Below are positions 1 to 64,000 of a DNA stretch of 64,000 nucleotides, one piece after another. The notes beneath the pieces were generated by a model that was given only the letters and a program-made list of their open reading frames with translations, did no database searches and was not told where the DNA came from. The DNA lies in the NCBI RefSeq assembly GCF_014204935.1, contig NZ_JACHMJ010000001.1, positions 1,922,001 through 1,986,000 on the forward strand. The letters are read 5' to 3'. The position numbers were made by a program, and so were the translations under genes. Each line of letters begins with the position of its first letter. Within the stretch, counting starts at the first letter, position 1. Source of the DNA: Conyzicola lurida (GTDB lineage: Bacteria > Actinomycetota > Actinomycetes > Actinomycetales > Microbacteriaceae).

Positions 1-104
1 AGCGGGCCGGACACGTCGAGGGCGACGAGGTCTTCGGCCTGCTTGGAGTCGGCGGCGAGAGCCGCCACGTTGACGAGTTCGCGCGCGCGAGGAGAAGCAG
101 TCAC
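1..104 (-). CDS. rsfS: ribosomal silencing factor RsfS, partial (N-terminus)
   Basis: Only the first ~34 codons are inside the window; the gene runs off the left edge. The GTG start at 104 follows an AAAAGGA ribosome-binding site. The N-terminus begins TASPRARELV and continues through ADSKQAEDLVALDVSG, which matches RsfS (DUF143/Iojap), the factor that binds ribosomal protein L14 and blocks subunit joining in stationary phase. It sits downstream of nadD and a membrane protein on the same strand, a usual actinobacterial arrangement. The call rests on a short stretch plus context. Confidence 0.8.
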   Translation of the reverse strand, partial: MTASPRARELVNVAALAADSKQAEDLVALDVSGP

Positions 105-141
105 TGGGTCCTTTTGGAGTGGGGTGAAGAGAAGTTCACGA

Positions 142-2190
142 TTAGAAGATATTGAAGACGAAGCCGGCGACGAGCAGGCCGAGGACGCTGACGGCCATGA
201 CACCCGCCGTCACCAGGAGGACCGTGAGCATGCGGTTGCTCTGCGATCGGCCCATTTCGATGCCACCGCGCGTTGCGGTGTGGCTACTGACCGCGGTGAT
301 GGCACGCACGGGAGCAGAGTCTGTATTCGCGACCTCGTTGTCGAAGGCGTCGAAGAGGTGGTCGACCTCGGGGTCGTCGTAGTGACGCGAGTCGCGACCG
401 GTGGTGCCGACGCTGCCGGGGAGGTTGATCGTGCCGGTGACCATGATCTCGCCGGTGGCGTTGAGCACCGAGGAGAAGTCGTCGCGCTGCGGGATCATCG
501 GCAGGACGAGGGCGTTGGTCGTCGTAGCGACGTTTCCGCCTCCGACGTCGCGGCTGAGGGTGTTCTCGAACGGCTGGCTCTCGTCGTCCATCTCGGCCTG
601 GCGCGACCAGTGGCCGACCGGCGGCTGGTACGACGACACGGAACCCGTGGTCGGCTGAGCCTCGGATGACGGCTCGCCAGCGGGCTGGGCGGTCGTCGAC
701 GGGGCGGATGGCGGCGGGAATCCGGTCAGCGCGGGCGCGACGGGGGCATCGGCGGGCGGAGCCGCGGCGGGCGGCGGGCTCAGCAGGAAGGAGAACGGTG
801 CGCTCGACGCGGGCGGCGGCACGGTGTCGGCGGACGGTGTGAAGTCGACCTTCTCGGCCGCGGGCTCCGCGGGGGCGGAGTCGGGTGCCGCTTCGTCCGT
901 GGAAGACTCACCGTGCTCGTCGGACGACGGGGTCGGCTGGTCGGTGACGGGCTCTGCCACCACGGGTTCCGCGAACAGTCCGGCGGGGAAGGCGGCATCG
1001 CCGGGCGCGGGCTCGGTGTGGACGCCACGAGTGAGGGCTTCGAACTCGGCCATCGCGTCGGAGAGGTCCGTGTGCGGCTCGGTCGAGGGCTCGACCAGCG
1101 GCGGGATGGACGCGGGGTCGAACTCGGCCGCGGGTGCGTCCGGAGTGCGGGTGTCGTCTGCCGGCTCGGCGACGGGAGCCTGGAAGAAGACGTCGACACC
1201 GCTCGGGGCGGCCTCGGCGGGCGTGTCAGTGTGCTCGGGCTCGGCGTGCTCGGCCGCGCCCTCCGCGGGCGCGTCGACAGCGGCCGCATCCTCGCTGTCG
1301 GTCTCGGCGGGCTCGGCCTCGGCGACGACTCCCCCGGCTGCGGCAGCGGCAGCGGCCTCTGCTTCGGCCTTGGCGCGCATGGCACGCCACTCGCGACGGC
1401 TGAGGGTGCGCTCTTCGGGCTGGACGACGAGCGGCTCCACGAGGGCGACGGGTTCCGAAACCACGATGGGCTCGGCGACAGGGACGGGCGCGGGCTCGGG
1501 CGCGGGCTCGACCGAGTCGGCGGGCGCGACGGCGTCGTCAGCGACATCCGTCTCGCTCTCGGACTCCTGCGCGTCCAGAGTCAGGTCGGCGAACAGCGAG
1601 TCGAACGAGGGCTCCTCGACCGGTGCGGCCTCGGGCGCGACGGCGGGTGCTTCGGCGCGCATGGCGCGGCGCGAGTACGGGGAGACGTAGGCGGCTCCGG
1701 CCGGGCCACCCTGCGTGTGGTAGTCGAGCGGTACGGATTCTTCGCTGCCGGCGGGTGCCCAGTCGGCGGCGGACGTGGACTCGGCGCGTGCGGTGCCGAG
1801 TTCGGGGCTGAAGTCGCGGAGGCGGAACCCGGGGTGCCCGGCGTCGTCGCTCGTCGCTTCGACCTGCTCGGCGAAGGGGAAGGCGGTGGGTATGGCGGAT
1901 TCGCGGACCGGCTCGGCCGGTTCTGCGGCGGCGTCAGCCGTAGACAGTGCGCTCGACGCGGAATCGCCGGACGCGGCATCCGCATCGCTGTCGGAGACGG
2001 TGGGAATCGCCGTCGTCGTGGGCACCTCGACCAGCTGGTCGCTGGAGGCGGCGCGGGCACGGCGGCCGGACGGGGCGGGACGGTCGGTCTCGGCAGCGTC
2101 GTCGATCTCCTCCGCGGCAGCGCGCGATTCGAGCTCTGCCTGACGGAGCGCTCGCCTCGAGAGAGGGGGCTGATCGTGGACGTTGGTCAT
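142..2190 (-). CDS. disordered, acidic, C-terminally membrane-anchored protein of unknown function
   Basis: A 682-residue protein whose ATG overlaps the nadD stop (ATGA), so it is probably translationally coupled to nadD. Nearly the whole chain is low-complexity Ala/Glu/Pro/Ser/Asp sequence expected to be disordered. One hydrophobic segment of ~25 residues lies at the extreme C-terminus ([20 protein letters not shown] onward), suggesting a tail-anchored protein with a large cytoplasmic domain. Three short basic motifs recur in the acidic background: SRRALRQ near residue 11, SRRAMRAE, and [11 protein letters not shown]. They may be binding sites for a nucleic acid, membrane or partner. I do not recognise a domain. 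Its place between nadD and rsfS is common in this lineage, but that does not reveal the function. Confidence 0.75.
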
Positions 2191-2789
2191 TGAATACTCC
2201 GATACAAGTGGTGTTTGGAGATGTACTGAACTACACCATCGGGAACCAAATACCAGACCGGGAATCCCCGGCTCACCCGGCTTCTGCAATCGGTCGATGA
2301 GATCGCTAGCGCCGGCACTTCCAGCAAGCTTACGCCCTGCTCAGGTAAACCGGAAATGGTCAGCGGGTGTCCCGGCCGGGTCACAGCGACGAAGTGCGCG
2401 AGGGGCCAGACCTGCTCGACGTCTTTCCACTCGACGATCTGTGCGATCGCGTCGGCGCCGCTGATGAAGAAGATGTCGGCGTTGGGACGTGCGGTGTGGA
2501 TGTCGCGCAGGGTGTCGATCGTGTACGTGGGGCCCTTGCGGTCGATGTCGACCCGGCTCACGGTGAACCTCGGGTTGGCGGCGGTCGCAATGACCGTCAT
2601 CAGGTAGCGGTGCTCGCCCTCGGTGACGCCGGACTTCATCCACGGCATGCCGGTGGGCACGAAGATGACTTCGTCGAGGTCGAACTTCTGCTGGACCTCG
2701 CTCGCAGCGACGAGGTGGCCGTTGTGAATGGGGTCGAACGTCCCGCCCATCACGCCGACGCGGGCTCGGCGCTGTGCAACCTCGACCAC
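2187..2789 (-). CDS. nadD: nicotinate-nucleotide adenylyltransferase NadD
   Basis: A 200-residue cytoplasmic enzyme that transfers AMP from ATP to nicotinate mononucleotide, giving deamido-NAD in NAD biosynthesis. The nucleotidyltransferase signature [11 protein letters not shown] is at residues 15-25. The C-terminal ISSTDCRSR matches the ISSTxIR motif of the family. Length is typical. The GTG start at 2789 lies 9 bases after the stop of the small membrane protein gene. The stop overlaps the next ATG (ATGA), so nadD is inside an operon running proB-proA to rsfS. Confidence 0.95.
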
Positions 2790-2798
2790 GCGCGGCCC

Positions 2799-3008
2799 CT
2801 AGTGGCCCGGCGTGTGGTGGTCGTCGTGTCCCTGGGAGACCTTGTCACTGTGACGGTTGGCGACGTCGCGGTAGCTCCACGTGACGATACCGAAGATGAC
2901 GAAACCGGCGACGGCGATGGCCGCGTAGGCGTACGGGCTCATGGGCAGCTCGTTGACGGTGTGCTCCGCCTCGGCGGCAACGGTAATCAGGCTGGTGATC
3001 AGCGACAT
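2799..3008 (-). CDS. small membrane protein upstream of nadD, unknown function
   Basis: A 69-residue protein starting MSLITSLITV, with one clear transmembrane helix (residues ~25-43, YAYAAIAVAGFVIFGIVTW) and a His/Asp-rich C-terminal tail (GHDDHHTPGH). I prefer the ATG at 3008 because GGAGAA sits 6-9 bases upstream. The in-frame ATG at 3020 has no ribosome-binding site, although it would add four residues. The His-rich tail could bind metal, but this is inference. Small membrane proteins at this place between proA and nadD are common in Microbacteriaceae; I know of no assigned role. Confidence 0.7.
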   Translation of the reverse strand: MSLITSLITVAAEAEHTVNELPMSPYAYAAIAVAGFVIFGIVTWSYRDVANRHSDKVSQGHDDHHTPGH

Positions 3009-3037
3009 GTGGTTCTCCATTCAGGGCGATCTAAAGC

Positions 3038-4306
3038 TTAGCCGCGCACCTGGCCCGAGCCGCGCACAACCCACTTCGTGCTGGTCAATTCGCCCAGACC
3101 CATCGGGCCGCGCGCGTGCAGCTTCTGCGTCGAGATCCCCACCTCGGCGCCGAACCCGAACTCGCCGCCGTCGGTGAACCGGGTGGACGCGTTCACCATC
3201 ACCACGGCCGAGTCGACCTCGGAGAGGAAGCGCTCGGCGTTCGCGACGTCGTTCGTGATGATCGACTCGGTGTGGTGGGTCGAGTACGCGCGGATGTGGT
3301 CCATCGCCGCGTCGAGGTCGTCGACGACGCGTACGGCGAGGTCGAGCGACATGTACTCGGTCGACCAGTCGTCCTCCGTCGCCGCGACGGTGTCGGCGAA
3401 CAGCGCCGCGGTGCGTTCGTCGGCGTGGATGGTGACGCCCGAGGCGCGCAGGCGTGCGAGCACGGGCGGCAACAGGCGGGGGGCGGATGACGCGTTGACG
3501 AGCAACGTCTCGAGCGCATTGCACACGCTGGGCCGCTGCACCTTCGCGTTGTGCACGATCTCGACGGCCATGGCCTCGTCGGCCGACTCGTCGAGGTAGA
3601 CGTGCACGACGCCGGCACCGGTCTCGATCACCGGAACCTTCGATTCCTGCACGACCGTATTGATCAGGTCGGCGCTGCCGCGGGGAATGAGCACGTCGAC
3701 GAGGCCGCGCGCCTGCATCAACTGCTTCGCCCCGTCGCGGCCGAACTCGTCGATGGTCTGCACGGCCTCGACGGGGAGTCCAACGCTCGCGAGCGCGTCC
3801 TGGATGACGTCGACGAGCACGCGGTTGGTGTTCTGGGCGGCCGAACCGCCGCGTAGCACGACGGCGTTGCCGCTCTTCAGAGCGAGAGCCGCGATGTCGA
3901 TGGTGACGTTGGGACGCGCCTCGTAGATGGTGCCGATGACGCCGAACGGCACACGCACCTGCGTGAGGCCCACGCCGTTGGGCAGCGTGCTGCCGCGCAC
4001 GACCTGGCCCACGGGGTCGGTGAGGGCGACGATCTCGTTGACCGCGTCGGCGAGCGAGACGAGTCGCGCGTCGGTGAGGGTGAGCCGGTCCTGCAGGCCG
4101 GTCGACAGGCCGTTGTCGCGGCCGTTGGCGAGGTCGAGCTCGTTGGCCTCGAGAATGCGGGCGGTGTTGTCGACGACGGCCACGGCGATCGCCTGCAGCG
4201 CGGCGTTCTTCAGGTCGGCTTTCGCGGTGGCGAGGGTGACGGAAGCGCGGCGGGCTGCCTCGAGCTTCTCGACGAACGACGTGGTGGCGACGGCGGTATC
4301 GGTCAT
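3038..4306 (-). CDS. proA: gamma-glutamyl phosphate reductase ProA
   Basis: A 422-residue enzyme of the aldehyde dehydrogenase superfamily. It reduces gamma-glutamyl phosphate with NADPH to glutamate semialdehyde, the second step of proline synthesis. The catalytic cysteine is Cys262 in QRPSVCNALETLLV. Other family motifs are visible, including VPFGVIGTIYEARPNV and LRGGSAAQNTN. It lies 29 bases downstream of proB. A TACACT hexamer (4313-4318, minus strand) stands 6 bases before the ATG with no ribosome-binding site, so proA may also be transcribed as a leaderless mRNA. Confidence 0.96.
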   Translation of the reverse strand: MTDTAVATTSFVEKLEAARRASVTLATAKADLKNAALQAIAVAVVDNTARILEANELDLANGRDNGLSTGLQDRLTLTDARLVSLADAVNEIVALTDPVGQVVRGSTLPNGVGLTQVRVPFGVIGTIYEARPNVTIDIAALALKSGNAVVLRGGSAAQNTNRVLVDVIQDALASVGLPVEAVQTIDEFGRDGAKQLMQARGLVDVLIPRGSADLINTVVQESKVPVIETGAGVVHVYLDESADEAMAVEIVHNAKVQRPSVCNALETLLVNASSAPRLLPPVLARLRASGVTIHADERTAALFADTVAATEDDWSTEYMSLDLAVRVVDDLDAAMDHIRAYSTHHTESIITNDVANAERFLSEVDSAVVMVNASTRFTDGGEFGFGAEVGISTQKLHARGPMGLGELTSTKWVVRGSGQVRG

Positions 4307-4335
4307 GTCCCCAGTGTACTTTCCGCGCCGGATTG

Positions 4336-5127
4336 TTACGGGGTCGCTGCCTCGAACCAGGTGCCGACCTGCTCGCCCGAGAGCGCGGCGGCGACGTCGC
4401 CGGTAGAGGCGAGAAGGACCGAGATGCCGGATGCCGCGGCGAGCTTGGCCGCAGCCACCTTGGTGCCCGCTCCCCCGGTACCGACGCCGGCCGCGCCGAT
4501 GTCGCCGAACTTCACGTTCGCGAGGTCGTCGGAGAACGGCACCTCGGTGATGCGCACGGCGCCGGGCTCGCTCGGCGGCAGGGTGTACAGCGCGTCGATG
4601 TCGGAGAGCAGGATCAGCACGTCGGCCTGCACCAGCTGCGACACGAGCGCGGCGAGGCGGTCGTTGTCGCCGAACCGGATCTCGTGGGTCGCGACCGTGT
4701 CGTTCTCGTTGACGATCGGCAGGATACGCAGGTCGAGCAGGCGCTCCATGGCGCGCTGGGCGTTGCCGCGGTGCGTGGGGTTCTCGAGGTCGCCCGCGGT
4801 GAGCAGCACCTGGCCGGCCACGATCTTGTAGCGGCGCAGGCTGTCCTGGTACCGGTAGATCAGCAGGTTCTGGCCGACGGCGGCCGCGGCCTGCTGGGTC
4901 GCGAGGTCGGTGGGCCGGGCGTCGAGATTCAGAAACGGGATGCCGGTGGCGATAGCACCGGACGACACGAGGATCACCTCGGTGCCCCGGCCGTGCGCTG
5001 CCGCGAGGGCATCGACGAGCGGGGCGATCTGGCCGACGTTCTCGCCGCTGATCGACGAGGATCCCACCTTCACGACGATGCGCCTGGCGGTGGGGACCTC
5101 TGAACGGGAACGGACCTCGTTAGTCAC
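4336..5127 (-). CDS. proB: glutamate 5-kinase ProB (short form without PUA domain)
   Basis: A 263-residue amino-acid kinase that phosphorylates glutamate, the first committed step of proline synthesis. It begins [16 protein letters not shown] and the kinase core starts at [15 protein letters not shown]. Later it has [27 protein letters not shown] and the GTGGAGTK loop. It ends where the E. coli enzyme (367 aa) would continue into a PUA domain, so this is the short form. The GTG start at 5127 lies inside the end of obgE (8-base overlap GTGACTAA). An in-frame start at 5211 would extend far into obgE and is less likely. Confidence 0.94.
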
Positions 5128-6661
5128 GCGCGTCCGTGGAGTCACGCTCGACGGCGAATCCCTCGTCGTCGTTCCACACGCCGCCGGCGCGCTCGCGCTC
5201 GAGCTCGGCACGGGCCGCGGTCTTCGCGTCCATGCGCTCGAGGTAGTTCGCGCGACGGGTCTTGCTCGTCAGGCGACGGCCCTCTTCGAGGCGTGCGTCG
5301 GTTCCACGCGGGCTGGCCACGAGCTCGGCGGCGGAGGCCACGGTGGGCTCCCAGTCGAACACGACACCGCCCTCGGGGCCGATCATGACGGTCGAGCCGG
5401 GAACGGCGCCCGACTTGAAGAGTTCGGTCTCGACGCCCAGCTTCGCGAGGCGGTCGGCGAGGTAGCCCACGGCCTCGTCGTTGGTGAAGTCGGTCTGGTG
5501 CACCCAGCGCTCGGGCTTGGCACCGATGACGCGGTACACGTTGCCGAACGAGCCGCCCTCGATCTTGATGACGAAGTCGACCTCGTTGACGGCGCGGGGG
5601 CGGATGACGATGCGCGGCTTCGCGACCTCCTTCGCCTTCTCGACGCGGTCGGCTTCGACCAGCTCGGCGAGGGCGAAGGAGAGCTCGCGGAGACCGGCAC
5701 GCGACACGGCCGACACCTCGAACACGCGGTAGCCGCGGGCCTCGAGGTCGGGGCGCACGAGGTCCGCGAGCTCCTTGCCCTCTGGAACGTCGGTCTTGTT
5801 GAGCGCGATGAACTGGGGGCGGTCGAGCAGCGGGATCTGGCCCTCGGGCACGGGGTACGCGGCAAGCTCGCCGAGGATGATGTCGAGGTCGCTGAGCGGG
5901 TCGCGGCCCGGGTCGAGCGTTCCGCAGTCGAGAACGTGCAGCAGCGCCGAGCAGCGCTCGACGTGGCGCAGGAACTCGAGTCCGAGGCCCTTGCCCTCGC
6001 TCGCGCCCTCGATGAGGCCGGGGACGTCGGCGACCGTGTAGCGGGTCTCGCCAGATTCCACGACACCGAGGTTGGGGTGCAGGGTGGTGAACGGGTAGTC
6101 GGCGATCTTCGGCTTGGCCGCGGACATGGCCGCTACCAGGCTGGACTTGCCGGCCGACGGGTAGCCGACGAATGCGACATCCGCCACGACCTTGAGCTCG
6201 AGACGCACGTCGCCCTCGAAGCCGGGGGTTCCGAGCAGTGCGAAGCCGGGGGCCTTGCGCTTGGTGGTGGCCAGCGAGGCGTTGCCGAGTCCGCCGATAC
6301 CGCCGGCGGCCACGACGTGGCGCATGCCGTGCTCGTTCATGTCGAGGATCTCGTTGCCCTCGCGGTCCTTGACCACGGTGCCCACGGGCACGAGGAGGAC
6401 CATCTCCTCGCCGGAGACACCCGCCTTGTGGTCGCCCTGGCCGGGCTGTCCGTGGTCGGACTTACGGTGCGGAGAGCGGTGGTAGTTCAACAGCGTCGTG
6501 GTCTGCACGTCGCTGACGAGGACGATGTCGCCGCCGTTGCCGCCGTTGCCGCCGTCGGGGCCGGCGAGAGGCTTGAATTTCTCGCGCTTGACCGAGACAC
6601 AGCCGTTTCCGCCGTGGCCGGCGCGGAGGTGAAGGGTTACCTGGTCAACGAACGATGCCAT
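5120..6661 (-). CDS. obgE: Obg family GTPase ObgE/CgtA
   Basis: A 513-residue ribosome-associated GTPase with roles in 50S assembly and stress control. The glycine-rich Obg fold is at the N-terminus ([12 protein letters not shown] near residue 35-45). The G domain shows G1 GYPSAGKSS at 166-174, G3 DVPGL at 212-216 and G4 NKTD at 288-291. A C-terminal OCT domain follows and then an acidic tail ending in DSTDARD. The ATG has a strong AAAGGAAAAGGAA leader. A terminator separates it from rpmA, so obgE probably starts its own unit with proB and proA. Confidence 0.97.
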
Positions 6662-6718
6662 GGTTCCTTTTCCTTTCTGCGCCTGGTGACCAAGCGATAA
6701 AACTACCGGTGAAAAACA

Positions 6719-6750
6719 ACGGAGGGGCGAGCCGAAGCCCGCCCCTCCGT
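6719..6750 (-). terminator. rho-independent terminator after rplU-rpmA
   Basis: An 11-bp GC-rich stem (arms 6719-6729 and 6740-6750) is followed on the minus strand by GTTGTTTTTC, a five-T run. It lies between the rpmA stop and the obgE ribosome-binding site, so it ends the ribosomal protein unit. Confidence 0.85.
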
Positions 6751-6769
6751 GAAGTACAAGTCGTTCTGA

Positions 6770-7024
6770 CTACGCAGCCGTCACGATGTTGATGACCTTG
6801 CGGCCACCCTTCGCACCAAACTCGACCGAGCCAGCGGCGAGTGCGAACAGCGTGTCGTCGCCGCCACGGCCGACGTTGACGCCGGGGTGGAAGTGCGTGC
6901 CGCGCTGGCGGACGATGATCTCGCCGGACTTGACGACCTGGCCACCGAAGCGCTTGACGCCGAGGTACTGCGCGTTCGAGTCGCGGCCGTTACGGGAGGA
7001 GCTTGCGCCCTTTTTGTGTGCCAT
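6770..7024 (-). CDS. rpmA: 50S ribosomal protein L27
   Basis: An 84-residue ribosomal protein near the peptidyl-transferase centre. The sequence [20 protein letters not shown], followed by [11 protein letters not shown] and [15 protein letters not shown], is diagnostic. There is no N-terminal extension needing protease cleavage of the kind known in Firmicutes. It follows rplU by 14 bases and is followed by a terminator. Confidence 0.98.
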
Positions 7025-7038
7025 TAGTTGTCAGCCCC

Positions 7039-7347
7039 TTAGTTGATGGAAGTGATCTTGATACGGGTCTGCTCCTGGCGGTGGCCCTGGCGCTTCTTGT
7101 ATCCGGTCTTGTTCTTGAACTTCTGGATGACGATCTTCGGTCCGCGGAGGTCGTTCAGGACCTCAGCGACGACCTTGACGTCCGCAAGCGCTTTCGCGTC
7201 GTGCGTGATCTTGTCGCCATCAACGAGCAGCACCGGGGCGAGCTCGACATTGCCGTCTTTGTCGGCCTGGATGCGGTCGAGGACGACAATCGTGCCGACC
7301 TCTACCTTTTCCTGCCGCCCACCGGCGCGCACAACTGCGTAAACCAC
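7039..7347 (-). CDS. rplU: 50S ribosomal protein L21
   Basis: A 102-residue ribosomal protein starting at GTG ([18 protein letters not shown]). The C-terminal [15 protein letters not shown] is the family signature. It leads the rplU-rpmA unit. In many actinobacteria the RNase E/G gene is directly upstream; here that gene is 5.7 kb away. The 257 bases between this start and the next gene (7348-7604) hold no gene I can support. They probably contain the rplU promoter and leader. Confidence 0.97.
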
Positions 7348-7604
7348 TTGGTAACCCTTACTTTCGGAAGCTTATGGCGATCTTTCGCGGCCTCAGGCCA
7401 GCGCACACCAAGGGCCAAGACTACTCGAACAACCGGCCCGCGGTCAAACCGTGGGCGTATCGGCGTGTGAACGCCGGTTGCGATCGAGCAATTCGTGACC
7501 GTAATTGGTTGTCAGCCTACCCGCCGCTCCCCCGACGCGGTGTGAAACGCGGGAGTGTCGCGAAAATTCTTGTCATTCGAGACGGGCAGGGCGGGATGCC
7601 GCGA

Positions 7605-8120
7605 CTACTCCGCTGCGGCGGGCGCGGGCTTCGACAGCCAGAGCCAGACCAGCACGCCGACGAGCAGCACGAGCGGCGTCACGGAGATGAACGCGTAGAA
7701 GGTGGTCTGCACGGTGCCGAACACCGCGTAGAAGAAGTCGCCGCCGCGCAGGATCGCATCGCCGAACGCGTAGACGCCCGTGAACAGGCAGGTGAGAACC
7801 GCGGCGGCGGCCGCCGCGACGAGCGACCTCAGCACGACCCGGCCGATACGCAGGTCGGCGGTGAGCGGTACGAGCACCCAGAAGGCGAGGAAGACGCCGA
7901 GCGCCGAGGGCACGACCGAGGTGGCGAACGAGATGACGCCCTCGCCGAGCGGATTGAGCGAGTACTGGACGTTGCCGGCGATGCCGCCGGCGGCGAGGTT
8001 GCTGATCGCTCCGACGATCGCCCGAAGGACGGACTGGGCGACGAGCACCGCGGCGACGATCGCCGCCGCGGCTCCGGCGGTACGCGCGTTGGCCCGTGTG
8101 GTGTTGTCGGTCAGTGCCAT
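7605..8120 (-). CDS. four-helix membrane protein, unknown function (paralogue of the upstream gene)
   Basis: A 171-residue protein beginning MALTDNTTRANARTAGAAAA, with four predicted membrane helices. It contains the segment LGVFLAFWVLVPLTADLRIG and ends LLVGVLVWLWLSKPAPAAAE. The gene directly upstream (9-base gap) encodes a clear paralogue with the same TDNxTRAxART start, the same GVFLAFWVLVPLT core and the same WLWL end. The pair looks like a tandem duplication expressed as one unit. I do not recognise the family; no catalytic motif is visible. Confidence 0.7.
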   Translation of the reverse strand: MALTDNTTRANARTAGAAAAIVAAVLVAQSVLRAIVGAISNLAAGGIAGNVQYSLNPLGEGVISFATSVVPSALGVFLAFWVLVPLTADLRIGRVVLRSLVAAAAAAVLTCLFTGVYAFGDAILRGGDFFYAVFGTVQTTFYAFISVTPLVLLVGVLVWLWLSKPAPAAAE

Positions 8121-8129
8121 GGCGATTCC

Positions 8130-8681
8130 TCAGGTGGTGGGCGCGAGGCGCTTGCCGAGCCAGAGCCAGGTGAGCACGGCGGCGAGGGCGACGAGCGGCG
8201 CGAGCGAGATGAAGCTGGAGACGGCGCTCTGGAATCCGTAGACAAATCCGGAGAAGCCGTTTCCGAGGTCGACGGACGGGAAACTCCCGCCGAACATCGG
8301 GCCGGCGGAGGCGAGGGCGCTGAAGAAGCCGAACACGACGGTCGCGACGAGTGCCAGCGCGGCGCCGATCGCAGCGGCGATCACCGCGCGCACGAGCACG
8401 GTGGTCCAAGCGAGTTCCGGGGTCAGCGGCACGAGCACCCAGAAGGCGAGGAAGACACCGACGGCGAACGGCAGGACGGTCACGAAGAGCGCGCCGAAGA
8501 AATCGACGAAGGGGTTGAAGCCGCCGTAGCCGTTGAAGGCCGCGTAGGCGAGATTACTGACGCCGTTGAGGATCGAGTTGAGGATCTGCTGCGCGAGGGT
8601 CACCGCGAGCACGAGCCCCGCCGCGATCAGCGCGGTGCGCGCGTGCGCTCTCGTCGCGTTATCCGTAATCGACGGTGCCAT
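8130..8681 (-). CDS. four-helix membrane protein, unknown function (first of a tandem pair)
   Basis: A 183-residue paralogue of the downstream gene. It starts MAPSITDNATRAHARTALIA, has the shared VGVFLAFWVLVPLTPEL segment after the second helix, and ends LTWLWLGKRLAPTT. Between helices 3 and 4 is a Gly/Phe/Ser-rich loop (AGPMFGGSFPSVDLG) that is longer than in the partner. A GGGGGAG ribosome-binding site precedes the ATG. Only 32 bases separate it from the divergent DUF4031 gene. Function unknown. Confidence 0.7.
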   Translation of the reverse strand: MAPSITDNATRAHARTALIAAGLVLAVTLAQQILNSILNGVSNLAYAAFNGYGGFNPFVDFFGALFVTVLPFAVGVFLAFWVLVPLTPELAWTTVLVRAVIAAAIGAALALVATVVFGFFSALASAGPMFGGSFPSVDLGNGFSGFVYGFQSAVSSFISLAPLVALAAVLTWLWLGKRLAPTT

Positions 8682-8713
8682 CGGTGCTCCCCCTGCGTGT
8701 CTAGAATCGGCCC

Positions 8714-8986
8714 ATGACCGTTCTGATAGACCAACCTATCTGGCCGGCCCACGAGACTCTATGGGCGCACCTCGTCAGCGACCACTCCCTTGACGAGCTG
8801 CACGCCTTCGCCCAGCGCGCGGGAATTCCCCGGCGGGGCTTCGACGGCGACCACTACGACGTCCCCGAGAACAAGTGGCACGAGCTCGTCGCGCTCGGCG
8901 CCCTGCCGGTGACGGTGCGAGAGATGGTGACCCGGCTGCGCGACAGCGGCCTGCGCATCACCCAGAAGGAGAAACGCGGGCTCTAG
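8714..8986 (+). CDS. DUF4031 domain protein
   Basis: A 90-residue protein that is all DUF4031: TVLIDQPIWPAHETLWAHLVSD, then the AGIPRRGFDGDHYDVP motif typical of the family. Its biochemical role is unknown to me. A TAGAAT hexamer (8702-8707) lies 6 bases before the ATG with no ribosome-binding site, so the mRNA is probably leaderless. The SRAP-family gene follows by 38 bases on the same strand. Confidence 0.88.
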   Translation: MTVLIDQPIWPAHETLWAHLVSDHSLDELHAFAQRAGIPRRGFDGDHYDVPENKWHELVALGALPVTVREMVTRLRDSGLRITQKEKRGL

Positions 8987-9024
8987 ACTCCGGTCGCGTC
9001 GGTGGCGTCCCGCAGAATGGGAGC

Positions 9025-9768
9025 ATGCCCGGCCGTTTCGTCTTCACCACTGACCCCGACTACATCGTCGAGATGCTCGACGTCGACAAGCCCGCGACGA
9101 ACCTGCCGCCCGCGTCGTACAACATCGCTCCGGGCAACCGGGTGACGGTCGTCATCGACGCGGTGAACAAGGACGCCTCGACCGACGGCTACGACCCCGA
9201 GAACCCCGAGGTGCTGCGACGCCTCGAGTCGGCCAGCTGGGGCCTCGTGCCCGGCGGCGCACCCGACGCGAGCGTCGGCGGCACGCTGTTCAACGCGCCG
9301 GTCGAGGAGGTGCGGCAGAACCCCGCCTTCCAGGCCGCGGTGGAATCGCGACGCGCGGCCATCCCCGCCACGGGCTACTACGTCTGGCACAAGGGCGACG
9401 ACGGATCCACGTCCGCCCAGTTCGTACACTCCCCCGACGGCGAGCCGCTGCTGCTCGCCGCGCTCTACGAGTGGTGGAAGAACCCGGCCGCCGCGCCGGC
9501 CGATCCCGCCCGCTGGCTGCTCTCCACCACGATCCTCACCCGCGCCTCGGCGGGTCCGCTCGCCCTCATCCACCCGCGCATGCCCGTGCTGCTCGAACCC
9601 GGTCTGATGGAAGACTGGCTCGATCCACGCACGCCCGGCTCGGCCGAGCTGCTCGGCGCGGTCTCCGACGCCGCCGCGGATCTCGCCGACGAGGTGGAGT
9701 TCTACGAGGTGAGCAAAGACGTCGCGTCGGTCGGCAACAACTCGGAAGCGCTGATCCAACCCGTCTAG
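9025..9768 (+). CDS. SRAP (YedK/HMCES-like) family protein lacking the catalytic Cys2 and Glu
   Basis: A 247-residue protein of the SRAP fold, whose active members shield abasic sites in single-stranded DNA by forming a thiazolidine link through Cys2. Family landmarks are present: WGLVP (72-76), FNAP with the conserved Asn at 90, RRAAIPATGYYVW (109-121), and the IHPRMPVLL histidine at 183. However, the start is MPGRF instead of MCGRF, so Cys2 is Pro. The Glu of GFYEW is Val120. Both losses should abolish crosslinking. It could be a non-catalytic DNA binder or a regulator; another, active copy may exist elsewhere in the genome. The ATG at 9025 is the only sensible start. Confidence 0.85.
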   Translation: MPGRFVFTTDPDYIVEMLDVDKPATNLPPASYNIAPGNRVTVVIDAVNKDASTDGYDPENPEVLRRLESASWGLVPGGAPDASVGGTLFNAPVEEVRQNPAFQAAVESRRAAIPATGYYVWHKGDDGSTSAQFVHSPDGEPLLLAALYEWWKNPAAAPADPARWLLSTTILTRASAGPLALIHPRMPVLLEPGLMEDWLDPRTPGSAELLGAVSDAAADLADEVEFYEVSKDVASVGNNSEALIQPV

Positions 9769-9791
9769 GGAACGGCCGGTCTCGCGCGCCG

Positions 9792-11102
9792 CTACCACTC
9801 CAGCCCGAACCCGGCGACGGTCTTCACCACGGCCCCGGTCGAGATATCGACGATGATCGTGGTGATGCTCGTCGCCCGCGGGTCGACGGGCGACCCGTCG
9901 CTCACCGCCGTCTCGACCACGGGCACCACCTCGATGGCGACGTACTGGTCGTTCGACGAGACCTCGAAGTCGCCGATGCTGCCGCGGTCCTCGACCGTGC
10001 GGTAGAGCTCGCGCGACACGGTGCCGTTGTCGTAGACGAGCATGTTGGTGAAGTCGTTCGACTCGTAGCTCACCGTCACGACGTGCTGCACGAGCCCGTC
10101 GCGCATCAGCTGGAACTCGCCCGGGAACGGGGTGACGCCCTCGACGGGCGAGGCCGCGAACTCGGTCTCCTCGAGGTCGGCGATCGTCAGCGCGACCGGT
10201 CCGAACGGGTTGGTCACGCCGACACGGGTCCCGTCGGTCGAGAGCGACTCGAGGCTGGTGAAGGTGCCGAGCGGCGTGGTGATGCCGCTGGCGGTGTCGA
10301 CGAGAAGCACGCGTTCGTCGGTGGTGTGGGCGACCAGCGACACTCCGCCGGGCACGAAGAACCAGTCGGTCACGGCGAGGGGCGAGCCGTCGAGGCCGGC
10401 GACGGCGACGAAGGTCCGGCCGGCATCCAGATCGAGAGTGGTGAGGATGCCGCTGCCGCTGCCGTCCGAGGCCGAGAACTGGAACCCGACCGTGACGCCG
10501 TCGTCCGCCGCCCGCAGGTTCTCGATGGTGCCGGCCGCGGGCAGCGTGAGCGGTTCCACTCCCCCGTCGTCGAAGCTGACCAGGCTCAGGGCGCTCGTGC
10601 CGTCGGCGACCGAGGTGGTCACGGCGGCCGAGCGGTCGCCGATCAGGGCGAAGTCCTGGATGCCGGTCGCCGAATAGACCACCGTGCGGTCGGCGCCGCG
10701 CACGCCGGTCCGCACGATCTCGTCGGGCTGCTCGGCCGAATCGGCCCGGTCGAGATAGTAGAGCGGCGGCGACCCGGTGCGGAACTCGTAGCGCAGCGTC
10801 GAGGGCTGGCCGCCCGACGCGTTGCGCACGCCGGCGACCTCGACCGTGTAGGTCGCGTCGTAGCGCAGCGGCGCCCCGAACTGCATGGCCACGATCGCCG
10901 CGGAGGTCGAGACCGTGAAGTCGACCGCGGGCGTGATCGTGACGTCGGCGGCGTCCACCTCGGCGAGCTGCTGGTTCGCGAAGAGGCGCAGCTGTTGGCC
11001 GCTGCGGGTCACCGCGAGGTCGCCGTCGACCTGCCCGGCGGTGAGCTTCGGTCCTTGAAAGTACCCGAGCGCGGCGAAGGCGGCGCAGAGCAGCGCGAGC
11101 AC
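9792..11102 (-). CDS. membrane-anchored secreted protein with Ig-like (SbsA-type) domain and beta-propeller-like region
   Basis: A protein of at least 436 residues: an N-terminal hydrophobic segment, an Ig-like domain (about residues 50-110, with the VTITPAVDFTVSTSAAIVAM pattern of bacterial Ig-like domains), then a repetitive region of short Asp/Gly-rich strands that resembles a propeller. The first canonical start is GTG at 11102, which begins inside the hydrophobic helix. The open frame continues upstream to 11153 through a basic stretch (TSRFRRTF) that would make a proper signal anchor, but it has no ATG, GTG or TTG. The true start may be an unusual codon such as ATC at 11153. It follows the TIGR03943 gene and probably acts with it and the permease at the cell surface. 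Confidence 0.6.
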   Translation of the reverse strand: MLALLCAAFAALGYFQGPKLTAGQVDGDLAVTRSGQQLRLFANQQLAEVDAADVTITPAVDFTVSTSAAIVAMQFGAPLRYDATYTVEVAGVRNASGGQPSTLRYEFRTGSPPLYYLDRADSAEQPDEIVRTGVRGADRTVVYSATGIQDFALIGDRSAAVTTSVADGTSALSLVSFDDGGVEPLTLPAAGTIENLRAADDGVTVGFQFSASDGSGSGILTTLDLDAGRTFVAVAGLDGSPLAVTDWFFVPGGVSLVAHTTDERVLLVDTASGITTPLGTFTSLESLSTDGTRVGVTNPFGPVALTIADLEETEFAASPVEGVTPFPGEFQLMRDGLVQHVVTVSYESNDFTNMLVYDNGTVSRELYRTVEDRGSIGDFEVSSNDQYVAIEVVPVVETAVSDGSPVDPRATSITTIIVDISTGAVVKTVAGFGLEW

Positions 11103-11142
11103 GACGACCGTGCCGGCGAACGTGCGGCGGAAGCGCGAGGTA

Positions 11143-11904
11143 TCAGTAGAGATAGGGCTCTCCCGGCTGCTCGACCACGGTGGTCTCGTCGGGCAGGAGG
11201 GCGATCGACTCCGTGCTCTGCTCGCTCGGGTTGGCGTCGAAGCCTCCGGTGACGCGCACCCAGTCGTCGATCTCGAGGGTCTGCTGCCAGTCGGGCGAGT
11301 AGACGGGAACGCCCACCGGCTGGGCGTCGACCGCGCAGCAGGTGATGATGAAGCGGGAGACGTAGAACATGTTCTGTGGGTCGTCCGGGTCGGCGCTCAC
11401 GAAACCGACCACGTCGACCGGCTTTCCCTCGTAGAGCGACAGCTCGCTCGACTGCCGGAGCAGCGACGACCAGTCCAGCACGGTGAATCTAGCGAACGCG
11501 GCATCCGACGTCGTCGCCGCTTGGCCGACCGTCTGGCCCTGGCCCTCGCTCAGACCTGTGGCGTTCATCGCGCGCTGGTCGAGTGTGGCGCTCGACAGCG
11601 TGGCCGGGGGCACCACGATGATGCCGACGGCGATCGCGAGCGAGAGGGCCGCGGCGGTGACAGAGAGGGTGTTCTGCCAGCGGGTCGGCGGTTCGTCGTG
11701 GTCGTGCGGCTCGCGCAGGAACGCGCTCGCGACCACGAAGACCAACCCCACGGCCGCCATGATCACGGTGAACACGACGTAGCGCGGGTGGATGTAGAGG
11801 ATCAGCTGGTTGGTGAGCGCGAGCCAGACGGTCGCGACGACGACGACCGTCATCAGCACGACACCCCGCCAGCGCTGCACTGCGCGGAGCAGCCTAGGCG
11901 ACAT
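11143..11904 (-). CDS. TIGR03943 family protein, predicted permease partner
   Basis: A 253-residue protein with four N-terminal membrane helices in two pairs (RGVVLMTVVVVATVWLALTN and following) and an extracytoplasmic C-terminal domain holding RFIITCCAVDAQPVGVPVYS, the conserved Cys-Cys motif of TIGR03943. This family is nearly always found next to a UPF0718/DUF318 permease, as here (11-base overlap with the upstream permease gene). The two are believed to form one transport complex with unknown substrate; the paired cysteines suggest a thiophilic metal or metalloid, which is inference. Confidence 0.85.
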   Translation of the reverse strand: MSPRLLRAVQRWRGVVLMTVVVVATVWLALTNQLILYIHPRYVVFTVIMAAVGLVFVVASAFLREPHDHDEPPTRWQNTLSVTAAALSLAIAVGIIVVPPATLSSATLDQRAMNATGLSEGQGQTVGQAATTSDAAFARFTVLDWSSLLRQSSELSLYEGKPVDVVGFVSADPDDPQNMFYVSRFIITCCAVDAQPVGVPVYSPDWQQTLEIDDWVRVTGGFDANPSEQSTESIALLPDETTVVEQPGEPYLY

Positions 11905-12955
11905 AGTTCACCACCAGTCCGACCAGCGCGGCCAGCAACGCGACGACGGCCGTGAGCTGCACGAGGGTGCGCACCGTGAAGGTCGTGCGCAGCAGGGCGA
12001 GCATCTTAATGTCGATGATCGGCCCGAAGACGAGGAAGGTGACGATCGACCCCGGCATAAACGTGGAGGCGAACGGGAGGATGAAGAACGCGTCGACGTT
12101 CGAGCAGACCGAGATGACGAATGCGAGCACCATCATCGCGAGGATCGACCAGAGCGGGTTGCTGCCGAGGCTGACGAGCACCTGACGGGGAACGAGCGAC
12201 TGGATGGCGCCCGCCGCGACCGCGCCGATGAACAGGGCGGGCAGGATAACGCTCGACTCGCGGCGGAACAGGGCGACGCTCTGCTGCCAGCGGGAGTCGC
12301 CGTGTCCGTGGTTCTCAGGAACCCGGCACTCCGCCGCGAATCTATCGGTCAGCAGCGAGTCCTGGTCGGGGTGCCTGCTGAACAGCCAGCCGATCAGGTT
12401 CGCGATCACGAAGCCGCCGACGATCCGGCCCACGAGGATGCCGTTGTCCCAGCCGAACGCCTGGTGCGTGGTGATGATCGTGATCGGGTTGATGATCGGT
12501 GCGGCGAGGAGGAAGGTCATCGACTCCGAGACGGTGAATCCTTTGACCATGAGCCCGCGCGCGAGGGGCACGTTGCCGCACTCGCAGACCGGAAGGAAAA
12601 CTCCGATGAACGAGATGGCGGCGCGGCGCAGAAACGGGTTCTTCGGCAGTACGCGCATGATCCAGGTGTCGGGAACCCAGACCTGCACGGCGATCGAGAG
12701 CACGATGCCGAGGATCACGAACGGCATCGACTCGACGATGACGCTGATGCTGAGCGTGAGGAAGTCCTGCGCCTGGCCGGGCAGGCTCAGTCCCGACTGC
12801 TCGGCGGTGATCGCGCGCACCACGAACAGGGCGGTGATGCCGACGAGGCCGACGGCGAGCCAGGCGAACTGGCGGGTGCGGGAACGGCGTTCGGGATGCC
12901 CGTGGCCGGCCTCGGTGTCAGGGTCGCGTCGATCCTGGAGCTGGCTGGTCACCAC
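11894..12955 (-). CDS. UPF0718 (DUF318) family permease
   Basis: A 353-residue membrane protein with about eight to ten helices in two repeated halves. The first half contains LPVCECGNVPLARGLMVKGF, the conserved P-x-C-x-C-G-x-x-P motif of this permease family, which also includes ArsP-type exporters. The second half has FVISVCSNVDAFFILPFAST. The start is one of two adjacent GTG codons (12955 or 12952). It overlaps the TIGR03943 gene by 11 bases. Substrate unknown. Confidence 0.85.
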   Translation of the reverse strand: MVTSQLQDRRDPDTEAGHGHPERRSRTRQFAWLAVGLVGITALFVVRAITAEQSGLSLPGQAQDFLTLSISVIVESMPFVILGIVLSIAVQVWVPDTWIMRVLPKNPFLRRAAISFIGVFLPVCECGNVPLARGLMVKGFTVSESMTFLLAAPIINPITIITTHQAFGWDNGILVGRIVGGFVIANLIGWLFSRHPDQDSLLTDRFAAECRVPENHGHGDSRWQQSVALFRRESSVILPALFIGAVAAGAIQSLVPRQVLVSLGSNPLWSILAMMVLAFVISVCSNVDAFFILPFASTFMPGSIVTFLVFGPIIDIKMLALLRTTFTVRTLVQLTAVVALLAALVGLVVNYVA

Positions 12956-13009
12956 GGAAGCCTAACCAGTCGCGGCTGGCAGCATTCTGCGCCGCCCCGG
13001 GGACGGGAA

Positions 13010-13037
13010 AACCCCGCCGGCTGTCGCCGACGGGGTT
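13010..13037 (-). terminator. terminator of the RNase E/G gene
   Basis: A 12-base stem with one mismatch (arms 13010-13021 and 13026-13037, loop TGTC) is followed on the minus strand by TTTTCCC. It lies 40 bases beyond the RNase stop and before the permease gene. A second GC hairpin (13046-13065) has no T run. Confidence 0.7.
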
Positions 13038-13078
13038 CCGCGTCAGGGGCCTGTCGATGGGCCCCGAGGTGGTTCTGC

Positions 13079-15829
13079 CTAGTCGTCGCTCACCGGAGCG
13101 CTCACGACGGCACCGGCGCTGCCGGCACGACGCGAGGTGCGCGAGCGGCCCTGGCCCGGCTGCTTGGGCTCGGGAAGAGCCTCCAGCACCGAATCGAGGA
13201 TCTGCTCGGCGTCGCGGTTGTTCATCCGGCGGCCGGCGCGGGGCGCCTTGGTGACCGGGATGTCGAGGATCGCGACGGTCTCGGTCGACTCGGCGGGTGC
13301 CGCCGCCTCGACCTCGGGAAGCGGGACGACGACGGGCTCACGCACGACGACACGACGGCTCGCGCTCTTGCGGGCGGCGGGGGCTTTCGTCTCGGCGACC
13401 GGCTCGGCCGCGACGTCGGCCGCGGGGACCTCGGCCGGAGCGGCATCCGGGGTCTCGGACGTGGGGGTCTCCGACTTCGCGGTCTCGGACGTGGGGGTCT
13501 CCGACTTCGCGGTCTCGGACGTCGGGGTCTCCGCCGCCGTCTCGGGGGCTGCGGGGGCATCCGTCTTCGGGGCGTCGGTCTTGGCAGCGTCGGCGGGCTG
13601 GGTCACGGTGCGGGCCGCGATCTGGGCGAGCGCATTGCGGGCGTCGTCCGTGATCGCGTGCGTCCCGGTGCTCACCTTGGGGGTGCTCGCCTGCGGCTGC
13701 TGCTGGGCGGCCTGCTGGCCGCCGGTGTTCTGTCCGCCGCCGTTTCCGTTGCCGTTCTGGCCGCCGTTGTTCTGGCCGCCGTTCTGGCCGTTGCCGGAAC
13801 CGTTGCCCGAGCCGCCGCCCTTGCCGCCGCGACCGCGACGGCTGCTGCCGGCGATCTCGGGCTGGGGCGCCTGCTGGATGCGGTGCTTGGTGACGGGGTC
13901 GTGGTGCACGATGACGCCGCGGCCCGCGCACTGCTCGCACGGCTCGCTGAACGTCTCGAGCAGGCCGAGGCCCAGCTTCTTGCGCGTCATCTGTACGAGA
14001 CCGAGGCTCGTGACTTCGGCGACCTGGTGCTTGGTGCGGTCGCGGCTGAGGCACTCGACGAGTCGGCGCAGCACGAGGTCACGGTTCGACTCGAGCACCA
14101 TGTCGATGAAGTCGACCACGATGATGCCGCCGATGTCGCGCAGACGCAGCTGCCGCACGATCTCTTCGGCCGCTTCGAGGTTGTTCTTGGTGACGGTCTC
14201 TTCGAGGTTGCCGCCCGAGCCGACGAACTTGCCAGTGTTGACGTCGACGACGGTCATGGCCTCGGTGCGGTCGATGACGAGCGAACCACCGGAGGGCAGC
14301 CAGACCTTGCGGTCGAGCGCCTTCTCGATCTGCTCGTTGACGCGGTAGACGTCGAACGGGTCGTTGGTTCCCTCGAAGCGCTCGACGCGGTCGATCAGGT
14401 CGGGGGCGACACCGTTGAGGTAGCTCTGGATGATCTCCTGGGCGTCGTCACCGTCGATGACGAGCTTGTGGAAGTCCTCGTTGAAGACGTCGCGGATGAT
14501 CTTGACCAGCAGGTCGGGCTCGCTGTGCAGCAGGGCCGGAGCGTTCGCGGTCTCGATGAGGCGGCTGATCTCGGCCCACTGGTTGGTGAGACGGCTGACG
14601 TCGAGGGTCAGCTGCTCCTCGGTCGCACCCTCGGCCGCCGTGCGCACGATGACGCCGACGTTCTCGGGCAGGACCTCTTTGAGGATCTTCTTGAGGCGTG
14701 CGCGCTCGGTGTCGGGCAGCTTGCGGCTGATTCCGCTCATCGAGCCGTTGGGCACGTAGACGAGGTAGCGGCCGGGCAGCGATACCTGGCTGGTGAGGCG
14801 GGCGCCCTTGTGGCCGATCGGGTCCTTCGTGACCTGCACGAGCACCTTGTCGCCGGGCTTGAGCGCGAGCTCGATGCGGCGGGCCTGGTGGGCGTTGCCG
14901 CTCTCGGCATTGGCGGCATCCCAGTCGACCTCGCCCGAGTACAGCACGGCGTTGCGGCCGCGTCCGATGTCGACGAAGGCGGCTTCCATGCTCGGCAGCA
15001 CGTTCTGCACGCGGCCGAGGTAGACGTTGCCGATGAGCGACATGTCCTGGCTCTTGGCGACGTAGTGCTCGACGAGCACGCCGTCTTCGAGAACGGCGAT
15101 CTGGATGCGCCCGAACTTGGAACGCACCACCATCACGCGGTCGACGCTCTCGCGGCGGGCGAGGAACTCGCTCTCGGTGATCACGGGGCGACGGCGTCCG
15201 GCATCGCGGCCGTCACGGCGGCGCTGCTTCTTCGCCTCGAGGCGGGTGGAACCCTTGACGCGGGTCGGCTCGTTGCTGAGAACGGGCTCGGGACGCGGCT
15301 GGCGTACGCGGACGACGGTGCCGGGAGCATCGTCGCCGTCACGCGCCTCTTCGCCGGGGCGGCGGCGCGAGCGGCGGCGGACGGTGCCCGTCTCGTCGCC
15401 GAGGTCGGCGGCCGACGGGTCGGCCGGACCCTGCTCGGCGTTCGCACGCGACTGGCGCGGCTGGCGGGCCGGGGCGCGCTCGGGCAGCGGCTCGATGGCC
15501 GGGGGTGCCTGGAACAGGAGCGAGGTGGTCGGGCGCTTGGCGGCGACCGTGGTCGGCGCTGCGCTGTCGGCGGCGTCCGTGACGTCTGCCGCGGCATCCG
15601 GCTCACTGACGACGGGCTTGCGGGTGCGGGTGCGGGGTGCCGCCTTCACGACCACGTCATCGACGATGACGTCGTCGACGACGATGGTCGGTTCGACGGG
15701 CGGGGCGGTCGGCTCCGGCTGTGCGGCCACGACGGGCTCGGTGACCGGGGGCGTCACGACGGCTGCCTTACGGCTGCCGAACAGTCCCTTGCGTCTTTTG
15801 GGTTCGATATTGTCTTTGTCATTCACCAC
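13079..15829 (-). CDS. rne: Rne/Rng family ribonuclease (RNase E/G)
   Basis: A 916-residue endoribonuclease for RNA processing and decay. The N-terminal ~250 residues are disordered and basic/Pro-rich. The catalytic core follows: S1 domain (GNVYLGRVQNVLPSMEAAFV), the catalytic aspartates in MTVVDVNTG and VVDFIDMV, and the Zn-link CEQCAGRG. After that come Gly/Asn/Gln-rich and Ala/Glu/Pro/Thr-rich tails. The C-terminal tail holds a 10-residue repeat (SETPTSETAK type) from a 30-bp direct duplication at 13451-13510. The start is GTG 15829 or the adjacent GTG 15826, with AGGAG upstream. RNase E-like layout (core flanked by disordered scaffolds) is usual in actinobacteria. Confidence 0.95.
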   Translation of the reverse strand: MVNDKDNIEPKRRKGLFGSRKAAVVTPPVTEPVVAAQPEPTAPPVEPTIVVDDVIVDDVVVKAAPRTRTRKPVVSEPDAAADVTDAADSAAPTTVAAKRPTTSLLFQAPPAIEPLPERAPARQPRQSRANAEQGPADPSAADLGDETGTVRRRSRRRPGEEARDGDDAPGTVVRVRQPRPEPVLSNEPTRVKGSTRLEAKKQRRRDGRDAGRRRPVITESEFLARRESVDRVMVVRSKFGRIQIAVLEDGVLVEHYVAKSQDMSLIGNVYLGRVQNVLPSMEAAFVDIGRGRNAVLYSGEVDWDAANAESGNAHQARRIELALKPGDKVLVQVTKDPIGHKGARLTSQVSLPGRYLVYVPNGSMSGISRKLPDTERARLKKILKEVLPENVGVIVRTAAEGATEEQLTLDVSRLTNQWAEISRLIETANAPALLHSEPDLLVKIIRDVFNEDFHKLVIDGDDAQEIIQSYLNGVAPDLIDRVERFEGTNDPFDVYRVNEQIEKALDRKVWLPSGGSLVIDRTEAMTVVDVNTGKFVGSGGNLEETVTKNNLEAAEEIVRQLRLRDIGGIIVVDFIDMVLESNRDLVLRRLVECLSRDRTKHQVAEVTSLGLVQMTRKKLGLGLLETFSEPCEQCAGRGVIVHHDPVTKHRIQQAPQPEIAGSSRRGRGGKGGGSGNGSGNGQNGGQNNGGQNGNGNGGGQNTGGQQAAQQQPQASTPKVSTGTHAITDDARNALAQIAARTVTQPADAAKTDAPKTDAPAAPETAAETPTSETAKSETPTSETAKSETPTSETPDAAPAEVPAADVAAEPVAETKAPAARKSASRRVVVREPVVVPLPEVEAAAPAESTETVAILDIPVTKAPRAGRRMNNRDAEQILDSVLEALPEPKQPGQGRSRTSRRAGSAGAVVSAPVSDD
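13451..13532. repeat. 30-bp tandem repeat inside the RNase E/G C-terminal tail
   Basis: Two identical 30-bp units (13451-13480 and 13481-13510) are followed by a partial third unit with one change (13511-13532). The unit is a multiple of three and encodes a 10-residue Ser/Glu/Thr/Pro/Ala/Lys repeat, so copy number can vary without breaking the frame. Confidence 0.9.
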
Positions 15830-16220
15830 GTGCGGTGTACTCCTAGGCCCGGATCGGCGACCGCGCCGCCTATCCGGGTACTCTCTCGTTCGCGTTACGC
15901 CTCAGCGATTACGCTGCAAATTCTTCAGGTCTCCGTCTGGCATGGTGGGAGATGTCAATGTGAACACTCACCTGTCTGCTCTGGACGTTTGCACTTGTTG
16001 AAGCTCGTACTCATCGGCTCTCGCCGAGTGGGGTACCGCGCTGTCTGTCACTCCAGCGCTTTCGGAACTCGCTATCCGACAACTCGTAATTCGATGTTGG
16101 CCCGGATTGTCGCCCGGTAAGCCTTCTTTGGCGCCAGGTCGAGCGCGGCTCGGCTGGCTAGCTTCGATTATCGCACGCATTCTCAGTTAGCCGTGATTCG
16201 ACGCGTGCCATAATCCGAGA
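15830..16220 (-). promoter_or_regulatory. long 5' leader of the RNase E/G gene and divergent promoter region
   Basis: These 391 bases hold no convincing gene (a 70-codon open frame at 15968-16180 minus looks random). On the minus strand GATAAT (16167-16172) is a possible -10 box, which would give a leader of about 330 bases. A hairpin with 7-bp arms (15848-15854 and 15872-15878) lies just upstream of the AGGAG site of rne, so it could limit translation; long autoregulatory leaders are known for rne in other bacteria. On the plus strand CATAAT (16209-16214) stands 6 bases before the VKOR GTG. Confidence 0.4.
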
Positions 16221-16820
16221 GTGCCAGACACCCAGCCGTACAAGCGTCCCGTCGCCCTCGCGATTTTCCTCATCGTCGCGGGCATCGTCGGCTGGCTGGC
16301 GGCGTTCGCGCTGACGATCGAGAAGTTCGTCGCGCTCACCTCGCCCGGTACCGCGCTCACCTGCGACTTCAGCGTCGTGGTGCAGTGCACCGCGAATCTC
16401 GAGTCGTGGCAGGGCTCGCTGTTCGGGTTCCCCAACCCGATCATCGGCCTCGCGGCGTGGATCGCCCCGCTCGTGGTCGGGGTCGCGCTGCTCGCCGGCG
16501 CCCGGTTCGCGCGCTGGTTCTGGATCCTGTTCAACATCGGCGTGCTCGCCGCGATGGTATTCGTCGTCTGGCTCATCAGCCAGAGCATCTTCGTGCTCTC
16601 CACGCTCTGCATCTACTGCATGATCACCTGGGCGGTCACCATCCCGCTCTTCTTGGCGCTCAGCCTGTTCAACCTGAAGACCGGGAACATCCCCGCTCCT
16701 CCCCGCCTGCGGTCCGTCGCGGGCGCGCTCCTCACCTGGGTGCCGGCGATCTCGCTCGGCTGCTACCTCGTCATCGCGGTGCTCGCGCAGGTGCGGCTCG
16801 ACTTCCTCGCCACTCTCTAA
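16221..16820 (+). CDS. vitamin K epoxide reductase (VKOR) family protein
   Basis: A 199-residue membrane protein with about five helices. It shows all four VKOR cysteines: the loop pair Cys48 and Cys56 (TCDFSVVVQC) and the active-site CIYC at 130-133. Bacterial VKOR oxidises quinone-linked thiols and recharges a DsbA-like partner for disulfide formation outside the cell, replacing DsbB in actinobacteria. A DsbA-like gene follows 96 bases downstream on the same strand. The GTG start has no ribosome-binding site but CATAAT lies 6 bases upstream, suggesting a leaderless mRNA. Confidence 0.92.
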   Translation: MPDTQPYKRPVALAIFLIVAGIVGWLAAFALTIEKFVALTSPGTALTCDFSVVVQCTANLESWQGSLFGFPNPIIGLAAWIAPLVVGVALLAGARFARWFWILFNIGVLAAMVFVVWLISQSIFVLSTLCIYCMITWAVTIPLFLALSLFNLKTGNIPAPPRLRSVAGALLTWVPAISLGCYLVIAVLAQVRLDFLATL

Positions 16821-16916
16821 ACGCACTCCCAGCCCGCGCACAGCGGGGCCCAAGTTTGCGAATAGGCAACGGGAGCATGCTGTCGTCGGAGCGCCCGCTC
16901 CCGGCGAGAGGATTTC

Positions 16917-17774
16917 ATGACCAACCCGGCTGACGGCAAAAAAGCACGACGCGAACACGCTCGCGAACTAGCGCGGCAGGAGCGCGAGGCGGAGAAGCGC
17001 CGCAGAAAGCGCAACAGGCTGTTCCTGCAGAGCGGCATCATCGTCGCGGTGCTCGCCGTCGTGGCGATCGTGACCGTCGTCATCGTCACCTCGACCACCT
17101 CGTCGGCGGTCAACCCGAAGAACATGGCGAGCAACGGCATCCTGTTCACCGGCGACGGCACCACGGTATCCCCCGTCTCCACCGCCGCGCTCGAGGTCGG
17201 CAGCGACCCCGTCGCCACGGACACGGCGAGCCTCGCCAGCACGGTGAACATCGTCACCTACATCGACTACGCCTGCCCGTACTGCCAGCAGTTCGAGACC
17301 ACCAACTCCGAGCAGATCCAGACCTGGGTCGCCTCGGGCGAAGCCTCGCTCGAGATCCACCCGATCTCGATCCTCGACCGGGCCTCGCTCGGCACCAAGT
17401 ACTCGTCGCGTGCCGCGAACGCCGCGGTCTGCGTCGCCAACTACGAGCCCGACCAGTACCTCGCGGTCAACGACGCGCTCTTCGCCCAGCAGCCCGAGGA
17501 GAACACGAGCGGCCTCGACACCGCCGCCCTGAAGACGCTGGTCTCCGACGCGGGCGCCTCGAGCGACGAGGTCGCGTCCTGCATCTCGGACAAGACCTTC
17601 GGCGACTGGGTGACCTCGGCCACCGAGCTCGCCTCCGACGGAAACCTCGCGAGCGACACCGTGACCGAGTTCACCGGAACCCCGCTGATCCTCGTCAACG
17701 GGCAGCAGTACGAAGGTGCTCTGGATGACGCGGACGCCTTCTCCGCGTTCGTGGCGACGGTCGCGGCCAGCTAG
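16917..17774 (+). CDS. membrane-anchored DsbA-like thioredoxin-fold oxidoreductase
   Basis: A 285-residue protein: a highly charged cytoplasmic N-terminus (residues 1-36), one membrane helix (38-60), then an extracytoplasmic DsbA fold with active-site CPYC at 120-123 and the cis-proline in GTPLILVNG near the end. A second cysteine pair (AAVCVANY, VASCISDK) may form a structural disulfide. It most likely introduces disulfides into exported proteins and is reoxidised by the VKOR encoded just upstream. Confidence 0.92.
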   Translation: MTNPADGKKARREHARELARQEREAEKRRRKRNRLFLQSGIIVAVLAVVAIVTVVIVTSTTSSAVNPKNMASNGILFTGDGTTVSPVSTAALEVGSDPVATDTASLASTVNIVTYIDYACPYCQQFETTNSEQIQTWVASGEASLEIHPISILDRASLGTKYSSRAANAAVCVANYEPDQYLAVNDALFAQQPEENTSGLDTAALKTLVSDAGASSDEVASCISDKTFGDWVTSATELASDGNLASDTVTEFTGTPLILVNGQQYEGALDDADAFSAFVATVAAS

Positions 17775-17895
17775 CGGGTTGAGCTTCCGCGGTGGAGCCA
17801 TGGGAATCGCGCCAGCGATTCCGCGACCCCAGCGCCGAGGGAGCCCGCGACCGAGGTTCAGAACCCCGGATTTTCACAGGCTCAATCCCCCTCCG

Positions 17896-17939
17896 ACGAC
17901 GAAGGCCCGCACCCCGATCGGGGTGCGGGCCTTCGTCGT
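17896..17939. terminator. bidirectional terminator between dsbA-like gene and ndk
   Basis: A perfect 44-bp palindrome (22-bp arms, centre at GATC) lies between two convergent genes. It should end transcription of both the thioredoxin gene (plus) and the ileS-ndk unit (minus). There is no T run, as is common in high-GC actinobacteria. Confidence 0.85.
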
Positions 17940-17948
17940 TCGCGAAAC

Positions 17949-18362
17949 CTAGAACCAGAGAGCGAGCTCCCGCTGCGCCGACTCGACCGAGTCGCTGCCG
18001 TGCACGAGGTTCTGCTGCACCTTGAGGCCCCAGTCACGGCCGAGGTCGCCGCGGATGGTCCCGGGCGCCGCGGTCGTCGGGTTGGTGGTGCCGGCGAGGG
18101 AACGGAATCCCTCGATCACGCTGTTGCCGGCGACGCGGATCGCGACGATCGGGCCGCTCTCCATGAACTCGACGAGGGGCTCGTAGAACGGCTTGCCCTC
18201 GTGCTCGGCGTAGTGCGCTCCGAGCAGCTCGCGGCTGGCCTCGACGAACTTGATGTCGACGAGCTGGTAGCCCTTCGCTTCGATGCGGCGGAGGATCTCG
18301 CCGGTGAGGTTGCGGGCAACGCCGTCGGGCTTGACGAGTACGAGTGTTTCTTCGACGCTCAC
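17949..18362 (-). CDS. ndk: nucleoside diphosphate kinase
   Basis: A 137-residue enzyme that moves the gamma-phosphate from ATP to NDPs. Lys11 lies in LVLVKPDGV and the phospho-accepting His121 in QNLVHGSDS. Length is typical. The GTG start at 18362 overlaps the DUF4233 stop (GTGA), so I place the start there rather than at any upstream codon of the longer open frame. It is the last gene of the ileS-folC-DUF4233-ndk unit and is followed by a strong terminator. Confidence 0.97.
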   Translation of the reverse strand: MSVEETLVLVKPDGVARNLTGEILRRIEAKGYQLVDIKFVEASRELLGAHYAEHEGKPFYEPLVEFMESGPIVAIRVAGNSVIEGFRSLAGTTNPTTAAPGTIRGDLGRDWGLKVQQNLVHGSDSVESAQRELALWF

Positions 18363-18751
18363 GGTTCTTCTCCTGGGTTGTTGGCGGCTGCGAACGCAGC
18401 CTTCTGGTGGTCGATCTGGCGGCCCTTGACGAAACAGTAGATCCAGATCGCAAGGAATCCGCCGGCGATGAGGTACATCAGCGGAATCAGCAGGCCGGAG
18501 GCGAGCAGCACGAGCTGCAGAACCCAGCCCAGCCAGACGCCCCACGGGTACTTGAGCAGTCGCCCGGCGAGCAGCAGCACCACGATGAGCGCGATACCGC
18601 CGCCGAACGCGAGTGCCGGCTCCAGCGACTTCAGCCCGTAGACGACGAGCATCACGAAGAAGACGAGCACGGCTTCGAGCCCGAGCACGATCGAGAGCAG
18701 CATCTCGGTGACCGAGCGCTGGCGGCGCACGCGGGGCGCTGGCGTGGTCAT
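18359..18751 (-). CDS. DUF4233 membrane protein
   Basis: A 130-residue protein starting [20 protein letters not shown], with four membrane helices and a charged C-terminus ending NNPGEEP. The RSVTEMLLSIVLGLEAVLVF opening is characteristic of DUF4233, which is almost always encoded between folC and ndk in actinobacteria. Its ATG overlaps the folC stop (ATGA) and its stop overlaps the ndk GTG (GTGA). Role unknown; context suggests a housekeeping membrane function. Confidence 0.9.
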   Translation of the reverse strand: MTTPAPRVRRQRSVTEMLLSIVLGLEAVLVFFVMLVVYGLKSLEPALAFGGGIALIVVLLLAGRLLKYPWGVWLGWVLQLVLLASGLLIPLMYLIAGGFLAIWIYCFVKGRQIDHQKAAFAAANNPGEEP

Positions 18752-20241
18752 CGCTTCCACTTCGAAATGACGCCGAGGCGGATGGCGTCGCCGACGAGCG
18801 TGATCGATCCGGTCACGAGCACGGCGCGCTTCTCGCCCTGGTCCGCCCACTCGCGCGCCGCCTCGAGCGCGGCCTCGGCCGACTCGTCGGTGTAGACCTC
18901 GTCCGTGTGCGTGCGCACGATGTAGGCGAGGTCGTCGGCGTCGACGGCGCGGTCGGATTCCGACTGGGTGACGTAGAACCGGGTGGCGATCGGGGCGAGG
19001 GCCGCGACGATTCCGTCGGCGTCCTTGTCCTGCAGCACGCCGATGACCACGGCGACCTCGTCGAAGGTGAAGTAGCTGCCGATCGCCGAGGCGAGGGCTT
19101 CGGCGCCGTGCGGGTTGTGCGCGGCGTCGACGAGCACGGTCGGCTCGGTGCCGATGATCTGCAGGCGGCCGGGCGAGGTGGCCTCGGCCAGTCCCTCGGC
19201 GAGCACGTCGGTGACGAGCGGGTTGCTGCCGCCGCCGAGGAACGACTCGACCGCGGCGATCGCGAGCGTGGCGTTCTGCGCCTGGTGGTCGCCGAACATC
19301 GGCAGGAACAGGTCGGGGTAGCTGGCCGCGAGGCCCTTGACCGAGATGACCTGGCCGCCGACGGCGACGGTCGTCGACTCGAGCGCGAAGTCGGCGCCCT
19401 GCACCGAGAACGAGCTCTCGGTGAGCTCGGCCGCCCGCTGCAGCTCGGCGAGGGCCTCCGGGGTCTGCGTCGCAGACACGACGTTGGCGACGGGCTTGAT
19501 GATGCCCGACTTGGTGCGTGCGATCTCGGCGACGGTGTTGCCGAGGCGCTGCGTGTGGTCGAGGGCGATCGGCGTGAATACCGCGACCTGGCCGTCGGCG
19601 ACGTTGGTGGAATCCCACTCGCCGCCCATGCCGACCTCGATGACGGCGACGTCGACGGGCGCGTCGGCGAAGCTCGCGAACGCGAGGACAGTGAGCGCCT
19701 CGAAGAACGTGAGCTCGGGCTCGCCCTCCTTCGCGAGGTCGGCGTCGATGATCTGCAGGAACGGGCGGATGTCGGCCCAGTTCTCGACGAGCGCGCGGTT
19801 CGAGATGGGCTGCCCGTCGATGACGATGCGCTCGTTCACCCGCGTCAGGTGCGGGCTGGTGAGCAGACCCGTCTTCAGTCCGTAGGCGCGCAGGATGCTC
19901 TCGGTGATGCGGCTGGTCGACGTCTTGCCGTTCGTTCCGGCGATGTGGATGACCGGGTAGGCGCGGTGCGGGTCGCCGAGCAGTTCGACGGCGCGACGCG
20001 TCGGTTCGAGGCGTGGCTGCGGTGCTCCCTCGCCGATGCGGGCGAGCAGCTCGGCGTAGACGTCGTCGGCACCGGTCTGGAACTCGTTGTCGTCGAAGTC
20101 GTAGTCGGAGTCCTCGTCGAGGTTGGTCCCCTCGTTGCCGCCCTGCAGGAAGTCGGGCAGACCGGAACCGTCGTCGACGAAGTCGGGCTCGTCGGGTTCG
20201 CCGTCGTAGCCCTGGTAGTCGTTGTCGTTGTCTTTAGACAT
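18748..20241 (-). CDS. folC: bifunctional folylpolyglutamate synthase/dihydrofolate synthase
   Basis: A 497-residue Mur-ligase-fold enzyme that adds glutamate to dihydropteroate and to folates. The ATP loop [12 protein letters not shown] is at residues 99-110, [14 protein letters not shown] follows, and the C-terminal domain has [11 protein letters not shown]. The first ~58 residues are an unusually acidic Asp/Glu/Asn/Gly extension not needed by the fold. The ATG overlaps the end of ileS by 8 bases, so it should be controlled by the ileS T-box as well. Confidence 0.95.
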
Positions 20242-23200
20242 CTACCGATGCCGCCTTCCAGAGATCGATGACCAGCACGCCGGTGTTCGCGTACTGGCCG
20301 GGAGCCAGAGTGGTGCGCTGCGAACCGGCGGCCGATCCGGTGGCCGCGTCGAGTGCCGGGTCGTCGCTGAGCGCGAAGCGCAGCTGCGTGGCGAGGGTGT
20401 CGCCGGCGATGGTCGGCTCGAACGTGGTGAGGGCTTCGAGGTCGGATGCCGCGTCGCCACGGATCGTCATGGAGATGCGGTCGCTCACGTCGAGGCCGGC
20501 CGCCTTCCGGGTGTCCTGCACGGCGCGGATGAGGTCGCGGGCGAGTCCCTCGGCCTCGAGTTCGGGCGTCGTCTCGGTGTCGAGGATCACGAAGCCGCCG
20601 TCGGCGAGGAACGCGATCGCGTTGGACTCGTCGGACGACTGCAGTTCGAGGTCGAACTCGGCGGGCAGCAGCTCGACGCCGCCGACGACGACGGTCTCGC
20701 CGGTGGCGGTCCAGTCCCCCTCGCGCGCGGCCTTGATAACGGCCTGCACCTGCTTGCCGATGCGCGGGCCGGCGGCCCGCGAGTTGACGGTGAGCTTCTG
20801 CGTGATGCCGAAGCGCTCGAAGCTGTCGGTCTCGAGGGCGCTGAACACGACGTCCTTCACGTTGAGCTCCTGCAGCAGGATGCTGGCGAACTCGCCGAGC
20901 TGCGCACCGTCGTCGCTCACGATGGTGAGCGTGGCGAGCGGCAGGCGCACGCGGCGGCTCTTGGCTTTGCGCAACGACAGGCCGGCGGAGGCGATGGCGC
21001 GCACGCGGTCCATCGCGGTGACGAGCGCGTTGTCGGCCGGGAAGGCCTCGGCGTCGGGCCAGTCTTCGAGGTGGACGCTACGGCCGGCGGTGAGGCCCTG
21101 CCAGATCTCGTCGCCGACGAGCGGGATGAGCGGGGCGGCGAGACGGGTGAGCGTCTCGAGCACCGTGAACAGGGTGTCGAAGCTCTCGGTGTCGTCGCCG
21201 GTCCAGAAGCGGTCGCGGCTGCGGCGCACGTACCAGTTGGTGAGCACGTCGCCGAAGTCGCGGAGCTTCGCGGCCGCCATCGGGCTGTCGAGCGCCTCGA
21301 GCTCGTCGGTCACGTCGAGCACGAGCTGCCGGGTCTTGGCCAGCAGGTAGCGGTCGAGCACGTTGGTGGAGTCGGTGCGCCACTTCGCCTCGTACCCGCT
21401 GCTCGACGCGGCATTGGCGTACAGCGTGAAGAAGTAGTAGGTGCTCCACAACGGCAGCAGGAACTGCCGGGTCGACTCGCGGATCGCCTCTTCGGTGACG
21501 ACGAGGTTTCCGCCGCGGATCACCGACGACGACATGAGGAACCAGCGCATCGCGTCGGCGCCGTCGCGGTCGAACACCTCGGAGACGTCGGGGTAGTTGC
21601 GCAGGCTCTTCGACATCTTCTGGCCGTCGGAGCCGAGCACGATGCCGTGGCTGATGACGTTCTTGAACGCGGGACGGTCGAACAGCGCGGTCGACAGCGT
21701 GTGCAGCGTGTAGAACCAGCCGCGGGTCTGTCCGATGTACTCGACGATGAAGTCGGCGGGGTTGTGCGCCTCGAAGAACTCGCGGTTCTCGAAGGGGTAG
21801 TGCACCTGGGCGAACGGCATCGACCCGGAGTCGAACCACACGTCGAGCACGTCTTCGATGCGGCGCATCGTCGACTGGCCGGTGGGGTCGTCGGGGTTCG
21901 GGCGGGTCAGCTCGTCGATGAACGGGCGGTGCAGGTCGGTCGGGCGCACACCGAAGTCGGCCTCGAGCTCGTCGAGCGAGCCGTAGACGTCGATGCGCGG
22001 GTACTCGGGGTTGTCGCTCTTCCACACCGGGATCGGGCTGCCCCAGTACCGGTTGCGCGAGATCGACCAGTCGCGGGCGTTGCCGATCCACTTGCCGAAC
22101 TGGCCGTCCTTGACGTTGTCGGGGACCCAGTTGATCTCCTGGTTGAGCTCGCCCATGCGGTCGCGGAACTCGGGCACGCGCACGAACCAGCTCGAGACGG
22201 CCTTGTAGATCAGCGGGTTGCGGCAGCGCCAGCAGTGCGGGTAGCTGTGCTCGTAGCTCGCGACGCGCAGCAGGCGGCCCTCGGCACGCAGCTGCTGGGT
22301 GAGCGGCTTGTTCGCGTCGAAGACCTGCAGGCCGGCGACACCCTCGATGTTGGAGAGGAACTTCCCGCCGTCGTCGACGGAGATGATGACCGGGATGCCG
22401 GCGGCGGCGCAGACCAATTGGTCGTCCTCACCGTAGGCGGGCGCCTGGTGCACGATACCGGTGCCCTCGCCCGTGGCGACGTAGTCGGCGACCAGCAGCT
22501 GCCAGGCGTTCTCGGTGCCGTACTCGTCGGCGTCCGCGTAGTAGTCCCAGAGGCGGTCGTACGTCACTCCCGCGAGCTCGGCTCCGAGCACGGTGCGCGA
22601 GACGGCCGCCTTTGCGGCATCCGCACTCTCGTACCCGAGGTCTTTGAAGTAGGCGCCGACGGTGTCGGTGGCCAGCAGGTAGTCGGCGACGCCCTCTGCG
22701 GCACCGTCGCCGGCTCCGAGGGGCCCGGATGCCACGACCGCGTACTCGATCGCCGGCCCGACCGCGAGGGCCAGGTTCGTCGGCAGGGTCCAGGGGGTGG
22801 TCGTCCAGGCGAGGGCGCGCACGCCGGTCAGCCCGAGTGCTTCGGCCTTCGCGCCGTCGAGCGGGAACGTCACGGTGACCGTCTGGTCCTGTCGCATCTT
22901 GTAGACGTCGTCGTCCATGCGCAGTTCGTGATTGGAGAGCGGGGTCTCGTCGTGCCAGCAGTAGGGCAGCACGCGGAAGCCCTCGTAGGCGAGGTTCTTC
23001 GTGTGAAGCTGCTTGAACGCCCAGATGACGCTCTCCATAAAGCTGATGTCGAGCGTCTTGTAGTCGTTCTCGAAGTCGACCCAGCGCGCCTGGCGGGTGA
23101 CGTACTCCTGCCACTCGCCGGTGTACTTGAGCACGGACTCGCGGGCCTTCGCGTTGAAGGCGGCGATGCCCATGTCTTCGATTTCGTGCTTCTCGGTGAT

Positions 23201-23539
23201 GCCGAGCTGCCGCATCGCCTCGAGCTCGGCGGGAAGGCCGTGGGTGTCCCAGCCGAAGCGGCGGTGCACCTGCTTGCCGCGCATCGTCTGGAAACGCGGG
23301 AACAGGTCCTTCGCGTAGCCGGTGAGCAGGTGGCCGTAGTGCGGAAGACCGTTGGCGAAGGGAGGTCCGTCGTAGAAGACCCACTCGTCGGCACCCTCGC
23401 GGTTCTCGATGGAGGCGAGGAAGGTCTGGTCACTCGCCCAGTAGGCGAGCACGCCCTCTTCGATCGAGGGGAAGTTCGGGGAGGCGGGAACGCCGGTGGC
23501 GGCGTCGCGGGGGCCAGTGGTCTTACGGGGGTACGGCAT
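20234..23539 (-). CDS. ileS: isoleucyl-tRNA synthetase (type 2, eukaryote-like)
   Basis: A 1101-residue class I synthetase that charges tRNA-Ile. The HIGH motif is HYGH at residues 67-70 ([15 protein letters not shown]) and KMSKS lies near residue 640 in [14 protein letters not shown]. The editing domain is present. The HYGH form, the length and the SLRNYPD context place it in the eukaryote-like IleRS2 group, which as a family tends to tolerate mupirocin. A T-box leader upstream matches its regulation. It is the first gene of a four-gene unit with overlapping ends. Confidence 0.97.
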
Positions 23540-23760
23540 CTCACTCCAGATCGGTCGGTCTGAACGAGGACGCCTTCCTTCGCAGGAACGCGCGGTACCA
23601 CCCCGCTTGCCGGTCGCTCACTTCGACAGGCTCAGTGACCGATCGACCGCTTGTTCTTTGGCTGTGACGGGCCAGTACCGGTCGGTTCTACTGGGGCCGA
23701 GGCCCGTTCTTCCGACGACTCCCCGGTGATGGCCGGATCGATGTCTGTGCGCCCATACTA
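23540..23760 (-). promoter_or_regulatory. isoleucine T-box riboswitch (translational type) upstream of ileS
   Basis: On the minus strand the leader has the actinobacterial ileS T-box landmarks in order. The specifier region GGCCATCACCGGGGAG has an ATC (Ile) triplet at 23731-23729, then GGAAGAAC. The T-box core GGGTGGTACCGCG follows, with TGGTACCGCG at 23600-23591, then GAAGGAAGG before the start-codon region. No terminator hairpin with a T run is seen, so it should act on translation by hiding the ribosome-binding site unless uncharged tRNA-Ile is bound. The stem between specifier and T-box carries a repeat element (see separate entry). Confidence 0.92.
23613..23643. repeat. REP-like interspersed element inside the T-box leader
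   Basis: The sequence contains CTTCGACAGGCTCAGTGACC, a small imperfect inverted repeat of a type scattered between genes in several high-GC actinobacteria. Here it forms the stem just before the T-box core: CGGTCACT pairs with the AGTGAGCGACCG side, loop GAGCCTGTCGA. Only one clear copy is in this window; a degenerate relative may be at 60577-60592. Confidence 0.55.
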
Positions 23761-23801
23761 CCGGCCGGAGCGCATCGCCGCCGCGGGCCGCGTCGGGATA
23801 A

Positions 23802-23817
23802 ATGAGAGAACTCTCAT
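23802..23817. promoter_or_regulatory. palindromic operator candidate ATGAGAGAACTCTCAT
   Basis: A 7-bp inverted repeat around a central AA lies 41 bases before the ATG of the first secreted protein. Nearly the same palindrome (ATGAGAGCACTCTCAC) occurs at 27522-27537 at the other end of the gene cluster. A half-site TCTCATAACC (24544-24553) stands before the second secreted protein, compared with TCTCATCACC at 23812-23821 here. It could bind the response regulator encoded at 25321. Confidence 0.5.
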
Positions 23818-23857
23818 CACCCGCGCTCCCCCGGGCCGCCAGGAGGACACTGGATAC

Positions 23858-24538
23858 ATGCGCAGCGCCGTTATCACCGCCGCGACGGGGATTCTGCTGG
23901 CCGTCTCGCTTGCCGCCGGCGCGATCGGCGTCGCCCGGTCGATCACCCCAGTGGAGGACGGACGCGCGCTCGGCGGGGTCGAACCGATCGTCCTGGAGCC
24001 CACGCCCGTCGTGACCGCGGAGCCGTCGACGGCGGCCGCTGCCACCCCCTCGCCCCTGCCACCACCCGTGCCGGAGCCCGCTCCCGCGCCCGGTCCCGAG
24101 GCGGTTCCCGAGCCGGACCCCGCGCCCGCGCCCGTGCCCGTGCCCGCTGCTCCGGTGGATCCCGTGGTCGCCGTACCGTCGCCCGTCGTGCCGGCGCCCG
24201 TAGTTCCTGCTCCTGTATCGCCGGCCGCACAACCGCTGGCTCCCGACCCTGTGGTGGTCGAACCGCAGTCGCCGGAAGGGGTCGGCGATGAGTGGTCCGA
24301 CGATTCGCGCGACGACCGGAAGTGGGACGACGACGGTGGCTGGAACGGGCACGACGGCGAGCGGGCGTGGCACGAGGACACTGGCGACGGCGACTGGCAC
24401 GAGGGCGGTGGCGACGGCGGCTGGCACGACGAATCCGCCGCCGAGTGGGACGACGATTCGTCCGACGACGGGACGTGGGACGACGGCTCGTGGGACGAGG
24501 GAGAACACGGAGCGGCCTGGTCGGACGACGGCCATTAG
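23858..24538 (+). CDS. secreted Pro-rich protein with acidic Trp/His/Asp/Gly tail, unknown function
   Basis: A 226-residue protein: signal peptide or anchor (MRSAVITAATGILLAVSLAA), a ~100-residue Pro/Ala/Val spacer likely to span the cell wall, then a ~75-residue tail made of units such as WDDD, GGW, WHE and GDGDWHEGGGDGGWHD. The tail has many Asp/Glu, Trp and His residues, as expected for a metal-binding or cation-binding polymer; this is inference. AGGAGG precedes the ATG by 11 bases. The next gene encodes a protein with the same layout. Confidence 0.7.
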   Translation: MRSAVITAATGILLAVSLAAGAIGVARSITPVEDGRALGGVEPIVLEPTPVVTAEPSTAAAATPSPLPPPVPEPAPAPGPEAVPEPDPAPAPVPVPAAPVDPVVAVPSPVVPAPVVPAPVSPAAQPLAPDPVVVEPQSPEGVGDEWSDDSRDDRKWDDDGGWNGHDGERAWHEDTGDGDWHEGGGDGGWHDESAAEWDDDSSDDGTWDDGSWDEGEHGAAWSDDGH

Positions 24539-24643
24539 ATCTGTCTCATAACCCCGCGGAGTCCTTCCCCCGGCGATCGAGGCCGTTTCACAATGGCTGG
24601 AGTCACCCGAGAACCGGCTCCGGCCGAGTTGGGAGAGCCCCCG

Positions 24644-25288
24644 ATGAACGTGGGCAAGAAGTGGGCGGCGGTCGTCACCGGAATCGTCGGTGTCGGGCTG
24701 ATCGCCGGGGCGTCCATCGCCTCGATCAACTCGCACCAGCGAGAACCGCGCACCCAGAACGTCGGGGCGGCTGCGCACCCCGAGACCTGGCAGCGCATCA
24801 GCGGGCTCGCCACCGCTGCGGTCGCGGTGCCCCGGCAGATCGTCGAAGCCGAGCAGGCGGCTGCGGCGCAGGCGGCCGCGGCCGCACAGGCCCAGCGCGA
24901 TGCCGAGGCCGCGGCGGCTGCGGCGGCCGCCGCCGCAGATCCCCCGCCGGTTCCGACGGCGCGATCGAACGCCGGCCGCGCTCCGGCCGCGGCGGCACCA
25001 GCGCCTGCCGCACCCGCACCAGCACCAGCACCAGCAGCACCCGCCCCGGCTCCCGCCCCGGCTCCCGCTCCGGCTGCCCCGGCTCCCGCTCCTGCACCAG
25101 TCGCACCTGCGGCGCCGAAGCCCGTGCCCGCACCCGCACCCGCACCGGCCCCCGCCCCCGCGCCTCCCGATGACGGCAACGACGACAACTGGGGCGACCA
25201 CGACGGACACGGCGGCCACGACGGAGGATGGGACGGCGACGACGACGGGTCGCACGGTCGAGATGGCGACGGCGGTCGCCACCACTGA
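24644..25288 (+). CDS. secreted Ala/Pro-rich protein with Asp/His/Gly tail, unknown function
   Basis: A 214-residue protein starting MNVGKKWAAVVTGIVGVGLI (signal anchor). It continues with an Ala/Gln/Glu helix-forming part, a long (Ala-Pro)n spacer and a short C-terminal tail of Asp, Gly, His and Trp ending in GGRHH. The layout mirrors the preceding gene. The ATG at 24644 has GGGAG upstream and gives a clean signal peptide; the open frame extends to 24593 without better evidence. It converges on the response regulator gene. Confidence 0.7.
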   Translation: MNVGKKWAAVVTGIVGVGLIAGASIASINSHQREPRTQNVGAAAHPETWQRISGLATAAVAVPRQIVEAEQAAAAQAAAAAQAQRDAEAAAAAAAAAADPPPVPTARSNAGRAPAAAAPAPAAPAPAPAPAAPAPAPAPAPAPAAPAPAPAPVAPAAPKPVPAPAPAPAPAPAPPDDGNDDNWGDHDGHGGHDGGWDGDDDGSHGRDGDGGRHH

Positions 25289-25320
25289 CGGCGCGGCCCG
25301 TACCGGGCTGACGGTCCCCT

Positions 25321-25977
25321 CTATCGCAACCGGTAGCCCATCCCCCGCACGGTCTCGATTCGTTCCGCGCCGAACTTGGCGCGCAGGTAGCGCACGTAGA
25401 CGTCCACGACGTTGGATCCGGGGTCGAAGTCGAGGCCCCAGACACGGCTGAGCAGCTGTTCGCGGCTCAAGACCTGGTCGGGATGCGAGAGGAATTCCTC
25501 GGCGAGCGAGAATTCGCGCGCCGACAGGTCGATGACCACGCCGTTCACCGTGGCCCGTCGGGTCAGCGCGTCGAGGGTGAGGTCGCCACGGCTGAGCGTC
25601 GTCGTGACCTGAGCCGTGGCATCCCGCAGTCTGAGGCGCACGCGTGCGAGCAGTTCGTCGAACCGGAACGGCTTCGGAATGTAGTCGTTCGCGCCACCCT
25701 CGAGCCCGGCCACGGTGTCCTCGACCGAGGTGCGCGCCGTCAGCATGATGACCGGCAGCGTGAGCTTCTCGCCGCGGATGCGCCGCAACACCTCGAAACC
25801 GTCGAGGCCGCGAAGACCCACGTCGAGCAGTACGAGGTCGTGGTTGCCCGAGCGCACCTGCTGGAGCGCGTCGTTTCCGTCGACGACGACGGTAGTCGTG
25901 AATCCGGCGGCGCGCAGGCCCTTGTCGACGAACAGCGAGATCCGCTCTTCATCCTCGGCGATCAAGATGTTGCTCAC
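25321..25977 (-). CDS. OmpR-family response regulator
   Basis: A 218-residue two-domain regulator. The receiver domain has the acidic pocket (AEDEE near residue 8), the phospho-acceptor Asp in LVLLDVGL, the Thr in MLTART and the Lys in YIPKPF. The C-terminal winged helix ends RIETVRGMGYRLR. The GTG start overlaps the histidine kinase stop (GTGA). I infer it controls the neighbouring secreted proteins and perhaps the CDF transporter. Confidence 0.93.
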   Translation of the reverse strand: MSNILIAEDEERISLFVDKGLRAAGFTTTVVVDGNDALQQVRSGNHDLVLLDVGLRGLDGFEVLRRIRGEKLTLPVIMLTARTSVEDTVAGLEGGANDYIPKPFRFDELLARVRLRLRDATAQVTTTLSRGDLTLDALTRRATVNGVVIDLSAREFSLAEEFLSHPDQVLSREQLLSRVWGLDFDPGSNVVDVYVRYLRAKFGAERIETVRGMGYRLR

Positions 25978-27470
25978 GGCTCCTCAGTATCCTCGGTTTC
26001 GACGGCGACGCCGAGGGGTACCACCGGCAGGACGATGCCGAATCGCGACCCCCGGGGCGACGTCGACAGGCTGACCCGGCCGCCGTGCGCCTCGGCGATC
26101 GCACGCACGATCGGCAGACCCAGTCCGGACCCCCGGATGCCGCGGCCGGCGTCGGCGCGCCCGAACCGCTCGAAGATGCGGTCCTGCGCCTCGACGGGGA
26201 TGCCCGACCCGCGGTCGGCGACCCAGAACTCCACCGTCGCGTCTCCCCCGGTGCTGCCGACGTCGATGCGTGATCCGGCCGGCGAGTACTTGGCCGCGTT
26301 GTCGACGAGCTGCAGCCAGGCCTGGGTGACGCGGCCGGGGTCCAGAGCCATGCTCAGGTGCGCCGACCCCGTGAGCACCCACTCGTGGTCGGGCACGACG
26401 CTCGCCTTCGCGAAGACCTCGGCGGTCAGGTCGGCGACGTCGGTCGGGGTCCTGGCAAGGGTCATCCGCTGGGAGTCGGTGAGCGACTCGATGTCGTCGA
26501 CCAGCCGGGCCATGCGGTCGAGTTCGTCGATCGCTAGCGCCTTGGTGGCTTCCACCTCGGCGGTGTCGCTCGGGTCGAGCAGCTCGAGGTGGCCGCGCAC
26601 GATCGTGATCGGCGTCGCGAGCTCGTGCCGCACGTCGTCGAGCAGCTGGCGTTGGCCGGTCATCGACGCGTCGAGCCGGTCTAGCATGCCGTTGACCGTC
26701 GCGGTGAGAGAGGAGATGTCGTCGCGCCCGACCACCGGGATGCGCTCTTTGCGGTCGCTCGCGGTGATCCGCGAGGCCGCGTCGCCGAGCTGCCGCAACG
26801 GGCGCAGCAGCCGTCCGGCGACGAACCAGCCGACGAGCCCGATCGCGACGAGGGTGATGGCCGCGACGAGGGCGTAGGTACTGAAGGCGTCGCGCAGTTC
26901 CTCGAGTTCGGCGTCGACGTCGACCGCGGCCACGTAGATCGCGCGGGCCGGGTCGTCCTCGACGCCGATCGGCGCCGCGACGTACCGCACCGTGCCGCCG
27001 GGCCGTACGTCCGTGCCGATGAAGACCGCGCCATCCTCGGTCTCTGCCACGACCCTGTCGACGAATCCGTCGTCGTCTTCGAGGTGGAACGAGGTATCGA
27101 CACCCGGCACGAGCGTGGCGACGCCGTCGATGATGCCGAGGGCGCTCTCGTTGCGCCCGGGGATGATGCGGGCGAGCACCGCCTCGAGTGCCTCGCCGGT
27201 CGACGCGAACCCGGGGGTGTCGTCGGCGTCGGCGGGGTCCGGCTGGGTCGTGACGGCGTCGGATTCGCCGGTGACGATGAAGCGGGCCGACTCGACGTGG
27301 GCGAGCAGCAGGTCGTCGATGTCGCTGTGGATGCGGTCGCGCTGCACGAGGAACGACGTCGCCCCCGCGACCGCCATGCCGATCGACGCCACGAGCAGGA
27401 TCGAGGCCAGGATGCGCGAGCGCACCGACCACCGCGGCACGCGGATGCGACGCGATCTCGTCGATCTCAT
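25974..27470 (-). CDS. sensor histidine kinase
   Basis: A 498-residue kinase: basic N-terminus, membrane helix ~19-41, an extracytoplasmic sensor of about 160 residues rich in Asp/Glu, a second helix (ALVAAITLVAIGLVGWFVAG), then HAMP. The phosphorylated His is in DVRHELATPITIVRGH, N box in QLVDNAAKYSP, G boxes in DRGSGIP and GSGLGLPI. I chose the ATG at 27470: CATACT lies 6 bases upstream (27482-27477) and the longer open frame adds no signal. The gene precedes its regulator and is divergent from the CDF gene. Confidence 0.92.
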   Translation of the reverse strand: MRSTRSRRIRVPRWSVRSRILASILLVASIGMAVAGATSFLVQRDRIHSDIDDLLLAHVESARFIVTGESDAVTTQPDPADADDTPGFASTGEALEAVLARIIPGRNESALGIIDGVATLVPGVDTSFHLEDDDGFVDRVVAETEDGAVFIGTDVRPGGTVRYVAAPIGVEDDPARAIYVAAVDVDAELEELRDAFSTYALVAAITLVAIGLVGWFVAGRLLRPLRQLGDAASRITASDRKERIPVVGRDDISSLTATVNGMLDRLDASMTGQRQLLDDVRHELATPITIVRGHLELLDPSDTAEVEATKALAIDELDRMARLVDDIESLTDSQRMTLARTPTDVADLTAEVFAKASVVPDHEWVLTGSAHLSMALDPGRVTQAWLQLVDNAAKYSPAGSRIDVGSTGGDATVEFWVADRGSGIPVEAQDRIFERFGRADAGRGIRGSGLGLPIVRAIAEAHGGRVSLSTSPRGSRFGIVLPVVPLGVAVETEDTEEP

Positions 27471-27502
27471 CGCCCCAGTATGGAGCGTGGCAGACTCGAC
27501 AA

Positions 27503-28435
27503 ATGGCTGCCAGCAAAACAAATGAGAGCACTCTCACCGTGCTGGTCGCCTTCGGGGCGAACCTGCTGATCGCGATCGCGAAATCGGTCGCGGCGCTGCT
27601 CACCGGGTCGGCGTCGATCGCCGCCGAGGTCGCGCACTCCTGGGCCGACACCGGCAACGAGATCTTCCTCTACGTGGCCGAGCGCAAGTCCGCCCGGGGC
27701 GCCGACGCCACGCACCCGCTCGGCTACGGACGCGAGGCGTACGTCTGGTCGATGTACGCGGCGTTCGGGCTGTTCGCCGCCGGCGCCGCCGTGTCGGTCT
27801 ACCACGGGGTGCAGAGCCTGCTCGATCCGGAACCCGCCAGCGACTGGGCGATCGCCTACGTCGTGCTCGGCGTCGCGTTCGTACTCGAGGGGGTGTCGTT
27901 CTTGCGCGCGTACAAACAGGCGCGCGAGACCGCGCGCGAGCAGCACACCGGCACCCTCAACGTCGTGCTCGAGAGCTCGAACCCGACCCTGCGCGCGGTC
28001 TTCGCCGAGGACGCCGCCGCCCTGATCGGCCTCGTCATCGCCTTCCTCGGCGTTCTGCTGCACCAGCTCACCGGGTCGCCCGTCTACGACGCGGTCGGCT
28101 CGATCCTCGTCGGCGTGCTGCTCGCGATCGTCGCTCTCGTGCTGATCAACCGCAACCGCCGCTTCCTCGTCGGGCAGGAGACCGACCCCGCCGTGTCCGC
28201 GAGCATGGTCGACTTCCTGAACGCCCGCACCGAGATCGAGCGCGTCACCTACCTGCACCTCGAGTTCGTCGGACCGAGCCGGGTCTTCCTCGTCGCGGCC
28301 GTCGACCTCGTCGGCAACGACACCGAGACGCACGTGGCGGTCGCGATGCGCGCGGTCGAGGCGGCGCTCGAGACCAATCCGCACATCGTCAAGGCCGTGC
28401 TCACCCTGTCGGCACCGGCCGACGCGTCGCTGTAG
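27503..28435 (+). CDS. cation diffusion facilitator (CDF) transporter, ZnT9-like
   Basis: A 310-residue membrane protein with six helices and a C-terminal cytoplasmic domain. Helix 2 carries the metal site HSWAD (HxxxD). Helix 5 has FAEDAAALIG, so the second His of the usual HxxxD site is replaced; this ED form is typical of the SLC30A9/ZnT9-like branch. It probably exports Zn or a similar divalent ion in exchange for protons. It is divergent from the histidine kinase by 32 bases. CAGACT lies 6 bases before the ATG, suggesting a leaderless mRNA. Confidence 0.9.
   Translation: MAASKTNESTLTVLVAFGANLLIAIAKSVAALLTGSASIAAEVAHSWADTGNEIFLYVAERKSARGADATHPLGYGREAYVWSMYAAFGLFAAGAAVSVYHGVQSLLDPEPASDWAIAYVVLGVAFVLEGVSFLRAYKQARETAREQHTGTLNVVLESSNPTLRAVFAEDAAALIGLVIAFLGVLLHQLTGSPVYDAVGSILVGVLLAIVALVLINRNRRFLVGQETDPAVSASMVDFLNARTEIERVTYLHLEFVGPSRVFLVAAVDLVGNDTETHVAVAMRAVEAALETNPHIVKAVLTLSAPADASL
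27522..27537. promoter_or_regulatory. second copy of the ATGAGAG-CTCTCA palindrome, in the CDF 5' coding end
   Basis: ATGAGAGCACTCTCAC lies 19 bases after the A of the CDF start codon and matches 14 of 16 bases of the palindrome at 23802-23817. If the CDF mRNA is leaderless, this is position +20 to +35, a possible repressor or regulator site. Confidence 0.4.
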
Positions 28436-28542
28436 CCCCGCCCTCCTGCAGAAGCGTCACACGTGGTCGCATAGTCGGGTCGGTTGGCGCCACTGGTGAC
28501 ACTTGTGGGCGCGAATACGGCGGGGCGGATGCCGCTGCCGTC

Positions 28543-29529
28543 CTAGCGCGCGGCCGCGGCCCTGCCGCGCAGGCCGTTGACGAGCGCGGCCGCGGTCGCG
28601 GCATCCGCCACCGTCACGACTAGCGACCGGCCGTTCGTCCGCTCGATCTCGAGCGCCTCGCCCGACCGCACGATGATGCCGAAGCGGCGTCGCGACCCGC
28701 GGAGTCCCCAGCCTCCGAAGTCGCCGAGAGGCGAGATCTGCACGGCCCGGGCCGCCTCGACCTGGTCGAGCGGCACCGAGAATTTCGGGAACCCCAGCGC
28801 CGAACGCACCGAGACCCCCGCGGCGGTCACCCTCACCCGCCACACCATCGTCGCGCCGACGACCGCGACCGCCACCGCGAGGATGCCGAACGCCGGCCAC
28901 GGCCCGCCGTCACTGGCGGTGGAGGCGAGCGCGACGATCCCGGCGGCGAATGCGACGGCGGCGAGGACGAAGATCAGGATGCCGCGGCTCGGCGTCACCC
29001 CGCGCGACCACACGGCGCGCTCCCCGTCGGCGAGCTCGAGCGGGGGTTCCCCGTCGTCGACGGCCACCGGCAGCGGCGCCCGCGGAGTGAGGAGTCCGGC
29101 GGGGACAGCCAGCAGGAGCCCGGCGACGATTCCGACCGGCATCCACGGAAGCACGGATCCCGCGTCGGCCGCGTCGGCGAGACCGCGCTGCATCCACACG
29201 CTGCCGCCGATGGCCGTGGTCAGGAACACCGCCAACCACACGACGGTGCCGACCAGGAACCGGGTCTGGGTGCCCGCCCGCTGCACCAGCGCCGCGACCG
29301 TGAGCGAGACCGAGAAGAGCGCGACGAATCCGGCGACCGGCAGCACGAGCCCGAGGAGCGGACCGAACCCGTCCGCCTCGCCGGAGGCGCTCCAGTGGAT
29401 CGCGATCGGGTCGGGCAGATCGGCCGACCAGAACAGCACGACGACGATGCCCACGATGGAGAACAGAATTGGCAGTACGGCTCCCAGCGCGACGATGCGT
29501 CGGCGTTCGTTCCGGGTGTATCCGGTCAT
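28543..29529 (-). CDS. DUF1648 domain membrane protein
   Basis: A 328-residue membrane protein with about seven helices. The N-terminal LPDPIAIHWSASGEADGFGP segment is the DUF1648 signature. A soluble C-terminal part (VRSALGFPKFSVPLDQVEAA onward) resembles a PH-like module. Its ATG overlaps the GntR regulator stop (TGATG). Such GntR-DUF1648 pairs are common in Gram-positive bacteria and often respond to cell-envelope stress; the exact role here is unknown. Confidence 0.85.
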   Translation of the reverse strand: MTGYTRNERRRIVALGAVLPILFSIVGIVVVLFWSADLPDPIAIHWSASGEADGFGPLLGLVLPVAGFVALFSVSLTVAALVQRAGTQTRFLVGTVVWLAVFLTTAIGGSVWMQRGLADAADAGSVLPWMPVGIVAGLLLAVPAGLLTPRAPLPVAVDDGEPPLELADGERAVWSRGVTPSRGILIFVLAAVAFAAGIVALASTASDGGPWPAFGILAVAVAVVGATMVWRVRVTAAGVSVRSALGFPKFSVPLDQVEAARAVQISPLGDFGGWGLRGSRRRFGIIVRSGEALEIERTNGRSLVVTVADAATAAALVNGLRGRAAAAR

Positions 29530-29876
29530 CAGTAGGCCTCTCTGATCATGGCGGCGAGCGCCGCGGGGGAAAGATCGAGCCGCTTCGCCTCGACGACGAG
29601 CGCGGGCAGCAGCGCGGCGAGGTCGCCGTACTCGCGGGCCCGGTCGGTGACGACGGCACCGCGTCCGCGTCGCAGGTCGATGAGGCCCTCGTCGCGGAGC
29701 GCCTGGTAGGCGTGCAGCACGGTGTGCACGTTGAGATCGAGTGATTCGGCGAGCTCGCGGGCGGAGGGCAGGCGCTCCCCCGCGGCGAGCGCCCCGCGCA
29801 CGACTTCGGAACGCACGGCGGCGGCGAGCTGGTCGAATAGCGGGATGGGCGACGCGGGGTCGACACGGATGAGCAT
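29529..29876 (-). CDS. GntR-family transcriptional regulator (YtrA subfamily)
   Basis: A 115-residue regulator: winged helix-turn-helix (SPIPLFDQLAAAVRSEVVRG to LRRGRGAVVTD) and a short C-terminal helical part of ~40 residues, the YtrA layout without an effector domain. It should repress its own unit with the DUF1648 gene. The promoter TTGTTC-N17-TAGACT ends 6 bases before the ATG and encloses a perfect 8-bp inverted repeat, so the operator and autoregulation can be read from the sequence. Confidence 0.93.
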   Translation of the reverse strand: MLIRVDPASPIPLFDQLAAAVRSEVVRGALAAGERLPSARELAESLDLNVHTVLHAYQALRDEGLIDLRRGRGAVVTDRAREYGDLAALLPALVVEAKRLDLSPAALAAMIREAY

Positions 29877-29882
29877 GTCTTC

Positions 29883-29911
29883 AGTCTATTGTTCTAGTTG
29901 TATTAGAACAA
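29883..29911 (-). promoter_or_regulatory. promoter and operator of the gntR-DUF1648 unit
   Basis: Minus strand: -35 TTGTTC (29911-29906), 17-base spacer, -10 TAGACT (29888-29883), then 6 bases to the ATG, so the mRNA is probably leaderless. Arms TTGTTCTA (29889-29896) and TAGAACAA (29904-29911) form a perfect inverted repeat with a 7-base spacer covering the -35 box and the spacer. This is the expected site for a YtrA-type repressor. Confidence 0.75.
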
Positions 29912-29932
29912 GTGCAACTACTCGCTTTGGCG

Positions 29933-30571
29933 CTAGAAGGTGTTGCCCCGATCCACGCCGGCGAACGCGGCGACGATGCCCGGGAACACCACGTCCACGC
30001 TCTCCGCGACGTACCCGGTGAGCGGCGAGCGCCCGATGCCGGCGCGTGCCCAGGTGATCCACCCGGCAGCGACGGCCCCGGCGAGCGCGTTCGCCGCCGT
30101 GCGCACCAACAGGTCCGACCGGTGCCGGGCCCCGCGCGCGGCGAAGAAGTCCACGTACACGTCGGCCTGCGCGGCGACCCGGAGCAGGCCGGAGTTCGCG
30201 ACATCCTCGCCCGCCCCCATCACGTCGGACTGGGTCAGTGCGAGCGGCACCCGGTTCTCGTCGAACTCCCCCGCGACGGCGAGCACCACCTCGCGGACCG
30301 ATTCGAGAGAACCGCTGGCGGATGCCGCGGCGCAGGCCTCCCGCAGGGAGTCGATCGCGCGGTCGACCTCGAACCACAGCAGGTCGCTCTTGGCACCGAA
30401 GTAGTTGAAGAAGGTGGCCCGGCTCACTCCGGAGCGCCGGGTGATCTGGTCGATGGTCGTGCCCGCGTAGGTGTTCTCGACGAAGAGTTCCGCCGCGGCA
30501 TCCTCGATCAACTGGCGCGAGGAGACCTTGGGTCGCCCCACGCCGGGGCTGTGATCTGCAGTCGTCGGCAC
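29933..30571 (-). CDS. TetR-family transcriptional regulator
   Basis: About 212 residues from GTG 30571 (VPTTADHSPGVGRPKVSSRQ). The TetR helix-turn-helix is GTTIDQITRRSGVSRATFFNYF; the ligand domain follows and ends DRGNTF. An alternative TTG start at 30610 would add 13 residues but overlaps the likely promoter. It is divergent from a complete ABC importer, so it probably controls that operon. The -10-like TACAGT (30600-30595) on the minus strand overlaps TAGATA on the plus strand, so both promoters may share one operator. Confidence 0.88.
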   Translation of the reverse strand: MPTTADHSPGVGRPKVSSRQLIEDAAAELFVENTYAGTTIDQITRRSGVSRATFFNYFGAKSDLLWFEVDRAIDSLREACAAASASGSLESVREVVLAVAGEFDENRVPLALTQSDVMGAGEDVANSGLLRVAAQADVYVDFFAARGARHRSDLLVRTAANALAGAVAAGWITWARAGIGRSPLTGYVAESVDVVFPGIVAAFAGVDRGNTF

Positions 30572-30652
30572 AATGGTTCCCGTCGTGGTTAGATACTGTA
30601 CTGCGTCCAAAAATAGCGCCCATCGCCCTCGAGCACACCGAGAAAGACAGCC

Positions 30653-32284
30653 GTGAACCGCACTTTACCCTCCCTCGTCGCCGCAGCATCCGTCATCCTG
30701 CTGATCGCGGGGTGCTCCCCTGCCGCCCCGGCGAACACCGAGCCGGTGACCGGCGGCACGCTCGTGTACGCGTCGGGCGACGCGGAACCCACCTGCCTCG
30801 ACCCGCACGTGGGTGGCAACTACCCGCAGGCGCTCGTCGCCACCCAGTACCTCGAGTCGCTCGTGTCGATCGACGACGACGGCGAGATCATCCCGTGGCT
30901 CGCCACCGAGTGGTCGGTCGCCGACGACGGCCTCAGCTGGGACTTCACCCTGCGCGACGACGTCACCTTCACCGACGGCACCCCGTTCACCGCCGAGGCG
31001 GTCGCGGTCAACGTCGCGCACCTGCAGGACCCGGCGACGGGCTCGTCCACCGGCTACCTCGCTCTGCAGAAGGTCGAGTCGGTGGAGGTCGTCGACGACA
31101 GCACGGCGCGCTTCGTGCTCAGCGAGCCCGACAGCGCGCTGCTCGAGTCGCTGTCGCAGCCGTGGCTCGCCATCGAATCCCCCACCGCTCTCGCCCGCCC
31201 GCAGGCCGAGAACTGCGAGTCGCCCGTCGGCACCGGCCCGTTCGTCGTCACGGCGTGGGACCGTCAGGAATCGATCACCCTCGAGCGCAACGACGACTAC
31301 ACCTCGCCGCCCGCCGACGCGGCCCACGAGGGCCCCGCCTACCTCGACGGGATCGAATGGCGCTTCCTGCCCGACTCCGCCTCCCGCTACGCGGCACTGC
31401 AGGCCGGCACCGTCGACGTGATCGACAACGTGCAGCCCGACACCATCGTCGCGGCCGAGTCGGTCGACAGCGTCGAAGAACTCAACGCTCCGCGTCCCGG
31501 CGCGTCCAACCGCATCGAACTCAACTCGAGCAAGGCGCCGTTCGACGACGTGCTCGTGCGCGAGGCGTTCATCCGTTCGGCCAACGTCGACGACGCCATC
31601 ACGAGCCTGTTCTTCGACACCGCCGAGCGCTCCTACTCCCCGCTCTCCAGCGTGGAGAAGCTCGGCTACTCCGCCGACCCCGAGCTGTTCGAGTACGACC
31701 AGGATGCCGCGGCCGACCTGCTCGACGAGGCGGGGTGGACCGAGACCGACGCCGACGGCTACCGGGCAAAGGACGGCGTCACCCTCGAGCTCGACTTCCC
31801 GGTGAGCACCAACCAGTCGATCCCCGCCGAGCAGTCGCTGTTCGAGCAGCTGCAGGCGACCGCCAAGGAGGCCGGTTTCAAGGTCAACCTCGAGCCGCTC
31901 GACCTGTCGAGCTGGTACGGCGCGCTCGGCGAGAACGACTACGACCTCGTCAGCGCCCCGTACACCAAGGTCGGGCCCGACGTGCTGCGTATCCTGTTCG
32001 ACTCGGCGGGCACCATCCCCGCCCCGAGCGGGTACTTCGCCAACCACTCCCAGGTGAAGGATGACGCACTCGACGCCCTGCTCCAGTCGGCGGGCGCGAC
32101 CTCCAACGAGGCAGAGCGCGCCGACGACTACGCCGCCGCCCAGCAGATCGTGCTCGAGGGGTACTACATCCTGCCGCTCTACGACCAGCAGAACCACTTC
32201 CTGCTCCGCGCCGACGTGGAGGGATTGCGCGCGATGCCGACGGTATCGACCCCGACGCTCTACGACACGTGGCTGGATCGCTGA
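30653..32284 (+). CDS. ABC transporter substrate-binding lipoprotein (SBP_bac_5, peptide/nickel type)
   Basis: A 543-residue extracytoplasmic binding protein. The lipobox LIAGC puts the lipidated cysteine at residue 21. The SBP family 5 pattern follows: LDPHVGGNYPQALVATQYLE, LATEWSVADDGLSWDFTLRD, GTGPFVVTAWDR. It should capture oligopeptides, or possibly nickel or another small ligand, for the permease encoded next. First gene of a four-gene operon; GTG start with a weak GAGAAAG site. Confidence 0.92.
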   Translation: MNRTLPSLVAAASVILLIAGCSPAAPANTEPVTGGTLVYASGDAEPTCLDPHVGGNYPQALVATQYLESLVSIDDDGEIIPWLATEWSVADDGLSWDFTLRDDVTFTDGTPFTAEAVAVNVAHLQDPATGSSTGYLALQKVESVEVVDDSTARFVLSEPDSALLESLSQPWLAIESPTALARPQAENCESPVGTGPFVVTAWDRQESITLERNDDYTSPPADAAHEGPAYLDGIEWRFLPDSASRYAALQAGTVDVIDNVQPDTIVAAESVDSVEELNAPRPGASNRIELNSSKAPFDDVLVREAFIRSANVDDAITSLFFDTAERSYSPLSSVEKLGYSADPELFEYDQDAAADLLDEAGWTETDADGYRAKDGVTLELDFPVSTNQSIPAEQSLFEQLQATAKEAGFKVNLEPLDLSSWYGALGENDYDLVSAPYTKVGPDVLRILFDSAGTIPAPSGYFANHSQVKDDALDALLQSAGATSNEAERADDYAAAQQIVLEGYYILPLYDQQNHFLLRADVEGLRAMPTVSTPTLYDTWLDR

Positions 32285-33261
32285 GCGTCGACCTCGTCGC
32301 CGGTCTGCGGACCGGCACGCGCGGCCGCCTCGCCCGGTGGGCGCTGCTGCGCCTCGGCGGCGTGGTCTTCGTGCTCTGGGCGGTCGCGACCGTCACCTTC
32401 TTCGCCCTCCGTCTGATCCCCGGCGATCCCGCCGAGGCCGTGCTCGGCGGGCCGGGATCGCAGGCGAGTGCCGAAGCGCTGGCGCAGGCCCGCGCCGACT
32501 ACGGGCTCGACCAGCCCCTGGTCACGCAGTACGCCGTGTACCTCGGCCGGCTGGCCACGGGCGACCTCGGCTCATCGTATGCGCTGCGCGAGGACGTGGC
32601 ATCCGTGGTTCTCACCAATCTCGGGCCCACGCTGCTGCTGGCCGCACTCTCGCTGCTGGTGGCCGCCGCGCTCGCGCTCGGCCTCGCCGTCTGGTCGACG
32701 AGGGGCGGGCGGATCAGCGCGGCGATCGGGTCCCTGCTCGAGATCGTCGCGGCCGCCGTGCCGCACTTCTGGCTGGCGATCTCGATGATCCTGCTGTTCT
32801 CGACGCTGCTCGGCTGGCTGCCGCCGGTGAGCGTGCCCGGACCGCTCGGGCTCGTGCTGCCCGTTCTCACGCTCGCCATCCCGCTCGCCGGCTTCCTGGG
32901 GCAGGTGATGCGCGAGGCGCTGCTCGACGCCATGCAGTCGCCCTTCGTGCTCGCCGCCCGCACGCGCGGCGAGGGCGACGGCGGGGTGTTCTGGCGGCAC
33001 GCGCTGCGCCACGCGGCCATCCCGGCGATCGGGCTCGTCGGCTGGGCGTTCGGCTCGCTGGTCAGCGGAGCCGTGGTGGTCGAGACGATCTTCGCCCGGC
33101 AGGGTCTCGGGCGCAGCCTGCTCTCGGCCGTGCAGTCCCGCGACGTGCCGATGGTGATCGGCGTCGTGCTCGTCGTCGCCCTCGCCTACATGCTCGTCAC
33201 CACGCTCACCGACCTGGCCGACCGGCTGGTCGACCCTCGGCTGCGGCGGGTGTCCCGGTGA
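32269..33261 (+). CDS. ABC transporter permease (DppB/OppB type)
   Basis: A 330-residue permease with six membrane helices. It has the long extracytoplasmic loop after helix 1 (RLIPGDPAEAVLGG) and the cytoplasmic EAA-like loop MREALLDAMQSPFVLAARTRGEG. The GTG start overlaps the binding-protein gene by 16 bases. Its stop overlaps the next GTG (GTGA). It forms the channel with the following DppC-type permease. Confidence 0.93.
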   Translation: MAGSLSVDLVAGLRTGTRGRLARWALLRLGGVVFVLWAVATVTFFALRLIPGDPAEAVLGGPGSQASAEALAQARADYGLDQPLVTQYAVYLGRLATGDLGSSYALREDVASVVLTNLGPTLLLAALSLLVAAALALGLAVWSTRGGRISAAIGSLLEIVAAAVPHFWLAISMILLFSTLLGWLPPVSVPGPLGLVLPVLTLAIPLAGFLGQVMREALLDAMQSPFVLAARTRGEGDGGVFWRHALRHAAIPAIGLVGWAFGSLVSGAVVVETIFARQGLGRSLLSAVQSRDVPMVIGVVLVVALAYMLVTTLTDLADRLVDPRLRRVSR

Positions 33262-34061
33262 AGCGCCCGCGTCCCGTCGAGATCGCCTCGGTCGCCGTCA
33301 TCCTCTTCCTCGCCGTCGCGGCCCTCGCCCCGGCCCTGCTCGCCCCCGGCGACCCGCTCGCGATCGCGCCGCTCGACAGTTTCCAGCCGCCGTCCCTCGC
33401 GCACATCTTCGGCACCGACGAATCCGGGCGGGACATCTACACGCGCGTCGTCCACGGCACCGGCGCCTCGCTGCTGATCGGCATCGCGGCCACCGCGATC
33501 GGCCTCGGGCTCGCGCTCGTGTTCGGCCTGCTCGCCGGGTTCGGCCCGCGCTGGGTCGACTTCGGCACGACGCGCTTCCTCGAGGTGCTGTTCGCGTTCC
33601 CGGGGCTGCTCTTCGCGCTGCTGTTCATCGTCGTCTACGGGCCGGGCGTCGTGACCTCCACGATCGCGGTCGGCCTCTCGACCGCTCCCGGCTACGCGCG
33701 CATCATCCGGAGCCGCGTCATCCAGGTGCGCACCTCGCCGTATCTCGAGGCAGCGACCGTGCTCGGCCGCGGGCGCACCCGGCGTATCGTGCGGCACGTC
33801 CTGCCCAACGTGGCCGGCGCGCTCTTCGTGCTCGCCACCCTCGGCGTCGGCCAGTCGATCGTCTGGGCCGCGTCGCTCAGCTACCTCGGGCTCGGCGCCG
33901 TGCCGCCGGCGGCCGAGTGGGGCGCGATGCTCAGCGCCGGCCGCACCTACATCGCGTCGTTCTGGTGGATGACGTTCTTCCCCGGGCTGTTCATCGTGTT
34001 GAGCGCCGCGGCGACGACACTGCTCGGTCGCGCCATCCAGCAGAGGGGTCGTGAGTCGTGA
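33258..34061 (+). CDS. ABC transporter permease (DppC/OppC type)
   Basis: A 267-residue permease starting VKRPRPVEIASVAVILFLAV. It shows FGTDESGRDIYTRVVHGTGAS, typical of DppC, then the EAA loop (YLEAATVLGRGRTRRIVRHVLPN). Starts at GTG 33258 in a GTGA overlap with the previous stop, and ends in a GTGA overlap with the ATPase gene, so the operon is tightly coupled. Confidence 0.93.
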   Translation: MKRPRPVEIASVAVILFLAVAALAPALLAPGDPLAIAPLDSFQPPSLAHIFGTDESGRDIYTRVVHGTGASLLIGIAATAIGLGLALVFGLLAGFGPRWVDFGTTRFLEVLFAFPGLLFALLFIVVYGPGVVTSTIAVGLSTAPGYARIIRSRVIQVRTSPYLEAATVLGRGRTRRIVRHVLPNVAGALFVLATLGVGQSIVWAASLSYLGLGAVPPAAEWGAMLSAGRTYIASFWWMTFFPGLFIVLSAAATTLLGRAIQQRGRES

Positions 34062-35743
34062 GCCTGCTCGGCGTGCGCAATCTGACGGTGTCGTTCGGCG
34101 CCCCGGTGGTCTCCGGCGTCTCGTTCGAGATGGAGCCCGGCGAGTGCATCGGCATCGTCGGCGAATCCGGATCGGGCAAGAGCGTCACCGCGCGCGCCCT
34201 GCTCGGCCTCGCCGGCCGCGGGTCGCGGGTGTCCGCCGACGAGCTCTCCTTCGACGGGATGCCGCTGCTGGACGCACCGGAGCGCCGTCTCCGGGCGCTC
34301 CGCGGCAAGGAGATCGGGTACGTGTCGCAGGGCGCCCTCGTCGCGCTCGACCCGCTGCGGCTCGTCGGGCGCGAGATCGCGGACGCGCTGCGCCTGCACA
34401 CCGCGCTGTCGCCGGCGCAGCGGCAGGCGCGCGTGCTCGAGCTGCTGGCCGAGGTCGGCATCCCCGACCCCGCGCTGCGGGCCGGCCAGCGCTCCGACGA
34501 GCTCTCGGGCGGGCTGCGGCAGCGGGCGGTCATCGCGTCCGCGATCGCGCTGCGCCCCCGCCTGCTGATCGCGGACGAACCGACCACCGCGCTCGACTCC
34601 ACCGTGCAGGCGGGCATTCTCGACCTGCTCGAGCGGCTGCGCGACCAGGGCACGGCGCTCGTCCTGATCAGCCACGACCTCGCCGTCGTCTCGCGGCTCG
34701 CGTCGCGCGTGCTCGTGATGCACCGCGGCGCCGTCGTGGAAAGCGGGCCGACCGCCGAGGTGCTCGGTGCGCCGCGGCATCCCTACACCCGGCAGCTGAT
34801 CGCGGCCGTGCCCACCGACCGCCCGCGGGGCACGCGGCTGACCGCGGCTGCCGCCGCACCCACTGTCGGAAATTCAGGAAGTCTCCGCGCGAACCACGGC
34901 ATATCGCCCGATATCGCCCCCGCACCCGCGACTCTTCCTGAATTTCCGAAACTTAGTGGCGGCGGGGACCCTGCCGCGGGGGCGCCCGTCGTGCTCGGGT
35001 CCCACCTCAGCCGGCGGTTCGGCGCCCGGGTCGCGGTCGACGACGTCAGCTTCGAGCTGGCCCGCGGCACGACGCTCGGGGTGGTCGGCGAGTCGGGGTC
35101 GGGAAAGACGACGCTCGCGCGGCTCGTCCTCGCACTCGACGCCCCCGACGCCGGCGAGGTGCGCGTCCTCGGCCGCGCCTGGAGCACCGCGCGCGAGCGC
35201 GACCGCCGCGACCTGCGTCCGCGCATCGGTGCCATCTACCAGGACGCGCTCAGCTCGTTCGACCCGCGTCTCACGGTCGGCCACATCATCGCCGACGCGC
35301 TCAGCCACGGCCGCACCCAACGCGCGGGCGCCGAGGTCACGGCGCTGCTCGAGCAGGTCGGGCTCGACGGGTCCGTGGCGTCCCGACGCCCGCGCCTCCT
35401 TTCGGGCGGGCAGCAGCAGCGGGTCGCGATCGCGCGGGCCATCGCGCCGCGTCCCGACGTGATCGTCTGCGACGAACCGGTCTCGAGCCTCGATGTCTCG
35501 GTGCAGGCACAGGTGCTCGACCTGCTCGACGACCTGCAGCGCGACCTCGGCCTGAGCTACCTGTTCATCACCCACGACCTCGGCGTCGTGCGCCACATCA
35601 GCGACGAGGTGCTCGTGATGCGCGACGGCCGCGTGGTCGAACGGGGTGCGACCGAGAGCGTCTTCCTCGCCCCGGAACACGAGTACACGCGGGCGTTGCT
35701 CGCCTCGGCACCGCGGATCGGCTCGCGTCCTGCGACATCCTGA
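34058..35743 (+). CDS. fused double ABC ATPase (DppD-DppF type)
   Basis: A 561-residue protein with two complete ATPase halves that power the importer. Half 1: Walker A GESGSGKS (35-42), signature LSGGLRQR, Walker B LLIADEPTTALD, switch His in LISHDLAVV. Half 2: Walker A GESGSGKT near 344, signature LSGGQQQRVAIARAI, Walker B VIVCDEPVSSLD, switch His in FITHDLGVV. In many operons these are two genes. Residues ~270-297 of the linker are encoded by an 84-bp palindromic element inserted in frame (separate entry). Confidence 0.95.
   Translation: MSLLGVRNLTVSFGAPVVSGVSFEMEPGECIGIVGESGSGKSVTARALLGLAGRGSRVSADELSFDGMPLLDAPERRLRALRGKEIGYVSQGALVALDPLRLVGREIADALRLHTALSPAQRQARVLELLAEVGIPDPALRAGQRSDELSGGLRQRAVIASAIALRPRLLIADEPTTALDSTVQAGILDLLERLRDQGTALVLISHDLAVVSRLASRVLVMHRGAVVESGPTAEVLGAPRHPYTRQLIAAVPTDRPRGTRLTAAAAAPTVGNSGSLRANHGISPDIAPAPATLPEFPKLSGGGDPAAGAPVVLGSHLSRRFGARVAVDDVSFELARGTTLGVVGESGSGKTTLARLVLALDAPDAGEVRVLGRAWSTARERDRRDLRPRIGAIYQDALSSFDPRLTVGHIIADALSHGRTQRAGAEVTALLEQVGLDGSVASRRPRLLSGGQQQRVAIARAIAPRPDVIVCDEPVSSLDVSVQAQVLDLLDDLQRDLGLSYLFITHDLGVVRHISDEVLVMRDGRVVERGATESVFLAPEHEYTRALLASAPRIGSRPATS
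34866..34949. repeat. 84-bp palindromic element inserted in frame in the ABC ATPase linker
   Basis: Perfect 16-bp terminal inverted repeats (34866-34881 TCGGAAATTCAGGAAG and 34934-34949, its exact complement) flank a 52-bp core that itself holds the near-palindrome CATATCGCCCGATATCG. Base composition in the arms is AT-richer than the surrounding gene. Length 84 is a multiple of three and adds 28 codons without a stop. It looks like a small miniature or palindromic repeat of the kind called protein-coding palindromic elements. Confidence 0.8.
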
Positions 35744-35809
35744 CCCTCTGGTGCCTGCCGAGCGGGCGGTTTTAGACTCGACGCGACCGGTCCATCGTGA
35801 GGGGCAATC

Positions 35810-36493
35810 ATGAGCGACGACACTCCCACCGAGCGTTTCGATCCCAAGTCGAACGGTGTCACCCCGCCCGATCCGCTGGGCGCGACGCCGCAGGAGTACC
35901 CGCCGACACGCAAACTGCCGACGACACCCGCGCAGCCCACCGTGCAGCCGGTCGCCGGCGCGACGCCGCCGCCCGCCCCGCCCGCTCCGCCGGCCAAGAA
36001 AAGCCGCACGGCGCTGCGGTGGCTCATCGGCATCGGCGCCGCCCTGTTGGTCGCCGTGATCGTGCTGCTCGTCATCCTGTTCGGCGGCGACCCGGAACCC
36101 GAACCCACCGCCACGGCCACCCCGACCGCCACCGCCCAGCCGACGCCCACACCCTCGCCCAGCCCGACCGAGGAACCCGAACCCACCCCCACCGTCGAAC
36201 CCGTCGCCAGCCCCACCTTCGACAGCTTCGAAGCGCCGACGACCGCCGACTGCGAGGAGGGCGACGACGACGCCCCGCTCACGTTCTCGTGGTCGAGCAG
36301 CAACGCCGAGCGCGCGTTCATCGGCGTGCAGACCACCGATGCGAAGCTCGCCCCCTACGCGAGCGACCTCCCACCGGTCTTCACCTATACCGATCTGGCC
36401 TACCAGTGCGACCAAGAGTCCCAGATCTACACCGTGACCCTCGAGGATGCCGCTGGCTCGACGAAGAGCGAAACCGTCACGATCACGCGGTAG
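35810..36493 (+). CDS. membrane-anchored protein with Pro/Thr-rich linker and C-terminal sandwich-like domain
   Basis: A 227-residue protein: disordered Pro/Thr-rich cytoplasmic N-terminus, one membrane helix (LRWLIGIGAALLVAVIVLLV, residues ~69-89), a long Pro/Thr/Glu linker, and a compact extracytoplasmic domain of ~95 residues with two cysteines (ADCEEGDDD and YQCDQES) that likely form a disulfide. The domain is beta-rich and Ig-like in its spacing. TAGACT (about 35773) and GTGAGGGGC before the ATG give a plausible promoter and ribosome-binding site. Function unknown. Confidence 0.75.
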   Translation: MSDDTPTERFDPKSNGVTPPDPLGATPQEYPPTRKLPTTPAQPTVQPVAGATPPPAPPAPPAKKSRTALRWLIGIGAALLVAVIVLLVILFGGDPEPEPTATATPTATAQPTPTPSPSPTEEPEPTPTVEPVASPTFDSFEAPTTADCEEGDDDAPLTFSWSSSNAERAFIGVQTTDAKLAPYASDLPPVFTYTDLAYQCDQESQIYTVTLEDAAGSTKSETVTITR

Positions 36494-36570
36494 CCGGTAG
36501 ATTAGAGCGCAGAACCCCATCAGGCACCTCACCAACGACACGGTGCCGCCCATAGAACCGGAGCGCCGCC

Positions 36571-39123
36571 ATGCCGAACCCCATGCCCGAAAAGCCCGCC
36601 CTCGAAGGACTCGAGGACAAGTGGGGAACCAGCTGGGAGGACCGCGGCACGTACCGGTTCGACCGCGACTCCGCGACCAAAGAGAACGTCTTCTCGATCG
36701 ACACTCCCCCGCCCACGGCGTCGGGATCGCTGCACATCGGCCACGTTTTCAGCTACACCCACATGGACCTCATCGCGCGCTACCAGCGCATGCAGGGCAA
36801 GGACATCTTCTACCCGATGGGGTGGGACGACAACGGCCTTCCCACCGAGCGCCGCGTGCAGAACTACTACGGCGTGCGCTGCGACCCGTCGCTGCCGTAC
36901 ATCGAGGGCTACGTGCCGCCGCTCGAGGGCGGAGAGAACGCGTCGAGCAAGGCCGCCGACCAGGTGCCCGTCTCGCGTCGCAACTTCATCGAGCTGTGTG
37001 AGAAGCTCACCGCCGAAGACGAGAAGCAGTTCGAACTGCTCTGGCGCCAGCTCGGCTTGAGCGTCGACTGGAACCAGTCGTACCGCACCATCGGCGACGA
37101 GGCGCAGACCGCCGCGCAGCGCGCGTTCCTGCGTAACATCGAGCGCGGCGAGGCCTACCAGGCCGACGCTCCCACGCTCTGGGACGTGACCTTCCGCACC
37201 GCCGTCGCGCAGGCCGAGCTCGAAGACAAAGAGATGCCGGCCGCGTACCACCGTCTCGCCTTCCACCGGGACGGCGCCGACGACGTCTTCATCGAGACCA
37301 CCCGCCCCGAACTGCTCGCGGCCTGCGTCGCCCTCGTCGCGCACCCCGACGACGACCGCTACAAGCACCTCTTCGGTACCAACGTCACCACCCCCGTCTT
37401 CGGCGTCGAGGTGCCCGTGGTCGCCCACCACCTCGCCCAGATCGACAAGGGTTCGGGTATCGCCATGATCTGTACCTTCGGCGACGTGACCGACGTCATC
37501 TGGTGGCGCGAACTCGACCTGCCGAACCGCACCATCATCGGCGCCGACGGCCGCATCGTCGCCGACGCCCCCGAAGCGATCGCGACCGACGAGGCGAAAG
37601 CCGCCTACGCCGAGATCGCCGGAAAGACCGTGTTCAGCGCCAAGGCCAAGATGGTCGAGCTGCTCAAGGCGTCGGGCGAGATGGTCGGCGACGCCCGGCC
37701 GATCACCCACTCGGTGAAGTTCTTCGAGAAGGGCGACAAGCCGCTCGAGATCATCTCCACCCACCAGTGGTACATCGCCAACGGCGCCCGCGACGCCGAC
37801 CTGCGCGCACGCCTGCTGCAGCGCGGCAAGGACGTCAACTTCGTGCCCGACTTCATGCGCGTGCGCTACGAGAACTGGGTCGGCGGCCTCACCGGCGACT
37901 GGCTCATCTCGCGCCAGCGCTTCTTCGGCGTGCCGATCCCCGTCTGGTACGAGCTCGACGAGAACGGCGACAAGGGTGCGGTCATCGTGCCGACCGAGGA
38001 CATGCTGCCCGTCGACCCCGCGTCGCACACCGCCCCCGGCTTCATCGAGAGCCAGCGCGGCGAGCCCGGCGGATTCGCCGGCGAGGTCGACATCATGGAC
38101 ACCTGGGCCACCTCCTCCCTCACCCCGCAGATCGCCGGCGGCTGGGAGACCGACCCCGAGCTCTTCGACCTCGTGTTCCCGTACTCGCTGCGCAGCCAGG
38201 GCCAGGACATCATCCGCACCTGGCTCTTCTCCACCGTGCTCCGCGCCGAGCAGGAGTCGGGCGTCGCCCCGTGGAAGAACGCGGGCATCTCCGGCTTCAT
38301 CGTCGACCCCGACCGCAAGAAGATGTCGAAGTCGAAGGGCAACGTCGTCACGCCCAAGGGCATGCTCGACGACCACGGCTCCGACGCGGTGCGCTACTGG
38401 GCCGCCTCGTCGCGACTCGGCACCGACGCCGCCTTCGACCCGCAGAACCCGAAGCAGATCAAGATCGGGCGCCGACTCGCCATCAAGGTGCTCAATGCGG
38501 CGAAGTTCGTCTACTCGTTCCCCGAACCCGTCGAGGGCGCCGGGGTGACCGAGGCACTCGACCTCGACCTGCTCGCCGAACTGGACCGCGTCGTCGCTGT
38601 CGCCACCAAGGCGTTCGACGAGTTCGACCACGCCCGCGCGCTCGAGACGACGGAGCATTTCTTCTGGGTCTTCTGCGACGACTACCTCGAACTGGTCAAG
38701 GAGCGCGCCTACGGTTCGTCGACGCCCGAGGGCCAGGCGAGCGCCGCGCTCACGCTGCGCACCGCGGTCGACGTGCTGCTGCGCCTGTTCGCGCCGTTCA
38801 TCCCGTTCGCCACCGAAGAGGTGTGGAGCTGGACCCACGACGACTCGGTGCACACCGCGCCGTGGCCCGTCGCCGGCGACTCGGAGGAGCCCACCGGGCT
38901 CCTGCCGCTCGTCTCCGAAGCGCTCATCAGCATCCGCCGCGCCAAGACCGACGCGAAGGCGTCGCAGAAGACCGAGGTCACCTCGGCCACGATCTCCGGG
39001 CCCGCGTTGCTCGAGCTGGGCCTCGAAGACCTCAAAGGCGTCGGCCGTATCGCGACCGTCACCTTCGTCGAGTCCGACACCGTCGCGGTGAGCGACATCG
39101 TGCTGGCGGAGCAGCCCGCGTGA
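36571..39123 (+). CDS. valS: valyl-tRNA synthetase (short actinobacterial form)
   Basis: An 850-residue class I synthetase. HIGH is HIGH at 55-58 (TASGSLHIGHVFSYTHMD), KMSKS at 584-588 (DRKKMSKSKGN). The motif LPTERRVQNYYGVRCDPSLPY marks the actinobacterial short type, which lacks much of the C-terminal coiled-coil arm of the E. coli enzyme. Its stop overlaps the GTG of the acetyltransferase (GTGA). No T-box is visible upstream. Confidence 0.97.
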   Translation: MPNPMPEKPALEGLEDKWGTSWEDRGTYRFDRDSATKENVFSIDTPPPTASGSLHIGHVFSYTHMDLIARYQRMQGKDIFYPMGWDDNGLPTERRVQNYYGVRCDPSLPYIEGYVPPLEGGENASSKAADQVPVSRRNFIELCEKLTAEDEKQFELLWRQLGLSVDWNQSYRTIGDEAQTAAQRAFLRNIERGEAYQADAPTLWDVTFRTAVAQAELEDKEMPAAYHRLAFHRDGADDVFIETTRPELLAACVALVAHPDDDRYKHLFGTNVTTPVFGVEVPVVAHHLAQIDKGSGIAMICTFGDVTDVIWWRELDLPNRTIIGADGRIVADAPEAIATDEAKAAYAEIAGKTVFSAKAKMVELLKASGEMVGDARPITHSVKFFEKGDKPLEIISTHQWYIANGARDADLRARLLQRGKDVNFVPDFMRVRYENWVGGLTGDWLISRQRFFGVPIPVWYELDENGDKGAVIVPTEDMLPVDPASHTAPGFIESQRGEPGGFAGEVDIMDTWATSSLTPQIAGGWETDPELFDLVFPYSLRSQGQDIIRTWLFSTVLRAEQESGVAPWKNAGISGFIVDPDRKKMSKSKGNVVTPKGMLDDHGSDAVRYWAASSRLGTDAAFDPQNPKQIKIGRRLAIKVLNAAKFVYSFPEPVEGAGVTEALDLDLLAELDRVVAVATKAFDEFDHARALETTEHFFWVFCDDYLELVKERAYGSSTPEGQASAALTLRTAVDVLLRLFAPFIPFATEEVWSWTHDDSVHTAPWPVAGDSEEPTGLLPLVSEALISIRRAKTDAKASQKTEVTSATISGPALLELGLEDLKGVGRIATVTFVESDTVAVSDIVLAEQPA

Positions 39124-39566
39124 CCGTCGTCGTCCGGCCGATCGAGGCGGGTGACCGCGCGGACTGGGAGCGTCTCTTCGGCGAGTACGGCGTCTTCTAC
39201 AAGACGGCGTTCACGCCCGAGATTTTGGAACGCGTCTGGTCCCACCTGCAGACGGAGGGGTCGGGGCTCGACGCCCTCGTCGCCGAACTCGACGGGTCCC
39301 TCGTCGGCATCGCCATGTACCGCTCGCACCCCGACAGCTTCACCGGGTACATCGACTGGTACCTCGACGACCTGTACACGGCCCCCGAGGCGCGTGGGCA
39401 CGGCGTCGCGACGGCCCTGATCGAGGAGATCACCCGCCTTGCCCGCGCCACGGCGCCCCTGGGAACGCTCCGCTGGATCACCGCCGACGATAACGAGCGG
39501 GCCCAGCGGGTCTACGACCGTCTGGCCACCAAGACGAACTACCTGACCTACGAAGTGAGGCTCTGA
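39120..39566 (+). CDS. GNAT family N-acetyltransferase
   Basis: A 148-residue acetyl-CoA-dependent transferase. The acetyl-CoA loop is YTAPEARGHGVATALIEEI and the C-terminal strand-helix has RWITADDNERAQRVYDRL. The opening VTVVVRPIEAGDRADWERLF is typical. GTGA overlap with valS and TGATG overlap with the next gene put it in one unit. Substrate unknown. Confidence 0.92.
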   Translation: MTVVVRPIEAGDRADWERLFGEYGVFYKTAFTPEILERVWSHLQTEGSGLDALVAELDGSLVGIAMYRSHPDSFTGYIDWYLDDLYTAPEARGHGVATALIEEITRLARATAPLGTLRWITADDNERAQRVYDRLATKTNYLTYEVRL

Positions 39567-39814
39567 TGCAGCTCGGAACACGCTGGACCGTCGGCGGCGC
39601 GACCCCCGACCGGCTCTCGCCCGGATTTGTGCTCGCGATCCGCGACGTGGAGGCGCAACTCGCCGAGGTGGACACCAGCCAGTGGCGCTGGACCCTGACC
39701 TGGCTCGAGGGGCGGCCCGTCGCCGAGCTCGACGACGGCACCGTCATCCGGGTCGACCATGCCGGCCTGGTCTCGACGACTTTCGACGGGTCGAACCCGC
39801 TCGACGAAGACTGA
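39566..39814 (+). CDS. small conserved hypothetical protein
   Basis: An 82-residue soluble protein starting MQLGTRWTVGGATPDRLSPG and containing RWTLTWLEGRPVAELDDGTVI. I do not recognise a family. Its ATG overlaps the acetyltransferase stop (TGATG). Its last codons lie in a 27-bp sequence that is duplicated just beyond the stop codon, so the C-terminus may differ between strains. Confidence 0.7.
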   Translation: MQLGTRWTVGGATPDRLSPGFVLAIRDVEAQLAEVDTSQWRWTLTWLEGRPVAELDDGTVIRVDHAGLVSTTFDGSNPLDED

Positions 39815-39844
39815 GTCGGTCGAACCCGCTCGACGAAGACTGAG
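39789..39844. repeat. 27-bp direct duplication across a stop codon
   Basis: The 27-base sequence beginning GGTCGAACCCGCTCGACGAA occurs at 39789-39815 and again at 39818-39844 (period 29). The first copy encodes the last residues and stop (SNPLDED-stop) of the small gene; the second copy is noncoding. A recent slippage or recombination duplication is likely. Confidence 0.9.
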
Positions 39845-39849
39845 ACCGT

Positions 39850-40086
39850 CTAGAAGATGCGGTACAGCGGGTAGTTCGCGCCCGCGTCACGCATGCTGAG
39901 CGCGGTCTCCGCCTCGCGCGCGGCGGCGACGCGCAGCGCGTGTTCCTCGCGGTCGGCGATGGTGACGACCCGTGCTCGCGACTTGCGTTCGCCCCAGGCG
40001 ACGAGGGCGTTGCCGACGGAGAGTGCTACCCGGTCGAGAGCCGTCGGGTGCACCTCACGCCGCTGGATTGTGCTTGCGGCATTCAT
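39850..40086 (-). CDS. small hypothetical protein downstream of ArsR-type regulator
   Basis: A 78-residue protein (MNAASTIQRREVHPTALDRV, ending DAGANYPLYRIF), basic and helical, no membrane segment. AAGGGAAGAGA lies before the ATG. It begins 27 bases after the regulator stop on the same strand, so the two are probably cotranscribed. I do not recognise it; small partners of this kind are common beside ArsR-type genes. Confidence 0.6.
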   Translation of the reverse strand: MNAASTIQRREVHPTALDRVALSVGNALVAWGERKSRARVVTIADREEHALRVAAAREAETALSMRDAGANYPLYRIF

Positions 40087-40113
40087 TCTCTTCCCTTCCC
40101 GTTAGTGCTGAAT

Positions 40114-40746
40114 TTAGACCGTGCCACCGACATCGTCGGGGGTCTGTGGTACCTCGTCGGCGTCCATGACGGGGAACGCGTTGAGCTGGATCTGCACGGG
40201 CCTGGTGCCCGGCACACCCTCCTTTTTGTAGAGCGCCGCATAGCGCTCGGTGACTGTCTCGAGCTCGGCGACGAGCTCTAGCATCTGCTGCGACGTGAGC
40301 CGCAAGTTGACGGTGTTGACGGTGGACGCCGCCATCCAGTCGCGGCTCAGTTTGTCGGTGCCGTGGGCGATGAAGTCGTGCAGCAGCGCGTCACGATTGA
40401 CCTGCCACTCCCTGGTCAGCAGATCGCTCGCCGAGCGCTCTGCCGCACCCGGCGGATACTCGATCGGGTTCACGGTGATGCCCTCGGGAGAGCGTTCCCA
40501 CCAGCGCTCGCGGGCCGATCCGCGCGCGGTGTCCTCGCGCACGAAGCCGTGCTTTTCGAGTTGGCGCAGGTGGTAGCTGGTGGCGCCGCTCGACTCCCCC
40601 AGTCGCGCGGCGAGGCCGCTCGCGGTGTGGGAGCCGTAGGTGCTGAGCGTGTCGACGATCTTGACCCGCAGCGGGTGGGCGAGCGCTTTCAAGCTCGTCA
40701 TATCCAGGGTGCGGATTCCCTCGGTGGGCCGTTGCGGATTCGTCAT
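40114..40746 (-). CDS. ArsR-type winged-helix transcriptional regulator
   Basis: A 210-residue regulator with an N-terminal winged helix (LKALAHPLRVKIVDTLSTYG, ATSYHLRQLEKHGFVRE, then a wing RWWERSPEGI) and a C-terminal helical domain with repeated charged segments. There is no obvious metal-binding cysteine set. TTGCAA-N17-TATCTT ends 6 bases before the ATG, and a set of CTTTGCA repeats covers this promoter, so autoregulation is very likely. It lies 120 bases from the divergent M3 peptidase gene. Confidence 0.85.
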   Translation of the reverse strand: MTNPQRPTEGIRTLDMTSLKALAHPLRVKIVDTLSTYGSHTASGLAARLGESSGATSYHLRQLEKHGFVREDTARGSARERWWERSPEGITVNPIEYPPGAAERSASDLLTREWQVNRDALLHDFIAHGTDKLSRDWMAASTVNTVNLRLTSQQMLELVAELETVTERYAALYKKEGVPGTRPVQIQLNAFPVMDADEVPQTPDDVGGTV

Positions 40747-40748
40747 GG

Positions 40749-40808
40749 TGCAAAGATACCTTTGCAGACAATCCTTTGCAAGACTTTCTTTGCATTAATT
40801 TCTTTGGA
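40749..40808 (-). promoter_or_regulatory. 14-bp repeat operator and promoter of the ArsR-type gene
   Basis: CTTTGCA occurs at 40760-40766, 40774-40780 and 40788-40794, with CTTTGGA at 40802-40808: four copies at an exact 14-base period. An inverted copy TGCAAAG (40749-40755) stands at the promoter-proximal end. The minus-strand promoter -35 TTGCAA (40781-40776), -10 TATCTT (40758-40753) and ATG lie within or next to the repeats. Confidence 0.75.
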
Positions 40809-40866
40809 TGTCGCCACGCGACTCCCGCTCCCGGAGACCGAGCGGGCGCGACCGTAATGTTGCAGC

Positions 40867-42885
40867 ATGACGAACCCGTTCTTCTCCCCCAGCGACCTGC
40901 CCTTCGGCCTGCCGCCCTTCGCCGAGATCACCGACGATCACTACCGTCCGGCGTTCGACCGGGGCTTCACCGAACAGCTCGCCGAGGTGGAACGCATCAT
41001 CGCCGACCCCGAGGCGCCGACCTTCGAGAACACGCTCCTGCCGCTCGAACGCAGCGGACAGGTGCTCCACCGTGTCTCGGCCGTGTTCTACAACAAGAGT
41101 TCCTCCGACAGCACCGATTTCACCAACGACCTCGAAGAAGAGATCGCCCCGCTCTACGCCGCCCACAGCGACGCGATCCGGCTCGACGCGGCGCTCTACG
41201 CCCGCATCGCCGCCGTGCACGCCGACCGCGAGGCGCTCGACCCCGAGTCCCGCTATCTCGTCGAGCGCTACTTCGCCGAGTTCACGATCGCCGGCGCGGG
41301 CCTCAGCGACGACGACAAAGAGACGCTGCGCGAGTACAACAAGCAGCTCTCCACCCTCACCACGAAGTTCGAGAAAAATCTGCTCGCCGACACGAACGAC
41401 CTCGCGGTCGTGCTCGACGACGTGGCCGAGCTCGACGGCCTCGACGCGGGGGCGATCTCCGCCGCCGCCGAAGCCGCCCGCGAGCGTGGCCTCGAGGGCA
41501 AATACGTCGTGACGCTCGTGCTGCCGACCGGACACCCGTATCTCTCGTCCCTCACCGACCGCTCCGTGCGCGAGCGCATCATGACCGCCTCCCGGGCGCG
41601 CGGCAGCCGGGACAACGAGTTCGACAACCGGCAGCTCGTGCTCGACATCACCCGCCTCCGGGCGGAGCGTGCGCAGCTGCTCGGCTTCGACAGCCACGCC
41701 GCCTACGTCACCGCCGACGAGACGGCGAAGACGCCCGAGGCGGTTCTCGGCATCCTCGGTGCCCTCGCCCCGATCGCCGCCCGCAACGCCCGCGACGAGC
41801 AGGCGGCGCTGCAGGAGCTCGCCGACGTCGAGATCGCGGCCTGGGACTGGGACTTCTACACCGAGAAGGTACGGCAGGCGACGTACGACGTCGATACCGC
41901 GTCGATGCGGCCGTACTTCGAGGCCGAGCGCGTGCTGCACGACGGCGTGTTCTTCGCCGCGGCCAGCCTGTACGGCGTGCGGTTCACCGAGCGCGACGAT
42001 CTCGTCGCCTACCACCCCGACGCCCGCGTCTTCGAGGTGAGCGACGCCGACGGCACCCCGGTCGGCCTCTACATCTACGACCTGTACACGCGCGACTCGA
42101 AGCGCGGCGGAGCCTGGATGAACTCGCTCATCTCGCAGAACACGCTGCTCGACCAGCCCACCGTGGTCGTCAACAACCTGAACGTGCCGAAGCCCGCCGC
42201 GGGCTCCCCCACGCTGCTGACCTACGACGAGGTCACGACGCTGTTCCACGAGTTCGGGCACGCGCTGCACGGCCTGTTCGCCCGCGTCACCTACCCGAAG
42301 TTCTCCGGCACGAACGTCTTCCGCGACTTCGTCGAGTTCCCGAGCCAAGTGAACGAGATGTGGATCCTCTGGCCCGAGGTGCTCGCGAACTTCGCCGTGC
42401 ACCACGAGACCGGGGCGCCGATGCCGCAGGACATCGTCGACAAACTACATGCCTCGTCGTCGTTCAACGAGGGCTTCGCGACGAGCACCTATCTGGCCGC
42501 GGCCCTGCTCGACCAGGCCTGGCACGCGATCTCCGCCGAGACCGAAGTGGTGGATGTCGCAGAGTTCGAAGCCTCGGCGCTGGCCGCGGTCGGGCTCGAC
42601 AATACCGCGGTGCCCACCCGCTACTCGAGCACCTACTTCGCGCACACGTTCTCGGGCGGGTACGACGCCGGCTACTACTCCTACATCTGGAGCGAGGTAC
42701 TCGACGCCGACACCGTCGACTGGTTCACCCAGAACGGCGGCCTCACGCGCGAGAACGGCGCCCGGTTCCGTGAGCTGCTGCTCGGCGTCGGCGGGTCGAA
42801 GGACCCCCTGCAGGCGTTCCGCGAATTCCGTGGCCGCGACGCCGACATCGGCCCGCTGCTGAAGCGTCGCGGGCTCGAGGAGTAA
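40867..42885 (+). CDS. dcp: M3 family peptidase (peptidyl-dipeptidase Dcp-like)
   Basis: A 672-residue zinc metallopeptidase. The zinc site HEFGH starts at residue 461 (LFHEFGHALHG) and the third ligand Glu is in EFPSQVNEMW shortly after. The HTFSGGYDAGYYSYIWSEV substrate-binding segment is typical of Dcp. No signal peptide, so it probably degrades short peptides in the cytoplasm. TAATGT lies 6 bases before the ATG with no ribosome-binding site, suggesting a leaderless mRNA. Confidence 0.93.
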   Translation: MTNPFFSPSDLPFGLPPFAEITDDHYRPAFDRGFTEQLAEVERIIADPEAPTFENTLLPLERSGQVLHRVSAVFYNKSSSDSTDFTNDLEEEIAPLYAAHSDAIRLDAALYARIAAVHADREALDPESRYLVERYFAEFTIAGAGLSDDDKETLREYNKQLSTLTTKFEKNLLADTNDLAVVLDDVAELDGLDAGAISAAAEAARERGLEGKYVVTLVLPTGHPYLSSLTDRSVRERIMTASRARGSRDNEFDNRQLVLDITRLRAERAQLLGFDSHAAYVTADETAKTPEAVLGILGALAPIAARNARDEQAALQELADVEIAAWDWDFYTEKVRQATYDVDTASMRPYFEAERVLHDGVFFAAASLYGVRFTERDDLVAYHPDARVFEVSDADGTPVGLYIYDLYTRDSKRGGAWMNSLISQNTLLDQPTVVVNNLNVPKPAAGSPTLLTYDEVTTLFHEFGHALHGLFARVTYPKFSGTNVFRDFVEFPSQVNEMWILWPEVLANFAVHHETGAPMPQDIVDKLHASSSFNEGFATSTYLAAALLDQAWHAISAETEVVDVAEFEASALAAVGLDNTAVPTRYSSTYFAHTFSGGYDAGYYSYIWSEVLDADTVDWFTQNGGLTRENGARFRELLLGVGGSKDPLQAFREFRGRDADIGPLLKRRGLEE

Positions 42886-42926
42886 ACCGCTAGCCGACCG
42901 CCGATCCGCTCTGCCACAGTGGGCGG

Positions 42927-44183
42927 ATGACGACGGACCTCCCTCCCGTATCGCTGCGCCCCCGGCTGTCGCGGATGGTCGGGCGCGACCCGGCACAGCG
43001 CGGACGACTGGCGACCCCGCTCGAGCTGCTGTTCGACCTCACCTTCGTCGTCGCGTTCGGGGTGACCGCCGACCAGACCGCGCACGTCCTCGCCGAGGGG
43101 CACGTCGGCGCGGCACTGGGCGGCTTCGGTTTCGCCATGCTCTGCGTGGTCTGGGCGTGGGTGAACTTCACCTGGTTCGCGTCCGCCTTCGACACCGACG
43201 ACTGGTTCTACCGCCTCACCACGATGGTGCAGATGATGGGCGTCGTCGTCCTCGCGCTGGGCATCCCGCAGATGTTCGCCTCGATCGACCACGGCACCCT
43301 GTTCGACAACTCGGTCATGGTTGCGGGCTATGTGGTGATGCGGCTCGCGATGATCGCGCAGTGGCTGCGCGCGGCGGCGCAGGATCCCGCCCACCGCGCC
43401 AGCGCGCTGCTATACGCCGGCATCGTGGGCGTCTCGCAGCTCGGCTGGGTGACGCTGCTGCTCGTCCGAGGAGCGTCGGCCGCCGTTTTCGTGCCGATCC
43501 TGCTCCTCACGGCGGCGGCCGACATCGGCGGTCCTGTGCTCGCCGAACGGTTGCGCGGCGGCACCCCGTGGCACGCCCACCACCTCGCCGAACGCTACTC
43601 GCTGCTCACGATCGTGGCGCTCGGCGAGGGCGTCTTCGGCACCGTCGCCTCGGTCGCCGCCCTCGTGGAGACCGCGGGCTGGAGCATCGAGGCCGCCCTG
43701 CTCGTCTTCGCGGGCACCGGGCTCACGTTCACGCTCTGGTGGATCTACTTCCTGCTTCCCTCCGGCGCGGTGTTGACGCGCCACCGGGAGCGCGGGCAGC
43801 TCTGGAGCTATCAGCACGTTCTCATCTTCCCCGCGATCACGGGCATGGGCGCGGGGCTGCACCTCGCCGCCTACGTCGTCGCGCACGAGTCCCACCTCGG
43901 TGTGACCGCGGCGGTAGCGAGCGTGGCGATCCCCGTGCTCGCCTATCTCCTCGTGGTGTTCGGCATGTACGCGTTCCTCATGCGGGTCGCCGACTGGACG
44001 CACGGGGCCATGGTGCTCGCCGCGGCGGGTCTGCTGGCGCTCGGCGTGGCGCTGGCGGCATCCGGGGTGCCCGTCGGGATCTGTCTCGTCGTGGTGCTCG
44101 CCGCCCCGGTCGTCACGGTGGTCAGCTACCTGGTGTTCGGCTGGCGCCACGAGGAGGAGGCGCTGCGGCGCGCACTCGCCTAG
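42927..44183 (+). CDS. low temperature requirement protein A (LtrA) family membrane protein
   Basis: A 418-residue membrane protein with about twelve helices. The N-terminal LATPLELLFDLTFVVAFGVT is the LtrA signature and ERYSLLTIVALGEGVFGTVA is its second conserved segment. LtrA was linked to growth in the cold in Listeria; the molecular role is not known. It starts 41 bases after the peptidase stop, perhaps in the same unit. Confidence 0.92.
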   Translation: MTTDLPPVSLRPRLSRMVGRDPAQRGRLATPLELLFDLTFVVAFGVTADQTAHVLAEGHVGAALGGFGFAMLCVVWAWVNFTWFASAFDTDDWFYRLTTMVQMMGVVVLALGIPQMFASIDHGTLFDNSVMVAGYVVMRLAMIAQWLRAAAQDPAHRASALLYAGIVGVSQLGWVTLLLVRGASAAVFVPILLLTAAADIGGPVLAERLRGGTPWHAHHLAERYSLLTIVALGEGVFGTVASVAALVETAGWSIEAALLVFAGTGLTFTLWWIYFLLPSGAVLTRHRERGQLWSYQHVLIFPAITGMGAGLHLAAYVVAHESHLGVTAAVASVAIPVLAYLLVVFGMYAFLMRVADWTHGAMVLAAAGLLALGVALAASGVPVGICLVVVLAAPVVTVVSYLVFGWRHEEEALRRALA

Positions 44184-44218
44184 GCGCGCACCCGCCTATG
44201 CATGCACGGGCCGCGGCG

Positions 44219-44671
44219 TCAGGCGGCCTCGGCCAGCGATGTGAGCCGGTCGAGGGCGCGGGGCCACATCTCCTCGAACATCGGCACCCAGTCGTCGTCG
44301 ACGTCGATGTCGACGGTCAGGGATGTCGCCGCGCCGGCGGGCGCGAAGGTGTAGTTCTCGTGCGTACCGATGATGGTGCGCGCCTCGTCGCTCGTCGTGT
44401 CGTCGACGGCGCCGTCGACCATCCCGGTGTACTTGATCGAGACGAACTCGTGCTCGCGGTTCTCGACGATGACCCCGATCATGCCGCCGAGCGAACCGTC
44501 GTCGTTCGGGCCGAGGAACCGGATCTCCTCGCCCTTCTGCCACCCGCCCGTGTAGTGCGATCCCTCGTGGAAGACTCCCGCCCAGTCGCGGTAGGTGGCG
44601 TCGTCGAGCATGGTGTTCCACACGGTCTCGACGGGCGCGTCGATGCTGGTTTCGAAGTGAAGTGTCTGCAT
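44219..44671 (-). CDS. SRPBCC (START/AHSA1-like) domain protein
   Basis: A 150-residue single-domain protein opening MQTLHFETSIDAPVETVWNT, then DWAGVFHEGSHYTGGWQKGE, and ending with a long helix (MFEEMWPRALDRLTSLAEAA). This is the AHSA1-type hydrophobic-pocket fold; the ligand is unknown. TACCGT lies 7 bases before the ATG with no ribosome-binding site, compatible with a leaderless mRNA. The start codon at 44671 matches the family's usual N-terminus. Confidence 0.88.
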   Translation of the reverse strand: MQTLHFETSIDAPVETVWNTMLDDATYRDWAGVFHEGSHYTGGWQKGEEIRFLGPNDDGSLGGMIGVIVENREHEFVSIKYTGMVDGAVDDTTSDEARTIIGTHENYTFAPAGAATSLTVDIDVDDDWVPMFEEMWPRALDRLTSLAEAA

Positions 44672-44715
44672 GGGCACCACGGTAGACCAGGGGCGCAGCC
44701 CCGCGGAACCCCGGC

Positions 44716-45312
44716 CTACAGGGTGCTGAGCGCGAGCGAGTACAGCTGCGGGTCGCGCCGGGTGGCGGCAGACACGACGATCGTCTCGCGGCTCAGGCGC
44801 CGCACGTAGTAGCCGGCGAACGGCAGTTCGACGATCGTCGTCACCCCCGACCGCCACACCGGCACGAGCCACTCGACCGCGTCGTGTTCGGGGCTGCCGT
44901 GGTGTTCCGTGAGCCGGCTCTGCCACGCCCAGCACGCCTCGTCGTCGAGGCCCTCGCGCCAGAACGACTCGACCGACGCGACCCAGTCGAAGTAGCCCTC
45001 GGAATCGGCCTCGAGCATCAGCAGCGTGAGCGCGTCGGGTTCGCGGCTGATCCACTCGGGCCGCGGCACGATCGCGTCGAACGCGCGGGCCCAGTCGTCG
45101 ATCCACCGCGCGTTCGCCGCCTCCATGTCGAGGCCAGCGGGCGCCCGGGTCGACCCCGGGTCGGGCTCGGCCTCGACGGGCGCGACCCCGTTGGCATCGA
45201 GGCCCCATGCGCTGCGCACGAACAGGAGGAGCGTGAGCGTGGACGGCTGGTCGATCGAGATCACCATGTCCCGGGGCCAGGCACCCTCGTGCGACGGATC
45301 CATGGTCTGCAT
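44716..45312 (-). CDS. hypothetical soluble protein
   Basis: A 198-residue acidic protein (MQTMDPSHEGAWPRDMVISI) with many Trp residues and the segment VWRSGVTTIVELPFAGYYVR. I do not recognise a family. GAGGGAGGTG precedes the ATG at a good distance. No membrane segment or signal peptide is seen. The gene stands alone between the SRPBCC gene and another unknown. Confidence 0.65.
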   Translation of the reverse strand: MQTMDPSHEGAWPRDMVISIDQPSTLTLLLFVRSAWGLDANGVAPVEAEPDPGSTRAPAGLDMEAANARWIDDWARAFDAIVPRPEWISREPDALTLLMLEADSEGYFDWVASVESFWREGLDDEACWAWQSRLTEHHGSPEHDAVEWLVPVWRSGVTTIVELPFAGYYVRRLSRETIVVSAATRRDPQLYSLALSTL

Positions 45313-45369
45313 GCGGGCACCTCCCTCGACGCGCCCACCGTACTCCGCCGTGCACCACCACCGCGAGCG

Positions 45370-45810
45370 TCATCGCCCGTTCCGTCCGCGCCGCAGTGCC
45401 CGGTCGAGATGGCTGTGCAGACTCTTCAGGGCGTCGGAGATGTCCTTCGTGGCCGGGAGCGGGGTCGCCTCGACGGCGGCGAGCAGGTGGTCGACGAAGC
45501 TCCACTGCGCGATCTGCACGAGCGGGTCGGAGCGCAGCCACGGCTGGTGGATGAAGTGCACGAGCACGATGACGAGGCACTCGAGCCGCATCACCCGCGC
45601 GCACGCGCCCGCCGGGTCGAACACCCGCTCGAGCTCGAGCAGGGTGCGGCAGTCGGAGCAGAGCAGGCTCGGCCCCGTCTCCTCGACGCAGCGACGCAAC
45701 AGCGCGTCGAGGTAGGCGGTGCGGGCGAGTTCGGGCGCGGGTCTGCCACGGGCGTAGGCACTGACGAAGGCGGCGAGGAACGGGTCGATGGCGACGGGTC
45801 GGCTGGTCAT
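45370..45810 (-). CDS. hypothetical protein with CSDC motif
   Basis: A 146-residue, mostly helical protein starting MTSRPVAIDPFLAAFVSAYA. A CSDC pair plus two further cysteines (RRCVEE, GACARV) could bind a metal. GACACT-like bases upstream are only weak evidence for a promoter. Family not recognised; codon use and position-specific GC fit a real gene. Confidence 0.55.
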   Translation of the reverse strand: MTSRPVAIDPFLAAFVSAYARGRPAPELARTAYLDALLRRCVEETGPSLLCSDCRTLLELERVFDPAGACARVMRLECLVIVLVHFIHQPWLRSDPLVQIAQWSFVDHLLAAVEATPLPATKDISDALKSLHSHLDRALRRGRNGR

Positions 45811-45893
45811 GCGGAGAGTGTCGTGTCACCCTCCGACATCCCGACCTCGCCTGTGCAGACGACTGAATCGCCGCCGTCTGGGGAGGAGGAGGC

Positions 45894-46907
45894 CTACGCG
45901 GCGACGTCGCGCAGCGTGCGTAGCTTCGACTCGAGGTCGGGCCCCTGCGGCACCACGATGACCTCGTCGGCCTTGGTGATCTCGACGAGGTCGGCGATGC
46001 GCTGGTTGACGTACGCGAGATCTCCGACGGCCTGCTGCGCGTTACGCTCGGCGACGAAAGCCTTCTCGGCGAGTGTCCAGTCGTGCGCCAGAGCCTCGGC
46101 CATGGTCGGAATGCGCGAGGGACGGCCGCCCTGGCGCATGCGCGCGAACATCAGCCCGTTGGGCATCGCGAGACGCTCGGCGTCGGCCGCGTCATCCCCC
46201 ACGATCGTCGACACCGCCACCATGGCGTGCGGGCGCTGCAGGATCGCCGACGGCTCGAAGTGCTTGCGGTAGATCTCGAAGGCGATCGGAGTGTTGTCGC
46301 CGCCCGCGAAGTGGTGGGCGAACGCGAACGGCAGGCCGAGCATGCCGGCGAGCTGGGCGCTGTAGCCGCTCGACCCGAGCAACCACATCTCGGGCGAGTC
46401 GCCGAGGCCCGGCACGGCCGTAATGGCCGAACCGATGCCGTTCTCGAGGGGCGCGATGGTGCCGAACCAGGCCAGCAGTTCGATCACCTGGTTGGGGAAG
46501 TCGTCGACGGTTTCGGCGCCGACATTGCGGCGAAGCACGGAGGCCGTGAGCTGGTCGGTGCCGGGAGCGCGGCCGAGTCCGAGGTCGATGCGGTCGCCGT
46601 GCAGCGCGACGAGCGTGCCGAACTGCTCGGCGATCACGAGCGACGAGTGGTTGGGCAGCATCACTCCGCCCGAGCCGACGCGGATCCTGGACGTCGCCGC
46701 GGCGATCGCACCGATGAGCACGGCCGGCGCCGAGCTGGCGATCGCGGGCATGCCGTGGTGCTCGGCGACCCAGAAGCGGCCGTAACCGAGCTTCTCCGCC
46801 TCCACCGCCGTCGCGATGGTCTGGGCGAGGGCCTCGCCGTGGCTCATCCCGTCGAAGACGGAGGCCAGGTCGAGCACGGACAGGGGAACAGGCGCTGAGG
46901 TAGACAT
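45894..46907 (-). CDS. luciferase-like (LLM) flavin-dependent oxidoreductase, MsnO8 type
   Basis: A 337-residue TIM-barrel protein that would use FMN or F420. Family marks: [61 protein letters not shown], and [13 protein letters not shown]. The set matches the MsnO8 subgroup. Start ATG 46907 follows TAGAGGG. The substrate is unknown. The next gene on the same strand upstream is another oxidoreductase, 45 bases away, so the two may be cotranscribed. Confidence 0.92.
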
Positions 46908-46951
46908 CCCTCTAGACAACCCCGGCGCCCGCGACGCCATTCCCGCCGACG

Positions 46952-47899
46952 CTAGGTCAGCAGCACGATCTTGCCGCGGGCCTCGCCGGTCTCGACGCGG
47001 CGCTGTGCCTCGGCGGCCTCGGCGAGCGGGAAGGTTTCGGCGACCTCGATGTCGAACAGCCCGATCGAGGCGAGTTCGGCGGCCGCGCCGACGCCCTCGC
47101 GCCGGAGTCGCAGCTCCTCGTCGCTGAGCGGCACGGGGCTTCCGCCCGACCAGGCGCGGATTCCGAGCTCGGCCGCCCGCGCCCCGACGACGATCGTGCC
47201 GATGCTCTGCCGGTCGCTGACGAGTTCGAACGACGCCTCGAGCGCTTCGTCGGTGCCGGCACCGTCGAGCACGAGGTCGATGCCCTGCGGTGCCGCCTCG
47301 CGCACGCGGTCGACGAGCCCGTCGCCGTATTCGACGGGGATACCGCCGAGACCGCGCACGATCTCGGCACGCGCGGCGCTCGTGGTGGCGACGACCGTCG
47401 CTCCCCATGCGACGGCGAATTGGATGGCGGCCTGGCCGACGGCTCCGGAGCCGGCGTGCACGAGCAGGGTCTGGCCCGACGTCAGGCCGAGCGACCGCAG
47501 CGCCTGGTACGCGGTGCCGACGGGCACGCCCACCGCCGCCGCCTGCTCCCACGTCCACTCCTCGGGCTTGCGGTCGACCTTGGCCACGTCCACCGCGAGG
47601 AACGTGGCGTAGGCGCCGCTCGCGCTGACGATGACCTCGTCGCCGACCGCCCACTCGTCGACGCCGTCGCCGACCTCGACGACGAGTCCGGCGGCGTCGG
47701 AGCCGGTGCGGCGCGGCGTCGTGATCGGGGGCGTCGTGCGGATTCCGGCGCGGAGCTTGCCGTCGATCGGGTTGACCCCGACGGTCAGCACCTCCACCAG
47801 CACCTGTCCCGCGCCGGGCACGGGACGCTCGACCGTCGCGAGCTCCAGTACCTCCGGACCGCCGATGCGCGAGTACTGCACAACCGTCGCTTCTGCCAT
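46952..47899 (-). CDS. zinc-free quinone oxidoreductase-type NADP-dependent reductase
   Basis: A 315-residue MDR-family enzyme starting [20 protein letters not shown]. The NADPH fold is seen in [20 protein letters not shown]. No structural-zinc cysteine cluster is present, so it belongs with quinone oxidoreductases. I chose ATG 47899 because GAGGAGAG lies 6 bases upstream; an in-frame start at 47956 has none. It may reduce quinones or enones. Confidence 0.9.
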
Positions 47900-47998
47900 C
47901 GTTCTCTCCTCATAACGCTCTGCGGGGGCATCCGCCCCACACTCAATTGGTAACACGCGTCGGAGTTCCGACGCCCCGTGTGACGCCCGGTTGCCCGG

Positions 47999-49093
47999 TC
48001 AGGCCGCGCGCGCCGGCCGGCGGAAGCGCAGCCAGACGAGGACGATGCCGCCGACGATCAGTCCCCAGAACGCCGATCCGATGCCGACGACGGTGATTCC
48101 CGACGCCGTGACGAGGAACGTGCCGATCGCGGCGAGGCGGTCGTCGGGGTCTTCCATCGCGGCCGTGACCGCCCCGACGAGGGCGCCGAGCAGCGCGAGA
48201 CCCGCCACCGCCTGGATCAGCAGCGGCGGTGAGGCGAGCACGAACGCGGTGGCGAACCCGGCGAACAACCCGAGCACGATGTCGGCGATGCCGCCCGCTA
48301 CCGGAGCGATCCAGCGGCGGCTGCGGTCCGCGGCCGCCTCGGGTCCGGCGGTCAGCGCCTGTGTCAGCGCGGCGAGGTTCACGGTGATGCCGCCGGCGAG
48401 AGCCCCGACGGCCGAGAGCGCGCCCGAACCGACGAGTGCCGAGCGAACCGGGGGCTCATACCCGAAGCTCGTCAGGATCGCGGCGCCCGGGATGTTCTGC
48501 CCGGCCATCGTGACGATGAAGAGCGGCAGGGCGATGCTCACCACCACGACGGGGTCGAACTCCGGCGAGACGAACTCGAGGTGCGGCAGCAGGTTGGCGC
48601 CGTTCAGCCAGCTGGTGTCGACGGTGACGGCGAGCAGCACCCCCGCGAGCACGATGGAGGCGGGCACGGCCCAGCGCGGGGCGAGCCGGGCGAGCACCAG
48701 CCAGACCAGGATCACGGGGATGGCGAGCATTGGGATCTGCGCCGCGGCGGTCACCGGCGCGAGGCAGAGCGGGAAGAGGATGCCGGCGAGCATGGCGTTC
48801 GAGATCGGGCGGGGTATGCGCGAGATCAGCCGGCCCAGCGCGGGCCACAGCCCGACCAGCACGATGAGCGCGGCGGCGACCACGAAGGCCGCGACCGCCT
48901 CGTTGAACCGGTCGGTGATGCCCGCGGTGGCGACCAGCAGGGCCGCACCCGGAGTGCTCCAGGCGAACTTCACCGGCACTTTCGTGATGAGACTCAGCAC
49001 GATGGCCAGCACGCCCTGGGTCACACAGACGATGAGAAGACCGGATGCCGCCTGCGATTCGTTCGCTCCGACCGCGGCCAGCCCGGCGAGCAC
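47999..49093 (-). CDS. BenE-type (benzoate/proton symporter family) transporter, 5' end doubtful
   Basis: A membrane protein of at least 364 residues with about eleven helices and BenE family sequence (VLAGLAAVGANESQAASGLL, STPGAALLVATAG, GGITVNLAALTQALTAGPEA). The first canonical start, GTG 49093, lies inside helix 1. The homologous frame runs on upstream to 49162 (PIVQPIVAGIVAAITGFSSS) and then meets TAG at 49165-49163, with no ATG, GTG or TTG between. A GTG at 49172 opens a different frame. A one-base indel near 49160 would join them. Either an odd start codon is used or the gene is broken. Confidence 0.7.
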   Translation of the reverse strand: MLAGLAAVGANESQAASGLLIVCVTQGVLAIVLSLITKVPVKFAWSTPGAALLVATAGITDRFNEAVAAFVVAAALIVLVGLWPALGRLISRIPRPISNAMLAGILFPLCLAPVTAAAQIPMLAIPVILVWLVLARLAPRWAVPASIVLAGVLLAVTVDTSWLNGANLLPHLEFVSPEFDPVVVVSIALPLFIVTMAGQNIPGAAILTSFGYEPPVRSALVGSGALSAVGALAGGITVNLAALTQALTAGPEAAADRSRRWIAPVAGGIADIVLGLFAGFATAFVLASPPLLIQAVAGLALLGALVGAVTAAMEDPDDRLAAIGTFLVTASGITVVGIGSAFWGLIVGGIVLVWLRFRRPARAA

Positions 49094-49226
49094 GATGGCG
49101 AACGAGCTGGAGAACCCCGTGATAGCGGCGACGATCCCCGCGACGATCGGTTGGACGATGGGCTATCGGCACTCTCTACTGACGGCCGCCTCCCCGTGGG
49201 CAGCGGCCGGACGACACGGGCGGCTG

Positions 49227-50504
<1,278 letters not shown>

Positions 50505-50657
50505 GTGCAGCCTCCCTCAATCACCGTGTGCTACGTGCACCGAGCCTAACCTGTGCCGCCGACGCGCGCTGGCACTCTGCCGTTTTGAGCGCGTCGCGGC
50601 GACACATTCACCCGCTTCGGGCTGACCCGGGGGACGAACGCCCAGGCCGCGACGATT

Positions 50658-50683
50658 TAGTCTTGTAGTACCGGAGTACGACA
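50658..50683 (+). promoter_or_regulatory. promoter and operator candidate of the copper-type cassette
   Basis: -10 TAGTCT (50658-50663) is followed at once by TGTAGTAC-CGGA-GTACGACA (50664-50683), an inverted repeat with 7 of 8 paired positions. A repressor bound there would cover the transcription start. The first ATG is 31 bases further on with GGGGGTGAGG before it. Confidence 0.5.
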
Positions 50684-50714
50684 CAGGGCCGATGCACAAC
50701 GCAGGGGGTGAGGC

Positions 50715-51323
50715 ATGGCGACACGCTGGGGGCGCTTCGCGCGCGGCTGGCTGGCCGCTCTGTTCTCGACCCTCGTCGCCGCGGTCTCCCACACTCTCGC
50801 CGGCGGCGACGGTCCGAGCGGCCTCGCCCTCGTGCTGGCGCTCGCGTTCGCCGGCCTGACCTGCATCGCCCTCACCGGGAAGAGCGTTTCGCTCGTCCGC
50901 GTCGCCGCGTCCGTCGCCCTCAGCCAGGTGTCCTTCCACACGCTGTTCAGCACGATCGGCGGGTCGACGGCCGGCACGGGCATGGTCGGCGGAGCGGGGC
51001 ATGAGCACGCGGCATCCGTCGTTCTGATCGCCGACGGCGGCACCGCCATGCATCACACCGACGGCTGGATGTGGCTGGGCCACGGCGTCGCAGCTGTTCT
51101 CACGGTCATTGCGCTGCGTTACGGAGAGGGCGCCTTCTGGCAGCTGCGCTCGATCGCACGCCTGTTCTCACGCACGGTGTTCGCCGTCGTGCCCGTCGTC
51201 TCGGCACTCCCCCGCACGGCCCCGCGGCTGCCGGCCGTCGGCCACTTCTTCGTTCCGCGCTTCTGCGCGTTCGTCCGTTCGTCCCTGGGACTCCGTGGTC
51301 CGCCGGTGGGAGCGGCCGCCTAG
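50715..51323 (+). CDS. His-containing membrane protein upstream of ycnI
   Basis: A 202-residue protein with about four helices. Extracytoplasmic-looking segments carry His residues (SFHTLFSTIGG, GHEHAASVVL, AMHHTDGWMWLGHG), which suggests copper or another metal as ligand. A basic, Pro/Arg-rich C-terminus follows. I do not recognise a named family, but similar proteins precede ycnI-copC in related genomes. The next gene starts 47 bases downstream. Confidence 0.7.
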   Translation: MATRWGRFARGWLAALFSTLVAAVSHTLAGGDGPSGLALVLALAFAGLTCIALTGKSVSLVRVAASVALSQVSFHTLFSTIGGSTAGTGMVGGAGHEHAASVVLIADGGTAMHHTDGWMWLGHGVAAVLTVIALRYGEGAFWQLRSIARLFSRTVFAVVPVVSALPRTAPRLPAVGHFFVPRFCAFVRSSLGLRGPPVGAAA

Positions 51324-51370
51324 GCGGTCTCTCCACGACACCCGCATCACCCCACTCTCAAGGAAGAACC

Positions 51371-52069
51371 ATGAAGAAATCCCTTATTGCCGTGCCCGCT
51401 GCGATCGGCGCGGGCCTCGTGCTCGCCGTCGCTGCCCCTCTCGCCGCCTCCGCACACGTCACTATCGACCCGGGCCAGGCCGAGGCCGGCTCGTACACGA
51501 TCGTGACGGTCAAGGTGCCGAACGAGTCCGAGACGGCGACCACCAACCGCGTCGAGGTCTCGCTGCCGACCGACACCCCGTTCACGAGCGTGCGCTACGT
51601 GCCCGTCGCCGGCTGGACCGCCGAGCTCGTGCGCACGACCCTGCCCGAGCCGGTCACCGTCGGCGAGACGACCGTCACCGAGGCGGTCACGTCGGTGGTC
51701 TGGACCGCGGATGCCGGTTCCGAGATCGGTGCCGGACAGTTGCAGTTGTTCCCGCTGTCGATGGGGCCGGTTCCGGATGTCGGATCCCTGACGCTCCCGG
51801 CCGACCAGGGCTACAGCGACGGCACCGTCGTCAGCTGGAGCGAGACGGCCACGGACGCGGAACACCCCGCGCCCGTGCTGTACGTGAACGACGCCCCCGC
51901 GGAGGACCACCACTCGGGCGCGACCGCGTCGGCCGACGAGGACACCGAGGTCGCGGCATCCGAATCGTCTGACGACGTTCTCGCCCGAGTCCTCGGACTC
52001 GGCGGCCTCGTGGTCGGCGTCGTCGGTATCGTGCTCGCGGTGACCGCTCGCCGGAAGTCGGCCAACTGA
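51371..52069 (+). CDS. ycnI: YcnI/DUF1775 family copper-binding membrane-anchored protein
   Basis: A 232-residue exported protein: signal peptide (MKKSLIAVPAAIGAGLVLAV), predicted cleavage before His29 (ASA-HVTIDPGQ), a DUF1775 domain, then an acidic linker with HH and a C-terminal membrane helix (LGGLVVGVVGIVLAVTA). In DUF1775 proteins the mature N-terminal His binds Cu(II). Strong AGGAAGAA site. TGATG overlap with the copC-type gene. Confidence 0.92.
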   Translation: MKKSLIAVPAAIGAGLVLAVAAPLAASAHVTIDPGQAEAGSYTIVTVKVPNESETATTNRVEVSLPTDTPFTSVRYVPVAGWTAELVRTTLPEPVTVGETTVTEAVTSVVWTADAGSEIGAGQLQLFPLSMGPVPDVGSLTLPADQGYSDGTVVSWSETATDAEHPAPVLYVNDAPAEDHHSGATASADEDTEVAASESSDDVLARVLGLGGLVVGVVGIVLAVTARRKSAN

Positions 52070-52791
52070 TGGCCGCCCGACGCCGCATCGCCGTCGCGGG
52101 GCTGAGCGTCGCCGTCGCCGGTGTCGCCGTCCTCGGCTTCGCCGCGCCCGCGCAGGCGCACGACGTGGTCGTCGCGTCGACACCGGCCCAGGGCGAGACG
52201 CTCACGGCGCTGCCCGAGGCGTTCTCGCTGACCATGAACGAGACGCTGGTCGTCTCGGAGGGGACCGAAGCGAACTTCGGCATTCGGATCACGGATGCTG
52301 CTGGCCTGTTCTACGGCGACGGATGTCTGTCGTTCGTCGACGCGACCATGAGCACCGGCGCCTACCTCGGTGCACCCGGGACCTACACCGTGGTGTGGCA
52401 GTTCGTCTCGTCGGACGGCCACATCGTCAGCAGCAGCGGGTCGGGATACAGCCCGATCTCCTTCACCTGGCAGCCCGCCGCCGACGCGGTCGCCACCGTG
52501 GGGTCGGCCACCGCGCCCGTGTGCGGGGTGACCGAGGTCGGTACCGCGACGCCGAGCCCCGATCCGACGATGTCGACGCAGGAGACCCCCGCCGAGACCC
52601 CCTCTCCGAGCGCGACCGCCGCGACCGAGCCGTCCGATGCCGACGCGTCGACGAGCAGCACGCTGCTCTGGATCGGCGGCGCGGGCCTCGCGGTCGTCGC
52701 CGCGGTCGTCGTCACGCTGCTCCTGGTGCGCCCGAAGAAGCTGGTCGACACGGAGCGGGACGACACGGAGCGGGACGACACCGAGGCGTAA
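52069..52791 (+). CDS. copC: CopC domain copper-resistance protein, membrane-anchored
   Basis: A 240-residue exported protein: signal peptide ending AQA, then His31 (HDVVVASTPAQG), the CopC fold with DGH at 116-118 (VSSDGHIVSS), a Thr/Pro/Ser linker and a C-terminal helix followed by a repeated TERDD tail. The mature N-terminal His and the DGH pair are the known Cu(II) ligands of CopC. No CopD domain is fused. It forms one unit with ycnI and the preceding membrane protein. Confidence 0.92.
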   Translation: MAARRRIAVAGLSVAVAGVAVLGFAAPAQAHDVVVASTPAQGETLTALPEAFSLTMNETLVVSEGTEANFGIRITDAAGLFYGDGCLSFVDATMSTGAYLGAPGTYTVVWQFVSSDGHIVSSSGSGYSPISFTWQPAADAVATVGSATAPVCGVTEVGTATPSPDPTMSTQETPAETPSPSATAATEPSDADASTSSTLLWIGGAGLAVVAAVVVTLLLVRPKKLVDTERDDTERDDTEA

Positions 52792-52818
52792 CCCCTCCCC
52801 GCGTCATCCACGCACAAG

Positions 52819-52848
52819 AAAGGCCGCACCCCGAGGGGTGCGGCCTTT
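52819..52848. terminator. bidirectional terminator between copC and clpP2
   Basis: A perfect 14-bp stem (52819-52832 and 52835-52848) with a GA loop; arms begin AAAGGCCGC and end GCGGCCTTT. A-tract and T-tract ends let it serve both convergent units. Confidence 0.9.
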
Positions 52849-52862
52849 CGCGGTAGTAGAAA

Positions 52863-53522
52863 CTACGCCGTCAGGGACGGGAGGTTCTTGCGGCTTTCTA
52901 GTACCTGGTCGATGAGACCGTACTCGAGGGCCTCGGCCGCGCTGAGGATCTTGTCGCGGTCGATGTCCTTGTTCACCTGCTCGGGCGTGCGGTTCGAGTG
53001 GTGCGACAGGGTCGTCTCGAGCCAGCCGCGCATGCGGAGGATCTCGGCGGCCTGGATCTCGATGTCCGACGCCTGGCCGCGGCCGGCGTCACCGGTCGAC
53101 GGCTGGTGGATGAGGATGCGCGCGTTCGGCAGGGCGAGACGCTTGCCCGGCGTTCCGGCGGCCATCAGCACGGCGGCGGCCGAAGCAGCCTGTCCGAGCA
53201 CGACGGTCTGGATGTGCGGCTTGATGTACTGCATCGTGTCGTAGATGGCCGTCATCGCGGTGAACGAGCCACCGGGCGAGTTGATGTACATCACGATGTC
53301 GCGGTCGGGGTCCTGGCTCTCGAGGACGAGGAGCTGGGCCATGACGTCATCGGCCGAGGCGTCGTCGATCTGCACGCCGAGGAAGACGATGCGGTCTTCG
53401 AACAGCTTGGCGTACGGGTCCTGGCGCTTGTAGCCGTAGGCGGTGCGCTCCTCGAACGTGGGGAGGATGTAACGGGACTCGGCCGAGGGACGGGCGACGC
53501 CACCGAAGTTGTAGTTGTCCAT
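52863..53522 (-). CDS. clpP2: ATP-dependent Clp protease proteolytic subunit ClpP2
   Basis: A 219-residue serine protease subunit. Catalytic Ser114 lies in GQAASAAAV, His139 in ILIHQPSTG; the Asp lies further on in the family position. [18 protein letters not shown] is the oxyanion region. It follows clpP1 by 9 bases. In actinobacteria ClpP1 and ClpP2 form one mixed particle. A terminator follows, so clpX is not in this transcript. Confidence 0.97.
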
Positions 53523-53531
53523 AGTCGATTC

Positions 53532-54152
53532 CTAGTTCTTGGCCGCGATGTCGGGGTCGTCGGACACGGTCTCGTCGGTTCCACCACCGCCGACGACGGT
53601 GGAGGCGAATTCGCGGATGTGGTCGACGAAGCCGTACTCGAGGGCACCCTTCGCGTCGAACCAGTTGTCGCGGTCGTTGTCGATGAGGACCTGCTCGACC
53701 GACTTGCCGGTCTGCTCGGCCGTGAGCTCTGCCATGCGCTTCTTCATGTCGAGGATGACGAAGGCCTGCGTCTGGATGTCGGCGGAGGTTCCACCGAATC
53801 CGCCGGACGGCTGGTGGAGGAGCACGCGGGCGTTCGGCGTGATGTAGCGCTTGCCCTTCGTGCCCGAAGAGAGCAGGAACTGGCCCATGGAGGCGGCCAT
53901 TCCGATGCCGACCGTGACGATGTCGTTCGGTACGAACTTCATCGTGTCGTAGATCGCCATTCCGGCGGTGATGGAGCCACCGGGCGAGTTGATGTAGAGG
54001 TAGATGTCGCGCTTGGAGTCTTCTGCTGCAAGCAGGAGGATCTTCGCGCAAATCTCGTTGGCGTTGTCATCGCGCACCTCTGAGCCAAGCCAGATGATGC
54101 GGTCCGAGAGGAGTTGGTCGAAAACACTGCTGACCAATGCCGGTTGGGCCAT
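53532..54152 (-). CDS. clpP1: ATP-dependent Clp protease proteolytic subunit ClpP1
   Basis: A 206-residue serine protease subunit with Ser88 in GMAASMGQF and His113 in LLHQPSGG. The Gly/Thr/Asp-rich C-terminal tail ([14 protein letters not shown]) is normal for actinobacterial ClpP1. GGAG precedes the ATG. The promoter region carries a candidate ClgR box. Confidence 0.97.
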
Positions 54153-54186
54153 TGTTGCGCTCCGTTTCAGTTGTAACTTGGGTTCG

Positions 54187-54233
54187 AATCTACTGGAGGT
54201 AACGCGTACAAACCGACGTGTTCGCCTACGGCA
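54187..54233 (-). promoter_or_regulatory. clpP1P2 promoter with ClgR-like activator box
   Basis: Minus strand: -10 TAGATT (54192-54187), -35 region at 54215-54210 (CGGTTT, poor). CGCCTACGGCA at 54223-54233 (plus reading), with flanks TGTT and GATT, agrees with the actinobacterial ClgR consensus CGCYNANRGCG as I remember it except for the last base. Its position just upstream of a weak -35 suits an activator. Confidence 0.5.
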
Positions 54234-54273
54234 GATTGGCGCGAGTCCTGCGGGGGCGAATTAAGCTGGCCGG

Positions 54274-54771
54274 ATGACGCATTCCTGGGATTCCCGCGTC
54301 GCCGAGGTCTGGGCGAGCGCCGACGAGCTCAGCGACGACGCCGTGCTCGCGAGCATCGACTCCCTCGTCGCCGAGGTCGACGAGACAGAGGGGCCGGATG
54401 CCGCGGCCGCAGCCTTCGAGGCGGCGAGCGTGCGCGACTACCTCGGCCACGAGGCGCAGGCCGAACCGCTCTACCGCGACGCCATCGCGCTCGGCCTCGA
54501 CGCCGCACGCCGCCCCCAGGCGCAGCTACAGCTCGCGAGCACGCTGCGCAACCTCGGCCGCCCCGTCGAGGCCGTCGAGCTGCTCGAGGAGCACCTCGCC
54601 GAACATCCCGCCGACGAGTGGACTGCGGCCGGCGCGGCCTTCCTCGCGCTCGCACTCGTCGATGCCGGTCGCGAGCGGGACGCGGCATCCGTCGCCCTCG
54701 CCGCTCTGTCGGAGAGCCTGCCGGCCTACGGCAACGCGGTACGCCGCTACGCGCTGGAGCTGCGCCGCTAG
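54274..54771 (+). CDS. tetratricopeptide repeat protein
   Basis: A 165-residue all-helical protein with about three TPR-like units (AEPLYRDAIALGLDAARRPQ, AQLQLASTLRNLGRPVEAVE, LLEEHLAEHPADEWTAAGAA). It should act as a protein-binding scaffold; partner unknown. TAAGCT lies 6 bases before the ATG, suggesting a leaderless mRNA. It is divergent from clpP1 and converges on tig. Confidence 0.88.
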   Translation: MTHSWDSRVAEVWASADELSDDAVLASIDSLVAEVDETEGPDAAAAAFEAASVRDYLGHEAQAEPLYRDAIALGLDAARRPQAQLQLASTLRNLGRPVEAVELLEEHLAEHPADEWTAAGAAFLALALVDAGRERDAASVALAALSESLPAYGNAVRRYALELRR

Positions 54772-54785
54772 AGCCTGCGTTAACG

Positions 54786-54821
54786 ACGACGGGCCCGGCA
54801 CTCGCGTGCCGGGCCCGTCGT
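54786..54821. terminator. bidirectional terminator between TPR gene and tig
   Basis: Perfect 16-bp GC-rich stem (54786-54801 and 54806-54821), loop TCGC, between convergent genes. No T run. Confidence 0.85.
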
Positions 54822-54830
54822 GTCGAGCGA

Positions 54831-56255
54831 CTACTTGTGGTCGTGACCGTAGTGCTCGTGGTTGGCCTTGCGGCCGTGGCTGTCGCGCGCGGCGCCACCG
54901 GAGTTGGCCTGCGTGAGCATCGATGCCGCGTCGGAGGTGTCGAAGCCGTCCTCGTCGGTCGATTCCTCGCCCGAGTCGGCGAAGCCAGCGGTGAATTCGG
55001 AGACGTCGACGGTCGCACCCTTGGTGTCGACGACCTTCGCCTTGCCGAGGATGACCGCGAGGGCCTTCGAGCGGGCGACCTCGCCGATCATGCCGGGGAT
55101 CTGGCCGTTCTTGTCGAGGACCTGGATGAACTCGCCGGGCTCCATGCCGTACTGGGCGGCACCCTGGATGAGGTACTGGGTGAGCTCGTCCTGGCTGACC
55201 TTGATCTCTTCCTTCTCCGCGATGGAGTCGAGCAGGATCTGGGTGCGGAAGGTCTTCTCGCTGGACTCGGCGACCTCGGCGCGGTGAACGTCGTCTTCGA
55301 GGCGGTTCTCGTTCTCGAGGTGGCGGTGCACCTCGTCCTCGACGAGCTTGGCGGGGACGGGGATCTCGACGGTCTTGAGCAGCTCGTCGACGATCTGGTC
55401 GCGCGCCTCGGCGCCCTGGCCGAAGACCTTGGACTTCGCGACCTGCGCCTTGATGTCTGCCTTGAGTTCCTTGATGGTGTCGAACTGGCTCGCGACCTGC
55501 GCGAAGTCGTCGTCGGCCTCGGGAAGCTCGCGCTCCTTGACGGCGAGCAGCGACACGACGATCTGGGCCTTCTCGCCGGCGTTGTCGCCACCGAGCAGTT
55601 CGGACTCGAACGTGGTGGTCTCGCCCGCGCTGAGCGAGTCGAGGGCCTCGTCGATGCCGTCGATCAGGTCGCCGGAACCGACCTCGTAGGAGATCGCGTT
55701 GGCGGTGTCCACCTCGTTGCCGCCGATGGTGGCGACGAGGTCGATCTGGGCGAAGTCGCCCTTCTTGGCGGGGCGGTCGACGGTGACGAGCGTGCCGAAG
55801 CGGCTGCGCAGGTTGTCGAGCTCGTCCTTGACGTCGTCGGCGGAGACCTTGGCCTCGGCGACGGTCAGGGTGATTCCCTCGTAGTCGGGGAGGTCGAACT
55901 CGGGGCGCACGTCGACCTCGATGGCGAGGACGAGGTCTCCGCTGAAGTCCTTCTCGCTGGGCCACTCGGAGATGTCCGCCTCGGGGCGGCCGAGGGTGCG
56001 GATCTTCTCGTCGCTCACGGCCTGCTTGTAGAACTTGTCGAGGCCGTCGTTGACCGCGTGGTTGAGGACCTCGCCCTTGCCGACGCGCTGGTCGATCAGC
56101 GCGGGCGGGACCTTGCCCTTGCGGAAGCCGGGAATGTTCACCTGCGTCGCGATGTGCTCGTACGCATGGTCAATGCTGGGGCGCAGCTCTTCGGGCGTGA
56201 CGGAAATGCTGAGCTTCACGCGGGTGGGGCTGAGCTTTTCGACCGTGGTCTTCAC
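54831..56255 (-). CDS. tig: trigger factor (ribosome-associated chaperone and peptidyl-prolyl isomerase)
   Basis: A 474-residue protein: ribosome-binding tail with GFRKGKVP at 43-50, a PPIase domain ([20 protein letters not shown]), and a helical C-terminal cradle. It helps nascent proteins fold. The last residues are unusual: Gly/Ser/Asn-rich then [12 protein letters not shown], four His in twelve residues, a possible metal-binding tail. GTG start. Confidence 0.96.
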
Positions 56256-56309
56256 GATGGGTATCTCCTGATGTTCGTTACTTGACAGTCTGTGTCAGTT
56301 CTGACTGTG

Positions 56310-56383
56310 TCGGGGCGACAGGATTCGAACCTGCGACCTCTCGGTCCCAAACCGAGCGCTCTACCAAGCTGAGCTACGCCCCG
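56310..56383 (-). tRNA. tRNA-Pro (anticodon TGG)
   Basis: A 74-base cloverleaf on the minus strand. Acceptor CGGGGCG pairs with CGCCCCG, discriminator A. D arm GTAGCTCAGCTTGGTAGAGC, anticodon loop TTTGGGA between CTCGG and CCGAG (anticodon TGG), T arm with GGTTCGAATCC. The 3' CCA is not encoded (ACA follows). Confidence 0.97.
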
Positions 56384-56514
56384 GGATTACCAATACTGAA
56401 CTGCGGCCTGTTTTCGGGTGCGCGCACGCAGCCCGATTTGGCCTCGGCAAGTCTAGCGGAGTTCCGCTGGCAGGAATTTGTGGTTACGCCGCCAGCGGAC
56501 CGCCCCTCTGCCGC

Positions 56515-58398
56515 CTAGTCCTCGGCGAGGACGATGATCTTGTCGCCCGGGGCGAACGCGCGCTTCTCCGCCTTCTTCGGGTTCACGACGACGCCGTAGT
56601 CGCTCGCGCTGATGCGCGAGAGCGCCGCGATCCGGAAGCCGATCGCGGTCTCGCCGCGACGACGGGCCGCCTCGAGCACCGTGTAGAAGTCGACGGTCGA
56701 TCCCTCGCGGATGTACAGCTCGACGGGCCGCAGGTAGATCTCGCTGCCGGCGCTCGAGAACAGCGTGCCGAACACGTCGGTGAGCTGCTTGTTCTCGGAG
56801 ACCTGCGAGAGCATCAGGCTGATCAGCTTGTCGCTGACGATGAAGTCGTCGGCCTTGGTGACCTCGGCGAGTTCACGGTTGCGGTCGTCGAGCATCTCGC
56901 TGACGATGTTGAACTCGACGCCCGTCTTGGCCTCGATGTCCCGCAGTTGGAGCAGCGTAATGAGCGTCTTCGTGTCGGCCTGCTGGATGTCGAGCTCCTC
57001 CTTATAGGCGAGCACGATGATGTGGTCGAAGGTCTCGACCTTGAGCGCGTCGAGCACGGCGCGGCTGGTGGTGTCGCCGTGGATGTACGTGATCGGCATG
57101 CCCGGGTAGTCGGCGAAGACGGGCTTCTCGACGTCGGCGAGCACGCTCACGGTGGAGCCGGGCGCGACGTATTCGCTGAGCTCGCGCAGCATCGAGTGGA
57201 GCCCGGCGTTGTAGCCGAGCACCAGGGTCTGCTCCGGCGCGTGCTTCACGGTTCCGTGGTCACTGATCGCCGCGGCATCCGGAGCACCCGGCGTCGCCAG
57301 CGTGATGGTGCTGTCGTCCTCGGCGATGACGATGAGCTCGTCGCCCGCCTCGACCAGGAGGGTCGGGTCGGGGTTGAGGTGCACCGCGCCGCCCTTGACG
57401 AGCCCGAAGACGGAGACGTCGGTGAAGGCGAGCTGTGCGTCGAAGTAGGTCTTGCCGATCAGGCTGGGCTGCGTGGTGAAGTACACCTCGTCGCCGGAGA
57501 AGTCGAGCAGCTCGGTATAGACGACGCTGAGGCCGCTCTGCCGGCAGCTCTGCACCGTGATACGGCTGATCAGGTCGCTCGCGAGCACCCAGTGGGCTTC
57601 GTCGCGGCCGACGAGACGCGCCGCCTCCATGTTCGTGGGCTCCTGCACCTCGCCGACGATGTGGTAGTCGTCGCTCTTGCGCTGCGGGTTGTTGGTGAGC
57701 GCCAGAGCAGTCTTGATGACGATCGAGTCGGGGTCGGATCCGCCCTCGGGCGCGAGGATGATGATGCTGCGCGCGGTGTGCGGGTTGCTGATCTCGAGGT
57801 CGCGCAGGTTCATCGGGTCGCCGCTGCGCACGATGATCTTGGTCTTGCCGGTGTCGGGCAGTTCGGCGTGGATCGCCTCTTCCATCTCCACCTTGTCGCC
57901 GTCGGCGAGGATGACGATGCTCGACTTCTTGCGGGACTCGTTGGCGATCACCAGTTCGCTGATGATCGGGAAGACCTTGGCGCTCCAGCCGAGGATCAGC
58001 GTGTGGTCGCTCTCGATGACGCGCGACCGGCCCTTGCGGAGGTCCTCGATCTTCGTGTTGAAGGCCGTGGAGACGATACCGATGAGGGTGGCGACGGTCA
58101 GGATGCCGAAGAGGGTGACGAGCAGCATGGGTACGCGGAACCAGAAGCCCGAGTCGCCGGCGACGGTGCCGGCGTCCATGGCGCGCATGAGGTTGCCCCA
58201 GAGCAGTTCGCCGAAGTCGTCGATCTGTCCGTCGTGCTTCTCGGGCGAGATGACCTGGAAGAGCTGGACGATGAGCGCCACCGCGACGATGAAGATCAGT
58301 GTCGCGATCGCGAGGAGGCCGACCAGCGCGCCCGGGCCCTTCGACATCACGCCGTCGAACCAGTAACGCAACTTCTCGCCGAAGCTGGTCTTGTTCAT
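56515..58398 (-). CDS. CASTOR/POLLUX-related ion channel with RCK-like NAD-binding domains
   Basis: A 627-residue membrane protein: N-terminal helix (GALVGLLAIATLIFIVAVAL), a pore-like segment with LLWGNLMRAMDAGTVAGDSG, another helix (VPMLLVTLFGILTVATLIGI), then two or more Rossmann/RCK modules (HTLILGWSAKVFPIISELVI; QTLVLGYNAGLHSMLRELSE). This is the CASTOR/POLLUX family of potassium- or calcium-permeable channels known from plants and found in actinobacteria. GGGGGAAA precedes the ATG. It stands alone between two tRNA genes. Confidence 0.9.
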   Translation of the reverse strand: MNKTSFGEKLRYWFDGVMSKGPGALVGLLAIATLIFIVAVALIVQLFQVISPEKHDGQIDDFGELLWGNLMRAMDAGTVAGDSGFWFRVPMLLVTLFGILTVATLIGIVSTAFNTKIEDLRKGRSRVIESDHTLILGWSAKVFPIISELVIANESRKKSSIVILADGDKVEMEEAIHAELPDTGKTKIIVRSGDPMNLRDLEISNPHTARSIIILAPEGGSDPDSIVIKTALALTNNPQRKSDDYHIVGEVQEPTNMEAARLVGRDEAHWVLASDLISRITVQSCRQSGLSVVYTELLDFSGDEVYFTTQPSLIGKTYFDAQLAFTDVSVFGLVKGGAVHLNPDPTLLVEAGDELIVIAEDDSTITLATPGAPDAAAISDHGTVKHAPEQTLVLGYNAGLHSMLRELSEYVAPGSTVSVLADVEKPVFADYPGMPITYIHGDTTSRAVLDALKVETFDHIIVLAYKEELDIQQADTKTLITLLQLRDIEAKTGVEFNIVSEMLDDRNRELAEVTKADDFIVSDKLISLMLSQVSENKQLTDVFGTLFSSAGSEIYLRPVELYIREGSTVDFYTVLEAARRRGETAIGFRIAALSRISASDYGVVVNPKKAEKRAFAPGDKIIVLAED

Positions 58399-58557
58399 GT
58401 TTCCCCCACACGCTCAGAAGTGTCGCGTAAGCCTAACGGTGATAGCCGGTTCGGAGTTACGCCCCAGTTCGGGTACAGTGTTCTTCGGCAGTCACGCGAA
58501 ATCTTCGGATTCGCGGCGTGGGTGTTCCCGAAAAACCGGCGGAAACCCGCCGGATTC

Positions 58558-58631
58558 GGGGCTGTAGCTTAGTGGTAAAGCCTCTGTCTTCCAAACAGAT
58601 GATGCGAGTTCGATTCTCGTCAGCCCCTCCA
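58558..58631 (+). tRNA. tRNA-Gly (anticodon TCC)
   Basis: Acceptor GGGGCTG (58558-58564) pairs with CAGCCCC (58621-58627), discriminator T, and CCA is encoded (58629-58631). D arm TAGCTTAGTGGTAAAGC, anticodon loop CTTCCAA between CTGT and ACAG (anticodon TCC), T arm with AGTTCGATTCT. Confidence 0.97.
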
Positions 58632-58644
58632 TCTCCCCCTCGGC

Positions 58645-59238
58645 CTACGGGCCGGTGAGCGTCGCCTGCAGGATCGCGCCGTACCTCTCGACGAGTTCGT
58701 CGTGCGGCAGGTCCAAGAGCACCGGGTCTTCCCGGATGCTCAGCGCCGAGAGCAGCCCCTCGACCTGGGCCGCGAACAGGTGCGCCCGCAGCTGCGCGTC
58801 GGGGCCTTCCAGCCTGGCGGCCACCCCCTCGGCGAAAACCGACGTCACCGACGCCTTGAACACGCGCCCGACGTCGGGGCGGTCGGATGCCCGCACCAGC
58901 GCGGACCACAGGCCGAATCCCGCCTCCCGATGGCTCGCGATCAGATCGACCACGCCGCGGCCGAGGTCTTCGACCGGGCCCTGCAGCGCTTCGCGCCACG
59001 ACGCAGGCAGCGACATGGTCTGCACGAAAAGCGCCTCTTTCGACCCGAAGTGGCGGATGACGATGGAGGGGTCGGTGCCCGCGGCCTTCGCGATGTCGCG
59101 CACGCCCGTGGCGACGTAGCCGCGTTCGGAAAACAGAGCGACGGCCGCGTCGCGGATGGCGGCGCGCACGTGGGCCGAGCGGTCGCCCGGGGCGATCGGG
59201 ACGCTCGCTTCGTCCCGGATGCTGTTCTCGTCCGTCAT
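58645..59238 (-). CDS. TetR-family transcriptional regulator
   Basis: A 197-residue regulator starting MTDENSIRDEASVPIAPGDR. The helix-turn-helix is ATGVRDIAKAAGTDPSIVIRHFGSKEALF, the C-terminal domain binds an unknown ligand. GAGGGG precedes the ATG at 59238; the in-frame ATG at 59277 has no such site. It is divergent from a small membrane protein and shares with it a symmetric promoter/operator at 59282-59315. Confidence 0.9.
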   Translation of the reverse strand: MTDENSIRDEASVPIAPGDRSAHVRAAIRDAAVALFSERGYVATGVRDIAKAAGTDPSIVIRHFGSKEALFVQTMSLPASWREALQGPVEDLGRGVVDLIASHREAGFGLWSALVRASDRPDVGRVFKASVTSVFAEGVAARLEGPDAQLRAHLFAAQVEGLLSALSIREDPVLLDLPHDELVERYGAILQATLTGP

Positions 59239-59281
59239 CCGTCGCCCCTCGTTCTTCTCGTCGCCGCCGTCTGCCAACGGT

Positions 59282-59315
59282 GTTGACAGTATGCGCGACC
59301 GGGCGTACTGTCAAC
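59282..59315. promoter_or_regulatory. symmetric face-to-face promoter with TetR operator
   Basis: Perfect 10-bp arms GTTGACAGTA (59282-59291) and TACTGTCAAC (59306-59315). Each arm contains TTGACA on one strand and TACTGT on the other, so TTGACA-N17-TACTGT reads exactly the same on both strands over the same bases. A third TTGACA is at 59320-59325. The regulator probably binds the arms and shuts both promoters. Confidence 0.75.
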
Positions 59316-59382
59316 GACGTTGACAGAGTCGCCGACACCCGAAATCACCCCACTACCGACTCCGAGACGAAGGGCTGCCCTC

Positions 59383-59826
59383 GTGACCGATACCTACTCC
59401 CCCACCACCAGCGCGATCGGGCAGGCGGCGTTCACGCCCCAGCGGCAGACCGCCGCGGCCCCGGGCGCGGCCGACCGGCCCGCCGTGCACGAGCTCATGT
59501 CGCCCGAGGTCAACGTGCAGCGCATCATGTGGACCGGCACGATCTGGTTCGCCGCCGCCGTCGGCGCCGTCGCCGTCACTCTCGGCTTTCTGCTCAGTTC
59601 GGGATGGCGCCCGGCGATGCTCTCGACCGGGGACGAGATCGTCTTCTGGATCGGCGCGACCGTCGTCGCGCTCAGCATCGGACTGATCGGCTGGTCGGGC
59701 TGCCCGATCCTCGAGGTCGACGTACCCACGGCCGACAAGAACAAGAGCCGCACGATGCAGTTCGGCACGGCCATGTTCATCGGCGGCGGGGCGATCACGC
59801 TCTTCGCGATCCTGCTCGGCCCGTAG
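59383..59826 (+). CDS. small membrane protein controlled by the divergent TetR regulator
   Basis: A 147-residue protein starting VTDTYSPTTSAIGQAAFTPQ, with three membrane helices (IMWTGTIWFAAAVGAVAVTL; IVFWIGATVVALSIGLIGW; MQFGTAMFIGGGAITLFAIL). The disordered N-terminus faces the cytoplasm. The GTG at 59383 has CGAAGGG upstream; an in-frame TTG at 59320 belongs to a -35-like box. Family not recognised. Regulation by the TetR protein suggests response to a small molecule. Confidence 0.7.
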   Translation: MTDTYSPTTSAIGQAAFTPQRQTAAAPGAADRPAVHELMSPEVNVQRIMWTGTIWFAAAVGAVAVTLGFLLSSGWRPAMLSTGDEIVFWIGATVVALSIGLIGWSGCPILEVDVPTADKNKSRTMQFGTAMFIGGGAITLFAILLGP

Positions 59827-59831
59827 GGCAC

Positions 59832-60509
59832 TTACGCCGGAAGCTCGAACCTGCGGTCCCACACCGTGCGGCCGCCGACCTCGACGATGCCGTCCGTGCC
59901 GCGGCGCGTGAGGAGCAGCGAACCCGCGCCCTGGTGGATCTCGAGGTCGCGGTCCAGTCGGGTCGTCACCGCGACCGCCGCCGCACCCGTCGCCTCGTCC
60001 TCGGGGATGTTGTGCTCGGGTCCGAACATGCGCGAGCGCAATACCCCCGCGGGCTCGTCGATCCACGCGTGCGCGTAGTTCATGCCGGTCTCGTAGTGGG
60101 CGGCGTCGAGGGCGTCGACCTCGGCGGGTGCGTCGTACGCGACGAACGCGAACTCGGGCGCCCACTCCGCCCGGCCGGCGATCCACGTCGTGTCGCCGTC
60201 GCTGCGCACCGCCACGTCGCCCGCCTTCTCGACGAGCACCTCCACCACGCGCCCGGTCTGCGCGAACCACCACGCCGCGCCCACGCTCGGGTGACCGGCG
60301 AAGGGCAGCTCGTCGGCGGGGGTGAAGATCCGGATCGACGCGCGGCCGTCGGCAACGCCATCCACGAACACTGTCTCGCTGAAACCGAGGGCGATGGCGA
60401 TGCTCTGCTCGCTCCCCCGCGTCTCGTCCGTCGACTCGACGATTCCGAGTTCGTTGCCGAAGTCGCCGTTCTCGTCGGTGAACACGCGCAGCACGTCGAT
60501 GGTTGTCAT
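59832..60509 (-). CDS. PhzF family isomerase-like protein
   Basis: A 225-residue protein of the diaminopimelate-epimerase-like fold: VLRVFTDENGDFGNELGIVE at the start, ADELPFAGHPSVGAAWWFAQ and DEATGAAAVAVTTRLDRD later. PhzF-like proteins isomerise various substrates; only few make phenazines. At 225 residues it is shorter than the usual ~280. Function unknown here. Confidence 0.9.
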   Translation of the reverse strand: MTTIDVLRVFTDENGDFGNELGIVESTDETRGSEQSIAIALGFSETVFVDGVADGRASIRIFTPADELPFAGHPSVGAAWWFAQTGRVVEVLVEKAGDVAVRSDGDTTWIAGRAEWAPEFAFVAYDAPAEVDALDAAHYETGMNYAHAWIDEPAGVLRSRMFGPEHNIPEDEATGAAAVAVTTRLDRDLEIHQGAGSLLLTRRGTDGIVEVGGRTVWDRRFELPA

Positions 60510-60587
60510 GGGATGACTCTGGCAGGCGGGCGGTCCCCGTGTCGCCTGCCAATTCGTCGCGGGTGGCCTGTCGGGAGTTCGAAAAGC

Positions 60588-60851
60588 TCAACCCGCGGGC
60601 GGAATGGGCCCGTCGTGGTCGTGCATCTCGCGCAGGGTGCGGTACCTGCGCCGGTTCATGAACATCAGGTAGAGGTTGAGCGGGATCACGAGCACAAACC
60701 AGACCGAGACGATCCAGGTGGGGATCTGCTCGAGTCCGGAGAGGGCGATAAACCCGAAGGCGAGGGTGACGACCGTCAGCAGCGCCGAGTTCGTGGCGGC
60801 CCGGTGAGCGTCGCTGAGCGCCTCGGGGAGGTCCTCCGGCTCTTCGGTCAC
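60588..60851 (-). CDS. small two-helix membrane protein
   Basis: An 87-residue protein from GTG 60851 (VTEEPEDLPEALSDAHRAAT), with two helices (NSALLTVVTLAFGFIALSGL; IVSVWFVLVIPLNLYLMFMN) and a basic then acidic tail (REMHDHDGPIPPAG). The open frame extends to 60944 but the added residues are not membrane-like and overlap the upstream region. Family not recognised. Confidence 0.6.
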   Translation of the reverse strand: MTEEPEDLPEALSDAHRAATNSALLTVVTLAFGFIALSGLEQIPTWIVSVWFVLVIPLNLYLMFMNRRRYRTLREMHDHDGPIPPAG

Positions 60852-61019
60852 CCGTCCATGGTCGCAGCACCCGCTGGCGACGGAAACCCCTTCCGTTACC
60901 GGCAATCTCCTCCCCACCCGCGACAGTCGACATATTCTCCACAATTGTGCGTGGTGCGGATCGTTCGCGTTCGTCCGCCACTACCCTGAGTCTCAGCCGA
61001 CACAGGGAGCACCGCGCCG

Positions 61020-64000
61020 ATGCCCGATTCACCCCCGACAGACGACGCCGCGTTCGCGCGCTATCCCCGCACGAGAGCCGACCTCACCGACACGAGCAAG
61101 TGCCCCGCCTGTTTCTCGACGCTGGAGAGCCTCGTCTGCGGTGTCTGCGGCCTCGACGTCAGCCATCCGTCGTCCGCCGAGCTGGCGACACTGAGTATGG
61201 ATGCCGCATCCCTGCTCGATCAGAGGATCGAACTCATCGCCCTGATGCGCTCCGAGAGCGCCCGCTGGGCCGCGACGGCGGCGGCGCTCGCGGCGGAGCC
61301 CGTGCCGGATCCGGAGCCGGTCCCCGACGCTGTTTCGCTCGCCCCTTCCCCGACCAGCGCGGTGACCGTGCCGCTGCCGCCGCCCGTCGTGGCTCCCACA
61401 CCGACCGCGCGACCGGTGGCACCTCCCGCACCGCGTCGGTCGAGCGTGCAGGTCGCTCTCGTCATCGTCGGGGTCTCGCTGCTGTCCATCTTCGCGATCT
61501 CGTTCATCGTCTACGCCTTCGTCACCTACGGCATCGTCTGGCAGAGTGTCATCATCGGCGCGGTCACCGCCACCGCCTTCGCGGTCGCCTCGGTGCTGCG
61601 CTCCCGTGGACTGACCTCGACCGGCGAGGGGATCGGCGCGTTCGCGGTGGTCCTCGTCTACCTCGACGCCTATGCGGTGCGGGCGTACAACCTGTTCGGT
61701 GCCGCCGCGACCGACGCCACGCTCTACTGGGGGCTCACGCTCGTCGCCTCCGCGCTCGTCTTCGTGGTCTGGCACCGGGTCTTCCGTCTCCGGGTCGCCA
61801 GTATCGCCGCGTTCGTCACGCTCGCTCCCGGCGTCGGCCTCGTCGTCGCCGGACTCGCGCAGCCGCTCGAGACGGTCACGGGATCGTTCCTCGGCTACGT
61901 CGCCATCGCCCTCGCCGGGCTCGTCCATCCGTACGTCCGCTTCGCCGCGCCCAATGCGGATCCGGCGACACGAGAGATGCTGGTGCCGGAACGGACGATC
62001 GCGCTCGTGATCGCCGGCGGCGGCGCAGCACTCGCGTACGTCTCGGCGATCGCGGCCGGCCGGGATTCCGCACCCGAGATCCTCGCGACCCTCACGGCCG
62101 TGGCCGTCGTCTCGGCGCTGCACGCCGGGGTGGCGCGGGGCACGGGCGCGACCAGTGCGGTGGTGCGCGGATTCGGCCTCGGCTTCGCCGCGCTCGCCGG
62201 CCTCAGCGCGAGCACCGCGGCCGTGGCGTTCCCGTACCTCTCGCTCGAGTTCCATTCGACGGTCGCGGTGGCGCCGATCGCCGCGGCACTGGTGGCCGTC
62301 GCCGTGGCCGTCGCGACGACCCGGGTGCCCTCGACGTGGAGGGCGACCGTGCGGTCCGCCGCAATCGCACCAGTCGTCGTGGCCGGGCTCACGCTCGTGC
62401 CCGTCACCGCGATCGCGCTGTACTCGACCTCGACCGTGGTGTTCGGCGGGCAGTCGTGGCGGCTCGCCGCCGATGCCTCCGTCGCGACCGCCATGGGCCC
62501 CGTGCTGCGCACAGCCGCCGTGGTCGCCCTCCTCGGCGCCGTCGTGGCGGCGCTCGGCTGCGCTGCGGCCACCCGCACGCTGCGCCGGCACAGCACGCTC
62601 GCCGTATCGCTCGGCGCGGCGGTCCTCGTTCTCGCGGCACCCGCCCTCGACCGGTTGTGGGCGGTGGTCGCGGTGTGGACGCTGATCGCCGTCGCCGCCG
62701 TCGTCGCCCTCCTGCGCACGAGAACCGCCGACGCCCGCGGCATACGCCTCGCTCTCACCACCGTTGCGCTCGTCGGTGGCACGCTGGCGTATGCCGCGTC
62801 GTGGTCGAGCGAGGGTACCTGGCTCGCGGTATCCGTGGTCACGATCGCCCTCCTCCTCGTCTCACGGACGGTTGTCGCGCTCGGCGGCACCGACCCGTCG
62901 GATCCGGCGGCGCACCTCGTCGGCGCCGTCTCCCGGGCAAGCCTGCTCGGCGGGGCGACCGTGGTCGGTTTCGTGACGGTCTCCGCGTCCGCGCTGCTCC
63001 TGCGTTCCACCGAGGGGCTCGCGTCGGACTGGGTGTTCCAGCCGGACGCCCTGCGGCTCTCGTCCGTGCTCGCCGTCGTGCTGCTGGCCGGTACCGCGCT
63101 TCCGGCCGCGAGCCGGCTCTCGGTGCTCGACCGGCACACGCTCTTCGGCATCGCCGCGGTGGTGGCAGCCACCAGCATCGTGAACGCGCGCTTCGCGTCG
63201 GGCGAATTCTCGTTGCTCGCCGAACCGGCGACGGAGACCGCCCTCGGGGTGGCGCTCCTCGGCGCGCTGCTCGCCTGGATCGCGCCCCGGCCCGACCCGT
63301 CCTTCCTCGTCGAGCGCGCGATCGCCGTCGCCGCCGTGCCCGTCGCCCTCTTCTGGCTGCTCGACACCGTCGCGTCCGCGGCCGGTCTCGCCGGAGTCAC
63401 GCGGGACCTCGTTCCCGTGGCCGCGGCACTGATCTGCGCCGCCGTCGCCCTCTGGGTGACTGTCGCGGCACCCGGCCACGTCCCGCGGCGCGCGAGCGAC
63501 ATCGGCATCGTGCTCGTCGCGGCACCGGGTCTGCTCGGCGCCTGGACCGGCACCCTGCCGGCGGTCGCCGACGACGTCTTCTGGCTCGCCCTGCTGCTGA
63601 CGGCGGTCACCGTACTACTCCTCGCCGTCGGCCGCGACGGGCTCGTGGGCGCGGAATCGGCACGGCGGCACCTCGGCTGGGTCTCCCTCACGCTCGCGAC
63701 CGCCGGGCTCTGGTGGCGTCTCGCCGCGTCATCCGTCTCGGCCGTCGAGGCCTACGTGCTCCCCCTCGCGGGCGTGCTGCTGGTGATCGCCGTGCTGGCC
63801 TGGCGCGTGGAACGGGCGTCCGAGTCCGCACCGGCTCTGCTCCTCGCCGCCCTGCTGGTGGCGGTCGTACCGGTCGCGCTGGTGGGCATCGACGGGCCCC
63901 TCGTCCGCGCGCTGGTCGTGGGTGTTGCCGGCGCGGCGTTGCTGCTCGGCGGCACATGGCTCCGCACCGAACCAGCCGCCCGCCCCTACCTCGATGCGGC
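61020..64000 (+). CDS. SCO7613-type large multi-pass membrane protein, partial
   Basis: At least 993 residues; the gene continues past the right edge. The ATG at 61020 follows AGGGAG. The N-terminus has a zinc-ribbon-like pair (CPACFSTLESLVCGVCGLD, residues ~28-46), then a Pro-rich linker, then more than twenty hydrophobic helices starting SSVQVALVIVGVSLLSIFAI. The layout matches actinobacterial SCO7613 C-terminal-domain membrane proteins, whose function is unknown. Confidence 0.85.
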   Translation, partial: MPDSPPTDDAAFARYPRTRADLTDTSKCPACFSTLESLVCGVCGLDVSHPSSAELATLSMDAASLLDQRIELIALMRSESARWAATAAALAAEPVPDPEPVPDAVSLAPSPTSAVTVPLPPPVVAPTPTARPVAPPAPRRSSVQVALVIVGVSLLSIFAISFIVYAFVTYGIVWQSVIIGAVTATAFAVASVLRSRGLTSTGEGIGAFAVVLVYLDAYAVRAYNLFGAAATDATLYWGLTLVASALVFVVWHRVFRLRVASIAAFVTLAPGVGLVVAGLAQPLETVTGSFLGYVAIALAGLVHPYVRFAAPNADPATREMLVPERTIALVIAGGGAALAYVSAIAAGRDSAPEILATLTAVAVVSALHAGVARGTGATSAVVRGFGLGFAALAGLSASTAAVAFPYLSLEFHSTVAVAPIAAALVAVAVAVATTRVPSTWRATVRSAAIAPVVVAGLTLVPVTAIALYSTSTVVFGGQSWRLAADASVATAMGPVLRTAAVVALLGAVVAALGCAAATRTLRRHSTLAVSLGAAVLVLAAPALDRLWAVVAVWTLIAVAAVVALLRTRTADARGIRLALTTVALVGGTLAYAASWSSEGTWLAVSVVTIALLLVSRTVVALGGTDPSDPAAHLVGAVSRASLLGGATVVGFVTVSASALLLRSTEGLASDWVFQPDALRLSSVLAVVLLAGTALPAASRLSVLDRHTLFGIAAVVAATSIVNARFASGEFSLLAEPATETALGVALLGALLAWIAPRPDPSFLVERAIAVAAVPVALFWLLDTVASAAGLAGVTRDLVPVAAALICAAVALWVTVAAPGHVPRRASDIGIVLVAAPGLLGAWTGTLPAVADDVFWLALLLTAVTVLLLAVGRDGLVGAESARRHLGWVSLTLATAGLWWRLAASSVSAVEAYVLPLAGVLLVIAVLAWRVERASESAPALLLAALLVAVVPVALVGIDGPLVRALVVGVAGAALLLGGTWLRTEPAARPYLDA

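Follow-up and report, generated by a model that had tools for sequence, protein, structure and literature searches.

Among described systems, WalKR of the Firmicutes is the nearest working analogy to the locus considered here; its accessory membrane proteins YycH and YycI are described as stimulating WalK (PMC7355866). A kinase whose outer domain is PDC/Cache-like, by prediction in our case, would in both be combined with membrane-anchored accessory proteins. However, our kinase reaches 141.6 bits against the WalK NCBIfam cut-off of 725, and the tail proteins differ from YycH and YycI in having no Pfam family and in consisting of low-complexity stalks with acidic tails. Because the WalK cut-off is missed, we treat WalK/YycHI as an analogy and not as a class to which the locus belongs. 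The best NCBIfam matches of our regulator and kinase are the heavy-metal models cztR_silR_copR and cztS_silS_copS, a likeness to CusS/CzcS-type systems that extends to the predicted sensor fold (CusS, Z 8.7), but both scores fall below the cut-offs (199.7 vs. 279.2 bits for the regulator and 169.1 vs. 292.55 bits for the kinase) and the sensor here has no conserved His or Cys. The MacRS box, TGAGTAC-N2-GTACTCA, resembles the TGAGA-N4-TCTCA palindrome of our locus, the two systems being set side by side by description only. According to a review, MacRS of Streptomyces coelicolor regulates membrane-protein genes via a consensus site (PMC10345050). The outer half-sites TGAGAG/CTCTCA are also those of CelR/CebR-type LacI operators, and one paper gives TGAGAGCGCTCTCA, by inference, as similar to a CelR site in another actinobacterium (PMC3377646); these operators differ in having a GCGC centre and sugar-transport genes. 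Two further candidates were set aside: sco5282/5283 is a different system whose kinase has a four-residue outer loop (PMC6629963), and CutRS was considered as a counterpart by description only. Full-text searches, judged from titles and the opening of abstracts, returned no described system with the present set of genes, as the earlier note had also held, which is weak evidence of absence since subscription papers lie mostly outside such searches.

In the 64-kb window, i.e. the whole stretch of DNA analyzed, open reading frame and domain scans located all five genes reported for the block (Table 1). TAIL1, in which a Pro-rich stalk is followed by an Asp/Trp/His/Gly tail, had no match in a Pfam scan; TAIL2, with an Ala/Pro-rich stalk, an Asp/His/Gly tail and an alternative in-frame ATG start at 24593, had none in a scan of Pfam and NCBIfam. 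Residue counts over the last 40 positions (15 D/E, 3 His and 5 Trp in TAIL1; 13 D/E, 6 His and 2 Trp in TAIL2) confirm that two Pro-rich proteins with acidic Trp/His/Gly tails are indeed present. In the window, TAIL1 and the kinase do not share an operon. The assignment of an OmpR/PhoB regulator and a HAMP-HisKA kinase holds with each domain above its Pfam cut-off, and the CDF gene exceeds the cut-offs of both the NCBIfam CDF superfamily model (116.8 vs. 82.35 bits) and Pfam Cation_efflux (121.5 vs. 26.6).

Table 1. Features of the block, with positions in the 64-kb window.
Feature	Position	Strand	Description
Operator-like palindrome TGAGAGAACTCTCA	23803-23816	.	exact; 41 bp before TAIL1
TAIL1	23858-24538	+	226 aa, family A, small exported or anchored protein
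One-mismatch operator TTAGATCTGTCTCA	24535-24548	.	overlaps TAIL1 stop; 95 bp before TAIL2
TAIL2	24644-25288	+	214 aa, family B, small exported protein
Response regulator, OmpR/PhoB-type	25321-25977	-	GTG start; Response_reg and Trans_reg_C above Pfam cut-off
Sensor histidine kinase	25974-27470	-	ATG start; HAMP, HisKA and HATPase_c above Pfam cut-off
Extracellular sensor part of kinase and flanking helices	26853-27365	-	predicted PDC/Cache-like fold, from structure model and fold comparison
CDF cation exporter, neighbour gene	27503-28435	+	CDF model above cut-off
Operator-like palindrome TGAGAGCACTCTCA	27523-27536	.	exact; 52 bp before kinase start

The structure model of the kinase had a mean pLDDT of 85.2, and that of the sensor alone, a PAS-like sheet between long helices, one of 91.5. 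Comparison of the sensor by VIA-align gave Z scores up to 11.4, with the WalK outer domain (Z 10.8, rmsd 3.7 over 130-133 residues), TlpB, KinD, CusS and CitA among the Cache-like matches. By Foldseek the sensor alone had no match at E 0.001 or better, and the whole kinase matched mainly kinase cores. The predicted fold that the sensor may have in common with Cache-like domains is not in itself an indication of function. In an alignment of 36 sensors Cys was almost absent, no column held His in 30% of the rows, and the conserved charged residues were acidic or Arg.

The palindrome that the earlier note had placed at both ends of the block is exact at each of them. Four exact copies of TGAGAGNNCTCTCA occur in the 3.64-Mb genome, two of them in this block, while the other two, with a GCGC centre, lie 66 bp apart before the gene for the solute-binding protein of a sugar-type ABC transporter and look like LacI-type sites. 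When up to one mismatch was allowed, TGAGA-N4-TCTCA matched three times in the window, always in the block (before TAIL1, TAIL2 and the kinase); this count is weak taken alone, because three or more such matches also arise in 11 of 100 shuffles, and the comparison with relatives therefore carries the operator claim. The palindrome beside the kinase also falls within the first codons of the CDF reading frame; a role at its position 53-66 bp upstream of the kinase start is better supported than a role for the CDF gene. The response regulator is the presumed binder of the palindrome. Other single sites, which we leave without assignment, occur in genome G000 (e.g. at 1792670 and 2342635) and, several of them, in hand-picked genomes with no kinase close by.

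For the comparison, the best 80 loci from a kinase search of named genomes were divided into the first 44, hereafter the family, and the other 36, which served as distant controls; the boundary was drawn before matches turn mostly kinase-core only, and the distant loci match mainly in the kinase core. These controls are not closely matched, because only 15 of the 36 have a G+C content over 0.6 (21 lie below) and many are Bacillota. At E 1e-60 or better, 17 of 60 genomes had a kinase match, counting the genome of the window itself. A tree of regulators, used as a check on the kinase-based grouping (86 rows, without L043, which duplicates L059, and without hits that contained stops or were shorter than 190 residues), placed 58 family rows and 28 distant ones on opposite sides of a branch supported at 100/97. 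Since several family loci end near the kinase (e.g. L057, L072, L073, L079 and L084), neighbors can be missed in such counts.

Within these best 80 loci, the exact TGAGA-N4-TCTCA pattern was found at 32 sites in 22 of the 44 family loci, the other 22 having no exact site, and nowhere in the 36 distant loci; eight control patterns (reversed, everted, shuffled and other-spacer) gave 0-1 sites. With a gene list picked by hand to place the sites, 20 of the 32 lie 34-112 bp before a tail gene and two before the kinase, and the remainder precede genes for DUF4956 (2), phosphotransferase-like proteins (2), adenosine deaminase (1) and PIG-L (1, in L090) or have no gene assigned (4). The phosphotransferase-like pair consists of a protein with a Pfam APH domain (L100) and one without a Pfam match and with a similar start (L087). 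Kinase promoters carried the site, with at most one mismatch, in 12 of 52 loci, including congener G003 and four Microbacterium, vs. 2.7% of 3,000 random stretches from the same loci. An exact site also lies about 45 bp after glnE in G000 and G002, as a conserved island within diverged DNA, roughly 0.5 kb upstream of an operon (glycosyltransferase / GH26-like / UDP-glucose dehydrogenase) which, we infer, makes an acidic polysaccharide. In L079 and L083 the site precedes DUF4956-VTC genes (the VTC/DUF4956 domain scan covered L083), and a literature search, judged from its listing, found no paper on VTC/DUF4956 under such regulation. This comparison shows that the palindrome and its positions are conserved.

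Tail homology by sequence search alone was dropped: at E 0.001 or better TAIL2 matched 24 of the 60 genomes, with 1e-10 as the best value outside the window, and these matches looked like generic Pro/Ala-rich proteins. Position, layout and operator were therefore used to define tail genes. For TAIL1, a search of its own genome at E 0.001 gave nothing beyond the gene itself. An automatic rule (short open reading frame, hydrophobic N-terminus, Pro-containing, Arg-poor body) identified tail frames beside the kinase/regulator in 31 of the 44 family loci, leaving 13 without, vs. 0 of the 36 distant loci among the best 80, a contrast which composition may explain in part, because the distant loci had no rule-positive frame anywhere. 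Within the family loci, 42 such frames lie near the two-component genes and five farther off (0.163 vs. 0.018 per kb). On inspection by eye, no fewer than five of these 42 are doubtful (L061 5314, L066 5192, L084 1877, which is antisense to a real tail gene, L093 4147 and L099 9107), and the rule missed real tail genes in L059, L073, L077 and L087 as well as the family B gene of L099.

Hand selection yielded 24 proteins of family A (TAIL1 type) and 17 of family B (TAIL2 type). In family A proteins a membrane or signal segment is combined with a Pro/Ser/Thr stalk and, as a rule, an Asp tail; most bear a short hydrophobic motif, e.g. PIVVT or PIVLEPT, after the membrane or signal segment. Their last 40 residues are strongly acidic (at least 8 D/E) in 19 of 24; His is absent from this part in 14 of 24 and occurs three or more times in 3 of 24. 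Family B proteins often start with KR-x-x-W-I-x-x-G-x-L-G and end in Asp, Gly/His or SPASP-type repeats; over the last 40 residues 6 of 17 are strongly acidic and 11 are not, and 11 lack His. Family A directly precedes the kinase in 12 of the best 80 loci, from Rothia, Arthrobacter, Glutamicibacter, Yaniella, Isoptericola, Cellulosimicrobium, Brevibacterium and Aeromicrobium, and all 12 have a candidate start codon for the kinase, in frame, at -19 to +27 bp relative to the stop of the A gene. L091 and L100 carry family A before the kinase and, in addition, family B with the palindrome downstream. Viewed across relatives, the neighborhood of tails, kinase and regulator is conserved, with a close A-kinase gene junction, and this set is probably under joint control in many actinobacteria. 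Of the shared unit put forward in the earlier note, the tails, kinase and regulator with their common palindrome stand, while the CDF gene does not co-occur with the kinase beyond chance.

The latter result bears directly on the proposal that the block is a metal-handling module, in which the tails bind metal, the kinase senses it and the CDF protein exports it. We consider this very unlikely, although kinase and CDF gene lie side by side in G000, G002 and G005 (the window's genome and two congeners), a palindrome lies in the common kinase/CDF start region, the last 40 residues of TAIL2 combine six His with 13 D/E, and the fold matches of the sensor include those of CusS and CzcS. CDF orthologues (E 1e-60) were found in 22 of 60 genomes and together with the kinase in seven, where 6.2 are expected by chance. 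Conserved linkage of the CDF gene to the two-component system was not borne out either, as only three of these seven genomes have the genes adjacent; in G003 and G012 they are separated by about 1 and 2 Mb, respectively, and in G030 and G049 they are found on different contigs. Among the 44 family loci of the best 80, a single stretch (L060) includes a CDF gene, beyond tail, GntR and DUF1648 genes. Added to this are the missed heavy-metal cut-offs, the sensor without conserved His or Cys, and tails in which Asp is kept and His is rare. Thus, the CDF gene, which encodes the metal pump, is probably not part of the conserved module and looks like a chance neighbor of the kinase; the acidic tails may bind Ca or Mg. 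With the tails and the kinase/regulator set conserved and the CDF gene apparently there by chance, the locus resembles a module for signalling at the cell surface more than a metal system. Still less probable, and no more than a remote possibility, is that a LacI-type sugar regulator owns the palindrome, which would then stand at both ends of the block by coincidence. The CelR-like description of TGAGAGCGCTCTCA and the two GCGC-centred copies before a sugar-transporter gene in the window's genome speak for such an owner, which is likely for the sugar-transporter pair in L008, but at the two-component loci it was rejected, since none of the 32 family sites has a GCGC centre; moreover, the sites track the kinase/regulator family over many actinobacterial families and are absent near the 36 distant kinases.

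A more serious alternative, unlikely but credible, is that the tails do not act on the kinase at all and are surface polyanions or wall spacers whose amount is set by the system; together with acidic polysaccharide or VTC-type polyphosphate genes they would determine the charge of the surface or the buffering of ions. Consistent with this are the palindromes that precede the tail genes, the glycosyltransferase operon in two congeners, DUF4956-VTC in two loci and PIG-L in L090, as well as the strongly acidic tails of most family A proteins. However, the 12 loci in which family A adjoins the kinase, with frames overlapping or nearly so, fit a partner better than a bulk output, and most family B tails are not strongly acidic.

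Keeping these alternatives in mind, we favor, with somewhat better than even confidence, the reading of the locus as an envelope two-component system acting at TGAGA-N4-TCTCA, with family A as accessory or feedback partner and family B as secreted output; our confidence is higher in the regulon and lower in the accessory role. The kinase would sense an extracellular condition through its PDC/Cache-like domain and phosphorylate the response regulator, which would act at the palindromes before tail genes and, in many Microbacteriaceae, also before its own kinase-regulator operon. Family A would be exported and either anchored or cleaved, its Pro-rich stalk taking the acidic tail into or through the wall, and would most likely serve the kinase in an accessory or feedback role; family B would comprise secreted outputs under control of the system, a set to which surface-polymer genes may have been added in some lineages. 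On this reading, the regulator would bind the palindrome, family A would touch the kinase and the signal would be the state of the envelope or its surface charge. Counted against this explanation are the variable tail composition, with 11 of 17 family B tails not strongly acidic, the 22 loci without an exact site and 13 without a rule-positive frame, the loosely matched distant control, the four sites without an assigned gene and the position of TAIL1 in the window outside the kinase operon.

A bolder and rather doubtful version would make family A proteins dedicated co-receptors; what the kinase reads would then be not a small ligand but an electrostatic probe on a tether. The motif-bearing membrane segment might dock on the kinase, the disordered Pro stalk might cross the wall, and the poly-Asp/Trp tip might sample charge, ions or cationic compounds at the cell surface.

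Cumulatively, the link between tails and two-component system is real and wider than could be seen from the window, and one odd locus has become a predicted regulon. Its operator is sharp, and it takes in two groups of exported proteins that lack annotation and recur in Microbacterium, Arthrobacter, Rothia, Cellulosimicrobium, Actinomyces and others. With this operator, the kinase-abutting partner gene and the small target set, the prediction can be tested directly. Should the tail be part of the sensor, this would represent an unusual way of sensing the state of the outer wall.

The operator-like palindrome TGAGA-N4-TCTCA, the presumed target of the OmpR/PhoB-type response regulator, also occurs in front of putative surface-polymer genes. 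A conserved copy lies ~0.5 kb 5' of a C. lurida operon (Table), and likewise in the congener G002. At three compared loci, a VTC-DUF4956-like gene pair is convergent with the regulator gene; the DUF4956 gene is preceded by the palindrome in L079 and L083, and a search for the exact palindrome in L088 found none. Near three further two-component loci, the palindrome stands just 5' of an aminoglycoside-phosphotransferase-like gene; the L087 product gave no match in a Pfam scan.

In L070 (3522-5770), a row of four consecutive genes of family B, that of the exported protein TAIL2, carries palindromes in two pairs, 20 bp apart, with an additional one in front of an adenosine deaminase gene. A family B gene with a broken frame was observed in an Arthrobacter assembly (L077, 7800-8195). 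Three Microbacterium-type loci retain the palindrome between the regulator gene and a PhoH-like gene, with no evident tail gene, the target having possibly been lost.

Beside TAIL1 (family A), the candidate T-box leader of ileS falls short of Rfam's gathering score (93); part of its sequence is kept in G002, and the ileS side points away from the TAIL1 promoter (divergent).

Table. Palindromes, associated genes and the ileS leader
Feature	Locus	Position	Remark
Glycosyltransferase/GH26-like/UDP-glucose dehydrogenase operon	L159	6285-11630	G000:C1 about 1676284-1681630
VTC-DUF4956-like pair	L079	2838-4420	
VTC-DUF4956-like pair	L083	8154-9745	
VTC-DUF4956-like pair	L088	8108-9528	
Palindrome, phosphotransferase-like	L053	2803	
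Palindrome, phosphotransferase-like	L087	10161	
Palindrome, phosphotransferase-like	L100	10436	
Palindrome, PhoH-like	L068	5469	
Palindrome, PhoH-like	L078	5144	
Palindrome, PhoH-like	L082	8243	
Candidate T-box, 5' of ileS	window	23563-23750	minus strand; Rfam 31 bits, E 3.5e-5
Secreted Asp-run protein gene	L156	2932-3736	G044:C4

In another compared genome, G044, the palindrome lies about 100 bp 5' of a gene for a secreted protein with Asp runs, and the two-component genes are far off; this protein is a candidate distant target of the palindrome system.
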